Source: Arachis hypogaea (lineage: Eukaryota; Streptophyta; Magnoliopsida; Fabales; Fabaceae). Taken from it: 64,000 bases of DNA. The position numbers were made by a program, and so were the translations under genes. Shown piece after piece: positions 1-64,000 of this stretch; position 1 is the first letter of the stretch, and each line of letters starts with the position of its first letter. The stretch spans positions 96,441,837 to 96,505,836 of the forward strand of contig NC_092038.1 in NCBI RefSeq assembly GCF_003086295.3, written 5' to 3'. The notes below the pieces were generated by a model. That model had not been told where the DNA came from, did no database searches, and was given only the letters and a program-made list of their open reading frames with translations.

Positions 1-931
1 CTTATAGGATCTTTTGACATTGTATCAGTACCTTATGCAACTTTTTGACAACCTTATGACATTGTACATGTTTTTCCACAGCATGAGTCTCTAAACCCCA
101 TGGTTGGGGGTGAGGAGCTCTGCTGTGTCTTGATGGATTAATGCAATTACTACTGTTTCTCATTCAATCATGCTTGCTTCCATTCTAAGATAATACTTGT
201 TCTTAACCCGGATGAATGTGATGATCCGTGACAATCATCATCATTCTCAACCATGAACGTGTGATTGACAACCACCTCCGTTCTATCTTAGATTAAGTAG
301 TTATCTCTTAGGTTCTTTAACCGGAATCTTCGTGGTATAAGCTAGACTGATGGCGGCATTCAAGAGAATCCGGAAGGTCTAAACCTTGTCTGTGGTATTC
401 TGAGTAGGATTCAATGACTGAATGACTGTGACGTGCTTCAATCTCCTGAAGGCGGGGCGTTAGTGACAGACGCCAAAAGAATCACTGGATTCTACTCCGG
501 TCTGATTGAGAACCGACAGATGGAATGCCGTGCCGTGACAGGGCATTAGGAATCGTTCCAATGAGAGGATGGGAGGTAGCCATTGACAACGGTGAAACCC
601 TACATACAGCTTGCCATGGAAGGAGACTCGCGTGACTGAAGAAGAAGACAGTAGGAAAGCAGAGATTCAGAAGATGGAGCATCTCCAAACCTCAACCTAC
701 TCTCCATTACTGCAAAACAAGTAATCATTTCATGTTCTTTTGCTTTTCACAATCAATCCTGATAATTTCTGATATCCTGACTAAGATTTACAAGATAACC
801 ATAGCTTGCTTCAAGCCGACAATCTCTGTGGGATCGACCCTTGCTCACGCAAGGTATTACTTGGACGACCCAGTACACTTGCTGGTTAGTTGTGCGGGAT
901 TGCAAAAGTGTGATTGCAATTTCGTGCACCA
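1..931 (+). repeat. 5' LTR of element 1 (3' portion)
   Basis: Position 1 corresponds to 10157 in the 3' LTR and the two run colinear to the terminal GTGCACCA (931 and 11087). It holds the end of the LTR, including the conserved stretch ending GGGATCGACCC...GTGCACCA that all Athila-like LTRs here share. The short ORFs in it are fortuitous. Confidence 0.95.
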
Positions 932-937
932 AGTTTT

Positions 938-956
938 TGGCGCCGTTGCCGGGGAT
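938..956 (+). other. Primer binding site (tRNA-Asp type), element 1
   Basis: TGGCGCCGTTGCCGGGGAT begins six bases after the LTR end. It is complementary to the 3' end of plant tRNA-Asp, the usual minus-strand primer of Athila-lineage elements. It fixes the 5' LTR end and the element's orientation. Confidence 0.93.
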
Positions 957-1576
957 TGTTGAGTTTGGACAACTGACGGCTTATCTTGTTCCTTAGATTA
1001 GGACTATTTTATTTTTGTTGGTTTAGAGTCTTTTAGTTGAGTCTAGTTTCGTATTCTAAGTTTGGTGTCAATTGCATGCTTTTGTTTTTCTTTTAATTTT
1101 CGAATTTTGCATGTTCTTAGTCCCTTTTTGATTCATAAAAGTTTTAAGTTTGGTGTCCCCTTTGTGTTTTTCCTTAAAAATTTTCGAAAATTTAGTGTTT
1201 GATTTTCTAAAAGTTTTAAGTTTAGTGTCTTTTGTGTTTTTCTCTTTCCTCTTTTTCAAAATCAAATCTTTTTCATAAAAATTTTTCAATCATATCTTTT
1301 TAATCATTTTTATTTGCAATCATATTTTCTCAATCATATCTTTTTCAAAATAATTTTTCAATCATATCTTTTTAATTGCTGTTTTCAAAATCTTTTTAAT
1401 TAACTAATTGATTTAGTTTTCAATTTGCTTTGATCTTATTCTCTTTTTGATTTTCGAATTTTATTTTGTTTTATTTTATTTTATTTTATTTTTTTTTCGT
1501 TTATTCAAAAAAAAAAAAAAAAAACAAAAACAAAATTTATCTCTTTGCAATCATTATCATTTCCCTTTTGTCCATC
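957..1576 (+). other. Untranslated leader of element 1
   Basis: AT-rich leader with T-rich runs and no plausible gene. It contains AAGTTTGGTGT at 1058-1068 and 1146-1156 and a one-base variant at 1218-1228, copies of the motif that also abuts the 3' LTR (9545-9557). A weak hairpin-like repeat follows the primer site, matching a better one in the Feral-like element and in C. Confidence 0.7.
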
Positions 1577-4093
1577 ATGGACTCAAGTGGGACTAATCAG
1601 TCCAAAAGGACTCTGGGGTCATATGCTAACCCCATTACAGCTGCATATGGGAGTAGCATCTGTACACCTCCCATCAAAGCAAGCAGCTTTGAACTAAATC
1701 CTCAACTCATTATCATAGTGCAGCAAAATTGCCAGTATTCCGGTCTTCCACAGGAAGAACCTACTGAGTTTCTGGCACAGTTTTTACAAATTGCTGACAC
1801 AGTACATGATAAAGAGGTTGATCAGGATGTCTACAGACTATTACTGTTTCCATTTGCTGTAAAAGATCAAGCTAAAAGGTGGTTGAATAACCAACCTACA
1901 GCAAGCATAAAGACATGGAAACAGTTGTCAGACAAATTCCTGAATCATTTTTACCCTCCAAAAAGGATGACACAGTTAAGACTGGACATCCAAGGCTTTA
2001 AACAAGAGGATAATGAATCCCTTTTTAATGCTTGGGAGAGGTATAGAGGTATGTTAAGGAAATGTCCCTCTGAAATGTTTTCAGAGTGGGTACAGTTAGA
2101 CATTTTCTACTATGGGCTTACAGAAAAAGCTCAGATGTCTTTAGACCACTCAGCTGGTGGATCTATACACATGAGGAAGACAATTGAAGAAGCTCAAGAG
2201 CTTATAGACACTGTTGCTAGAAACCAATATTTATACTCTAGCAATGAGTTCTCTCCAAAAGAGGAGGTCATGGCAGTAGTCACTGACCCTAGTCCTCAAG
2301 AACAGATAACAGAGCTTAATCAACAATTGCTCCTGATAACAGAACAGTTAGCAGATTTTAAAGAGATACTCAATGAAACTAAAGTTGCTAACAAGAGCAT
2401 AGAACTGCAGTTAAATCAAGCAAAACAGCAATTATCCAAACAGATAACAGAGGAATGTCAAGCAGTTCAATTGAGGAGTGGGAAGACCCTGAATAACACT
2501 GCTCAGAAGAGTAAAAAGCCAAACAAGGAACAATTGACAGAGGACAACCAAACCACTGTGCAAAATCCCTCTGAGGACAGTAAGAGCCCAGAGAGGAATA
2601 TTGTTGGCGTTCAAACGCCAGAAAGGGAAGGAAAGCTGGCGTTAAACGCCCATTCCTTGCCCAGTTCTGGCGTTCAAACGCCAGAAAGGGGAGAGAAGTT
2701 GGCGTTTAACGCCCAAACTTCACCCATTCCTGGCGTTCAAACGCCAAGGGAGACTCAGACACCTGAGAGTGCTGACAGTAATCCCTCTAACAAGGCTTCT
2801 TCAACCACTTCTGTAAGGAATAAACCTGCAGCATCTAAGGTTGAAGAATATAAAGCCAAGATGCCTTATCCTCAAAAACTCCGCCAAGCGGAACAGGATA
2901 AGCAATTTGCCCGCTTTGCAGACTATCTAAGGACCCTTGAAATAAAGATTCCGTTTGCAGAGGCACTTGAGCAAATACCTTCTTATGCTAAGTTCATGAA
3001 AGAGATCTTAAGTCATAAGAAGGATTGGAGAGAAACTGAAAAAGTGTTTCTCACTGAAGAATGCAGTGCAGTCATATTAAAGAGCTTACCAGAAAAGCTT
3101 CAAGATCCAGGAAGCTTTATGATACCATGCACATTAGAAGGTGCTTGCACTAAGACATCTCTATGTGATCTTGGAGCAAGCATCAATCTAATACCTGTAT
3201 CCACTATCAGAAAGCTTGGGTTGACTGGCGAAGTCAAACCAACCCGGATATGCCTCCAACTTGCTGATGGCTCCGTTAAATACTCATCAGGCATAATTGA
3301 GGACATGATTGTCAAGGTTGGGCCATTTGCCTTTCCCACTGACTTTGTGGTGCTGGAAATGGAGGAGCACAAGAGTGCAACTCTCATTCTAGGAAGACCT
3401 TTCCTAGCAACTGGACGAACTCTCATTGATGTACAAAAGGGGGAAGTAACCTTGAGAGTCAATGAGGATGAGTTCAAGTTGAATGCTGTGAAAGCTATGC
3501 AGCATCCAGACACACCAATTGACTGCATGGGCGCTGACATCATTGACTCTCTGGTAGAAGAGATCAATATGGCTGAGAGCCTAGAATCAGAGCTTGAGGA
3601 CATCTTCAAGGATGCCCAACCTGATCAAGAAGAACTAGAGGAGGCAAAGGAATTTTCGAAAATTCCTCAGGAGGAGGATAAGCCTCCCAAGCCTGAACTC
3701 AAACCATTACCATCATCCTTGAAATATGCATTTCTGGGAGAGGGTGACACTTTTCCAGTGATTATAAGCTCTGCTTTAAACTCACAGGAAGAGGAAGCAC
3801 TGATTCAAGTGCTGAGGACGCACAAGACAGCTCTTGGGTGGTCCATAAGTGATCTTAAGGGCATTAGCCCAGCTAGATGCATGCACAAGATCCTGTTGGA
3901 GGATAATGCCAAACCAGTGGTCCAACCACAGAGGAGGCTAAATCCTGCCATGAAGGAGGTGGTGCAGAAAGAGGTCACTAAATTACTAGAGGCTGGGATT
4001 ATTTATCCTATTTCTGATAGCCCCTGGGTGAGCCCTGTCCAAGTTGTTCCCAAAAAGGGAGGCATGACAGTGGTTCATAATGAAAAAAAATGA
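1577..4093 (+). CDS. gag: Gag and aspartic protease polyprotein, element 1
   Basis: About 838 codons. I start at the ATG at 1577 because the aligned start in copy C (47219) is there and the upstream in-frame codons are low-complexity leader. A Retrotrans_gag capsid domain covers about residues 85-215 ([32 protein letters not shown]). No CCHC zinc knuckle is visible. A Gln-rich segment and an in-frame palindrome array follow, then a conserved Athila pre-protease region ([19 protein letters not shown]) and a retropepsin-like domain with [11 protein letters not shown] near residue 531 and [11 protein letters not shown] near 605. The frame ends in a run of eight A at 4083-4090, where copy C has seven and reads through into RT. 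One extra A therefore appears to separate gag-protease from pol; an assembly error is possible. Confidence 0.92.
2604..2747 (+). repeat. In-frame palindromic word array inside gag
   Basis: Five words of the form GGCGTT-N-AACGCC, with T/GGCG starts at 2605, 2637, 2668, 2700 and 2731 (spacing 32, 31, 32, 31). They encode alternating GVQTP and (A/F)NA(H/Q) peptides, a 63-nt, 21-residue double unit. Outside coding sequence the same word is spaced at 31. Confidence 0.88.
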
Positions 4094-6584
4094 ACTGGTT
4101 CCTACAAGGACAGTCACAGGGTGGCGCATGTGTATTGACTACAGAAGGCTCAATACAGCCACCAGAAAGGATCATTTTCCTTTACCATTCATAGACCAAA
4201 TGCTAGAAAGACTAGCTGGTCATGATTATTACTGCTTTTTGGATGGCTATTCAGGCTACAACCAAATTGCAGTAGACCCTCAGGACCAAGAGAAAACAGC
4301 ATTCACCTGCCCTTCAGGCGTGTTTGCCTACAGAAGAATGCCTTTTGGTCTGTGCAATGCACCTGCAACCTTTCAGAGGTGCATGCTCTCTATCTTCTCA
4401 GATATGGTAGAGAAATTTCTGGAAGTCTTCATGGATGACTTTTCAGTATATGGAGACTCATTTAGCTCCTGTCTTAATCACCTAGCACTTGTCTTGAAAA
4501 GATGCCAAGAGACTAACCTGGTTTTAAACTGGGAGAAATGTCACTTTATGGTGACTGAAGGAATTGTCCTTGGGCACAAAATTTCAAGCAAGGGAATAGA
4601 GGTGGATAAGGCAAAGGTAGAGGTAATTAAAAAATTACCACCACCTGCCAATGTTAAGGCAATCAGAAGCTTTCTGGGGCATGCAGGATTTTACAGAAGG
4701 TTTATAAAGGATTTTTCGAAAATTGCAAAACCTCTGAGTAATCTGTTAGCTGCTGACACACCATTTGTGTTTGACACACAGTGTCTGCAGGCATTTGAGA
4801 CCCTGAAAGCTAAGTTGGTCACAGCACCAGTTATCTCTGCACCAGATTGGGCATTACCATTTGAATTAATGTGTGATGCCAGTGATCATGCCATTGGTGC
4901 AGTGTTGGGACAAAGGCATAATAAACTTCTGCACGTCATTTATTATGCTAGTCGTGTTCTAAATGACGCACAGAAGAACTACACAACAACAGAAAAAGAG
5001 TTACTTGCAGTGGTCTATGCCATTGACAAGTTTAGATCCTATCTCGTGGGATCCAAAGTGGTTGTGTACACTGACCATGCTGCTCTTAAATATCTACTCA
5101 CAAAGCAGGATTCAAAACCCAGGCTCATTAGATGGGTGTTGCTTCTGCAAGAGTTTGATATAGAAATAAGAGACAGAAAAGGGACAGAGAACCAAGTAGC
5201 AGATCATCTGTCCCGAATAGAACCAGTAGCTGGGGCGTCCCTCCCTTCTACTGAGATCTCAGAGACTTTCCCAGATGAGCAACTATTTGCCATTCAGGAA
5301 GCTCCATGGTTTGCAGATATTGCAAATTTTAAAGCTGTGAGGTTCATACCCAAGGAGTACAGTTACATGCAGAGAAAGAAATTAATTTCAGATGCCAAGT
5401 ACTACCTCTGGGATGAACCATATCTCTTTAAGAGATGTGCTGACGGAGTGATCCGCAGGTGTGTACCCAGAGAAGAAGCACAGAGGATCCTATGGCACTG
5501 CCATGGATCACAGTATGGAGGACATTTTGGAAGTGAGCGAACAGCCACTAAAGTCCTCCAATGTGGCTTCTACTGGCCTACTCTCTATAAAGATTCCCGA
5601 GAGTTTGTGCGTAACTGTGACAGTTGCCAAAGAGCTGGTAATCTGCCTCATGGATATGCCATGCCTCAACAAGGGATATTAGAGATAGAGCTGTTTGATG
5701 TATGGGGAATTGATTTCATGGGGCCATTCCCACAATCATACTCAAACACTTACATTCTGGTGGCAGTGGACTATGTATCTAAGTGGGTAGAAGCAATTGC
5801 TACACCCACTAATGATACTAAGACTGTACTGAAATTCCTCCAGAAGAACATTTTCAGCAGATTTGGCGTTCCCAGAGTGCTAATTAGTGATGGGGGAACT
5901 CATTTCTGCAATAAACAGCTACACCTTGCTATGGTCAGATATGGAATTAGCCACAAAGTGGCAACTCCGTATCATCCACAGACAAATGGGCAAGCAGAAG
6001 TCTCTAACAGAGAGCTAAAAAGAATCCTAGAACGGACTGTAATGTCCCGAAGAAAGGATTGGGCAAAGAGCTTGGATGATGCTCTGTGGGCATACAGAAC
6101 AGCATTCAAGACTCCTATAGGTACCTCTCCATACCAATTGGTGTATGGGAAGGCCTGTCATTTGCCTGTGGAACTGGAACATAAAGCCTACTGGGCAACC
6201 AGATTCCTAAACATGGATGCACAGTTAGCTGGTGAGAAAAGACTGCTCCAGCTAAATGAGCTAGAAGAGTTCAGACTCAATTCCTTTGAAAATGCAAAAA
6301 TTTATAAGGAAAAGGCAAAGAAGTGGCATGACAAGAGATTGTCAACCAGAGTCTTTGAGCCAGGACAAAAAGTTCTGCTCTTCAACTCTAGGCTCAAACT
6401 GTTTCCAGGAAAACTCAAATCCCGTTGGAGGGGTCCGTATGTGATTACAGGAGTGTCACCATATGGATATGTTGAGCTTCAGGATATTGATTCTGATAAG
6501 AAGTTCATTGTTAATGGACAGAGAATCAAACATTACCTTGAAGGAAACTTTGAGCAGGAATGCTCACAACTGAGACTTGAGTGA
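4080..6584 (+). CDS. pol: Reverse transcriptase-RNase H-integrase, element 1
   Basis: An 834-codon open frame, +1 relative to gag-protease. RT has [29 protein letters not shown] and the catalytic MDD at residues 118-120. RNase H has [13 protein letters not shown] near 265, [10 protein letters not shown] near 330 and ADHLSRIE. Integrase has an HHCC zinc region (about 471-520), then GIDFMGPF with D near 545, ISDGG with D near 604, and E near 640 in [10 protein letters not shown], giving D,D35E spacing. A C-terminal SH3-like region ([10 protein letters not shown] to IKHYLE) ends the protein. No chromodomain is present. Apart from the upstream frameshift the frame is intact. The internal ATG at 4080 lies in the frameshift overlap and is probably not a native start. 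Confidence 0.94.
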
Positions 6585-6596
6585 TTCTCAGTGAAA

Positions 6597-6643
6597 GTCC
6601 AGCTAAAGACAGTAAAGAAGCGCTTGCTGGGAGGCAACCCAGT
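6597..6643 (+). promoter_or_regulatory. Two-hairpin RNA module downstream of the pol stop, element 1
   Basis: Begins 12 nt after the TGA at 6582-6584. HP1 is GTCCAGCTAAAGAC (6597-6610; 3 bp). A 15-nt linker ends in AAGCGCTT. HP2 is GCTGGGAGGCAACCCAGT (6626-6643; stem CTGGG/CCCAG plus a G-U pair, loop AGGCAA). Five other elements in the window carry the same 14+15+18 arrangement with compensating stem changes. The structure comes from reading paired bases; its function is unknown. Confidence 0.8.
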
Positions 6644-6745
6644 CATTAGTAGGTTGTATGATTAGTTCTTACAGAGGCAAATATCAAAAATGAAGGAATT
6701 CACAGAGTTACAGAAGGATTCAGCTCAAAAAGTAGAGAAAATGAG

Positions 6746-7050
6746 CTTACTGGCGAAAAAACGCCAGTAAGGGGCATTTTGGGCGTTAAACGCCAGAATG
6801 GGTACCATTCTGGGCGTTTAACGCCAGGAATGGTGCCATTTTGGGCGTTAAACGCCAGAATGGGCACCATTCTGGGCGTTTAACGCCAGGTGTGCAGCAT
6901 CACTGGGCGTTCAGAAAAACGCCCAGTGAGGAAGGCTTTCTGGCGTTTAACGCCAGCCAGGGTACCTGGCTGGGCGTTAAACGCCCAAAAGGGGTGCCAA
7001 GTGGGCGTTAAACGCCAGAATGGGTGCCATTCTGGGCGTTTAACGCCAGA
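6746..7050 (+). repeat. 31-nt phased palindromic word array, element 1
   Basis: The array opens with a hairpin whose 10-bp arms CTTACTGGCG / CGCCAGTAAG flank six A. Then GGGCGTT(T/A)AACGCC-type words start near 6781, 6812, 6843, 6873, 6905, 6941, 6972, 7003 and 7034: spacing 31, 31, 30, 32, 36, 31, 31, 31. Linker sequences differ while the period holds. It is noncoding and lies between the hairpin module and ORF3. Confidence 0.93.
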
Positions 7051-7398
7051 AAGGTGGGGGGACCACACTTTTGTTTTCAACTCAATTTTTTTCAAACTTT
7101 CCTCTTTTTACCCATACTCTTCTACATAAATGCACTTCAAACTTTCATTATTCACTTTCAAATCTTCACAAATCAAAACTTTTCTTCAAATCTATTTCAA
7201 AATAATCTCAAATCTTCTTCAAAAACTCACCCTTTTCTCAATTTCTTTTCATATCTTTCAAATTTCCTTTCAAATCTCTCTTTTTTTTCGAAAATCTCTC
7301 CCCCCACTCTATAAATGAACGTTCCTCACCCCTCCTTCCTCACACCATTCGAATTTCCTCTTCCTCTCTCCCTCTCTTCTCTTCTTTCTTTTCTGTTT
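7051..7398 (+). other. Intergenic AT/pyrimidine-rich stretch before ORF3
   Basis: Pyrimidine-rich sequence with many TTTCAAA and CTTC runs. I see no gene; overlapping small ORFs here are low-complexity artefacts. Confidence 0.6.
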
Positions 7399-7433
7399 GC
7401 TTGAGGACAAGCAAAACCTCTAAGTTTGGTGTG
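7399..7433 (+). promoter_or_regulatory. Internal copy of the 3' priming-region motif, upstream of ORF3
   Basis: GCTTGAGGACAAGC, a short spacer and then TAAGTTTGGTGTG closely copy the sequence just before the 3' LTR (9522-9557). The Feral-like element, C and B also keep a copy in front of ORF3 or its remnant. It could be a central priming site or an element for ORF3 expression; the role is inferred. Confidence 0.65.
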
Positions 7434-7470
7434 CTTTTCCGTGATCACTAAGCCAAGATTCATCAAGATC

Positions 7471-8583
7471 ATGGCTCCTAAGGGAAAACAAACCAACTCA
7501 AGAGGAAAGAAAGAGACTAATCCAAAGAATCTTTGGAATGAAGAGAAGTTCTTAACCAAAGAACATGAAGACCATTATCATAAAATAATGGGTCTGAGGT
7601 CAGTGATCCCGGAAGTTAAATTTGATCTGAAAGAAGATGAATATCCGGAGATCCAAGAGCAAATTCGAAACAGAGGTTGGGAAGTTCTGACCAATCCTGA
7701 GACAAAGGTTGGAAGGAACATGGTTCAGGAATTCTACTCTAATCTGTGGCTGACAGATAAGCAGAGAATGACTGGAACTGCTTACCATACCTACAGAACC
7801 ATGGTCAGAGGGAAAGTTATGTACTTCCATCTAGACAAAATAAGAGAAATCTTCAAACTACCTCAACTACAAGATGATCCTGATTCCTTCAATAGGAGGA
7901 TGGTGAGAGTAGATAAAGGGCTGGATCAAGTTCTAGAGGACATATGCCTCCCTGGGACTAAGTGGATAACCAATTCAAAGGGTGTCCCAAACCAACTCAA
8001 GAGGGGAGACCTCAAGCCAATTGCAAGAGGTTGGCTAGACTTTATTGGGCGTTCCATATTGCCCACTAGCAACCGTTCTGAGGTCACCATCAAGAGAGCA
8101 GTGATGATTCATTGCATTATGCTTGGAAAAGAAGTGGAGGTTCATCATGTGATTGCTTGTGAGATCTACACAATTGCAAATAAGAATTCCACTGAAGCCA
8201 AATTGGCCTACCCAAGCTTGATTTCCTTGCTCTGTAAAGAGGCTGGGGTGAAGATGGGAGTAGATGAGTTCATACCCATTGAACACCCAATCACCAAGAA
8301 GTCAATGGAAGGACAAGTGCAAGACAACTCCATCAAGAGGAGGGCGCAGGAATTCCTCCCTGAATTCCCAAGAATTGACTACTGGTCCAGCCTAGAAGCA
8401 TCTATTAACAAGCTGCAAGAGACTATGGAGCAACTGAAGGAAGAACAGCAGAATCAGAACTGCATGCTCTGCAAATTGCTGAAGGAGCAAGAGAAGCAGG
8501 GGCGTGAAATCCAAGAACTGAAACGCCAAAAGTTCTCCTCTCAAGCTGAGGGAGCATCTACTTCTCAAAATCAAGGTTGTTGA
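7471..8583 (+). CDS. ORF3: plant transposon-protein domain with C-terminal coiled coil
   Basis: 370 codons from ATG 7471 (MAPKGKQ). I prefer this to the upstream in-frame ATG at 7426 because ORF3 remnants in C, B and the Feral-like element also begin at the MAPKG position. The central part (FYSNLWLTDKQRMTGTAYHT, VRGKVMYFHLDKIREIFKLP, KRAVMIHCIMLGKEVEVHHV) resembles the putative plant transposon protein domain of Athila-type elements (Pfam Transposase_32, from memory). Residues about 310-355 (LQETMEQLKEEQQNQ, EIQELKRQK) look like a coiled coil. No signal peptide or membrane segment is visible, so although it sits where env-like genes lie, the sequence does not support an envelope glycoprotein. 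It is intact here and largely deleted elsewhere in the window. Confidence 0.85.
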   Translation: MAPKGKQTNSRGKKETNPKNLWNEEKFLTKEHEDHYHKIMGLRSVIPEVKFDLKEDEYPEIQEQIRNRGWEVLTNPETKVGRNMVQEFYSNLWLTDKQRMTGTAYHTYRTMVRGKVMYFHLDKIREIFKLPQLQDDPDSFNRRMVRVDKGLDQVLEDICLPGTKWITNSKGVPNQLKRGDLKPIARGWLDFIGRSILPTSNRSEVTIKRAVMIHCIMLGKEVEVHHVIACEIYTIANKNSTEAKLAYPSLISLLCKEAGVKMGVDEFIPIEHPITKKSMEGQVQDNSIKRRAQEFLPEFPRIDYWSSLEASINKLQETMEQLKEEQQNQNCMLCKLLKEQEKQGREIQELKRQKFSSQAEGASTSQNQGC

Positions 8584-9521
8584 GTCCTAACTCTGTGAAA
8601 ACCTCTATCATTAGGAGCCTCTGTTTTTCGTTTTTTTTTATTTATTTCCTTGAGTTTTGTTTTTATTTTTCGTTTTTCTAGTCTCATTCTATATCTATTT
8701 TTGAGTCTTGTTTTAATTCATAATTAATAAAATTAAAGTTTATGCCTTAAAGTTATGAATGTCCTATGAATCCATCACCTCTCTTAAATGAAAAATGCTT
8801 TAACCACAAAAGAACAAGAAGTACAGGATTTCGAAACTTATCTCTGAAACTAGTTGAATTAGCTTGATGTGGTGACAATACTTTTTGTTTTCTGAATGAA
8901 TGCTTGAACAGTGCATATGTCTCTTGAATTTGTTGTTTTTAAGAATGTTAAATTTGTTGGCTCTTGAAAGAATGAGGAGAAAGAGAACTGTTATTGAGGA
9001 TCTGAAAAATCATCAAATTGATTCTTGAAGCAAGAAAAAGCAATATTCAAAAAAAAAAAATTTTCGAAAAAAAAAAGAAAGAGAGAAAGAAAAGAGAAGA
9101 AAAAAATATGAAGTTGTGATCCAAGGCAACAAGAGTGTGCTTAAGAACCCTGGACACCTCTAATTGGGGACTTTAGCAAAGCTGAGTCACAATCAAAAAA
9201 GGTTCACCCAATTATGTGTCTGTGGCATGTATGTATCCGGTGGTAATACTGGAAGACAGAGTGCTTTGGGCCACAGCCAAGACTCATATACTAGCTATGT
9301 TCAAGAATCATTATACTTAACTAGGAGAATCAATAACATTATCTGAGTTCTGAGTTCTCATAGATGCCAATCATTCTGAACTTCAAAAGATAGAGTGAGA
9401 TGCCAAAACTGTTCGGAGGCAAAAAGCTACTAGTCCCGCTCATCTAATTGGAGCTATGTTTCCTTGATATTTTGGAGTCTATAGTATATTCTCTTCTTTT
9501 TATCCTCTTTTGATTTTCAGT
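8584..9521 (+). other. 3' untranslated region of element 1 with a conserved block
   Basis: No gene. From about 9120 it contains a block also present in the Feral-like element (about 33650-34060) and in C (about 53920-54310), with GGACACCTCTAA, GGGGACTTTAGCAAAGCTGA and ATGTGTCTGTGGCAT in order. A poly-A/GAAA-rich run lies at about 9047-9110. Conservation between autonomous and non-autonomous copies suggests a cis signal. Confidence 0.75.
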
Positions 9522-9557
9522 TGCTTGGGGACAAGCAACAATTTAAGTTTGGTGTTG
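9522..9557 (+). promoter_or_regulatory. Plus-strand priming region abutting the 3' LTR, element 1
   Basis: TGCTTGGGGACAAGC, a short AT stretch and AAGTTTGGTGTTG end exactly at the LTR's TGATGAG. This is where the polypurine tract should be, but the only purine run is GGGGA and the terminal 13 bases are not purine-rich. Confidence 0.75.
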
Positions 9558-11087
9558 TGATGAGCGGATAATTTGTATGCTTTTTGGCATTGTTTTTAGT
9601 ATGTTTTTAGTATGATCTAGTTAGTTTTTAGTGTATTTTTATTAGTTTTTAGCTAAAATTCACTTTTCTGGACTTTACTATGAGTTTGTGTGTTTTTCTG
9701 TGATTTCAGGTATTTTCTGGCTGAAATTGAGGGTCCTGAGCAAAAATCTGATTCCGAGACCAAAAAGGACTGCAGATGCTGTTGGATTCTGACCTCCCTG
9801 CACTCGAAGCGGATTTTCTGGAGCTACAGAAGCCCAATTGGCGCGCTCTCAACGGCATTGGAAAGTAGACATCCTGGGCTTTCCAGCAATATATAATAGT
9901 CCATACTTTGCCCAAGATTTGATGGCCCAAACCGGCGCTCAAAGTCACCTACAGAAATTCCAGCGTTAAACGCCGGAACTGGCATGAAATTTGGAGTTAA
10001 ACGCTCAAACTGGCATAAGAACTGGCGTTTAACTCCAGAAAAGGTCTCTACACGAAATTCCTTCATTGCTCAGCCCAAGCACACACCAAGTGAGCCCGGA
10101 AGTGGATTTTTCTGTCATTTACTCATTTCTGTAAACCTTAGGATACTAGTTTACTACTTATAGGATCTTTTGACATTGTATCAGTACCTTATGCAACTTT
10201 TTGACAACCTTATGACATTGTACACGTTTTTCCACAGCATGAGTCTCTAAACCCCATGGTTGGGGGTGAGGAGCTCTGCTGTGTCTTGATGGATTAATGC
10301 AATTACTACTGTTTCTCATTCAATCATGCTTGCTTCCATTCTAAGATAATACTTGTTCTTAACCCGGATGAATGTGATGATCCGTGACAATCATCATCAT
10401 TCTCAACCATGAATGTGTGATTGACAACCACCTCCGTTCTATCTTAGATTAAGTAGTTATCTCTTAGGTTCTTTAACCGGAATCTTCGTGGTATAAGCTA
10501 GACTGATGGCGGCATTCAAGAGAATCCGGAAGGTCTAAACCTTGTCTGTGGTATTCTGAGTAGGATTCAATGACTGAATGACTGTGACGTGCTTCAATCT
10601 CCTGAAGGCGGGGCGTTAGTGACAGACGCCAAAAGAATCACTGGATTCTACTCCGGTCTGATTGAGAATCGACAGATGGAATGCCGTGCCGTGACAGGGC
10701 ATTAGGAATCGTTCCAATGAGAGGATGGGAGGTAGCCATTGACAACGGTGAAACCCTACATACAGCTTGCCATGGAAGGAGACTCGCGTGACTGAAGAAG
10801 AAGACAGTAGGAAAGCAAAGATTCAGAAGATGGAGCATCTCCAAACCTCAACCTATTCTCCATTACTGCAAAACAAGTAATCATTTCATGTTCTTTTGCT
10901 TTTCACAATCAATCCTGATAATTTCTGATATCCTGACTAAGATTTACAAGATAACCATAGCTTGCTTCAAGCCGACAATCTCTGTGGGATCGACCCTTGC
11001 TCACGCAAGGTATTACTTGGACGACCCAGTACACTTGCTGGTTAGTTGTGCGGGATTGCAAAAGTGTGATTGCAATTTCGTGCACCA
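9558..11087 (+). repeat. 3' LTR of element 1 (1530 bp)
   Basis: Runs from TGATGAGCGG to GTGCACCA. It contains a conserved block ending TTTCTGTGATTTCAGG (about 9666-9712), a TATA-like ATATATAATAG near 9890, and palindromic GGCGTT/AACGCC words at about 9933, 9961, 9992 and 10023. Matching the 5' LTR fixes the 3' boundary. The element's transcript should start and end in its LTRs; I cannot place the start site confidently. Confidence 0.94.
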
Positions 11088-11092
11088 ACCAT

Positions 11093-11357
11093 AAAACCTT
11101 ATTTAAAATATTATACTACCAATTAAACTCAACTAACTAAACAAAACATGAAATTAAACTAATTCTACCAATATTTACAAAAGAGAAAAATGAAAAAAAT
11201 TTACCATGGTGGGGTGTCTGCCACCTAGCACTTTTGTTTATTGTCCTTAAGTTGGACTTATGGGGGGCTCCTTTCATGGTGGCTTGTGCTTGAACTTATC
11301 TCGGAACATCCACCAATTCTTGGTTCTCCAATAAGCTCCATCATTCAAAATTAATAG
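11093..11357 (-). other. Sequence downstream of the D1 ORF
   Basis: AT-rich noncoding sequence between the ORF stop and the element 1 insertion; nothing recognisable. Confidence 0.5.
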
Positions 11358-12938
11358 CTACAAGCTTTGATGGAGTTCTACACACACCATGGGCTCCCAA
11401 AGTTGATCCTCATGTGTTCCCGGATCCCATATTTTGTTTTCACACCCATCTCCAAGTTGATTATCATTAGTCCATGTGGGTGGTGAACAAAATGAATTCT
11501 GAAAGAAATGACCAAACTTCATCCTAGACCTAAGCAATCTAGTTCTACACCAAACCTTGCAATTAAGCTTTGAGCATGCAACCATAATGAACCTAGAATG
11601 ATGTTTCCAACCACTAACCATCTCCATTTTACTCTTAAAGCCACAAATATGTCTAAGTTGACCATCCATCTCAAGAAAACCATATTCAAGGGGAATAATA
11701 AGGCTTAAGTATAAGGAATTTACCCACTTGAATAAAAGAATGGATGGTGGTGGCTTGAGAGATATCTCCAATGTGCTAGCAAGCTTTACTTCCTTGTGTT
11801 CTTCCTTGGTTACCTCCACCTCTTCACAAACTTCTTCGCTTTCAATCCTTTGTTCATCATTTTCATCTAACTCTTCTCCATCACTCAAGTCATAAGTTGG
11901 AGGACGAGAGAAATCTACCTCCACATCACTTTCAAATTCATTGGGAGAAGGTTCTTCAAATTCAAATGATTCTTCACCAAGAAGATTAGATGCATGATCT
12001 TCATCACTAAGGGAACTCAATTCTTGCTTCACTCCCTCCAAGTCTTCGTTCAAAATTTGTTTTGGAGGTTGTATACATTCCTCCTCAACAACAAATTCAA
12101 TCTTTTTGGAGGTATGTTCTATGATTTTAGCTTCCCATGGAGGTTCCGCATCTCCTAAGTCTTCAACAACTTCTTCCTCTTCTTCAATGATCATATGCTC
12201 CTCCAATTGCTCTAATACAAAATAACATTCCTCATTCTCCACCGGAGTTTCCAATCTCTCATTCATGTTATGCTCTTCATTTGATTCTCTACATGTAATC
12301 ATGGGAGTTTTTTGAGTGTCCAGGCATCGAGAGGCTAAAGTGCTTACTACCTTAGTCATGGTAGCCACAAATTCTAGTGTCTCCTTTTGCATTTCTCTTT
12401 GCCCTTGAAGTATAAAGCCAAGGGTTTCATCCATTGAGGATTGGGGTGGATAAGAGGGTTCATTGTCTTGGAGAGAGGGTTCATAATAGGAAGGTGGTTC
12501 TTCTTGGTGAGGATATGGTGGTGGTGTGTATTGAGGTGGTTCTTGGGAGTATTGATATTGGAATGGTGGTTCCATGTATAGCTCATGTGGTTCAAAAGGT
12601 GGTTGATATGGTGGAAATGGGTGAAGGTCATATGGAGGTGTTTGGTGAAAAGGGGCTTGTGAGTATGGTTGAGGATCATGTTGAAGAGTGGGTTCATATG
12701 CATATGGTGGTGGTTCTTGAAAGTCACAAGGAGATTCACCATAGCCATTGGATTGGTATGCATCATAAAATGGCTCTTCTTCATAGTGCATTGGTGGAGG
12801 TTGTTGCCATGAGGATTGATCATATGCATATGGCTCCACCCACCTTTGATTGTCCCATCCTTGATACATCTCTTCATTGTAATCTCCACTTCCTACAACA
12901 TAGTTGTAATCACACTCATAGCTAAAGTGAGAATTCAT
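11358..12938 (-). CDS. Pro/Tyr/Gln-rich ORF of non-autonomous element D1, function unknown
   Basis: About 526 codons, starting MNSHFSYECDYNY; an in-frame ATG lies eight codons upstream. The first ~190 residues are rich in P, Y, Q and E with loose repeats (PPPYAYEP, PPFQYQYSQEPPQYTPPPY). A middle region around FILQGQREMQKETLEFVATM could be helical, a long acidic stretch follows, and the C-terminal third (GWKHHSRFIMVACSKLNC, RTRLLRSRMKFGHFF) is basic and Cys-containing. I see no gag, protease, RT or integrase motif. Element F carries a decayed relative (YGQSSWQSPP versus YDQSSWQQPP). Remaining open over this length suggests selection or youth. It may be a divergent structural protein; I cannot assign a function. 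Confidence 0.7.
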   Translation of the reverse strand: MNSHFSYECDYNYVVGSGDYNEEMYQGWDNQRWVEPYAYDQSSWQQPPPMHYEEEPFYDAYQSNGYGESPCDFQEPPPYAYEPTLQHDPQPYSQAPFHQTPPYDLHPFPPYQPPFEPHELYMEPPFQYQYSQEPPQYTPPPYPHQEEPPSYYEPSLQDNEPSYPPQSSMDETLGFILQGQREMQKETLEFVATMTKVVSTLASRCLDTQKTPMITCRESNEEHNMNERLETPVENEECYFVLEQLEEHMIIEEEEEVVEDLGDAEPPWEAKIIEHTSKKIEFVVEEECIQPPKQILNEDLEGVKQELSSLSDEDHASNLLGEESFEFEEPSPNEFESDVEVDFSRPPTYDLSDGEELDENDEQRIESEEVCEEVEVTKEEHKEVKLASTLEISLKPPPSILLFKWVNSLYLSLIIPLEYGFLEMDGQLRHICGFKSKMEMVSGWKHHSRFIMVACSKLNCKVWCRTRLLRSRMKFGHFFQNSFCSPPTWTNDNQLGDGCENKIWDPGTHEDQLWEPMVCVELHQSL

Positions 12939-13084
12939 GATGAAAAGAGAAAATAAAGACAAAAGCTAATAAGAAATAGTGAAACAAAGTCCTAAAACTA
13001 GAAAAAACTAACAAGCAATCCAAAAATCAAGTTGTTCACAGTATTCACATATATACAATAACCAATAACATAACATTGTTGTAA

Positions 13085-13103
13085 TCCCCCAGCAATGGCG
13101 CCA
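13085..13103 (-). other. Primer binding site of D1
   Basis: Read on the minus strand, TGGCGCCATTGCTGGGGG lies three bases inside the LTR end at 13107. It is a variant of the tRNA-Asp site and shows that D1 runs right to left. Confidence 0.85.
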
Positions 13104-13106
13104 AAT

Positions 13107-14581
13107 TGATGATTGGATTTTTGATGGTATGGAATTTCTCAAATGAAATCTCGTCGAAGTATAGTTTCTAAACCAAGCAATAATCCATTCATACAAAAGA
13201 TTGTTTGTCATTGAAACAAACCCCTAAAATTAATAAACCGAAGAATTTAAACCTCGGGTCGTTCTCCCAAGGAATTGCAATAAAGTGCTCTTGTTGTTTG
13301 TTATGAGATGTATTTTGGGGTTTTTGAGATAATAGACAAGAAATGTAAATTGCAAAAGAAATAGACTAACAACTAACAAAGCTCTTGACAAGATATGAGA
13401 ATTAGAAATCCTATCCTAGTTATCCTTATCAATTGTGATGAGAATTGTGTATTGCTCCCACTTAGTTAACCTCTAACCATAGAGGAAAGTCAAGTGGATG
13501 AATCAATTTGATTCCTCAAGTCCTAATCAATTCCTAAAGGAGAGACTAGCTTTAGAGGCATTCAAATCAATTAGCAACTTCTAATTATCAATCAACAAAG
13601 GAATTAGATAACTCAAGAGTCACTAATTACTCAACCAAGGCCAAGAAGAAGAAAATCTATACTAAAATCCAACCAAGAATTTCATCAAACACTTGGAAGG
13701 CACAAAAGAGAAGTATAGTAAATTGACAACAACAATGAAATCTAACAACTATTATTGCAAAGAATTAATAACAACAATCAAAAGAAGCACAATTATTATG
13801 AATTACCTTGAATTGAATGGAAAGAAAATAGAAGAGACAAGAGTAGATCTACAACAAAACATAAAAGCATCATAAAGGAAATTACAACAAAAGAATAGAA
13901 GAAGAATGAATGTAACAACAAGGAGTTGAAAGGTAGAAGTAGATGGGAGCAAAGATTAATCTAGATCTAAGAACTAAACCTAATCCTAATCCTAATCCTA
14001 AAGAGAAGTGAGAGCTTCTCTCTCTAAAACTAACTCTAAACTAATCCTAATGAGTGTGAATGATGGAATCCCCCTTTGCTCTTCAATCCTTGGGTTTAAA
14101 TAGCATTTTTGGCGCCAAAGTTGGTTGGGAATGGGCCCCACAACCCTTCTGAATTTGCTGGCTACGTTTTCATTAAAAAGTCATATACCAGCACCGACGC
14201 GTATGCGCATAGCACGCATACGCGTCCATGGGGTAATTCGCAAGGTGCGCGTAAGCGCCTGGTGCACGCACGCATCCATGGGCGAGTTCAATTCTTTGGC
14301 TTTTCATGATCTTCTCCACTTTGTATGATTTCCTTTCACTCCTTTGATCATTCCCTAGCCTTTTCAACCTGAAATCACTTTACAAACACATCAAGGCATC
14401 TAGTGGAATCAAAGGTGACTTAAATTTAGCTAATTAAGGACCTAGAAAGCATGTTTTCACACTTAAGCACAAATTGGGAGACAATCATGAAACCATGCTA
14501 TTTCATTGAATAAATGTGGGTAAAATGTCATAAAATTCCTTAAATTCAACACAAGATAAACTCTACAAATGGGGTTTATCA
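13107..14581 (-). repeat. 5' LTR of D1 (1475 bp)
   Basis: Minus-strand LTR beginning TGATAAACCCC and ending AATCATCA. It matches solo LTR D2 (60313-61783) along its length and solo LTR E more distantly. Near 14200-14280 it has a CpG-rich segment with ACGCGTATGCG / CGCATACGCG words. A TATA-like TATTTAAA is read on the minus strand near 14097-14104. A short CCTAAT tandem at about 13974-14003 is part of the LTR. Confidence 0.9.
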
Positions 14582-14830
14582 AGCAACTATGTTGCTCGCA
14601 CAATTCCCAGGGTTTGGGGTTGTATACGAACCCAACATTCTCATGGCAAGTTGAGCACCATTGTTTGCACTATAGTTCTCCCCTATATTGTGAGGTTCAG
14701 CCATGTTTATGTCTGAAGCTTTGTCAACCTCTTATATCACTCTTTTGTTTCTTGCTTGCTTCCTTAGCCTCTAAAAAGTTCGCTCAATTTCTGAATCAAA
14801 GATGAGAGGTTTCTCTTCTTGAATTTCTTG
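14582..14830 (-). pseudogene. Gag start of the left T unit, truncated
   Basis: Reading leftward from about 14830 this matches the gag start of the right T unit (20590-20850): counterparts of the acidic N-terminus and of the GSYTTPNP region are visible. Insertion of D1 at 14581/14582 removed the rest from this place. Confidence 0.7.
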
Positions 14831-15031
14831 CATAAACATAAAGATAACAAAAGGAAAAGAAGATTGAAATTCCCTCTGTGAAAATGATGGAAACATCAAG
14901 CGAGCAATAACACAAACAGTTAAGTGATTAAAGAAAAGAAAGAAATAAAAGCAAATAAATTGACTAGAACAAAAAGGAAAAGGTACCTAATCTATATAAT
15001 CAATGAACCAATAGTTTGTCAATTAAAATTA

Positions 15032-15051
15032 ATCTCCGGCAACGGCGCCCA
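15032..15051 (-). other. Primer binding site of the left T unit
   Basis: Minus-strand TGGGCGCCGTTGCCGGAGAT, a tRNA-Asp site variant with an extra G and one substitution, six bases from the LTR end at 15058. Confidence 0.8.
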
Positions 15052-15057
15052 AAACGC

Positions 15058-17086
15058 TGATAGCATGAAATTAGAATTCTATGCTTAACTCATCGGCAAG
15101 TGCATCGAGTTGCATCAAGTAATACCATGGTGAGTGGGTTATCGTTCCCATGAGGATTAATAGATTAAGTAAGCAATGATCAGTTTATTATTCTAGTTAG
15201 ACGATTCAAATTTGGATGATGAACAATTGGTAATATAAGTTGGACTTTAAATGACTTGATAAAGAAGTAAATGAAAGCAATAAATGACTTGAATGTAAAT
15301 GATGGGAATGTAAATAAATGGAAGTTAAATTGCAAGGATGTAAATAACTGGAATGTAAATGGCAATAATTAAAGTGAATAAAAGCAATAGTAAAGTGGAA
15401 AGCAAAGAATCAATGTAAATGCATCAATTAAAGACAATTATAAAGCAAGATAAGAAGATAACGATGGGAAGAACAATAGGGTAGAGAGATGTTGAGTTCT
15501 CAGGATCAATAGCTCTCATTTCCACTTCAATCATGTAATCATTGATCTCTTGGCAAATCATAAGTAATTCAATTCTAATTCCTTGGTAATTCAATTTTTC
15601 TTGACTTGATCAATTGCCAATTCCTTGATCAATTGCTCATGAGAAGAGATGAAGTATATTTTCTAACTTATCACCACACAATTTTTCAAGATCTAGATAG
15701 GATTGATTCAATATCACATATTGAATCCAAATCCAAAATCATGAGAATTGAGAGAAAAAGTTTTCAAGCTTTATTTCATGAATTCACTTTTCTAAGTGAT
15801 CATAAAAACCAATTTAGATATAAATTATCTTCCAATAGATTTAGATACTTGATGAAGAACGAAGACTCTTTCTAAAGAAACAAGTGAAAGATGAATTAAA
15901 GTTGAAGAATCAATTACATTAATCCATTAAAATTCAATTTCCCACAATGAAGAGAGGATTAACTACGCATAGGTCAATGAATTACAAAATGGGTATGAGA
16001 ATGTGAAAGAAGTAGAAAGTGAAGTAAATGGAATGTGTCACCATTTACAAAGGTTCCCTAGATCTCTATTTATAATATATCCTAAACTACAAATTCAAAT
16101 AAAATTCAAATTTCCATCAAATGCACTTCCAAACTAACTATCACTAATGATCTTTATTGCTTCTATTGGATCCAAGCCTTGTGAGTTGTTGTTTTGATGG
16201 TTGTGGGCTTGATTAGTTGGATTTGATGAGCACTAGATATGACTTAAAACTCACGTGCTTGAGAGTGCATGGTTTGGCATATTAGGTACTCATTTAGAAG
16301 CCCAATTGAAGCTCAAAAATCTTGCTCCAAATGAAGTCCTGAAAGTATTCGTTGTTAGTGATGTGTGAGTCTCCATACATGGCGTTAAAGACATTGTTCT
16401 AAGCTTTGTTTTAGCTTGACTCTTGAAGGCGTCTGATGGGAGAGACGCTTCATTGTTGTGGTGTTTTGGACGCCATATTGTTACACAAATCTTGCTCCAG
16501 GGAGTGGTGCTGGAAATGCAAAATTGGTGAAGAAGGATGGCATCTAAGATGCCACATTGTTGCCAAAAATTTGCCTCAAGGGAATGGCATCAGAGATGCC
16601 AATATGGGTGAAGAAGGATGGTGTCTAAGATACCACATTGTTGCCAAAAATTGGCCTCCATGGAATAGCATTGGAGACACCAATATAGGGTAAAGGATGG
16701 CATTTAAGATGCCACATTGAAGGTCCTTGGGAGTGTGATGATTGGTGTTGGAGACTCCATAAAGGATGGAATTGGAGATGCCATTTTCGAGCTCCAATTT
16801 ATGCCCCCTAGAGCTTGCACTATTTGACTTGTTTATCCTCAAAAAGTGGCTTGGGAAAAATCCATTCTTGATCCTCTAGAATGTTACTCTAGCAGTGTTG
16901 CTTAAGTGAGTCTTCTATTGATGCTTTTATTGTTTCTTTTTCTATCATTTCCTACAAAAATTCATTAACTCAGAGAAATCAAAGTAGTATTCAAATTAAG
17001 CACTAAAACACTTCATAATTGAGCATAATTCATTGACTTTCTATATGAAATAACATAGAAAAACTACTCATGATGCACATGCATCA
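15058..17086 (-). repeat. Shared T-type LTR (2029 bp)
   Basis: On the minus strand it runs from TGATGCATGTGCATCATGAG to CATGCTATCA. A TATA box, TATAAATAGAG, is read on the minus strand from 16074 to 16064. The part near 16430-16720 has family-specific inverted words (GGCATCTAAGATGCC and relatives). The last ~150 bases resemble the plus-strand LTR fragment G ending near 42235. Confidence 0.85.
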
Positions 17087-17950
17087 CAACACCAAACTTG
17101 AAACTTTGCTTGTCTTCAAGCAAATAAAGAATCATGTAAATCAACTTTGAGGATTTAATCTTGACAATCCAGGGTGTGAAGATTAGCAATTCTTAATGTT
17201 CTTGGTTAGCTGTTTCACTATGCATGCATCAATCACAAAAGAATTCTAAATGTTTAAGGTTTCTATCTTGAACACATCATGAAATCCTTTCTAATATTCC
17301 CACCTTGAAGAAAGCTTATTGTCTTTCTCTTTTCTTTCTTAGCTTAGCTTGTTGGGTACTTTGCACCATGAGTTTAACTTTGACTCTAAGTGCTTTGTTT
17401 TTAAGTTTTACCACTTCATACATAATCACCACAACCATGTGACTAAAGGACTCTTTGACCCTTATATTTGTCTCTTTCTGTTCTTTCTAGTCATTAATGC
17501 TCATATCCTTGAGATTGAGGGAGTGTTTTGCACTTTTGAGCCTAGCCTTGACTATAAGTGTTTTGTTTTCAAGTTTTTACTTGATACATAACACCACAAG
17601 CACTTGACTAGTAGTTAGTCATTGGACAGCCTTCAGCTTTTCTTTCTTTCCCCCTTTTTACTTAATCATTGATTAGTGACTTTCACTTCTTCAAGGTTCT
17701 AAATAATTTGTAAAGATTTTATAAGGTTTCTCTTGACTAAAACCTCAAACAATCAAGTTCAAATGTGTTGAGCAAAATAGTTATTTTAGCCTTCCAAAAA
17801 ATCATATGCTCATGCTAGTTTCTCCTTTAAGTACCCCAGTGAAGATTAAAATTTATAGTGTTGTATGCCAACACCAAACTTGTTCTATGCAATCATATAC
17901 CAAAATATTTGAAAGTTGAACAAGTATAGCAAGAAATTTAGTTACAAACT
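17087..17950 (-). other. T-element 3' untranslated region and LTR-adjacent priming motif
   Basis: No gene. Next to the LTR (17087-17125), read on the minus strand, are GCTTGAAGACAAGC and CAAGTTTGGTGTTG, the same motif pair as before the 3' LTR of element 1. Another copy of the motif, AAGTTTGGTGTT, reads on the minus strand at about 17872-17883. Confidence 0.75.
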
Positions 17951-17997
17951 ATTGGTTTCTCTCCCAACAAGTACTCTTTTAACGTCATTAGCTTGAC
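17951..17997 (-). promoter_or_regulatory. Two-hairpin RNA module, T element
   Basis: On the minus strand HP1 GTCAAGCTAATGAC (17997-17984, 4 bp), a 15-nt linker, then HP2 GTTGGGAGAGAAACCAAT (17968-17951, 4 bp plus a G-U pair). HP1 begins exactly 12 nt after the TAG at 18012-18010. Confidence 0.78.
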
Positions 17998-18009
17998 AGT
18001 TGATCCTTA

Positions 18010-19030
18010 CTAAGTTGGTGATGGATCATAATGCTTCAGATTCTCCCTTCTCACTACAATCTTCCATCTAGTGTTCTCTTTGATGATCTCTATATTCTCA
18101 AGAGAAAGGATCTTGTTTACTTTATAGTGTCCACACACATTTGGAGATGGCTCCAATGGATGGTAAGTGAGCATCACTTTGTCTCCTGGTGAGAAGTCAC
18201 TTGTGGGGATTTTCTTATCTCTCCAATGCTTGGGCCTCTTCAGGTTCTTCTTTTCCACCTTAGGTAGTGGTTCACACTTAACACCAAACTTGGGCTCAAT
18301 ATCAGGGGGCTCTTGTTGGTTGCCAAAAATAGAAGCTTTGGTTGCAAATTCTTGTCAGCTCCTTTGGTGTCTTCAGCTTTTTGTTGCACTTCTATTTCTA
18401 CTTTTCCTTTTAAACATGGAAGTGGAGTTTCTGAAGGTGATTCGTTAGGTACTTCCTTCAAATTTAGATCCATGGACTTAACCTTCATGCAATTGTTCAT
18501 TCCACTTGAATGGGGCATGGTTTTGAAAACATGAAACACTAAGTTTTCATTATGCACCTTTAACGTTAATTCACCCATCTCAACATCAATAAAAGCTTTG
18601 ACAATAGCTAAGATGGGTCTCCCAAAAATGATGGACGCATTGTCATCTTCTTCCATATCAAGAATGACAAAATTAGTTGGGAGGAAGAACTTTCCTACTT
18701 TCACTGAGACATTCTCCACCGCTCCTTGTGCATGCTTCATGGATCTATCAGCCAATTATAGAACTATTTTGGTGGGTCTCATATGATGAATTTGTAGCTT
18801 TTTTATCATGGAGAGAGGTATCAAATTGATACTTGACCCCAAATCACATAATGCTCTTTCAAAGGTTGTATGTCCAATGGTGCAGGGAATTTGAAATTCC
18901 CTGGGTCCTTCTTCTTTCTTGATAAATCCTTTTGTATCATGGCACTACATTCTTTAGTTATGACCACAATTTGACCTCCCTTCAAAGATCTTTTTTTGGA
19001 CAATAATTCCTTCATAAACTTAGCATACAT
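18010..19030 (-). pseudogene. Protease plus integrase-tail-like domain of T, frameshifted
   Basis: Minus-strand fragments in several frames. The pre-protease region (YAKFMKELLSKK, VITKECSAMIQKDL) lies at 18821-19030. The protease second half (NFVILDMEEDDNASIIFGRP) is in the frame 18240-18755. The tail domain (FSPGDKVMLTYHPLEP, GHYKVNKILSLENIEI, RRENLKHY) is at 18010-18258. That tail lines up with the integrase C-terminus of element 1 ([10 protein letters not shown] to IKHYLE), so RT, RNase H and the integrase core are missing between protease and tail. Element X has the same architecture. The copy is non-functional because of frameshifts. Confidence 0.78.
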
Positions 19031-20757
19031 TGGTATTTGTTAAAGTGCTTCTATGAATGGAATATTGATGTGAAGTGTCTTGAATATTTTCAAGAATTTT
19101 GAGTATTGCTTTTCCTTGATCTCCCTTTTAAGCCTGTGAAGATATGGGATTTCTGGTTTCTATGCCTCCACTACTTCTTTCTTCATTAGAATTTCACTTG
19201 ATACAGAGGCCTTTTGGTCTTACTCTTGCACTTCAAACTCCTCCTTTGTAGCCTCAGTTTGATCTTCAGTCTTCTTGCTAAGCACTCTTCAACTCCTTAA
19301 GCTTATGGCCTTGCATTCTTTCCTTGGATTTATCTCAATATCACATGGAAATCTGTTAGTGGGTTTTGCTAATTGTTAAGTAATTTGTTCTACTTGCACT
19401 TTCAAATTTCTAATTGAAGTACCTTGATTATGGAAGTTGGCTCTTGTCTCATCCATGAAGCTTTTAGATTGTTGCATGAAGTTAGAGGTTTGTTGCATAA
19501 AGGTATTTGTGATTTGAGATAATTGTTCTAAAGCAAGCTCAAGAGAAGATTTTGGGGAGTTTTGTGGGAGTCCAAAGCTTGTGGTGAAATTATTTTGGGG
19601 GTATAAAAGGAGTTTTGTGGGTTATGAAAGGAATTTTGTGGGTTTTTTTAGTGGAATTAAATATGAGGTTGATTGTTAAAGTTGTTTGTTATTGAAGTTA
19701 GTGCTCCTCTATCCTTGGCCTTGTTGATTGCTCCACCCAAAATTAGGATGGTTTCTCCATCCAAGATTATAGGTCTTTGAATAAGGATAATTTTGTTGTG
19801 GCCTGGATGTATTTCCCATAAAAATGACTTTCTCCACTGGAGGTTGATCAAGGTTGAATGGTTCAATATTTTCACCAAAAAAGACTCCTCCTCTTATATC
19901 ATAAGAAGAACTTTATGTGTTGACTGTAGAGACTTGCATGCCTCCTATTTGCTTTGTGAGTGTTGTAAGTTGTTGGGACAAGATCTTATTTTGTGCAACA
20001 AGAGCATCCAAAGTTTCCAACTCCATCACTCTTCTTTTCACATTGTTTCTCTCTAAGAAAAATAAATATTAGTTATTAGCCACAATTTCAATAAGTTCTA
20101 GAGCCTCTTCTGTAGTCTTCTTCATGTGCAATAAAACACCACCTGAATTATCCAAAGAATTAATTTATACAAGAGTGATGCCATCATAGAAAATCTTCAA
20201 TTAAACTCATTCAGCAAACATATCTAGAAGACATTTTCTTAATAACTTCTTATATCTCTCCTATGCCTCATAGAGTGTTTTTTCCTCTTGTTACCTAAAA
20301 GTTTGTATATCTGTTCTCAGCTTGGTTAGCCTTTGAGGTGGAAAGAATTTGGTCAGAAATCGGCTCACCAAATCATCCCAAGTGATAATGCTTTCCTTGG
20401 GTTAGGTCTCAAGCCATTGCCTAGATCGATCCCTCAGTGAGAAAGCAAACAATAGCCATTCAAAGCGTCACAAACATGAAGAAAGCTAGAGATATATTGA
20501 TTGGGGTTCTCTTGTAGACTTCCTCCAAATTGGCAATACTGTTGAACCAAAAAAATCAATTGTAGCTTCAATTCAAAGTTATTAGCATTGATAGTAGGAA
20601 TGACTATGCTGCTCCCAAAATTCCAAGGGTTGGGGGTTGTATATGAACCCAATGTTCTCCTGGCAGCTTGAGCACCATTGTTTGCTTTATAGTTCTCCCT
20701 CATGTTGTGAGGTTCATCCATGTTTGTGTCTGAAGCTTCCCCAACCTCTTCTATCAC
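19031..20757 (-). pseudogene. Gag of the right T unit, decayed
   Basis: A start region MIEEVGEASDTNMDEPHN reads from 20757, followed by RRTLGSYTTPNP, NANNFELKLQ and VQQYCQFGGSLQENPNQY, the same N-terminal gag pattern as in X and the Feral-like element. Stops and frameshifts break it after about 107 codons. Further left only fragments are recognisable, down to the pre-protease region. Confidence 0.75.
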
Positions 20758-20872
20758 TCTTTTGTTTCTTGCTTCCTTCCTTAGCCTCTAGGGAGTTCTC
20801 TCAATTTCTGAATCAAAGAGAAGAGGTTTCTCTTCTCAAATTTCTTGCATAAACACAAAGATAACGAAAGAA

Positions 20873-21047
20873 AATATCACACCTTCGAAAGGGCACCCAT
20901 ATGTACGCATCTCTCATGTGTATGTGCAACACCTGAAGATTGCTGACTTATGCATACCATCCCCCATTCGTACGTACGATACCAAAAAGTTTGAGGAATC
21001 ATGCGTACGCATCCCCATGTGTATGCGCAAATGAGGAATTTTGCATG
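20873..21047 (+). repeat. Fragment of T-type LTR G, left piece
   Basis: Differs from the T internal sequence, with an abrupt junction at about 20872. It carries CpG-containing words (GTACGCATC, CGTACGTACG, TGCGTACGCATC). After removing X (TSD GTCAC) it joins 39378. Assignment to the same LTR as 40993-42236 follows from the nesting. Confidence 0.5.
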
Positions 21048-21052
21048 GTCAC

Positions 21053-22988
21053 TGATGACAAGTCATCTTATGCTGGCTTTTTAAACATTTTTCACTTGTT
21101 TGATTAGGTTTTATGCACTTTGTTGCACTATAAGTAATTGATTTGCAGTAGGTTTTCATGGTTATGTTAAATCAATCAATCATAATTTATTTGACACAAA
21201 ATCATAGGATTCATGCTAGAATTAGTTGATTTTATGATTAATGTAGAGATCTTGTGAATTTGGTGATGCTTTAATTGGTTGTTTTGATTACTTGTAGGAG
21301 AAGAAAGAAAAGAACCATGAAAGCGTGCTCAACCAAAGCGTGGCCCATGATACAAAAGCGTAGCACTCAAGGAATAGGGCCAGTGCTCGACCAAGGGAGC
21401 GCCACAAGAGAGCGCTCGAATAATGAGCGTAGCTTTCAAAGAGTGAACGCTAGTATGGAGAGGCCAAGCAAAGCAAGCAAGGGCGCTACATTGACAAACA
21501 AAACGGAGCGCTCAACTAGCAAGGCCCGCGCTCAAATCAAAGGAGAGCTATGTTAACTCTTTTAACATTTTCGTGCATGGCAAAAGAAGAAAAGCAAGGT
21601 GCATTAAAGCCAAGGGGGAGCACCAAGGTTCGAAATGGGAACCATGCGCAAGCAAAGAAGGGCGCTACGTTGCAAGCACTTCACTGAGCGCTACACAACA
21701 ATGCTTAGTACAAGGAAATTGGCCAAAGTGAAATAGCCAGGACTCAAAAAGGGAGACAAAGGCAAATAAGGGGCGCTACGTTACCTTTTCTAACTGAGCG
21801 CTATGTTTGAGGCTTGGTTCGAAGGGAGACACACGAAAGGCAGAGCTACGTTTTGAATCTTGACTGAGCACTCTACTGGAGCTAGCCCCCCCAACCAAAA
21901 CAAATCATGTAGCGCTCAGTTCACTAACCAAACTGAGCGCTCCACTCGAGCTAGGACCCGTGAATAATTTTCAAATTAAATGCCATCTTGGATCCACTTC
22001 TTCACCAATTTGAAAAGCCCACTCCAAATTCTGAAAACCAAAAATAGAAAGTGTATAAATAGGAGTTTATTTGATTTGTAGAGGACTTTTACTTTTACCT
22101 TTGGACCTTTAGCTCATTTGGAGTTTTTACTTTTAATTTGCTTTTGAATTTGGATCTTGGGAATTGGATCTAGCTTTCTATTTTCATTTTCTTTTTTTTT
22201 TCTGCAACTTCTGCTATCTGTTCTTGGAATTTGAATTGAGCTTGAAGAGCTTCATTGATTCTAAATCTGAGAATCATCTTTCACCCTTCATCTCAATTGT
22301 TCTAAGGATTGGATCTAAGTTTCATTTGCTGTTTTCCTTTTTATTTCTTTTGCAATTACTTTCTGCTTGATCAAGAGAGCAATTGAGATATAGATCTACA
22401 TTCTCATCTCATTTCTTTTCTTCGATCTTCAATTTATCTTTCAAAATTTCATAATTGAATCAAGTTTTCTTGCTATTGTTTCTTTTGCAAATTTTCATTT
22501 CTGTTTCAGCTTTTTTGAAATTCTCTTCATCTTACAGCTTTCTGATTTACTTTAGCTTGTCTTTTCCTATTCAGTTCTAAATCCCAGCCCCAAAATCCCT
22601 TTAATCTTCAAGCAATTTAAGCTTCTCAGCAATTTATATTCAGTCATTTAGTTTTCTTGCACTTTAAGCTTCAGCCATTTACATTTCTTATAATCTAAGT
22701 TTCAGTCATTTACATTACTTGCACTTTAAGTTGCAGCTCAATTTACATTTTCTGCACTTTAGATTTTGTCAATTTCCCCTCTCCCTTTTATTTTCAGGCA
22801 CTTTAGCTTCTGTTGATCATAATTCACTCAAATCATCAACTATTTGCTTAACTAAATTCATCAACTAACTAAAATTGTTCAATCCATCAATCCCTGTGGG
22901 ATCGACCTCACTCTTGTGAGTAATTACTACTTGATGCGACCCGGTACATTTGCCGGCGAGTTTGTGTGGAATCGTTTTTTCCTCATCA
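21053..22988 (+). repeat. 5' LTR of X (1936 bp)
   Basis: Begins TGATGACAAGTCATC and ends CCTCATCA; matches 37402-39372. The region 21310-21960 is rich in AGCGCT words, some in inverted pairs such as AGCGCTCAGTT and AACTGAGCGCT. The ORF at 21275-21556 falls in this repeat-rich part and is probably fortuitous. Confidence 0.92.
22054..22063 (+). promoter_or_regulatory. TATA box in the X 5' LTR
   Basis: TATAAATAGG, also conserved in the 3' LTR at 38439-38448. Transcription would be expected to start some 30 bp downstream. Confidence 0.7.
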
Positions 22989-22994
22989 AGTTTT

Positions 22995-23013
22995 TGGTGT
23001 CATTGCCGGGGAT
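22995..23013 (+). other. Primer binding site of X
   Basis: TGGTGTCATTGCCGGGGAT, a tRNA-Asp site variant, begins six bases after the LTR. Confidence 0.82.
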
Positions 23014-23182
23014 TGATCTAGATTGACAATTATTAAGTAAGGTGGTGGTCTAGATTAAGAACTTTTTCTTTTTTTTTCTTAATTTTTGATAAGCACACTA
23101 ACTATTTGAGATATTGTCTCTACTAACTCTCACTGAACTTAAGCTACAGAGTGCTCTGTATGTTTCTTGTTGTTTTGGTTGT

Positions 23183-25448
23183 ATGAGAAAAGCAAGGAGA
23201 GAGGTCTCCACCTCTGGTGACATTGATGAGAGAACTCTTTGAAGAATAAGAAGAGAAGCCAGAGGAAAGGGAATTATTGGTGGAGAGAAATCAAAGGAAG
23301 AGAACCAGAAAATGGAAGGAAATGCTCCTAATCCACCAGAGGGAGTGGCTAACAACAATGGCCAGCCTCAAAGGAGGGTTCTAACCTCCTACACTTTTCC
23401 TAATCCAAGGCACTGTGGGAGTAGCATTCTCACTCCCAATGTCAATGCAAATAATTTTGAATTAAAGCCTTAACTCATCACTCTTGTGCAGAACAATTGT
23501 TCCTATGAGGGAGGCCCACTTGAAGATCCAAATCAACACTTGTCCACCTTTCTTAACCAAGACCAAAAGGAAGGAAATTAAATCTACTGGAATAACAATA
23601 TCTTCAGATTGGGGATAATAAAAAGGGACAATCATAAATTGAAATACCTCAAATATCATTAAATAATAAAATCATCATGAAAGTGGCATAGGCCAAATAG
23701 GCAACATAACTAATACAAGCAAGCATTCAAATGTCTGAAAATAAGAAATAACATAGAGTGAAAGAACATTGAACCTGGGATCGAGAGTTACTCCTAAAAC
23801 TAAGAGAAGTCCTAAATCCTAAATCCTAAAGAGAGAGAGGAGAGAACCTCTCTCCAAACTAGATCTAAATCATGGAAAGTGACTAAAAATTCGGAGTCTC
23901 CCTGAATGGATGCATTCCTCTACTTCATAACCTCTGGTCTATGACTTCTGGACTTGGATTTGGGCCAAAAAGGGCTTCAGAATCCGCTATGAGCATTTTC
24001 TGCAATTTCTGGTGCGTGGCCTTTGTCACGCGTCCGCGTGGGTCACGCGGTCGCGTCACCTGGAGTTCTTCTTATCACGCGGTCGCGTCGGTCACGCGTC
24101 CGCGTCGTATGCGATTCGCTCAAGTCGCGCGGTCGCATCAGTCATGCGGCCGCGTCGATGCTTCTTCGCTCTTGGCACGGAATCGCGTCGTCCATGCGAT
24201 CGCGTGGATGCCAGTTTCTTCAAAACTCCGTTTTGCACTTTCCTTCCATTTTTGTACGTTTTCTTTTCCGTCCTTTAAGTCATTCTGCCTTAGAAGATCT
24301 GAAACTACTCAACACACTAATCACGACATCGAATGGAATTAAAATGATTAATTTTAAAGCATAGGAAACATGTTTTTCACATACATCACATAATAAGGAA
24401 AGGAAAGTAAAACCATACAATTAATATGAATAAGTGGGTGAAGGATTGAATAAATCACTCAGATTAAGCACAAAATATATCATAAAATATGGGTTTATCA
24501 ATGTACTAACAAATCCAACAACAAATGGAGATGATGGCCAAGAGGATTGATGGCCTCTAAGTTGCAGCAGTGAATACAAGTCAACCATCACCCACATGGG
24601 GACAAAATGAAGAAAACCAACAAGATCAGTAGCAGAACAAGTTCAATATGTGCACAACCAAGGTTCTGGATCAAATGACTTTCATGGAGACACTTACAAC
24701 TCCTCCTAGAGGAACCACCCAAATCTGAGATGGGGAGACAACCAGAATTAAAACCAGCAGCCATGGCAAAGAAATTCAAACCAAAACAACTCAAGAAACA
24801 CAAACCACCAAAACCATCAGCAAACTAACCAAAACCAATACAGAAAACTACAAAATAACTACCCCAATTCCAACTTCTATCCACCCAATAATCCATTAAC
24901 TAACCAAAACACTTTTCACCAACCCTCAACATCCCATAATCAACCACAACCACCCCAAGACTCCCAAAGAATCTCCAACTTGGAGATAATGATGGAAAGG
25001 ATGATGAAGCACCAAGAGCTAACCAGCAAGAACCATGAAGTCTCAATGAAAAATTAGAAAGGTAAATTGGTCAATTATCTGAGCAAGCAATGATTGAAAG
25101 ACCAACCAGCTCACACCGAAGTGGTACCATTCCAAACCCCAAAGAAGAATACAAAGCCATCCAGTTAAGGAGTGGAAGAACCTTGGTGAAAGACAAGGAA
25201 ACTAACAAGAAGCTTATGGACAATGAAAAAAGGCCAGCTAAAAAAGATGAGGCCATCAGCAAGGAAGAAGACAAGAAATATCAGGAGAAGCTTAAAGAGA
25301 AAGATGAGCAGCCACAATCTTCAAGGAAAGGGAAGCAAGTTATGGAGGAATCATCACAAGAACAGAGGAAGGAAGTAAAGACCTACACACCTCCTTTGCC
25401 ATATCCTCAAGGACTACAAAAACGAACTCAAGGATCAATAATTCCCTA
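23183..25448 (+). pseudogene. Gag of X, disrupted
   Basis: Starts MRKARREVSTSGDIDERTL, followed at once by a stop in place of the next codon, then RIRREARGKGIIGG, YTFPNPRHCGSS, NANNFELKP and VQNNCSYEGGPLEDPNQH. The capsid core expected after this is absent: an LTR fragment occupies about 23560-24500. Beyond it the C-terminal Asn/Gln-rich part resumes (about 24501-25090) and continues into a Lys/Glu-rich stretch (IQLRSGRTLVKDKET, 25149-25449). Several in-frame stops occur. Non-functional. Confidence 0.8.
23560..24500 (-). repeat. LTR fragment inserted in X gag
   Basis: The right edge is clear: GGGTTTATCA ending at 24500 is the start TGATAAACCC of a minus-strand LTR of the D/E/F type. The left edge is uncertain and I see no target duplication. 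The part 24020-24212 is CpG-rich with TCACGCG(G/T)(T/C)CGCGT words. Because gag capsid sequence is missing, the insertion came with, or was followed by, a deletion. Confidence 0.65.
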
Positions 25449-26457
25449 AGTTCCTTGAGGTCTTTAAGAAGCTGGACATTAATATCCCACTTGTTGAAGC
25501 AATATAGCAGATGCCTCTATATGCCAAGTTCTTGAAGGAGCTCATCAATAAAACGAGAAGCTAGCATGAGAAAGAAACCATTATGCTCACTTAAAAGTGT
25601 AGTGCAGTAATCGAAAAAGGGCTTCCACCAAAACTCAAGGACCCTGGGAGCTTCTTCTTACCTTGCACCATTGGAAATATATCCATTGATAAGGCCCTGT
25701 GTGATTTAGGAGCAAGCATCAATCTAATACCCTATTCTATGATGAGAAGGCTTGCATAAAGGAGGTAAAGGCCACACAAATGTCACTAGAGCTCGTGGAT
25801 AAATCATTGGTATTTCCCAAAGGAGTGATTGAAAACATTTTGGTCAAGGTGGATAAGTTTATATTCCCTGCAAACTTTGTAATCCTGGACCTAGGAGAAG
25901 AAGGGAGTGACTCTATTATCTTGGGAAGACCATTCTTTGCCACAGTAAAGGCCATCATAGATATTGAACAAGGAGAATTGACCCTAAGGGTACATGATGA
26001 GAGCATCACTCTGAATGTCTTTCCAGAAGCACAACATACTGATGAAAAGGAAAACTACATGAATGATGACAGAGAAGACTTGCATTGGAAGGAAGAATCC
26101 AAGGAGATACTCATTGGTTCCCTTCCAAGGCAAGAGACAACCAGCAAAGCAGGACAAAAGGAGAATGAGACTGTACAGAATGATGAGAGAAAGCAAGAAA
26201 AAAGTGAGATGTTGGCCACTAAGAAGACAGATCCCAAAATACAGCCCAATGTCAAAGCAGAAAGATCACAAAAAAAGGGGAAGAAAAGCAAGAAAAAGGC
26301 TCTAAAAGGGTGGAAAAACAAAAAGATCCCAACTGAAGGATTCTCAAAGGGAGATAAAGTACAACTAATCTACCAACAGTTGGGGACAGAGCAACAATCT
26401 GATGATTGCTACACTATCAACAGGATACTCTCACTGGAGCATACAGAGATTGAACAT
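25449..26457 (+). pseudogene. Protease and integrase-tail-like domain of X, first part
   Basis: The pre-protease region and [18 protein letters not shown] lie at about 25460-25760 with stops and a frameshift. From 25780 a 226-codon frame carries the second half of protease (NFVILDLGEEGSDSIILGRP, then IDIEQGELTLRV), a Lys/Glu-rich linker, and the tail FSKGDKVQLIYQQL, YTINRILSLEHTEIEH. It stops only because the Feral-like element inserted at 26458; the frame resumes at 35751. Confidence 0.82.
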
Positions 26458-28104
26458 TGATGAGTGGATAATTTATATGCTTTTTGGCATTGTTTTTAGG
26501 TAGTTTTTAGTAGGATCTAGCTACTTTTAGGGATGTTTTCATTAGATTTTATGTAACATTCACATTTCTGGACTTTACTATGAGTTTGTGTGTTTTTCTG
26601 TGATTTCAGGTATATTATGGATGAAATTGAGGGACCTAAGCAAAACTCTGATAAAAGGCTGACAAAAGGACTACTGATATTGTTGGATTCTAACCTCCCT
26701 GCACTCGAAATGGATTTTCTGGAACTACAGAACTCAAAATGGCGCCTCTTAACGGCGTTGGAAAGTAGACATCCAGAGCTTTCCAACAATATATATTAGT
26801 CCATACATTATTCGAGAATAGACGACGTAAACTGGCGCTCAATGCCAGTTCCATGCTGCATTCTAGAGTCAAACGCCAGAAACACGTCACGAACCAGAGT
26901 TGAATGCCAAAAACACGTTACAACTTGGTGTTCAACTCCAAAAGAAGCCTCTGCACGTGTAAAGCTCAAGCTCAGCCCAAGCACACACCAAGTGGGCCTC
27001 GGAAGTGGATTTCTGCATCAATTACTTACTTCTTTAAACCCTAGTAGCTAGTCTAGTATAAATAGGACATTTTACTATTGTATTAGATGTCTTTTGAGAA
27101 TATAGTCTCTTGACCATTCGGTCTTTTGATCATTCATGGAAGTTGGCCATTCGGCCATGCTTGGACCTTCATCACTTATGTATTTTCAACGATGGAGTTT
27201 CTACACACCATAGATTAAGGGTGTGGAGCTCTGCTGTACCTCAAGTTAATGCAAATACTACTATTTTCTATTCAATTCAGTTTATTCATGTTCTAAGATA
27301 TTTGTTGCACTTCACCATGATGAATGTGATGATCCGTGACACTCATAATCATTCTCACCTATGAACGCGTGACTGACAACCACTTCCGTTCTACCTTAGA
27401 CCGAACGCATATCTCTTGTATTCCTTAATCAGAATCTTCGTGGTATAAGCTAGAATTGTTGGCGGTATTCATGAGAATTCGGAAAGTCTAAACCTTATCT
27501 GTGGTATTCCGAGTAGGATTCAGGGAGTGAATGACTGTGACGAGCTTCAAACTCGCGATTGTTGGGCGTGATGACAAACGCAAAAGAATCAATGGATTCT
27601 ATTCCGGCATGATCGAGAACCGACAGATGATTAGCCGTGCTGTGACAAGAGCATTTGGACCTTTTTCACTGAGAGGATGGGAAGTAGCCATTGACAACGG
27701 TGATGCCCTACATATAGCTTGCCATGGAAAGGAGTAAGAAGGATTGAAAGAAGGCAGTAGGAAAGCAGAGATCCAACAGGAACAAAGCATTTCCATACAC
27801 TTATCTGAAATTCTCACCAATGATTTACATAAGTGTTTCTATCTTTATTTTCTGTTTATTTATTATTACTATTCGAAAATTCGATAACCATTTATTATCC
27901 GCCTAACTGAGATTTACAAGATGACCATAGCTTGCTTCATACTAACAATCTTCGTGGGATCGACCCTTACTTACGTAAGGTTTATTACTTGGATGACCCA
28001 GTGCACTTGCTGGTTAGTTGTGCGAAGTTGTGAAGAAAGTGCTGAATTATAAACGCACATACCAAGTTGAGCACCATTGTTAGAGATCACAATTTCGTGC
28101 ACCA
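26458..28104 (+). repeat. 5' LTR of the Feral-like element (1647 bp)
   Basis: TGATGAGTGG to GTGCACCA. TATAAATAGG at 27057-27066 is a good TATA box; the 3' LTR has TCTAAATAGG at the same place. It shares with elements 1 and C the block ending GTGATTTCAGGTA and degenerate palindromic words near 26830-26940. Confidence 0.92.
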
Positions 28105-28110
28105 AGTTTT

Positions 28111-28146
28111 TGGCGCCGTTATCGGGGATTGTTCGAGTTTGAACAA
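28111..28146 (+). other. Primer binding site and adjoining leader hairpin, Feral-like element
   Basis: TGGCGCCGTTATCGGGGAT (28111-28129) is a tRNA-Asp site with two changes from element 1. TTGTTC / GAACAA (28129-28134 and 28141-28146) can form a 6-bp stem with loop GAGTTT directly at the primer-site end. Confidence 0.8.
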
Positions 28147-29836
28147 CTGACGGTTCATCTTGTTGCTCTGATTAGGTAATTTTCTTTTTTTTTATTTTCA
28201 AAAAAAAAATTTCAAAAATCTTTCAAAAATTTATCACCTGTTTTCAAAAATTTTCAGAGTTTTTAAGAATGAATTCTAGAGTTTCATGTAACATGTTGAA
28301 GCCTGGTTGGCTGTAAAGCCATATCTAATTCTTGGACCGGAGCTTTTGACTAACATTACATGATTCCTGGAATTCTGATTGAGGACTTTGGATTCATTAC
28401 TTCCTTTTTCCAAAATATGTTTTCAAAAAATTTATTACAAAAATCCAAAAAAAATTTATAAAATCATAAAATAAAAAATATTTTGTGTTTCTTGTTTGAT
28501 TCTTGAGTCAATTTTTAAGTTTGGTGTCAATTGCATGTTTTTAAAATTTATGCATTTTTTTCGAAAAATTCATGCATGGTGTTCTTCATGATCTTCAAGT
28601 TGTTGGTAAGTCTTCTTGTTTGATCTTGATGTTTTCTTATTTTGTGTCTTTTGTTGTTTTTTATGTGCATTTTTGCATTCATAGTGTCTAAGCATTAAAG
28701 ATTTCTAAGTTTGGTGTCTTGCATGTTTTCTTTGCATCAAATTTTTCAAAAATATGTTCTTGATGTTCATCATGATCTTCAAAGTGTTTTTGGTATTCAT
28801 CTTGACATTCATAGTGTTCTTGCATGCATCATTGGTTTTGATCAAAAAATTTTCATGTTTTGGGTCATTTTTATGTTTTTCTCTCTCATCATTAAAAATT
28901 CAAAAAAAAATATCTTTTCCTTATTTCTCTCAAAATTTCGAAAATTTGAGTTGACTTAGTAAAAAATTTTTAAAACTTAGCTATTTCTTATAAGTCAAGT
29001 CAAATTTTCAATTTTAAAAATCTTATCTTTTCAAAAATTTTTCAAAAATCAAATCTTTTTCATTTTTCTTACTATTTTTCGAAAATTTTTAATTTGAAAT
29101 TTAAAATCTTTTTCTTATCTTTAATTCATGATTTTCAAAGGCTTTACTAACAATTAATGTGATTGATTCAAAAATTTGAAGTTTGTTACTTTCTTATTAA
29201 GAAAGGTTCAATCTTTAAATTCTAGAATCATATCTTTTAGTTTCTTGTTAGTCAAGTAATCAATTTTGATTTTAAAAATCAAATTATTTTCAAATATCTT
29301 TTCCATCATATCTTTTTAATTAAATCTTTTTTCAATCATATCTTTTTATCTTTTTCAAAAAAAATTTTGATTTCAAAATATATTTTCTAACTTCTTATCT
29401 TCTCAAAATTGATTTTCAAATCTTTTTCAACTAACTAATTGACTTTTTGTTTGTTTCTTATCTTTTTCAAAACCACCTAACTACTTTTCCTTCTCTAATT
29501 TTCGAAAATCACTTCCCTCTTTTTCAAAATTTTCTTAATTAACTAATTGTTTCAATTTTTAATTTTAATTTTATTTCTTCTCTTAATTTTTGAAAATCAC
29601 TAACTCTTTTTCAAAATTTATTTTCAAATTTCTCCCTCTCTCATCTCTTTATATTTATTTATTCATCTACTAACACTTCTCTTCTACTCAAGAATTTGCA
29701 CCTATCTTCCCCTTTGTGTTTGGAGTCTTAACTCTTTTCCTTCTTTTATCCATTTCTTCTTCTATTAACATAAAGGAGTCTCTCTACTATGGTAAAGAGG
29801 ATCCCCATTATTATTTTCTGTTCGCTTCTTTTTCAT
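28147..29836 (+). other. Long untranslated leader of the Feral-like element
   Basis: About 1.7 kb of AT-rich, low-complexity sequence with TTTTCAAAAATTTT and TTCGAAAA runs. AAGTTTGGTGT occurs at 28517-28527 and 28707-28717. No gene seen. Confidence 0.7.
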
Positions 29837-32073
29837 ATGAGCAGGAGCAAGGATAAGAATATTCTTGTTGAAGCAGATCCTGAACCTGAAAGGACTCTGA
29901 AGAGGAAACTAAGAGAAGCTAAACAATCCAGAGATAACCTTACAAAAATTTTCGAAAAGGAAGAGGAGATGGCAGCCGAAAATAATAATACAAGGAGGAT
30001 GCTTGGTGATTATACTACACCTACTTCCAAGTTTGATGGAAGAAGCATCTCAATCCATGCCATTGGAGCAAACAATTTTGAGCTGAAACCTCAAATAGTT
30101 GCTCTAATTCAACAGAACTGCAAGTTCCATGGACTTCCATCAGAAGATCCCTACCAGTTTTTAACTGAGTTCTTGCAGATCTGCGAGACTGTTAAGACTA
30201 ATGGAGTAGATCCTGAAGTCTACAAGCTCATGCTTTTCCCTTTTGCTGTAAGAGACAGAGTTAGAACATGGTTGGACTCACAACCTAAAGATAGCCTGGA
30301 CTCCTGGGATAAGCTGATCACGGCCTTCTTGGCTAAGTTCTTTCCTCCTCAAAAGCTGAGCAAGCTTAGAGTGGATGTTCAGACCTTCAAACAAAAAGAT
30401 GGTGAATCCCTCTATGAAGCTTGGGAAAGATACAAGCAGATGACCAAAAGATGTCCTTCTGACATGCTTTCAGAATGGACCATTCTGAATATATTCTATT
30501 ATGGTCTATCTGAGTTCTCTAAGATGTCACTGGACCATTCTGCAGGTGGATCCATTCACCTAATGAAAACGCCTATAGAAGCTCAAGAACTTATTGACAT
30601 GGTTGCAAATAACCAGTTAATGTACACTTCTGAGAGAAATTCCGTGAATAATGGGACGCCTCAAAGGAAGGGAGTTCTTGAAATTGATTCACTGAATGCC
30701 ATATTGGCTCAGAACAAAATGTTGACTCAACAAGTTAACATGATTTCTCAAACTCTGAATAGATGGCAAAATGCATCTAACAGTACTAAAGAGGCATCTT
30801 CTGAAGAAGAAGCTTATGATCCTGAGAACCCTGAAATAGCAGAGGTAAATTACATGGGTGAACCTTATGGAAACATCTATAATTCATCATGGAGAAATCA
30901 TCTAAATTCCCATGGAAGGATCAACAAAAGCCTCAACAAGGCTTTAATAATGGTGGAAGAAATAGGCTCAGCAATAGCAAGCCTTTTCCATCATCTTCTC
31001 AGCAACAGACAGAGAATTCTGAGCAGAGCCCCTCTAACTTAGCAAACATAGTCTCTGATCTGTCTAAGGCCACTTTAAGTTTCATGAGTGAAACAAGATC
31101 CTCCATCAGAAATTTGGAGGCACAAGTGGGCCAGCTGAGTAAGAAAATTATTGAAACTCCTCCAAGTACTCTCCCAAGCAATACTGAAGAGAATCCAAAA
31201 AGAGAGTGCAAGGCTATTGACATAATCAACATGGCCGAACATAAGGAGGAAGGAGAGGACATGAATCCCAATGAAGAAGACCTCATAGAACGTCTCTCAA
31301 GCAAGAAGGAGTTCCCTATTGAGAACCTAAAGGAATCTGAGGCTCATATAGAGACCATAGAGATTCCATTAAACCTCCTTCTACCATTCATGAGCTCTGA
31401 AGACTATTCTTCCTCTGAAGAGGATGAAGATGTAAAGCAAGTTGCTCAATATCTAGGAGCCATCATGAAGCTGAATGCCAAATTGTTTGGTAATGAGACT
31501 TGGGAAGGTGAACCTTCCTTGCTCATTAGTGAACAAGATACATGGGTTCAGCAATCTTTACCTCAAAAGAGACAAGATCCTGTCAAATTCTTAATACCCT
31601 ATACCATAGGCACCATGACCTTTGAAAAGGCTCTGTGTGACCTAGGGTCAGGCATAAATCTGATGCCACTCTCTATAATGGAGAAGCTGGGGATCATTAA
31701 GGTACAACCTGCTATATTCTCATTACAAATGGCAGACAAGTCAGTAAGACAAGCTTATGGGTTGGTAGAGGACGTGTTAGTAAAGGTTGAAGGCCTTTAC
31801 ATCCCTGCTGATTTCATAATCTTAGACACTAGAAAGGAGGAGGATGAATACATCATCCTTGGAAGACCTTTCCTAGCCACATCATGAGCTATGATAGATG
31901 TTAACAGAGGAGAATTAGTCCTTCAATTGAATGGGGACTACCTTGTGTTTAAGACCCAAGGGTGTTCTTCTGTATACATGGAGAGGAAGCATGAAAAGCT
32001 TCTCTCAGTACAAAGTCAAACAAAGGCCCGACAATCAAACTCTAAGTTTGGTGTTGGGAGTCTACAACATTGA
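29837..32073 (+). pseudogene. gag: Gag-protease of the Feral-like element, one frameshift and one stop
   Basis: Start taken at MSRSKDKNILVEAD; an upstream in-frame ATG at 29789 adds a hydrophobic-looking leader-derived stretch. The capsid domain includes YKLMLFPFAVRDRVRTWL, AWERYKQMTKRCPSDM and [21 protein letters not shown] frameshift between about 30870 and 30960 moves the reading to the frame of 30889-31887, which holds IRNLEAQVGQLSK, then protease CDLGSGINLMP (D codon at 31639) and [15 protein letters not shown] at 31885 interrupts the protease; the frame reopens as MIDVNRGELVLQL and ends at 32073. AAGTTTGGTGT is embedded in the last codons (NSKFGVG). RT and integrase are absent. Confidence 0.88.
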
Positions 32074-32107
32074 CCTGATCACCTGTGAGGCTCCATGAGA
32101 ACCCACT

Positions 32108-32154
32108 GTCAAGCTATTGACATTAAAGAAGCGCTTATTGGGAGACAACCCAAT
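32108..32154 (+). promoter_or_regulatory. Two-hairpin RNA module, Feral-like element
   Basis: HP1 GTCAAGCTATTGAC (5-bp stem, loop GCTA), a 15-nt linker, HP2 ATTGGGAGACAACCCAAT (6-bp perfect stem). The outer HP2 pairs are A-U and U-A where X has G-C and U-A and element 1 has G-U and C-G. It begins 34 nt after the final stop. Confidence 0.82.
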
Positions 32155-32296
32155 TTTTATTTATCTAACTCTATTTTTATTTTATTGTTCCTTTATGTTT
32201 TGTTAGGGTTATGATCATGTGGAGTCACAAAATAAGTACTAAAATTAAAAACAGAATCAAAAATAGCAGAAGAAAAAGCACACCCTGGAGGAAGGG

Positions 32297-32504
32297 CTTA
32301 CTGGCATTTAAATGCCAGTAAGGAGCATCTGGCTGGCGTTCAACGCCAGAAAAGAGCATGGATCTGGCGTTAAACGCCAGAATCAAGCATGGAACTGGCG
32401 TTCAATGCCAGAAACATGCTGTAGACTGGCATTGAACGCCCAAAACAAGCATAAAACTGGCGTTTAACGCCAGAAACAAGCATCAATCTGGCATTAAACA
32501 CCAG
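32297..32504 (+). repeat. 31-nt phased palindromic word array, Feral-like element
   Basis: Opens with a perfect 26-bp palindrome (32297-32322; arms CTTACTGGCATTT and its complement). Words then start at 32334, 32365, 32396, 32427, 32458 and 32489, each 31 nt apart, after a first step of 32. Several words are mutated (GGCATT, AATGCC) but the spacing is unchanged. Confidence 0.92.
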
Positions 32505-32773
32505 GATTGAATGCAGAGGGTGTTTTACATGCCCGATTGGTGCAGGGATGTTAAATTCTTGACACCTCAGGATCTGTGGACCCCACAGGATCCCCACCTA
32601 CCTCAACTTACCTTCTCTCTTCTTCACCAATCACCTCAATCTCTTTTCCTCATCACCTCTTCACCACTCACATCCATCCATCCTTCCACCCAAACCCACC
32701 CTAAATGGCCGAAACACAAACCTCTCTCCCTTTCCTCCATCTCTTCCTCTTCTTCTTCTCTTCTATCTTCTCT

Positions 32774-33000
32774 TTGCTCGAGGGCAAGGAATATTCTAAG
32801 TTTGGTGTGGTAAAAGCATAGCTTTTTTGTTTTTCCATAACCACCTACGGCACCTAAGGATAGGAGCAATTATTGGGAGCAACTAAGGATAGGAGCACCA
32901 AAATCACTAGGGATCAAGCAACAGAGGCAAGGAAGAGACAGAGAGGAGCTCAAAAAGCACCATTGATCCTTCAAGAAGGCGCCACTCTCACTAAGATGGA
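32774..33000 (+). pseudogene. ORF3 remnant with upstream priming-type motif, Feral-like element
   Basis: GCTCGAGGGCAAGGA and CTAAGTTTGGTGTGG (32775-32811) match the sequence before ORF3 of element 1. The start codon is ACG in the MAPKG context (ACGGCACCTAAGG, from about 32847). The conserved central ORF3 domain is missing; only a short basic stretch remains. The ORF at 32873-33094 is not ORF3. Confidence 0.65.
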
Positions 33001-33059
33001 CTCATTCCTTAACTTCCTTGTTCTTAATTCTCTGTTTTTCAATTTTATGCTTTTCTATG

Positions 33060-34060
33060 TTTTGAGTCTTTACTTCATGATCATTAATATTTAGTAACTA
33101 TGTCTTAAAGCTATGAATTATTTCATGAATCCTTCACCCCTCTTAAATGAAAAAATGTTTCTAATTCAAAAGAACAAGAAGTACATGAATTTCAAATTTA
33201 TCCTTGAATTTAGTTTAATTATATTGATGTGGTGACAATACTTTTTGTTTTCTGAATGAATGCTTGAACAGTGCATATTTTTTATCTTGTTGTTTATGAA
33301 CGTTAAAATTGTTGGCTCTTGAAAGAATGAGGAACAAAGAGAAATGTTACTGATAATCTAAAAAATCATAAATTTGATTCTTGAAGTAAGAAAAGCAGTG
33401 AATAGCAAAAGCTTACGAAGAAAAAAAAAGTGGCGAAAAAAATTAGAAAGAAAAAGAAAAGCAAGCAGAAAAAGCCAATAGCCCTTAAAACCAAAAGGCA
33501 AGGGTGAAAAGGATTCAAGGCTTTGAGCATCAATGGATAGGAGGACCCAAGGAAATAAAATCCAGGCCTAAGCGGCTAAATTAAGCTGTCCCTAACCATG
33601 TGCTTGTGGCATGCAGGTCCAAGTGAAAAGCTTGAGATTGAGTGGTTAAAGTCGTTATCTAAAGCAAAAAGAGTGTGCTTAAGAACTCTGGACACCTCTA
33701 ACTGGGGACTTTAGCAAAGCTGAGTCAAAATCTGAAAAGGTTCACCCAGTCATGTGTCTGTGGCATTTATGTATCTGGTGGTAATATTGGAAAATAAACT
33801 GCTTAGGGCCACGGCCAAGACTCATAAAAGTAGCTATGTTCAAGAATCAACATATTTAACTAGGAGAATCAATAACACTATCTGAAATTCTAAGTTCCTA
33901 TAGATGCCAATCATTCTGAACTTCAAAGGAAAAAGTGAGATGCCAAAACTGTTCAGAAGCAAAATGCTACAAGTCCTGCTCATCTAATTAGAATTAATAT
34001 TCACTAATATTTTGGAATTTATAGTATATTTTCTTCTTTTTATCCTATTTGATTTTCAGT
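33060..34060 (+). other. 3' untranslated region of the Feral-like element
   Basis: No gene. It lines up with the 3' regions of elements 1 and C over about 33650-34060 (GGACACCTCTAACTGG, ATGTGTCTGTGGCAT). A further block at about 33480-33640 (AAGGCAAGGGTGAAAAGGAT) is shared with C but not seen in element 1. Confidence 0.75.
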
Positions 34061-34096
34061 TGCTTGGGGACAAGCAACAATTTAAGTTAAGTGTTG
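34061..34096 (+). promoter_or_regulatory. LTR-adjacent priming region, Feral-like element
   Basis: TGCTTGGGGACAAGC followed by AAGTTAAGTGTTG, ending at the LTR. The motif has two changes here (AAGTTAAGTG for AAGTTTGGTG). Confidence 0.72.
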
Positions 34097-35745
34097 TGAT
34101 GCGCGGATAATTTATATGCTTTTTGGCATTGTTTTTAGGTAGTTTTTAGTAGGATCTAGCAACTTTTAGGGATGTTTTCATTAGTTTTTATGTAAAATTC
34201 ACATTTCTGGACTTTACTATGAGTTTGTGTGTTTTTCTGTGATTTCAAGTATTTTCTAGCTGAAATTGAGGGACCTAAGCAAAACTCTGATAAAAGGCTG
34301 ACAAAAGGACTGCTGATGCTATTTGATTCTGACCTCCCTGCACTCGAAATAAATTTTTTGGAGCTACAGAACTCCAAATGGTGCGATCTTAAACGCGTTG
34401 GAAAGTAGACATCCAGAGCTTTCCAGAAATATATAATAGTCCATACTTTATTCGAGATTAGATGATGTAAAATGGCACTCAATGCCAATTCCATGCTGCA
34501 TTCTGGAGTCAAATGCCAGAAACACGTCACGAACCAGAGTTGAACGCCAAAAATACGTTACAACTTGGGGTTCAACTCCAAAAGAAGCCTATGCATGTGT
34601 AATGCTCAAGCTCAGCCCAAGAACACACCAAGTGGGCCCCGGAAGTGGATTTCTGCATCAATTACTTACTTCTGTAAACCCTAGTAGCTAGTCTAGTCTA
34701 AATAGGACATTTTACTATTGTATTAGACGTCTTTTGACAATATAGTCTCTTAACCATTCGGTCTTTTGTTCATTCATGGGGGCTGGCCATTCGGCCATGC
34801 CTGGACCTTCATCACTTATGTATTTTCAACGGTGGAGTTTCTACACACCATAGATTAAGGGTGTGGAGCTCAGCTGTACCACAAGTTAATGCAATTACTA
34901 CTATTTTCTATTCAATTCAGTTTATTCCTGTTCTAAGATATTCGTTGCACTTCACCATGACGAATGCGATGATCCGTGACACTCATCATCATTCTCACCT
35001 ATGAACGCGTGACTGACAACCACTTCCGTTTTACCTTAGACCGAACGCATATCTCTTGGATTCCTTAATCATAATGTTCGTGGTATAAGCTAGAATTGTT
35101 GGCGGTATTCATGAGAATCCAGAAAGTCTAAACTTTGTCTGTGGTATTCCGAGTAGGATTCAGGGAGTGAATGACTGTGACGAGCTTCAAACTCGCGATT
35201 GTTGGGCGTGATGACAAACGCAAACGAATCAATGGATTCTATTCCGACATGATCGAGAACCGATAGATGATTAGCCGTGCTGTGACAAGAGCATTTGGAC
35301 CTTTTTCACTTAGAGGATGGGAAGTAGCCATTGACAACGGTGATTCCCTACATACAGCTTGCCATGGAAAGGTGTAAGAAGGATTGAAGGAAGGCAGTAG
35401 GAAAGCACAGATCCAACAGGAACAAAGCATCTCCATACACTTATCTGAAATTCTCACCAATGATTTACATAAGTATTTCTATCTTTATTTTCTGTTTATT
35501 TATTATTACTATTCAAAAATTCCATAACCATTTATTATCCGCCTAACTGAGATTTACAAGATGACCATAACTTGCTTCATACCAACAATCTTCGTGGGAT
35601 CGACCCTTACTCACGTAAGGTTTATTACTTGGACGACCCAGTGCACTTGCTGGTTAGTTGTGCGAAGTTGTGAAAAAAAGTGCTGAATTATAAACGCGCA
35701 TACCAAGTTTAGCGCCATTGTTAGAGATCACAATTTTGTGCACCA
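34097..35745 (+). repeat. 3' LTR of the Feral-like element (1649 bp)
   Basis: TGATGCGCGG to GTGCACCA followed by AACAT. Numerous substitutions relative to the 5' LTR. Confidence 0.92.
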
Positions 35746-35750
35746 AACAT

Positions 35751-35819
35751 CAAGGCACTAGAAGAAAGCTTACAGTGAGAGGAGACAAACTGAGGCACCA
35801 CAATCATCAGCCACCCTAA
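35751..35819 (+). pseudogene. Protease-integrase tail of X, second part
   Basis: Continues the frame interrupted at 26457: 22 codons (QGTRRKLTVRGDKLRHH and a short tail) and a TAA at 35817-35819. The continuation completes the integrase-tail-like domain, lining up with the RRENLKHY end in T and IKHYLE in element 1. Confidence 0.82.
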
Positions 35820-35831
35820 TAAGGAGTCAAT

Positions 35832-35878
35832 GTCAATCTTATGACATTAAAAGAGCGCTTGTTGGGAGGCAACCCAAC
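35832..35878 (+). promoter_or_regulatory. Two-hairpin RNA module, element X
   Basis: HP1 GTCAATCTTATGAC (4-bp stem, extendable by a flanking T-A pair), a 15-nt linker, HP2 GTTGGGAGGCAACCCAAC (6-bp perfect stem, loop AGGCAA). HP1 starts exactly 12 nt after the TAA stop. Confidence 0.83.
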
Positions 35879-37365
35879 CAGAGGTAGTTTCTCTTCCTAA
35901 CTATTTCCATAAAAAGGTTGAGTGGCTTTATCTGTATTGCAAGGAGCTAAGTTTGGTGTTGCACACCAAAGCAATTTAAGAGAGAATGAAGGATGCTAAG
36001 TTTGGTGTTCCACCCAAAATCTCATTTGAAAACACATTCTCACCTTCTGCATAAATAGTTGCTAGCTCCAAGCAATCAGAGAAATTACTTAGCCAGTGTC
36101 TGTCTTATAGTTTTTTTAGTTTTTCAGCAAAGGCACAAGGTTTCGTATATGGTTGACTTGTTGCATAAGGAACAGTGGCAAGAAACTAAGTTTGGTGTTC
36201 ACACACCAAACTAAGTTCAAAAGCCTACAAACAATTTCTACATGCTAATCAATTGCCTAAGAGCTTGGGAAACAAGCAACTTTTAAGGATTATGCAGGAA
36301 AATATTCAACCTTTAGAAGGGATCTGCATCATCATCCAAAGGAGATACAACAAAGAATAATGATGAGGACAGAAGAAAAGCTGAGAGATATTCCCAACAG
36401 GTTGTATTGACTATTAATCCTTTTGCTGAGAAGTATTTTAACTTGGAAATTCCTATATGCCTTGTTGAAGTGTTCAATTAGGTGTAAATATATATATCTG
36501 CTAAGTATTCTATCTACATAATGCATGTTGTCATTCACCTGCTTAGATTCATGATTTGTTTCCCTTTTGCATCAATATAAGAAAAATGTTTGAAATAGAA
36601 AGTGATTGTCCAATGTTGTATGAATTAGAATGAAATTCAGTGGTGGTGCTTGTTTGATTTAATGATTAGCTCAATAATAAAAGCTGCATAATAAAATGTT
36701 CCTTGAAGTGTGAATTAGGTTGCTGCTATAAAGCCTTTTTATGAGCATCCCTTGAGAATGAAGCAAAATAAGAAAAAAGAAGAAGAAGAGAAAAGCCAAG
36801 AAGTGGCAAAGAAACGAATAATAAGGCTAGACACCAATAGCTTGGACCTTAGGACATATGCCCGTGGTGCTCTTGTACTAGGATATGCTTGGACAATTAG
36901 GTTCTGAGGAGTATTTTAAAACTTGGCCACTTGGATTAACTAATCTGGGATTGCCAACCGAAAGTCCATTATCAAGAGCAACCTAGTTACAAAGCATTTA
37001 GTAATCCAAAGAGATGCTGGGCATCAATGCTCCTAGGAAGAAATTGTGAGCCATGTGTCTGTGGTGAGGTAGTGTTGAGCAAAAATTGAGCCAAAAGGCT
37101 GCTGCAACACTTGCCACCAAGCTTTCATTAACAAATAAGCTTTCTAAGCAAAAGAAAAAAGGAAAAAGCTAACAGGGATCAATCAAAAGCAAGGAATTAT
37201 AGCAGCAACTCTAGTGAACCTTTAAGGAAACATTTCTTATCTATTAGCAAAGAATAAGTGAGCAACATTTGTCTGCATAAAACCCCATGAACCAAGTTCA
37301 ATTATCTGCTAAATAAGGGCATGTATGCTTCTTTGTTTCATTTCATTTCTTCTTATGTTTAGTGC
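35879..37365 (+). other. 3' untranslated region of X with repeated AAGTTTGGTGT motif
   Basis: No gene. AAGTTTGGTGT occurs at 35949-35959, 35998-36008 and 36188-36198. The last is followed by its inverted copy, giving AGTTTGGTGT / ACACCAAACT (36189-36198 and 36203-36212) with a 4-nt loop. Around 36780-37110 is a weaker version of the conserved 3' block (CCATGTGTCTGTGG). Confidence 0.7.
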
Positions 37366-37401
37366 TTGCTTGGGGACAAGCAAGATTTAAGTTTGGTGTT
37401 G
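37366..37401 (+). promoter_or_regulatory. LTR-adjacent priming region of X
   Basis: TTGCTTGGGGACAAGCAAG, then TTTAAGTTTGGTGTTG, ending at the LTR start TGATGACAAG. Confidence 0.75.
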
Positions 37402-39372
37402 TGATGACAAGTCATCTTATGCTAGCTTTTTAAGCATTTTTCACTTGTTTGATTAGGTTTTATGCACTTTCTTACACTATAAGTAAGTGATTTAGAGTAG
37501 GTTTTCATGGTTATGTTAAATCAATTAATCATCATTTACTTGACATAAAATCATAGGATTCATGCTAGAATTAGTTGATTTTATGATTAATGTAGAGATC
37601 TTGTGAATTTGGTGATGCTTTGATTGGTTATTTTGATTACTTATAGGAGAAGAAAAGAAAGAACCATGAAAGTGTGCTCAACCAAAGCGTGGCCCATGAT
37701 ACAAAAGCGTAGCACTCAGGGAACAGGGCCAGTGCTCGACCAAGGGAGCGCCACAAGAGAGCGCTCGACCAAGGGAGCGCTTGACAAGGGCCAGTGCTCA
37801 AATAATGAGTGTACCGTTCAAAGAGTGAATGCTAGTGTGGAGAGGCCAAGCAAACCAAGCAAGGGCACTATGTTGGCAATCAAAACAGAGCGCTCAACTA
37901 GTAAGGCCAATGCTCAAATCAAAGGAGCGCTACATTAACTCTTTTAATGTTTTTGGGCATGGCAAAAGAAGAAATGCAAGGTGCATTGAAGCCAAGGGGA
38001 AGCACCAAGGTTCGAAATGGGAACCATGCGCAAGCAAAGAAGGGCACTACGTTGCAAGCACTTCACTGAGCGCTACACAACAATGCTTAGTACAAGGAAA
38101 TTGGCTAAAGTGAAATAGCCAAGTCTCGAAGAGGGAGACCAAGGCAAGCAAGGGGCGATACGTTACCTTTCCTAACTGAGCGCTATGTATGAGGCTTGGT
38201 TCGAAGGGAGACACACAAAAGGGAGCGCTACATTTTGAATCTTGACTGAGCGCTCCACTGGAGCTAGCCCCCCCCCCAACCAAAACAAGGCATGTAGCGC
38301 TTAGTTCACTAACCAAACTGAGCGCTCCACTGGAGTTAGGACCCGTGAATCATTTTCAAATCAAATGCCATCTTAGATCCACTTCTTCACCAATTTGAAA
38401 AGCCCACTCCAAACTCTAAAAACCAAAAATAGAAAGTGTATAAATAGGAGTTTATTTGATTTGTAGAGGACTTTTACTTTTACCTTTGGACCTTTAGCTC
38501 ATCTGGAGTTTTTCATTTTAATTTGCCTTTGAATTTGGGATCATGGGAATTGGATCTAGCTTTCTGTTTCCATTTTCTTTTCTTCTGCAACTTCTGCTAT
38601 CTGTTCTTGGAATTTGAATTGAGCTTGAAGAGCTTCATTGATTCTAAATCTTAGAATCATCTTTCACCCTTCATCTCAATTGTTCTAATGATTGGATCTA
38701 AGTTTCATTTGCTGTTTTCCTTTTTATTTCTTCTGCAATTACTTTCTACTTGATCAAGAGAGCAATTGAGATCTAGATCTGCTTTCTCATCTCATTTCTC
38801 TTCTTTGATCTTCAATTTATCTTTCAGAATTTCATAACTGAATCAAGTTTTCTTGCTGTTGTTTCTTTTGTAAATTTTCATTTCTATTTCAGCTTTTCTA
38901 AAATTCTCTTCATCTTACAGCTTTCTGATTTACTTTAGCTTGCATTTTCTTGTTCAATTCTAAATCCCAGCCCCCAAATCCCTTTAATCTTTAATCAATT
39001 TAAGTTTCTCAGCAATTTAGATTCAGTCATTTAGTTTTCTTGCACTTTAAGCTTTAGTCATTTACATTTCCTGCAATCTAAGTTTCAGTCATTTACATTA
39101 CTTACACTTTAAGTTGCAGCTCAATTTACATTTTCTGCACTTTAGATTCTATCGATTTCGCTTCTCCCTTTTATTTTCATGCACTTTAGCTTCTGTTGAT
39201 CACATTTCACTCAAATCATCAACTATTTGCTTAACTAAATTCATCACCTAACTAAAATTGCTCAATCCATCAATCCTTGTGGGATCGACCTCACTCTTGT
39301 GAGTAATTACTACTTGATGCGACCCGGTAAACTTGCCGGCGAATTTGTGTGGAATTGTTTTTTCCCTCATCA
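37402..39372 (+). repeat. 3' LTR of X (1971 bp)
   Basis: Matches the 5' LTR with scattered substitutions and small indels, keeps the TATA box at 38439-38448 and AGCGCT words, and is followed by the GTCAC duplication. Confidence 0.92.
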
Positions 39373-39377
39373 GTCAC

Positions 39378-39507
39378 GCGTACGCATGATCCCACTTCAA
39401 CAATTGGCATTTAACATACACATATACAAGGGCATGCCTTTTCGGCATGACTTTGAAGCTCAAAATCATGCATTTCATTGGCGTTTCACATGCCACATAT
39501 GCGGCAT
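39378..39507 (+). repeat. Fragment of T-type LTR G, middle piece
   Basis: Lies between X and E. It contains GGCGTTTCACATGCC and GGCATGCC-type words comparable to GGCGTGCCACACGCC in the next piece, which supports one interrupted LTR. Confidence 0.5.
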
Positions 39508-40987
39508 TGATGCACCACTATTTCGTGGTACATCTTGTGCTTAATTGAGTGGATTTTATCCACTATTCTCACACTTATTCATACAATTTGCATGATTTTA
39601 CAATTATTTCTCAATTTTGTTCTATGATTGAAAACTTGCTTCCTAAGCCTTTAAATTGTGTATTTTTAATACCCCTTTATACCATTCGATGCCGTGATCC
39701 ATGCGTTAAGTTTTTTCAGGCTATATAGGCCAGGAATGGCTTAGAGGATGGAGAGGAAGCTTGCACAAATGGAAGGAGCATAAGAATTAAAGGAGATAAC
39801 CAGCGAGGAGCGACGCATGCAGGTACCTAACGCGTACGTGTGACATGCAAAGAAGACCATCGACGCGTACGCGTGACTAATGCGTACGCATGACATGCGC
39901 CACGTGCAGCAAATGTAGAAAACGTTGGGGTGATTTCTGGGCTCCACTTTGGCCCAGTTTCAAGCCCGAAAACACAGAATAGAAGCTGCAGAGTGGGGGA
40001 ATCATAAGGCATTCAGACAACTTCTCACTATTCGTAATTTTTAGGTTTTAGATGTAGTTTTCTAGAGAGAGAGGCTCTCTCCTCTCTCTCTAGGTTTTAG
40101 GATTCTTAGGTTTAGCTATTTTCAATTTTAGATTTCTACTCTATTTCAATTTAGTTTCTCTTCTACTCTTATTTGTTCTAGCATTCTAGTTTATATATTT
40201 CCATTGTTGATTACTTTATGTTGCCAATTTAGTTTATGAGTTCTCATGTTAGATTTGATTTTCTATTTAATGCAATTCGAGGTATTTAATGTTTATTACC
40301 TCTTTTCTCATTTGTTGTTATTAATTTCTTGTAATTGGTTGCTTAGGTTTTATTATCTCTTATTAATTTCTATGTTTTTATGTTATACCTTCCAAGTGTT
40401 TGATAAAATGCTTGGGAGGGTTTTAAGTTAGATTTTTCTCATCTTGGCCTTGGTTTAGTAATTGGTGACACTTGAGTTATCAAACTCCTTTGTTGACCGA
40501 TAATTGAAAGTTGCTAGTTGATTTGGATTCCACTAAAGCTAGTCTTTCCTTAGGAGTTGGCTAGGACTTGAGGAATCAAATTGATTCGTCCACTTGACTT
40601 TCCTTCATAATTAGAGGGTTAACTAAGTGGGAGCAATGAACAATTCTCATCACAATTGATAAGGATAGCTAGGATAGGATTTTTAGTACTCATCCCTTGC
40701 CAAAAGCTTTTATAGTTGTTAATTTGTTTCCTTTGCAATTTACTCTTCTTGTTCAAAATCCAAAACCCCAAAATACACAACTCATAACCAATTATAAAAA
40801 CACTTCCCTGCAATTCCTTGAGAGATGACCCGAGGTTTAAATACTTCGATTATCAATTTTATCAGGGGTTTGTTACTTGTGACAACCAAGCTTTTGCATG
40901 AAAGGACTCCTTATCGGTCTAGAAGCTATACTTTCAACAACAACTTAATTGTGAATTCTAGACCACATGCAAGGAACTCGTTCATCA
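39508..40987 (+). repeat. Solo LTR E (1480 bp)
   Basis: Begins TGATGCACCACTATTTCG and ends CGTTCATCA, with a near-perfect target duplication GGCAT (39503-39507) / GGCGT (40988-40992). Its 3' part matches D1 and D2 (GACCCGAGGTTTAAATACTTCG and on; their copies read on the minus strand). CpG-rich words GACGCGTACGCGTGAC lie at 39825-39900. No internal region remains, as expected after LTR-LTR recombination. Confidence 0.83.
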
Positions 40988-40992
40988 GGCGT

Positions 40993-42236
40993 GCCACACG
41001 CCCATGTTACATCTCCCAGGATTTGATCTTACCATGGCATGCCACACACAGGCTCACGGCATTGCACACTGGGCCAGAACTCTAGAAGACCACTTCAAGG
41101 CACCATTTGGGCATTTTACACGCTGCACCAAGGGCGTGTCACACGCCAAGCACTAGCACTCCCTGGGGAAAGAAGCTAGTGGTGTTTTACACGCAAATAG
41201 AGTGGCGTTCCACACACCCCAGGGCCCAACTTCTACAAGTCATTTTTCAACACTTCAATCCCACTAAGGTTGCTAAAGGATTGGATCACTGAAGCCTTGA
41301 ATCGAAAAACACAATTGAAATTTGAAGATTTAATACAAAAGATTTGATTTGATTTGTTTTTGTTTTTAAATTAAATTTGAAATTAATGATTGGGCTTGTT
41401 TTATGTTTTAGTCTACAAGGTTCTTGAAAAAACTTTGATGAGGACCTGGAGACCTTTTGGTCGTTTTTCATTCTAAGTTTTTTATTTTCATTGAAGTATG
41501 AGTCACTAATGTCCTTGGTTAAGGTTATGAGCTCTGTTGATTTCTATGGACTAATGTTATAGCTTTTCTATCTTGAGTAATGCATTGATGTTTTCTTAAG
41601 AAAATATTTTCGTTCTTCATCCAAAGGATTTGAAAATGTTGGGAAACAATTCTTCTCTGACTTGAATTTATTTAATATCTTGAAAAAGTTAATTAATTGA
41701 ATTAAGCTTGAAAATGTTTTCTCATGATTCTTAGGTTTTGAACTTGGACTTGATAGGTGACATCGAATCAACCAAGTTTTGTTCTCAAGGATTATGTGAT
41801 TTTTAAATCAGTTAACATTCTTAACCTCTTGTCATAATTAATCAATCATTGAATTGATAATTGATTAGGATTAGAGAAATTGAATTACTAAGGAATTAGA
41901 GTTTAATTACTTATGATTTGTCATAGATACATCATTGCTTAATCAAGATGAAAAGTGAAAAATGCTTTTCTGAAAGTTTCAACATCTCTAAAACCTTAAC
42001 TCTTTTGCATCATATTTCTTTCTCAATTACTTACGACTTGTTTTTATTCACTTCTTTGTTTATAGCAATTGCTCTTGAAACCCTTAATTTTGATTGTCTG
42101 ACTAGAATAATCAATTGACTATTGCTTGCTTAATGTGTTAATCCTCATGGAATGATAACCAACTCCCATGGTATTACTTGATATGACTCGGTGCACTTGT
42201 TAATCGTTTATTGTTTGCAAAATCTGCATCATCTAG
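40993..42236 (+). repeat. T-type LTR G, right piece
   Basis: Noncoding. It ends GCAAAATCTGCATCA near 42234. The last ~150 bases (TTAATCCTCATGG, CCCATGGTATTACTTGAT, CGGTGCACTTG) match the end of the T LTR in opposite orientation. Words such as GGCGTGCCACACGCC and GGCGTGTCACACGCC occur near 40988-41160. A 5' LTR start is not identifiable. Confidence 0.65.
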
Positions 42237-42241
42237 CTAAG

Positions 42242-43729
42242 TGATAAACCCATATTTTACGATGAATTTTGGATAGAAAAAAGTGACATTTATCAACTTA
42301 TCTTGCATTTATTCATGAAAAATGCATGCTTTTGTGATTTTTTTCCAATTGTGCTTTATTGTGAAAAACATGCTTTTTATGCCTTTAAATTGTCAAATTA
42401 AATCTATCTTTATTCCATTCGATACATAGATATGTTTGTTTAAGTGATTTAAGTTTTATAACGCAAGGATGACTTAGAAGGATGAAGGAAAGACATGCAA
42501 AAGTGGAGAATTCACGAAGAAGTGGAGGATTTGTAGACCTGTCAATCGTTACCTCTTCATACTAAAGTGATCATAACTTAAGTAATAAAGCTCCGAATAA
42601 GGCAGTTCTAGTGGGATTAGAAAGCTAACATCCATGGCTTTAAAATGATATGCATACATCTATAGTGGACATTGAGTTAACCTGCCCACATATGCAGGCA
42701 AATCTCGTGTAAGCGACATACCAAAAACGTGCTTCATTAAAGAAACATATGAGGGGCGATTTCTGGAGCATTTTGGGCCCAATCCAAACTCATTTCTAAT
42801 GCTATTGAACCAAGAATTAAAGGAAAAATGACCCAAGTAGTGTTAGTTTTAGTTTTACATTGTGTTTTAGGTCAATTCTAGAGAGACAAGCTCCAACTTT
42901 TCTCTAGAATTTAGGATTCTTAGCTAAGTTTCTCTTTAAATTTAGATTTTGGTCTTGTTTTAGTGTAGTTTTCTTTATATTTTCTTATTTTAGTGTCTTA
43001 ATTTTCTTACTATTGTTAATTTCTCATTTTTGTCACTTTTAGTTTATAAACTCTCTTGTTAATTTCAATTTCCTTTAATGAATTTGATGTTTTATGTTTT
43101 CTTGATGCTTAATTGAGTTGTTGTTATTAATTTTCTTTATGTTTATGCACTCAAGGTGTTTGTTAAAATGCTTGAATTAGTTTTAGTATAGATTTTTGCA
43201 TTCTTGACTTGTGATAGAGGAATTAGGTAATCTTGAGTCATTAATGTCCAATTTGGATTGATAATCTAGAGTTGTTAGTTGATCTTATATTCACTAACAT
43301 TAACCTCTTGCTAAGTCCAATTAGTAAATTTGAAATCAATTATTCCTACTTAACCTTCTCCCGATGTTGGAAACAACATAATAGGATTACTCTTGATGAT
43401 TGTTATGTTTAAATTAATGACAAGGATATAACTTCTTGATTCTCCATCCTAGCCAAGAATCCTTTTTAGCATTTGTTAGTTTTTCTTTCGTGCAATTGAT
43501 TTTCTTGTTAATTGCAATCCAAACCCCCCAATTTTCTCCAAAGCCAATAATTGAGCATTTTATTGCAATTTCTAGGGTGAACAACCTGGGATACTACTCC
43601 CAGTTTATTTTGGTTTGTATTGTGACAACCTTCTAAATTTTGATACGTGTCTATTGTTGGTTTGGATCTATACTACTAATGAATATTCTTTTTTAGAAAG
43701 AATTCTAAATTGATGATTGGAACGCGTCA
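42242..43729 (+). repeat. 5' LTR of F (1488 bp)
   Basis: TGATAAACCCATATTTTACG to GGAACGCGTCA, next to a primer site. It resembles the D/E LTRs in layout, with a homologous 3' region around 43200-43600. I see no CpG word array in it. Confidence 0.83.
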
Positions 43730-43734
43730 TTTTT

Positions 43735-43753
43735 TGGTGTTGTTACCGAGGAG
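43735..43753 (+). other. Primer binding site of F
   Basis: TGGTGTTGTTACCGAGGAG, a diverged tRNA-Asp-like site five bases after the LTR end. Confidence 0.7.
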
Positions 43754-43946
43754 TTGTAATGGTATTATATTATTGGCAATTATGAACATGTGAATATTGT
43801 GAATAGCTTACTTTTTGGACATTTCCTGGGTTTTGCTAGTAGTTAGGGGTTTTTTTCTTTGCTTTTTGATATTCTTTGTTTTGATTTATTATTTTCCTTA
43901 TTAATTCTCATCCTTATGGTTTTGTGTATGGTTGTGAAAATGTTGT

Positions 43947-44305
43947 AGGAAATGGCAATTTTAATGTCAGTTTTCACCAAGGAAGGAATTACCCATTGAG
44001 GTAGGAGCCTTAGGCATATGGACAATCTTCATGGCAATCTCCACCTCTACCCCGCTATGACTATAATCCTCCCTATGGTGCATACCAACCTAATGACTAT
44101 GGTGGCCATTGCTTTGATTGTAGACCTCAACCACCATATTCACATGACCGCCACTCTCAATATTTCTATCAACTACAATACTCTCAAACCGCATCCTACT
44201 TCCATCAAATATCTCCACAAGATCCATATCCATATGCTCCTTATGAACACCTTTGTGACTATTATGAATGAGCACCCATTGAACTACCACCACTCCAATA
44301 TCCAT
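43947..44305 (+). pseudogene. Pro/Tyr-rich ORF of F, first part
   Basis: Reads GNGNFNVSFHQGRNYPLR, two stops, then YGQSSWQSPPLPRYDYNPPY, YSHDRHSQYFYQLQYSQ and QDPYPYAPYEHLCDYYE, a further stop, and PPLQYPYPQ at the B insertion. Composition and the YGQSSWQ segment relate it to the D1 ORF. Three in-frame stops make it non-functional. Confidence 0.7.
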
Positions 44306-44750
44306 ATCCACAACTTAAATGGCAAGTGCACTAGGTTGTCCAAGTAATACCTCAGATGAGTGAGTGTTGATCCCACGAGAATTGATGGACTGAGCAAAAA
44401 TAGTTGAATGATTGGCTTAGTTAGGCAAGTGGTTTGAAATTGCATAAAACAGTAAATAAGTGAATAAGAAAGCAACTAAGAGTATTGATGTAAAAACAGT
44501 GAGAAAACGGTTAAGGCATCAGAGAAGTTTACTTTTCTGGATTAAAATGTCTTTCCAACTATTTTAACATTGAATGATTCATTCTATGGTAAATCATAAG
44601 TGTATAAACCCTAATCTCTTAGTGATTTAGCCTCCTCTGACCTTCATCAACTGCCACTCTTGTGGTCACTTAACTCAGATTAGAGGGTGAAGTTCAAAAA
44701 AAAATAGTTTACACTACGAAGGCCCTAACCACCCCAAACTGGCTAAATAG
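44306..44750 (-). repeat. 3' LTR of B, distal piece
   Basis: Matches 59510-59960 of the other B LTR (AACTT...GGCAAGTGCAC, CTAACCACCCCAAAC). Broken at 44750 by element C; continues at 55871. Confidence 0.8.
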
Positions 44751-46229
44751 ATACGCTTTTTGGGGGTAATTTCATGTAGATTTTAGTATGTTTTAATTAG
44801 TTTTTAGTAGAATATTATTAGTTTTTAGGCAAAAATCATATTTCTGGACTTTACTATGAGTTTGTGTGTTTTTCGGTGATTTCAGGTAATTTCTGGCTGA
44901 AATTGAGGGAGCTGAGCAAAAATCTGAGTTAGGCTGACAAAGGACTGCTGATGCTGTTGGATCCTGACCTCCCTACACTCGGAATGGACTTTTTGGAGCT
45001 ACAGGAGTCCAATTGGCGCGCTCTCAACGGCGTTGGAAATTAGACATCCAGGGCTTTCCAGCAATATATAATAGTCCATACTTTGTGCGAAGATAGACGA
45101 CGTAACTTGGCGTTGAACGCCAAGTACATGCTGCTGTCTGGAGTTAAACGCCAGAAACACGTCATGATCTGGAGTTGAACGCCCAAAACACGTTATAACT
45201 TGGAGTTCAACTCCAAGAAAAGCCTCAGCTCGTAGATAGCTTTAGTCTCAGCCCCAGCACACACCAAGTGGACCCCAGAAGTGGATTTCTGCACCAATTA
45301 TCTTAGTTTACTCATATTCTATAAACCTAGGTTACTAGTTTACTATTTAAACAACTTTTAGAGACTTACTTTTACCTCATGACATTTTCAGATATGAATT
45401 TTATACACCTCGACGGCATGAGTCTCTAAACTCCATTGTTTTGGGGGTGAGGAGCTCTGCAGCGTCTCGATGAATTAATACAATTGTTTTTATTTCACTC
45501 AAACGTGTGTGTGTTCCTATCTAAGATGTTCATTTGCGCTTAATTGTGAAGGAGGTGATGATCCGTGGCACTCATCACCTTCCTCAACCCATGAACGTGT
45601 GCTTGACAAACACCTGCGTTCTATATCAGAATGAATGAGCATCTCTTAGCTTCCTTAATCAGAATCTTCGTGGTATAAGCTAGAACTGATGGCGGCCATT
45701 CTTGAGGATCTGGAAAGTCTAAACCTTGTCTGTGGTATTCCGAGTAGGATTCAAGGATTGAATGGCTGTGACGAGCTTCAAACTCGCGATTGCTGGGCGT
45801 GATGACAAACGCAAAAGGATCAATGGATCCTATTCCAACATGATCGAGAACCGACAGCTGATTAGCTGTGCTGTGACAGAGCACCTTGACCGTTTTCACT
45901 GAGAGGATGGGAAGTAGCCACTGACAATGGTGACACCCTACGTACAGCTTGCCATGGATGGAACTTTACAAACAATTGAGTTGAATATTACATTGCAGGA
46001 ATTCAGAGGACAATAAAGTAACAATTTCTTATTCCCAATACTTTGACTTCTTACAATTAAATCCAATTGACATCCTGACTAAGATTAATAAAATAAACAT
46101 AGTCTGCTTCAAACCAATAATCTCCGTGGGATCGACCCTTACTCACGTAAGGTATTACTTGGACGACCCAGTGCACTTGCTGGTCAGTTGTGCGGATTGC
46201 AAAAAGTGTTATTGCAATTTCGTGCACCA
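44751..46229 (+). repeat. 5' LTR of C (5' end trimmed)
   Basis: Starts within the LTR at ATACGCTTTTTGGG and ends GTGCACCA. Palindromic words start at 45108, 45139, 45170 and 45201, exactly 31 apart. Relative to the 3' LTR it has a deletion of about 37 bp near 46005-46015 and several substitutions. Confidence 0.9.
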
Positions 46230-46235
46230 AGTTTT

Positions 46236-46271
46236 TGGCGCCGTTGCCGGGGATTGTTCGAGTTTGAACAA
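46236..46271 (+). other. Primer binding site and leader hairpin of C
   Basis: TGGCGCCGTTGCCGGGGAT (46236-46254) equals that of element 1. TTGTTC / GAACAA (46254-46259 and 46266-46271) forms a 6-bp stem with loop GAGTTT, as in the Feral-like element. Confidence 0.88.
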
Positions 46272-47218
46272 CTAAAGGTTTATTTTGTTGCTTAGATTAG
46301 GAAGAATTTATCCTTTTTTTTTACTAGAATTGCATCTTTTATTATCCCTTTTTAAAATTTTTTTTTTAAAAATATTATTTTTCTTTATCAATTTTTAATT
46401 TTTTTCGTGAGTTTGGTGTCCTGTTCAAAGTTTGGTGTTAATTGCATATATTATATTTTTCTTTAAATTTTTGAACTTGTGTTCTTTGTTCTTTATTGAT
46501 CTTCAAGTTGTTCTTGTTTGATCTTGAGTTTTTCTTGTCTTGTGTCTTTTCTTGTTTTTCTTGTGCTTTTTCAAAACATTAACTTTCAAAAATTTTATAC
46601 TTTTATCCATAAATATAATACATCTTTAAAATCAACACTGAAGTTGCTGCCCAATTGGCTGGAGCTTTAGTAGTTGTTCTTGATAATTGGGTATCTTCTT
46701 TGGAATCTTTTTCAAAAATAATTTTTCCTTGATTGAATCTTGTGCCAAACTCTAAGTTTGGTGTTTCCTTGTTAATTTTTCTTTAATTTTCGAAAATCTA
46801 TCTTGGTTTTCTAAAAAATTTTAAGTTTGGTGTTCTTTCTTTTATTCTTGGTGTTCTTGTGAATCTTCAAGGTGTTCTTGAGTCTTTCTTGCGTTTTAAT
46901 CTTAAAATTTTTAAGTTTGGTGTTCCTTGGTGTTTTCCCTCCAAAAATTTTCGAAAATAAGGAGCATTGGATCTAAAAATTTTAAGTCTTGTGTCTTTTG
47001 TGTGTTTTTCTCTTTCATCAAAAAATTTTAAAATTCAAAAAAAAATACTTTTCTAACTAATTTTGAACTACATTTTCGAAAATTTTATATAAAAATTCAG
47101 ATTTCAATTTCAAAATATTTTCAATTTCTGTTATTTATTTCGTTTCTATTTTATTTTATAAAATAAATTTTTATAAAATAAATAATATCAACATACATAT
47201 CATCTCCTTTATTCCATC
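46272..47218 (+). other. Untranslated leader of C
   Basis: AT-rich, no gene. AAGTTTGGTGT at 46428-46438, 46754-46764, 46823-46833 and 46913-46923, plus GAGTTTGGTGT near 46408. Confidence 0.75.
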
Positions 47219-50200
47219 ATGGAACTAAGTAGGAATGAACAGTCCAGGAGGACTCTGGGGTCATATGCTAACCCCACTACTGCTTCATATGGGAGTAGTA
47301 TCTGTATACCCTCCATTGGAGTTAGTAGCTTTGAGTTGAATCCTCAGCTCATTATCATGGTGCAGCAAACCTGCCAGTATTCCGGTCTTCCACAGGAAGA
47401 ACCTACAGAGTTTCTGGCACAATTTTTACAAATTGCTGACACAGTACATGATAAGGAAGTAGATCAGGATGTCTACAGATTATTACTGTTTCCATTTGCT
47501 GTAAAAGATCAAGCTAAGAGGTGGTTAAATAACCAGCCTAAGAACAGCATAAAAACATGGAAACAGTTGTCAGAAAAATTCCTGAATCACTATTTCCCTC
47601 CAAAACGGATGACACAGCTAAGGCTAAGCATCTAAGGCTTCAAACAAGGAGATAATGAATCCCTTTATGATGCCTGGGAGAGATACAGAGAGATGCTAAG
47701 CAAATGCCCCTCTGAAATGTTTTCAGAGTGGGTGCAATTAGACATCTTCTACTATGGGCTTACAGAAAAAGCTCAGATTTCTCTAGACCACTCAACTGGT
47801 GGATCTATACATATGAGAAAAACAATTGAAGAAGCTCAAGAGCTTATTGATACAGTTGCCAGAAATCAGCATATGTACCTAAGCAGTGAATCTTCCATGA
47901 AAGAAGAAGCTAAAATAGTAACTGCTGAACTCAGTCCTGTAGACCAGGCTAATGAATTCAATCAGCAATTAGACTTTCTAACTCAACAGCTAGCTGAATT
48001 CAAGGAAATACTACAGGAAACAAGAATGGCTAACAGGAATATGGAAGTACAGTTAAAGCAAACAGAAAAGCAACTGTCAAAACAAATAACAGAAGAATGC
48101 CAAGTAATTCAATTAAGAAGTGGGAAAACATTAAATACCTCACTTCAAAGCAGCAGGAAGCCAAGAAATGAACAAATGGCTACTCAAAATCCCTCTGAGG
48201 ACAATTAGAGCCCAGAGAGGAATAAGGCTGGCGCTGAACGCCCAGACCATGCTCATTTCTGGCATTCAACGCCAGAAAAAAGCATGAATCCGGCGTTGAA
48301 CGCCCAAAGGGAGCACAGTTCTGGCGTTCAGACGCCAGTAACAAATAAGGAGTTGGCGTCTAACGCCACTCCAGCTTCCACCCCTGGCATTCAAATGCCA
48401 GTGGGGGATCAGTCACATACAAGTGCTGATAACAACCCTTCTAAAAAGGCTTCCCAACCCACTTCTGTAGGTAATAAACCTGCAGCAACTAAGGTTGAGG
48501 AATATAAAGCTAAAATGCCTTATCCTCAAAAACTCTGCCAAGCGGAACAGGATAAGCAATTTGCTTGCTTTGCAGACTATCTCAGGACTCTTGAAATAAA
48601 GATTCCGTTTGCAGAAGCACTTGAGCAAATACCCTCTTATGCTAAGTTCATGAAAGAGATCTTAAGTCATAAGAAGGATTGGAGGGAGACTGAAAAAGTT
48701 TACCTCACTGAAGAATACAGTGCAGTCATTCTGAAAAGCTTACCTGAGAAACTTAAAGATCCCGGGAGCTTTATGATACCATGCACATTAGAGGGTACTT
48801 GTACCAAGCAAGCTTTATGTGATCTTGGGGCAAGTATCAACCTAATACCTACATCTACTATCAGAAAGCTTGGTTTGACTGAAGAAATCAAACCAACCAG
48901 GATATGTCTTCAACTTGCTGATGGCTCCATTAAATACCCATCAGGCGTGATTGAAGACATGATTGTCAAGGTTGGGCCATTTGCCTTTCCTACTGACTTT
49001 GTGGTGCTGGAAATGGAGGAGCACAAGAGTGCAACTCTCATTCTAGGAAGACCTTTCCTAGCAACTGGTCGAACCCTCATTGACGTCCAAAAAGGGGAAG
49101 TAACCTTGAGAGTCAATGAGGAGGAGTTCAAGTTGAATGTTGTCAAAGCCATGCAACATCCAGACACCCCAAATGACTGCATGAGTGTTGATATTATTGA
49201 CTCTCTGGTAAGAGAGGTCAATATGGCTGAGAGTCTCGAATCAGAGCTAGAGGACATCTTTAAAGATGTTCAGCCTGATTTGGAGGAATCAAAGAGAATA
49301 ATAGAACCTCTGAAAATCCCTCTGGAAGAGGAGAAACCTCCAAAACCCGAACTCAAACCATTACCACCATCCCTGAAATATGCATTTCTGGGAGAAGGTG
49401 ATACCTTCCCTGTAATCATAAGCTCTACCTTAGAGCCACAGGAAGAGGAAGCACTAATTCAAGTGCTAAGGACACACAAGACAGCTCTTGGGTGGTCCAT
49501 CAGTGATCTCAAGGGCATTAGCCCAGCCAGATGCATGCACAAGATCTTATTGGAGGATGACGCCATGCCAGTGGTTCAACCACAAAGGCGGTTGAATCCA
49601 GCCATGAAAGAAGTGGTGCAGAAAGAGGTCACTAAATTACTAGAGGCTGGGATTATTTATCCTATTTCTGACAGCCCCTAGGTGAGCCCTGTCCAAGTTA
49701 TCCCTAAGAAAGGTGGCATGACAGTGGTTCATAATGAAAAAAATGAACTGGTTCCTACAAGAACAGTTACTGGGTGGCGTATGTGTATTGATTATAGAAG
49801 GCTCAATACAGCCACCAGAAAGGATCATTTTCCTTTACCATTCATAGACCAGATGCTAGAATGACTGGCAGGTCATGAATACTACTGCTTCCTGGATGGA
49901 TATTCAGGTTATAATCAAATTGCAGTAGATCCAAAAGATCAAGAGAAAACGGCATTCACATGTCCATCTGGAGTATTTGCATACAGAAGGATGCCATTTG
50001 GCCTGTGCAATGCACCTGCAACCTTTCAGAGGTGCATGCTCTCAATTTTCTCTGATATGGTGAAAAACTTTCTGGAAGTCTTCATGGATGACTTTTCAGT
50101 ATTTGGAGACTCATTCAGCTCCTGTCTTGACCATCTAGCACTTGTTCTAAAGAGATGCCAAGAGACTAACCTGGTTTTAAACTGGAAAAAATGTCACTTT

Positions 50201-52236
50201 ATCGTGACTGAAGGAATTGTCCTTGGGCACAAAATCTCGAACAAGGGAATAGAGGTGGATCAAGCTAAGGTAGAGGTAATTGAAAAATTACCACTACCTG
50301 CCAATGTTAAGGCAATCAGAAGCTTTCTGGGGCATGCAGGATTCTATAGGAGGTTTATAAAGGATTTTTCAAAAATCGCCAGACCTCTGAGTAACCTGCT
50401 AGCTGCTGACACGCCATTTATCTTTGATAAAGAGTGTCTGCATGCATTTGAGACTCTGAAAGCTAAATTGGTCACAGCACCAATCATCTCTGCACCAGAC
50501 TGGACATTACCATTTGAATTGATGTGTGATGCCAGTGACCATGCCATTGGTGCAGTATTGGGACAGAGGCATGACAAGCTTCTGCACGTCATTTACTATG
50601 CCAGTCGTGTTTTAAATGACACACAGAAGAATTACACAACCACAGAAAAAGAGCTGCTTGCAGTGGTTTACGCCATTGACAAGTTCAGATCCTATTTGGT
50701 AGGATCAAAAGTGATTGTGTACACTGATCATGCTGCTCTTAAATATCTATTCACAAAGCAGGATTCAAAACCCAGACTCATCAGATGGGTGTTGCTTCTG
50801 CAAGAGTTTGATATAGAAATAAGAGATAGAAAAGGAACAGAGAATCAAGTAGCAGATCACCTGTCCCGAATAGAACCAGTAGAAGGGGCTTCCCCCCTCT
50901 CACTGAGATCTCTGAAACCTTTCCGGATGAGCAACTCTTTGCCATCCAGGAAGTGCCATGGTTTACAGATATTGCAAACTACAAGGCAGTGAGATTCATA
51001 CCCAAAGAGTACAGTAGGCTGCAATCAAAGAAATTGATCACAGATGCAAAGTACTATCTCTGGGATGAACCATATCTCTTCAAGAGATGTGCAGACGGAG
51101 TAATCCGTAGATGTGTGCCTAAGGAAGAAGCACAGAAAATTCTATGGCACTGCCATGGATCACAGTATAGAGGACATTTTGGAAGTGAGCGAACAGCCAC
51201 AAGAGTCCTCCAATATGGCTTCTACTGGCCTACTCTCTATAAAGATTCCCGAGCGTTTGTACTTAATTGTGACAGTTGCCAAAGATCTGGCAATCTGCCT
51301 CACAGTTATGCCATGCCTCAACAAGGGATCTTGGAGATTGAGTTGTTTGATGTATGGGGTATTGACTTTATGGGACCTTTCCCACCATCATACTCAAACA
51401 CTTTTATTCTGGTGGCAGTGGATTATGTATCCAAATGGGTGGAGGCTATTGCAACACCCACTAATGACACTAAAACAGTGTTAAAATTTCTCCAGAAACA
51501 CATCTTCAGCAGATTTGGTACCCCTAGAGTATTAATCAGTGATGGGGGCACTCATTTCTGCAATAAACAGCTTTACTCTGCTTTGGTTTGTTATGGAGTT
51601 AGCCACAAGGTAGCCACTCCATACCATCCACAGACTAATGGGCAAGCTGAAGTCTCAAATAGAGAACTCAAAAGAATCCTGGAACGGACTGTAATTAACC
51701 GTAGAAGGGATTGGGCAAGAAGCTTGGATGATGCTCTGTGGGCATACAGAACATCATTCAAGACCCCTATAGGGACCTCTCCATACCAGCTTGTGTATGG
51801 AAAGGCATGTCACTTGCTAGTGGAACTGGAACACAAGGCCTACTGGGCAACCAGATTCCTGAACCTTGATGCCAAGTTAGCTGGAGAAAAACGATTGCTT
51901 CAGTTAAATGAGCTAGAGGAATTTAGACTCAATGCTTTCGAGAATGCAAAAACATACAAAGAGAAAGCGAAAAGATGGCATGATAAGAAATTGTCATCCA
52001 GAGTCTTTGAGCCGGGGCAGAAAGTTCTGCTATTTAATTCTAGGCTCAAATTATTCCCTGGGAAATTAAAATCCCGGTGGAGAGGTCCGTATGTGATTAC
52101 AAGTGTATCACCATATGGATACGTAGAGCTTCAGGATAATGACTCTAACAAGAAGTTCATTGTTAATGGACAGAGAATTAAACATTATCTTGAAAGTAAT
52201 TTTGAGCAAGAATGCTCAAAACTGAGACTTGATTAG
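47219..52236 (+). pseudogene. pol: Gag-pol of C, with four premature stops and one frameshift
   Basis: Colinear with element 1 from [19 protein letters not shown] to the tag at 52234. Stops interrupt one frame at 47633 (CAA to TAA), 48206 (AAG to TAG), 49679 (TGG to TAG) and 49862 (AGA to TGA). A single-base loss near 50890, in the linker before integrase, shifts the frame, and integrase is then open from 50953. Here the protease-RT junction has seven A and reads through, which is why I treat the eight-A run in element 1 as an insertion. Protease ([11 protein letters not shown]), RT MDD, RNase H and the integrase catalytic residues are all still recognisable. No functional full-length product is expected. 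Confidence 0.92.
48229..48402 (+). repeat. Palindromic word array inside gag, element C
   Basis: Words start at 48229, 48260, 48291, 48322, 48354 and 48385 (31, 31, 31, 32, 31), several mutated. It corresponds to 2604-2747 of element 1, with one extra unit. Confidence 0.85.
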
Positions 52237-52248
52237 AGCTCAGTAATG

Positions 52249-52295
52249 GTCCAGCTAAAGACAATAAAGAAGCGCTTGCTGGAAGGCAACCCAGC
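52249..52295 (+). promoter_or_regulatory. Two-hairpin RNA module, element C
   Basis: HP1 GTCCAGCTAAAGAC, a 15-nt linker, HP2 GCTGGAAGGCAACCCAGC. The outermost HP2 pair is G-C where element 1 has G-U; one inner pair is lost (A opposite C). HP1 begins exactly 12 nt after the TAG stop. Confidence 0.82.
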
Positions 52296-52420
52296 CATTC
52301 ACAAAATTTAATTTTATTTGTTTCTGCTAATTAATTGATTTTTACAGGTATATGTCAAAGTATCTTCAAAGGTAAAATAGCAATTGATTGAATTCACAGA
52401 GTTACAGGGAAATTTGGAAG

Positions 52421-52755
52421 CTCACTGGCGTGAAAAAGCCAGTAAGAAACGTTTTGGGCGTTGAATGACCAAAAGAAGCACCCACTGGGCGTTCAACGCC
52501 AGTAAGGGTAGCCATCTAGGCGTTAAACGCCAGAAAGGAGCATCTTCTGGGCGGTGAATGCCAGAAAGAAGCACATTCTAGGCGTTTAACGCCAGATTGA
52601 CAGCGTCCTGGGCGTTCAGAAAAATGCCCAGTGACAAAGGACTTCCTGGCGTTCAACGCCAGAAAGAAGCAACAGCTGGGCGTTGAACGCCCACGAGAAG
52701 CAACAATTGGGCGTTAAACGCCCAAAACATGCAGCAGTTGGGCGTTTAACGCCAG
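52421..52755 (+). repeat. 31-nt phased palindromic word array, element C
   Basis: Opens with CTCACTGGCG...GCCAGTAAG. Words then start at 52456, 52487, 52518, 52549, 52580, 52610, 52647, 52678, 52709 and 52740: spacing 31, 31, 31, 31, 30, 37, 31, 31, 31. The single long step falls at the same longer word (GGCGTTCAGAAAAA...) as in element 1. Confidence 0.93.
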
Positions 52756-53054
52756 GATGGTGGGGAGGAGGTAAAATTCGTCTTTCTTCACAAATTTTCT
52801 AATTTTTATGTTTCAATTCATGATTTCTTGCATAAACATGTTTCAAAATATCATCCTTCAATTCCAAAATTTTTAATCATAATTTCTAAAAACACTAATT
52901 TCTAAAATCCCTTTTTCAAAAATGTCAAATGTATCTTAATTCATAAGCACAAATCTTTTTCCAATCCAAAGCTTTTTCAAATCTTTTTCAACTCATCATA
53001 TCTTTTGGATTTCGAAATTGCCTCTCCCTCTATTCCTCTCCTTTTCTTTCTTTT
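52756..53054 (+). other. Noncoding stretch before the ORF3 remnant of C
   Basis: AT-rich sequence with TTTTTCAAATC runs, as at the same place in element 1. No gene. Confidence 0.55.
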
Positions 53055-53255
53055 GCTTGAGGACAAGCAAACCTCTAAGTTTGGTGTGAGTTGCCATGAT
53101 CACTGAGCTAAAACTCATCAAGATCATGGCACCTAAGGGAACAGGAAGAGCAAGGATGTGAACTGAAGGAACTAAAGCGTCAGAAGCTATTCCTTGAAGG
53201 ACCAAACACCCCACAGACTAGAGGAACATCCACTTCCCAAAATACAGGTTGTTAA
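53055..53255 (+). pseudogene. ORF3 remnant of C with upstream priming-type motif
   Basis: GCTTGAGGACAAGC and TAAGTTTGGTGTG (53055-53088) precede ATGGCACCTAAGG at 53127 (MAPKG). The sequence then jumps to the equivalent of the last ~35 codons of element 1 ORF3 (GAACTAAAGCGTCAGAAG, ending CAGGTTGTTAAG). About 1 kb including the conserved domain is deleted. Confidence 0.82.
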
Positions 53256-54315
53256 GTTCTAATTTTAAGCTTTAACTCTGTGATAGTATTTTTATAGAAA
53301 TTTACCTTAGAAGTTATATAGGAGTAGTAGTAATTAGCATCTCTATTTTGATTTTATCTCCAATTAAGCTATAATTTATTTTTCTCATCATTATCAAACA
53401 TGAATAAATTAGTAGATTCTTAGAATAAAGAGGCAATATTTTTTTCGAGTTCTTAATAAGGAAAATTCTAATTATTTATATGTGGTGGCAATACTTTTTG
53501 TCTTCTGAATGAATGCCTGAACAGTGCATATTTTTTATATTGAATTTTATGAATGTTAAAATTGTTAGCTCCTGAAAGAATGACGAACAAGAGAAATGTT
53601 ATTGATGATCTGAAAAATCATGAAATTGATTCTTGAAGCAAGAAAAAGCAGTGAAAAACAAGCTTGCGAAAAAAAAAGTGAAAAAAAATTACAAGGAATC
53701 ATTGGATCAAGAAAGGGAATAAAAGCCAACAGCCCTTTAAAACCAAAAGGCAAGGGTGAAAAGGATCCAAGGCTTTGAGCATCAGTGGATAGGAGGGCCC
53801 AAGGAAATAGTTCTAGGCCTAAGCGGCTAAATCAAGCTGTCCCTAACCATGTGCTTGTGGCATGCAGGTCCAAGTGAAAAACTTGAGACTGAGTAGTTAA
53901 AGTCGTGATCCAAAGCAAAAAGAGTGTGCTTAAGAGCTCTGGACACCTCTAACTGGGGACTTTAGCAAAGCTGAGTCACAATCTGAAAAGGTTCACCCAG
54001 TCATGTGTCTGTGGCATTTATGTATCCGGTGGTAATACTGGAAAACAAAGTGCTTAGGGCCACGGCCAAGACTCATAAAGTAACTGTGTTCAAGAATCAA
54101 CATACTACACTAGGAGAATCAATACTATTATCTGAATTATGAGTTCCTATGGATGCCAATCATTCTGAATTTCAAAGGATAAAGGGAGATGCCAAAACTG
54201 TTCAGAAACAAAAAGCTACTAGCCCCGCTCATCTAAATTAGAATCTGAGCTTCACTTAAAACTCGGAGATTTTATTACTCCTTAAATTCTTTTTTATCCT
54301 ATTTTATTCATTTAG
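53256..54315 (+). other. 3' untranslated region of C
   Basis: No gene. Shares the conserved block with elements 1 and Feral-like (about 53920-54310) and the extra block at about 53725-53900 with the Feral-like element. Confidence 0.75.
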
Positions 54316-54352
54316 TTGCTTGGGGACAAGCAACAGTTTAAGTTTGGTGTTG
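54316..54352 (+). promoter_or_regulatory. LTR-adjacent priming region of C
   Basis: TTGCTTGGGGACAAGCAAC, then TTTAAGTTTGGTGTTG, ending at the LTR start TGATGAGCGG. Confidence 0.76.
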
Positions 54353-55870
54353 TGATGAGCGGATATTTTATACGCTTTTTGGGGGTAATTTCATGTAGAT
54401 TTTAGTATGTTTTAATTAGTTTTTGGTAGAATATTATTAGTTTTTAGGCAAAAATCATATTTCTGGACTTTACTATGAGTTTGTGTTTTTTCGGTGATTT
54501 CAGGTAATTTCTGGCTGAAATTGAGGGAGCTGAGCAAAAATCTGAGTTAGGCTGAAAAAGGACTGCTGATGCTGTTGGATCCTGACCTCCCTGCACTCGG
54601 AATGGACTTTTTGGAGCAACAGAAGTCCAATTGGCGCGCTCTCAACGGCGTTGGAAAGTAGACATCTAGGGCTTTCCAGAAATATATAATAGTCCATACT
54701 TTGCGCGAAGATAGACGACGTAACTTGGCGTTGAACGCCAAGTACATGCTGCTGTCTGGAGTTAAACGCCAGAAACACGTCATGATCCGGAGTTGAACGC
54801 CCAAAACATGTTATAACTTGGAGTTCAACTCCAAGAAAAGCCTCAGCTCTTGGATAGCTTTAGTCTCAGCCCCAGCACACACCAAGTGGACCCCAGAAGT
54901 GGATTTCTGCACCAATTATCTTAGTTTACTCATATTCTGTAAACCTAGGTTACTAGTTTACTATTTAAACAACTTTTAGAGACTTATCTTGTACCTCATG
55001 ACATTTTCAGATCTGAATTTTATACACCTTGACGGCATGAGTCTCTAAACTCCATTGTTGGGGGTGAGGAGCTCTGCAGCGTCTCGATGAATTAATACAA
55101 TTGTTTTTATTTCACTCAAACGTGTGTGTGTTCCTATCTAAGATGTTCATTTGCGCTTAATTGTGAAGGAAGTGATGATCCGTGACACTCATCACCTTCC
55201 TCAACCCATGAACGTGTGCTTGACAAACACCTCCATTCTATATCAGAATGAATGAGCATCTCTTAGCTTCCTTAATCAGAATCTTCGTGGTATAAGCTAG
55301 AACTGATGGCGGCCATTCTTGAGGATCCGGAAAGTCTAAACCTTGTCTGTGGTATTCCGAGTAGGATTCAAGGATTGAATGGCTGTGACGAGCTTCAAAC
55401 TCGCGATTGCTGGCGTGATGACAAACGCAAAAGGATCAATGGATCCTATTCCAACATGATCGAGAACCGACAGCTGATTAGCCGTGCTGTGATAGAGCAC
55501 CTGGACCGTTTTCACTGAGAGGATGGGAAGTAGCCACTAACAATGGTGACACCCTACATACAGCTTGCCATGGATGGAACTTTACAAACAATTGAGTTGA
55601 ATATTACATTGCAGGAATTCAGAGGACAAAGCATCTCCAAAACTCCAACAGATTTTCCATTAATAAAGTAACAATTTCTTATTCTCAATATTTGACTTCT
55701 TACAATTAAATCCAATTGACATCCTGACTAAGATTAATAAAATAAACATAGTCTGCTTCAAACCAATAATCTCTGTGGGATCGACCCTTACTCACGTAAG
55801 GTATTACTTGGACGACCCAGTGCACTTGCTGGTCAGTTGTGCGGATTGCAAAAAGTGTTATTGCAATTTC
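54353..55870 (+). repeat. 3' LTR of C (3' end trimmed)
   Basis: Starts TGATGAGCGGATA and ends at CAATTTC, missing GTGCACCA; element B resumes directly with ATTTGTGTAATTAG. Contains the conserved GTGATTTCAGGTA block and phased palindromic words near 54726-54835. Confidence 0.9.
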
Positions 55871-56881
55871 ATTTGTGTAATTAGCCATCTAAGAGGAGTG
55901 CTTTCAAGCTGTAATTTAAGCGAGATAACTCTCTCGAGAATCACAAAAACTCATGTAGAAAAGGATCATACTCTCATTCCACCCAGTTCATAAGATTAAG
56001 AACGAAAACAAACCTTAGAATTGAATCAAACATAAATTAAAATAGAAGAATAATAATCTTAATCCATAAAAATAAACAGAGCTCCTAACCTTAACCAAAG
56101 AGGTTTAGTGGCTCATGACTTACAGAGAAGAAATGTGAAAATGCGGAAGTGAGGAGTCCCCTTCCCAGAGGAGAGATCGAGTGTGTCCCTTTGGGGAGGA
56201 AGGAAATCCCCTATTATAGTAGAAACCTCTAATACCAAACCTAGAATTCAAATTCAAACTAAATCAAAACAAAATCAAATCTAGATCAAATCAAATCTTT
56301 TGATTTAAAACTAAAATAAAATAATGAATTCTAAACCTAAAAGATATTATTTGTAATTAAAAATTACAAAAAGAAAATAAAATATAACCAATAGATTATA
56401 AATCCACTTAGAGACCTAAAGAAGGGTGATTTTGGACAGCTACTGGCGTTTAACGCCATTTTGGGCATTAAACGCCCAAGGAGGAGGAGTTCTGGCATTG
56501 GTTCTGTCCCTATTGGGCACTAAACACCAGGCTCGGCATTTAGCGCCAGATTTGGTAGTGATTCTAAAAGAAAACTATAGACAATTATATATCGTTGGAA
56601 AGTTCTGAACGTTGGCTTTCCAACACTGTTAAAAACACATCAATTGAACCTCTCTAACTCACGTTATGTTTGTTGGAATACACGGAGGTCCGGGTTGACA
56701 TATCTACTATCATTTCTTTGTTTTTGCACAAAAGTCTGCCAAATTCGATCGAATTTCACCTGAAATCACAAAAGTAGCATCCAAAGAGAATTTTTGCATT
56801 AAAATATAATAAAACTTGATAAAATCTAACTAAAACAACTAGAAAATACTAGAAAAAAGGGTATAAGATGCTCACGCATCA
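55871..56881 (-). repeat. 3' LTR of B, proximal piece
   Basis: On the minus strand begins TGATGCGTGAGCATC (56881). Matches 59985-60312 and 61784-62485 of the other B LTR. The TATA region reads TATAATAGGGG, degenerate relative to the partner. Words GGCGTTTAACGCC and GGCATTTAGCGCC occur near 56445-56550 but are not 31-spaced. Confidence 0.85.
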
Positions 56882-56935
56882 CAATACCAAACTTAAACTG
56901 TTACTCGTCCTCAAGCAACCAAAACACTATAGAAC
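56882..56935 (-). promoter_or_regulatory. LTR-adjacent priming region of B
   Basis: Minus strand: GGTTGCTTGAGGACGAG, then TTTAAGTTTGGTATTG, ending at the LTR start at 56881. Confidence 0.72.
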
Positions 56936-57419
56936 TAAGAAGAGAAAATGTCTGAGACTTGAGTTGTCATTTAAGCTTTGGTCTAGTTACTAAGTGGGGC
57001 TAATGATACTCTACTTTAAGAGTCAATCTTTTTCTTGTTTTAGAGAATTCACAATATCCTTCTAAGTTGTTGAACCTCAGAGATCAACACTATTTACTTC
57101 AATATCAAATATGCACTACTTATTCATATATTCAGAAATAGAGATAGTGCCACCACATCAAGATAACAAGAACAACTCATATATATAACTCAAAATCTCA
57201 TGCATTTTACTACTTCTTTTTCAATAGATTTTTCTTTAAGCTCAGTAAGTAATACATGAGACATCTTTCAAAATAAACATAAAATAACAAAATAAAGAAC
57301 TAAACATGAAAGTAAGAAAATCCTACTAGTGATCATGCAAAATCTAGAATAAAAAAATAGGAAATAAGCTAAAAATACTGGAAAAACAAAAGATAACATA
57401 AGGTAAGGGATAATGAAAC
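56936..57419 (-). other. 3' untranslated region of B
   Basis: AT-rich noncoding sequence; I see no gene. It includes AT-rich runs and A-tracts only. Confidence 0.5.
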
Positions 57420-57572
57420 TTAACCACCTCAGTCATGGTGGCCGCTGCTCCCTCTTCAGGCTGTGCTCTTTCATGGAGATGATTCACTTCCCTTTGGTGC
57501 CATTGATGATAATATAAACTGAGATCTTGCTCTGCAACACCAAACTTAAAAGTTTGCTTGTCCCCATGCAAG
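57420..57572 (-). pseudogene. ORF3 remnant of B with upstream priming-type motif
   Basis: Minus strand: GGGGACAAGC and TTAAGTTTGGTGTTG (57572-57535), then ATGGCACCAAAGGG from 57503 in the MAPKG context; the frame decays within about 30 codons. The upstream ORF reading through palindromic words (57590-57763) looks fortuitous. Confidence 0.65.
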
Positions 57573-57890
57573 AAAAACTTTTTTTTCTGGTGCTTAACAC
57601 CGAGAATGGGCGTTAAACGCCTTAGGGGAAGCAAAAAGTAGTTCTGGAATGCCCCCTTTTTGGCATTAAACTTCAAAGCCAAAGCTCCCTCTCTTGGCAC
57701 TAAACGCCCTCCTTGGCGTTTAGCGCCCTCAACTATTTTTCTCCAGGGCATTCTGTTCTTCACTCTGACTTCTTCTGTCCCTTTTCTAAGAATTGTCCAT
57801 GATCACAAACTAGATTAAACCTAGAAAAACTATGGAATCAATAAAAAATGAAAATAAACTAAAATAAAACTGAAATAAAACTGAAATAAA

Positions 57891-59067
57891 CTAAAGGATA
57901 ATTCTGGTTGGGTTTCCTCCCAACAAGTGCTTCTTTACCATCATTAGCTTAACGATTGATTGTTGAATTTTCTTCCTCTTCTTCCAGTTGGTTAAGAAAA
58001 ATGACTTCAAGGGAGAAGAGGAGAATATTAGTTCCCTTCGATTTAAATTTCTCCTAACAAGCTTTCTTTTATGGTTATTAGCTTGATTCATAGTGCTTGT
58101 TGGGATAGGAGTTGGATTGCTTTTTGTTGACCTTCTTTCTTTCGTGGATGTGGTCTTTTGTTCCTTGGACATAATCCCCTTTTCAATGCTTTCCTTGGTT
58201 GCCTTCACTTCTCTGATTTCAGGACTTTGGTGTAGTGTGATGGGTAGAGTGTACCCTTTATCAAGAACTTCTTGAATTGATGGTTCAATGAACTCACCCT
58301 CTATGCCACTCTATGCTTCATTGGAGTGAAAATTCCTATAATTGTTTTCCTTCCTTACAACCTCCTTTTTCATTGGGGTTTTACTTGGTACAGGGGCCTC
58401 TTTTTCTTGCTCTTGCACTTCTAACTCTTCATCTTTTTCAGGGTTTGAGTGTTGTGCAGTATTTGGAAGGACCCCTTCATTAAGAACTTCTTAGATTGAT
58501 GGTGCAATCAAATCAACCCCCATGTAGCTCTCTGATTCACTAGGGGATGGACTCCTTTGAATGATTCCCTCACATTCTTTTGTAGGGATTTGCATTGCTT
58601 CTCTCATGAGGGAGTTTGGTTGTTCCTCTGTCCAATGCTTGGTAATCACCTCCACATGTCCCTCTATATACTTCACACTCATTCTCATATTATGTATGCA
58701 ACTTTGATTTATCTCCCTTAATTCTTTCATGGTAAGCTCTAAAGCTGATAGTTCTTGATATGAATACGAAGATTCTGGCTCTTGGTATGAATAGAGGGAT
58801 GATGGTTCTTAGTATGAGTAAGCAGAGTGAGGATGGAAATTTTTGCAAAATTTTATCTGCTATTTGCTGCAATTCTTGGCAGGCAAGATCAAAAGATGAT
58901 GGTTCTTGATATGAACAAGAAGATGATGGTTCTTGATAGATAGAGTATAGAACATTGACATCTCTTTGCTCTTGACCTTGCCAACCAAAATCCGGGTAGT
59001 TCCTCCATCCACAATAATATGAACCACTCCTTGGGTGTGAGTAGTAACGCATGTGATCTCTCTCCAT
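57891..59067 (-). pseudogene. Ser/Glu/Lys-rich ORF of non-autonomous element B, broken
   Basis: From about 59067 (MERDHMRYYSHPRSGSYY) through a SIYQEPSSSCSYQEPSS repeat and CQELQQIADKILQKF, then frameshifts and stops to a Lys/Thr/Ser-rich part (PTPIPTSTMNQANNHKRK). Two copies of a segment like EPSIQEVLDKGYTLP occur. No gag, protease or RT motif is visible. The 3' end runs over the two-hairpin module. Unknown function; it resembles the ORFs of D1 and F only in composition and placement. Confidence 0.6.
57907..57953 (-). promoter_or_regulatory. Two-hairpin RNA module, element B
   Basis: Minus strand: HP1 GTTAAGCTAATGAT (pairs G-U, U-A, U-G, A-U), a 15-nt linker, HP2 GTTGGGAGGAAACCCAAC (6-bp perfect stem). 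A degenerate second copy without a stem lies at about 58040-58085. Confidence 0.8.
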
Positions 59068-59460
59068 TTTTTTCAGCACAAAACACCAAACAAAATTAAA
59101 CGCACTATGTGGTAAACAGGAAAGCAAAGAAAGAACAGAAAAAAATTTGTTTTATTTTTTTATATTTTTTCATTTTTTAATAGAAATAAAATAAAGAACA
59201 AAAAATTCGAAAATAAATGAGAAGAGGTAAACTAAAAATTCGAAAATTAAAAAAGAAAAATACTAATACTTTGAAAAATATTTTCAGAAGAAAAATTACT
59301 ACGGGGAAAACTTAATTTCAAAAATTAAGGAAAACTTTTTAACTAAAATAAAACTAAGATTTTCAAAAATAAAAACGGAAAAAACAAAATTAACACAAAT
59401 CAAAAATTAAAAACGCCTAATCTAAGCAATCAAACAACTAATAGTTGTCAATCACAGTCA
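59068..59460 (-). other. Leader of B
   Basis: Very AT-rich (TTCGAAAA and AAAATTAAAA runs) between the primer site and the ORF. No gene seen. Confidence 0.6.
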
Positions 59461-59479
59461 ATCCCCAGTAACGGCGCCA
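59461..59479 (-). other. Primer binding site of B
   Basis: Minus strand TGGCGCCGTTACTGGGGAT, a tRNA-Asp site with two changes, six bases from the LTR end at 59486. Confidence 0.88.
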
Positions 59480-59485
59480 AAAACT

Positions 59486-62485
59486 TGGTGCGAATTTTTG
59501 GAATATTCACAACTTAACCGGCAAGTGCACCATGTCATCCAAGTAATACCTCAGGTGAGTGAGGGTCGATCCCACGAGGATTGACAGACTGAGCAACAAT
59601 GGTTGAATGATTGGCTTAGTTAGGCAAATTGAAAAGACTGTTCAGTGGTTTGAAATTTCATAAAACAGTAAATAAGTGAATAAGAAAACAAATAAGAGTA
59701 TTGATGTAAAAATAGTGAGAAAATAGTTAAGGCTTCGGAGATGCTTACATTCCCAGATTAAAATGTCTTATCAACTATTTTAACAACGAATGATTCATTC
59801 TATGGCAAACCATAACGGTCTAAATCCTAATCTCTTAGAGATTTAGCCTCCTCTAACCTTCATCAACTGCCACTCTCGTGGTCAATTAACTCAGATTAGA
59901 GGGTGAAGCTCAGAAAACTAGTTTATACCATGAAGGCCCTAACCACCCCAAACCGGTTGAATAGATGTTGCTTATCCCCATCGGTTTGTGTAATTAGCTG
60001 TCTAAGAGGAGTGCTTTCAAGCTGTAGTTCAAGCGAAATAACTCTCTCGAGAATCACAAGAACTCATGTAAAAAAGGGTCATACTCTCGTTCCACCCAGT
60101 TCATAAGATTAAGAATGAAAACAATCCTTATAATTGAATCAAACATAAATTAAAATAGAAGAATAATAATCTTAATTCATAGAAATAAATAGAGCTCCTA
60201 ACCTTAACCAAGGAGGTTTAGTGGCTCATGACTTACATAGGAAAAAATATGAAAATGTAGAAGTGAGGAGTCCCCCTCCCAGAAGAGAGATCAGGTGTGT
60301 CCCTTTGGGGAGTGATGAATGGATTTTTGATGGTATAGAATTTCACAAATGAATTCTCGTTGCAAGTATAGTTTCTAAACCAATCACTAATCCTTTCATA
60401 CAAAAATTTGTTTGTCACTAGTACAAACCCCTAAAATTTATAAACCGAAGTATTCAAACCTCGGGTCGTTCTCCCTAGAAATTGTAATGAAGTGTCTTGT
60501 TATTGGTTGTGAGTTATATTTGGGGTTTTTAAGATTTTAGACAAGAAATATAAATGGCAAAGAAAATAAACTAACAACTAGCAAAGCTCTTGGCAAGATA
60601 TGAGAACTAGAAGTCCTATCCTAGTTATCCTCCTCAATTGTGATGACAAATTGTCCATTGCTCCCACTTAGTTAACCTCTAACCATGGAGGAAAGTCAAG
60701 TGGATGAATCAATTTGATTCCTCAAGTCCTAATCAACTCCTAAAGGAAAGACTAGCTTTAGAGGCAGTCAAATCAATTAGCAATCTCTAATTAACAATCA
60801 ACAAAGGAATTAGATAACTCAAGAGTCACTAATCACTCTACCAAAGCCAAGAGGAACAAAATCTATACTAAAATCCAACTAAGCATTTCATCAAACACTT
60901 GGAAGGCACAAAAGAAAAGCAAAGCAAATTGACAACAAGAATAGAATCTAACAACAATTATTGAAAGGAATTAACAACAACAATCAAAAGAAACACATTT
61001 ATTATGAATTACCTTGATTGAATTGAAAGAGAGTAGAAGAAACAAAAGTAGATCTACAACAAAACACAAGAACAACATAAAGGAAATTACAACAAAAGAA
61101 TAGAAGAAGGATGAATCTAACAACAAGGAATTAAAAGGTAGAAGTAGAAGAAAGCAAAGATTAAAACCTAGATCTAAGAACTAATCCTAATCCTAACCCT
61201 AGAGAGAAGTGAGAGCTTCTATCTCTAGAAACTACTTCTAAACTAATCCTAATGAGTGAAAATGAACTAATCTCCCTTTGCTCTTCAATCATTGGCTTTA
61301 AATAGCAGTTTAGGCACCAAAGTTGGTTGGAATTGGGCCCCACAACCATTGAGAATTCGTTGGTCACGTTTTCATTAAAAGATCATAAACCGGCATCGAC
61401 GCGTACGTGCACAGCACGCGTATGCGTCTATGGGGTGATTCGCAAGGTGCGCGCAAGCGCCAGGTGCGCGCGCGCGTCCATGGGCGAGTTCAACTTCTTT
61501 GACTTTTCATGATTTCTCCACTTTTCATGCTTTCCCTCTTCACTCCTTTGATCCATTCCTAGCCTTTTCAATCTGAAATCACTAACAAACATATCAAGGC
61601 ATCTAATGGAATCAAGGAGAATTAGATTTAGCTATTTTAAGTCCTAAAAAGCATGTTTTCACATCTAAGCACAAATAAGGAGACAATCACAAAACTATGC
61701 TAATTCAATGGATAAATGTGGGTAAAAGGTGATAAAATCTCTTAAAATCAATACAAGATAAACCGTCAAAACGGGGTTTATCAGGGAGGAAGGAATTCCC
61801 CTATTTATAGTAAAAACCTCTAAGACTAAACATAGAATTCAAATTCAAACTAAATCAAAACAAAATAAAATCTAGATCAAATCAAATCTTTTAATTTGAA
61901 GCTAAAATAAAATACTGAATTCTAAACCTAAAAGATATTGTTTGTAATTAAAAATTACAAAAAATGAAATATAACTAATAAATGCTAAATCCAATTGGAG
62001 GCCCAAAGAGGGGTGATTCCAAACAACTGCTGGCATTTAACACCAGTTTGGGCGTTAAACGCCCAAGGAGGAGGAGTTCTGGCACTGGTTCTTCCCTGTT
62101 GGGCACTAAACGCCAGGCTCGGCATTTAGCACCAGATTTGTCAGTGATTCCAGAAAAAAGTATAAACTATTATATATCGTTGGAAAACTCTAGAAGTTGG
62201 CTTTCCAACACTATTAGAATCGCATGAATTAAACATTTGTAGCTCATGTTATGCTTGTTGGAATGTACGAAGGTTAGGGTTGACAACATCTGCTATCATT
62301 TCTTTGTTTTTGCATAAAACTCTGCTAAATTTGTCCGAATTTTACCTAAAATCATAAAAATACCAAAACAACTCAAAGTAGCATCTAAAGAGGATTTTTT
62401 CCCTAAAATATAATAAAACTTAATAAAATATAACTAAAACAACTAGAAAATACTAGGAAAAAGGGTATAAGATGCTCAGGCATCA
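59486..62485 (-). repeat. 5' LTR of B, interrupted by D2
   Basis: On the minus strand begins TGATGCCTGAGCATC at 62485 and ends TCGCACCA at 59486. D2 splits it at 60312/61784. TATAAATAGGGG is read on the minus strand from 61809 to 61798. Matches the two pieces of the 3' LTR. Confidence 0.87.
60313..61783 (-). repeat. Solo LTR D2 (1471 bp) with perfect target duplication
   Basis: Minus-strand LTR beginning TGATAAACCCCG and ending ATTCATCA, same family as the D1 LTR. GGGAG at 60308-60312 and 61784-61788 is a perfect duplication; the uninterrupted site is in the other B LTR near 56183. CpG words such as GACGCGTACG and GCGCGCGCGTCC lie near 61398-61490. Confidence 0.93.
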
Positions 62486-62888
62486 GCTCCCATATATGAT
62501 GGCTACCCCCAACACTATCAACCATATTTTATACCACAAGCCTCCATGAAAGAATATTCTCATCCATCAATCCAAGAGCAAAATAATCCTAATTCTATTA
62601 GTGAAGGAAAACAAGAGACAAGGGATTTTCTTAAGGAAGCAATGTACCGGCTTACCGCAATCATGCTTATCAAAGAGCCAAAGGAAACCCAAAGGAGGTA
62701 AGAAACCATCATGGCTACCTTAGCCGATGCTTTAAACTGCTTGACCTTAACAAGCTCTTGCAAAAATTCACGCAATTCCACAAATGAATGCGAAAAACCA
62801 CTTTAAGTGAATGACGCAGTATAGAGGAAAGCTTGGAGCCTCAAGAAAAAGAAGGGGAGTTGAAGCATGGGTTTTAACAAGTGGAAAC
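62486..62888 (+). pseudogene. Pro/Tyr-rich ORF of F, second part
   Basis: Resumes APIYDGYPQHYQPYFIPQAS, then SHPSIQEQNNPNS, DFLKEAMYRLTAIM and stops. DFLKEAMYRL and ETIMATLADALNCL line up loosely with the FILQGQREMQ and LEFVATMTKV part of the D1 ORF, which confirms that F spans the B insertion. Confidence 0.68.
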
Positions 62889-64000
62889 TGTAAGAACCCG
62901 CGTTTTCGCATAAAATCATTTTAATGAAATAATTTTATTGCCTAGAATAGATTCAAAATTTAGAAGTTTTAATTTGAAAATATAAATGAGAAATTTGGTT
63001 TCAGTAAATTTTTCTGAGTTGGAAAATATATTTCTTTTGAAAAGTTTTTGTAAAAAAATGCGTTCTGGCAATTAAGCCGTCAGTACCGGCTCTAGTCTAT
63101 CCAGTACAGCGTATTTTGGGAAAATAAGATTTTGAAAATTGATTTATTGCTTTGAGAAGATAAAATTAATTTAGAATAAAAAATCGGACACTAATCTTAA
63201 AGGTTTTGGCCCAAAGTGGGCCAAACGGACCAAAAACGCTAACAGGTTGGACCGGATTCAAGACCCAACCTATATAAAATCATTTAATGAGCTTTGAGCT
63301 CAGTTTCCATCCCTAAGAGAGAGAGGGCCGTGGTTTTTAGAGAGGAGAGGAGAAGAGGGATGACACTTTTCACCTCCACCTTCCAGAAGCCATAACTTTT
63401 GATCCGGAGTTTCAATTGACGAGCCGTTTGTGGCCACGCGAAGCTCTTGTCAAGCTCTATGTTTTTGTTCAAAGAAATCTGGTAAGAACTTGCGCCTTAT
63501 TTCCCAGTTTCGTGCCCTAGATTTCCGTATTTTTGAGGTTGTGGTTTTGAGTAAATTTTGTGGTTTTGGTTGTTTAGGTGATCTCTAGTAGCGAGTAATT
63601 GATGGATTTTACCCCTAATCACGTTGGGTAAGGTAAGGTTTCACTAAACCCTTGTGTTTGGTTGTTTTGTGTATCTTAGGTTTTGATTTTGGTATATATA
63701 TGCGTTGTTAGTTTGAGCTTTGGTGTTGGTTGGAGTTGGTTGAGCCTTTGGATCAAGCTTGGTGGCTTCGTTTTGGTGTTTGGTGCATTTGGGAATCGGC
63801 CAAGGTATGGTTTCGGTTTTCTTTATGTAATATGTAGTGTTTCTGGACACTTAGGCTAGTGACCCATAGGATAGGATTGAATTAAATTGGTTGTTGAGAT
63901 TGTTGTATGATGATGATGTATAATGATTTGAGGATTTGAGATGTTGAATGATGATTTATGATGAATTATGATGGGTTGATGATTTTTTAGTATATTGATG
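62889..64000 (+). repeat. Start of another LTR (possibly Tekay/Del-type), cut by window end
   Basis: Begins TGTAAGAACCCGCG, directly interrupting the F ORF. A TATA box TATATAAAAT lies at 63271-63280, followed by a GAGAGAGAGG purine tract. The start and layout recall Tekay/Del-type Ty3/gypsy LTRs of legumes from memory. No LTR end, primer site or coding region is reached, so it could also be another repeat. No credible gene is present. Confidence 0.5.

Follow-up and report, generated by a model that had tools for sequence, protein, structure and literature searches.

The window analysed here is a stretch of 64,000 nucleotides of Arachis hypogaea DNA, in which six elements (E1, C, a Feral-like element, X, T, and B) share a short module. 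Element E1 is bounded by an LTR pair (1-932 and 10157-11088) that is 99.5% identical, and its Pfam domains follow the order gag-protease-RT-RNaseH-integrase, which is the arrangement of Athila-type Ty3/gypsy elements. Its primer binding site TGGCGCCGTTGCCGGGGA (938..955, plus strand), also found at 46236, presumably fits tRNA-Asp and is of the kind used by the Athila/Calypso/Diaspora lineage. In the available part of one report tRNA-Asp is named, without its sequence, as the primer for Diaspora and Calypso (PMC1142308). This plant Ty3 lineage is alike in gag-pol order and in the extra 3' frame of some members. The RT-RNaseH-integrase open frame of E1 (4068..6584, plus strand) ends 12 nt 5' of the module, and farther downstream lies the stop-to-stop ORF3 (7405..8583, plus strand), a match to PF20167 (Putative plant transposon protein). 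Element C is a relative of E1 with the same domains in broken frames. As queries at E 1e-6 the RT-integrase frame of E1 found no window match outside E1 and C, and ORF3 found none outside E1. The carrier elements were described in the initial annotation as having lost RT and integrase; since E1 and C retain these domains, in one open frame and in broken frames, respectively, the loss is limited to the other four elements at most. A side observation in the Feral-like element (window Feral) is that Rfam snoR71 (RF00097) matches the minus strand at 30362-30469 with 44.2 bits (gathering 40), antisense inside a gag frame, so that the snoR71 family may hold retrotransposon sequence.

The module has 47 nt, and its proposed layout of a segment HP1 of 14 nt, a linker of 15 nt, and a hairpin HP2 of 18 nt was confirmed with correct coordinates and strands in six of six window copies. 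On the plus strand it occupies 6597..6643 in E1 (HP1 6597-6610, linker 6611-6625, HP2 6626-6643), 52249..52295 in C (HP2 52278-52295; pol frame stop 52234-52236), 32108..32154 in the Feral-like element (HP2 32137-32154), and 35832..35878 in X (HP2 35861-35878), and on the minus strand 17951..17997 in T (HP2 17968-17951) and 57907..57953 in B (HP2 57924-57907), where the upstream frame 58310-57891 runs through the module. The linker was said to end in (A)AGCGCTT or a near variant, the actual sequences in T and B being AGTACTT and AGCACTT. The pairing of HP2 holds overall in the window, except that the pair A6/C13 is broken in C and the sixth pair is lost in T (G6/A13). In the B copy two of the four HP1 pairs are wobble pairs and HP1 is absent from the single-sequence fold. 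HP2-like sequence with at most 3 mismatches occurs six times in the 64-kb window versus 0.59 expected from shuffles, and none of 100 shuffles reached six. The folding energy of the six copies is not unusual (z from -0.13 to -2.48); the case for structure is a comparative one.

When the six copies, each with 2.5 kb of flank at both ends, were compared by blastn (E 1e-3), a match at the module was found in 8 of the 15 element pairs, the other 7 having none at that cut-off. In six pairs (E1-Feral, E1-X, C-Feral, Feral-T, B-X, and B-T) the match is confined to the module within 7 bases on either side, in the T-X pair it runs about 75 bases further upstream, and E1 and C are relatives aligning throughout; the remaining matches between elements are gag-like stretches, short repeats, and LTR sequence. 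The module is thus an isolated island in 6 of 15 pairs, which bears out the suggestion that it is conserved amid diverged surroundings. No Rfam 15 family reaches its gathering score at the module, the sole weak match nearby being FuFi-1 (12.3 bits versus 59.6) at 6662-6776, outside it, and searches of viral contigs with the module, pol, or ORF3 gave no useful match. In the accessible parts of the literature on Athila hairpins, splice acceptors, and stem-loops, on the sequence itself, and on the Athila/Calypso/Diaspora lineage, neither the motif nor a hairpin of this kind was found, and an earlier mention is possible.

HP2 was assessed with patterns that leave the 3' arm free and require a base other than T at position 2 or 3. 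Position 2 was not T at 11,651 places in the assembly (reversed control 0), and among 100 listed of these the pair 2-17 was C-G in 81, A-T in 13, and unpaired in 6, i.e., Watson-Crick in 94 of 100. Position 3 was not T at 1,054 places (control 0), and among 100 listed it formed C-G with its partner in 84 and was unpaired in 16 (C-A 10, G-A 5, and A-A 1). The compensations fall in separate families, pair 2 being C-G in E1/C-like copies and A-T in the CATGGG family, and pair 3 being C-G in the GTCGGG family; they amount to few independent events, about 3–5 by family, the copies are related, and the 100-copy lists are the first by position. In an alignment of 48 modules (47 distinct) the covariation score was above 500 of 500 shuffles and all slid versions, two weaker covariation measures were matched by 23 and 42 of 500 shuffles, and 30 of the 31 cells with changes on both sides lay inside HP2, the aligned loci having been chosen by patterns that fix both arms or demand a 5'-arm change, with frequencies unlike those of the genome. 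The loop stays close to AGGCAA and hardly changes. The terminal pair is G-T in 25 and A-C in 1 of 47 rows, and pairs 2–6 show 7 G-T versus 11 A-C; the wobble asymmetry that would tell the strand is therefore limited to the terminal pair. On these comparative grounds HP2 is judged to be a genuine stem, as its proposed covariation had suggested.

HP1, in contrast, did not behave as a covarying stem. Its C3 is changed at 739 places (reversed control 0 and 2), and among the 100 listed copies, which include some displaced by an indel, the partner stays G12 in 94 (T-G 74, A-G 12, and G-G 8) and Watson-Crick pairing is found in only 2; moreover, the pair 4-11 is unpaired in E1/C-like copies. HP1 is apparently conserved as sequence, with a structure unsupported by covariation. 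Thus the view of the whole module as a cis-acting RNA held for HP2, by compensation and by the island of conservation, and failed for HP1 as a covarying stem. Dimerisation via the linker palindrome was also unsupported: the linker core AGCGCT without its C occurs at 3,244 places, and among the matches listed AGTGCT was found in 88 of 100, a predominance expected from CpG decay, versus 5 of 100 with AGTACT, the form that keeps self-complementarity. Two other candidates failed on inspection by eye, namely, a helix between the 5' side of HP1 and the 5' arm of HP2, as in the centroid fold of C, which misfits the CATGGG family, and a branch point in HP1, the motif of which is not kept in E1. When the 48 nt preceding the E1 module were folded, a further hairpin, HP0 (6569..6592, plus strand), was predicted, with a 7-bp stem ACTGAGA/TCTCAGT and the pol stop TGA (6582-6584) between its arms. 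The corresponding 48 nt had z from -1.4 to -5.8 in 22 distinct E1/C-like stretches, values partly due to a second hairpin in the pol end, and L046, L047, and L052 fold otherwise; over all 73 distinct stretches the mean z was -1.42 and the median -0.68, and values were near 0 in B-like copies. HP0 was rejected as a hairpin common to all families, its stems being weaker or absent outside the E1/C-like group, and its predicted presence in most E1/C-like stretches is a lead only.

The position of the module next to a stop codon was overlooked in the initial annotation. In a set of 103 loci, composed of 90 genome loci, the six window copies, L004 (described below), and six more loci, the longest open reading frame of at least 60 aa ends 5–30 nt upstream of the module in 87. 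In a like test using the nearest stop, performed on the first 97 loci, this was the case for 81 of 97 modules versus 329 of 4850 points (6.8%) placed at random within these loci. The distance from stop to module is 6–18 nt in E1/C-like loci (12 in 22 of 27), 9–27 nt in Feral-like loci (19 in 25 of 31), 9–11 nt in GTCGGG-like loci, where a stop is present in 18 of 26, 12 nt in the CATGGG family and T, 12–17 nt in X-like loci, and 15 nt in L004. The 16 loci without a stop in range are L021, L039, L059, L067, L081, L082, L084, L088, L089, L091, L092, L093, L094, window Feral, X, and B. The 87 stop-adjacent loci include examples of every stop codon and every frame. When reading is continued in the same frame, the following stop is met ahead of the module in 19 loci and within it in 3; in 62 it falls in the 150 nt beyond the module and in 3 still farther away. 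A role as read-through stimulator is disfavoured, since stops and frames vary and the next stop precedes the module in 19 of 87.

The X-like family, found at 1,810 exact places with a pattern that includes ten bases downstream, illustrates this position. Six X-like loci (L095-L100) are almost identical over the 120 nt that follow the module. On the other side, the frame before it matches integrase in L095-L097, gag in L098-L099, and the protease region in L100, with the stop 12–17 nt before the module each time. With nearly the same 3' DNA and three upstream gene contents, these loci look like linked autonomous and non-autonomous elements. In several pol-less families a tail resembling the last integrase residues is seen by eye before the stop. 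A purine run (GGAAGAAGAGGAAGAAAA or near) was also noted about 15–35 nt upstream of the module in L074, L084, L093, and B; in the available part of another study, Athila4 and Calypso are reported to have an additional polypurine tract (PMC2829016).

Downstream of the module the sequence is mostly T-rich, family averages of T content in the 60 nt after it being 0.39–0.60 versus 0.24–0.33 in the rest of the locus; the single copies in E1 and X have 0.30 (over 6644..6703, plus strand) and 0.40, respectively. A 3' splice-site-like sequence TTCTTACAG in this part of E1 ends at 6674 (P 0.08 versus shuffles). Short inverted units GGCGTTAAACGCC / GGCGAAAAAACGCC were observed farther downstream in E1 (at about 6740) and in L006.

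In the 2.56 Gb host assembly there are 43,161 exact matches to the module core when three stem bases are left free (reversed control 0), 26,538 to a 24-mer composed of AGCGCTT and the first 17 bases of the HP2 of the X copy (reversed control 0), and 55,614 to the 18-base primer site. Linkage of module and primer site was examined for the 100 primer sites and 75 modules listed first on contig C1, up to 16.39 Mb. A same-strand primer site lies 0.8–8 kb upstream of 42 of the 75 listed modules, compared with 3 on the opposite strand and a shifted mean of 3.5, and among the matches listed the distances cluster at about 3.1, 3.7–4.1, and 5.3–6.0 kb, with one at 4.75. Conversely, the exact core is found 0.8–8 kb downstream of 43 of the 100 listed primer sites. 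According to this same-strand spacing among the matches listed, the module is a fixed part of several families carrying this primer site. Another repeated sequence of the same elements is the 11-mer AAGTTTGGTGT, with 22 copies in 64 kb, several of which lie in leader sequence past the primer site and in 3' regions (plus strand at 1058, 1146, 7422, 9545, 28517, 28707, 32044, 32798, 35949, 35998, 36188, 37389, 46428, 46754, 46823, 46913, 53077, and 54340; minus strand at 57547, 18291, 17881, and 17099).

Beyond the host, a pattern search of genome contigs gave four matches, and only L004 has the remaining module parts by eye, about 2 chance matches being estimated for this pattern in the contig collection. 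L004 includes an HP1-like segment, an 18-nt linker, and HP2 with the loop AGGCAA; by blastn against the window copies it matches X only (80% over 51 nt). A 175-codon open frame, for which no homologues were found, ends 15 nt before the module. The record is labelled Candidatus Burkholderia humilis, and positions 1-8000 of L004 hold a tnp2-type transposase, a Ty3-type gag, and a Tnp_DNA_bind transposase part, so that L004 is likely to be host contamination or a mixed contig. Its DNA presumably comes from the plant host of this leaf-nodule symbiont, which we take to be probably Psychotria.

The explanation preferred here, and put forward tentatively, is that the module may be a conserved cis-acting RNA element of the Athila-type LTR lineage which protects RNA stop-proximally from decay. 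A long stretch after a stop codon is a known trigger of nonsense-mediated decay. The RNA of the element would double as the polyprotein mRNA, in which the stop would be followed by kilobases of 3' RNA (about 3.6 kb to the 3' LTR in E1), and the module next to the stop would shield it from decay. The parts would be read in order as the main polyprotein stop, a gap of 6–27 nt, the conserved segment of HP1 and linker, HP2, and a mostly U-rich tract. Symmetrical arm changes, conservation, stop adjacency, and the T-rich tract are observed directly, and to these the proposal adds that RNA would be the acting molecule and that a protein would bind to the module. Protection from decay is preferred over the alternatives since this anatomy, with a stop in any frame, a conserved segment, a hairpin, and a U-rich tract, fits it better. 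Against it stand the loci that have no stop in range, the low T content after the E1 module, and the restriction of wobble asymmetry to the terminal pair of HP2, and stop adjacency could be a matter of simple inheritance, the module having been the first sequence after pol in the ancestor and having been kept by deletion derivatives.

Known systems offer partial parallels to such protection. In Rous sarcoma virus, according to the available parts of two reports, an element right after the gag stop (RSE) protects the message via PTBP1 on pyrimidine clusters and is inactive when moved to the middle or the far end of the 3'UTR (PMC4764554; PMC5580461). So far as these sources describe it, the RSE resembles the module in its place right after the main-frame stop of an unspliced RNA, in the kilobases of 3'UTR that follow, and perhaps in its clustered pyrimidines; it differs in being about 400 nt long and PTBP1-bound, whereas the module measures 47 nt, with some 60 nt of mostly U-rich sequence behind it, and has a fixed hairpin and a putative function. 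The tract behind the module is U-rich rather than made of CU clusters. Stop-proximal elements of Turnip crinkle virus protect plant viral RNA in a Nicotiana assay, and in the accessible text of that study a stable hairpin placed in the protective region abolished protection, while changing 19 pyrimidines to purines did not (PMC6277124). The module contrasts with that protective region, as far as it is described there, by keeping a hairpin and by counting pyrimidines in its argument; likewise, the viral elements act by lacking structure or by read-through, whereas the module has a hairpin and read-through is disfavoured for it. Conserved non-coding motifs beside genes are also described for Sireviruses among plant LTR elements; in the available part of the source, however, these belong to a different superfamily, and their palindromic boxes are repeated and located at the env gene and in the LTR (PMC2829016).

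The next best explanation, which must be called rather unlikely, is control of splicing at the 3' end of an intron whose removal would take out gag-pol to give an ORF3 (env-like) mRNA, the U-rich tract with AG being a 3' splice site and the hairpin tuning its use. The 3' splice-site-like sequences of several families fit this role as well as protection from decay: of the first 30 loci, all of them Feral-like, 29 have YAG/G after T-rich sequence 30–53 nt past the module, and with a crude 3' splice-site score six of the 18 sequences scored (window Feral, B, L005, L010, L052, and L080) reached P ≤ 0.05 versus shuffles, although the other 12 missed this level, e.g., T (0.955), L035 (0.83), and X (0.445). 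The leader of window Feral contains a donor candidate TTG/GTAAGT at 28606 with a score of 8.26 (top-1% cut 8.51), but no strong donor was found in the leaders, scored without the LTR, of E1 (best 0.89) or C (best 4.31), and the module is kept in elements without an ORF3 match. Earlier work, in its accessible parts, reports splicing of an env-like mRNA in barley Bagy2 and predicts acceptors for Athila (PMC7264820, PMC2829016).

It is likewise doubtful that the module serves genomic RNA as a signal for packaging, dimerisation, or export, needed by non-autonomous elements for their mobilisation in trans. Such a signal would suit its retention where the upstream frame matches only gag or protease, the core count being of the same order as that of the primer site, and the same-strand linkage of the two, and trans-mobilisation of pol-less Athila elements has been argued in the available text of one study (PMC2410132). 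However, it leaves the closeness to the stop codon without a reason, the linker palindrome failed as a dimer site, an exact module core is missing 0.8–8 kb downstream of 57 of the 100 listed primer sites, and the repeated motif AAGTTTGGTGT in leaders is an equally good candidate.

Translation control of ORF3 on unspliced RNA, by re-initiation or internal entry, is improbable. ORF3 (PF20167) does lie downstream in E1, L005, L063, and L035, but in E1 its open frame starts about 760 nt downstream, and several elements have no ORF3 match near the module. Such control alone, which the initial annotation had listed as possible, is unlikely since C, window Feral, T, X, and B keep the module with no ORF3 match in the window; the six X-like loci, whose family has an integrase-bearing branch, also showed no ORF3 match within 1.5 kb downstream. 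There is equally little likelihood that the module is a DNA-level inverted repeat, such as a protein site or a promoter of the downstream gene: the lack of a G-T excess over A-C in pairs 2–6 would agree with it, but with G-T in 25 of 47 rows the terminal pair is not that of a DNA palindrome, arm bases change symmetrically between families, and the place of the module follows the sense reading frame. A short conserved peptide is the least probable of all. In its favour, a single frame stays open across the module in 103 of 103 loci, and the L004 linker, 3 nt longer, keeps this frame. These loci are related, however, and do not count as independent cases; the upstream frame ends ahead of the module and is found in each of the three phases relative to it; HP2 arms change symmetrically; and the loop hardly changes even at third codon positions.

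In many plants a large share of the genome consists of LTR retrotransposons. To our knowledge, how long LTR-retrotransposon genomic RNA escapes decay as mRNA while serving as genome has been little studied. If protection from decay is the function, the module may be seen, in a broader proposal that is more tentative still, as an undescribed RNA family with more than 43,000 copies in one plant genome, probably shared with the distant plant lineage of L004, which would insulate the polyprotein stop of LTR retrotransposons from host mRNA surveillance and would be kept by non-autonomous families for their own RNAs. Being short, abundant, covarying, and linked to a stop, such an element makes the question of decay escape testable by simple reporters, and the module serves as a marker that ties autonomous families to those mobilised in trans.
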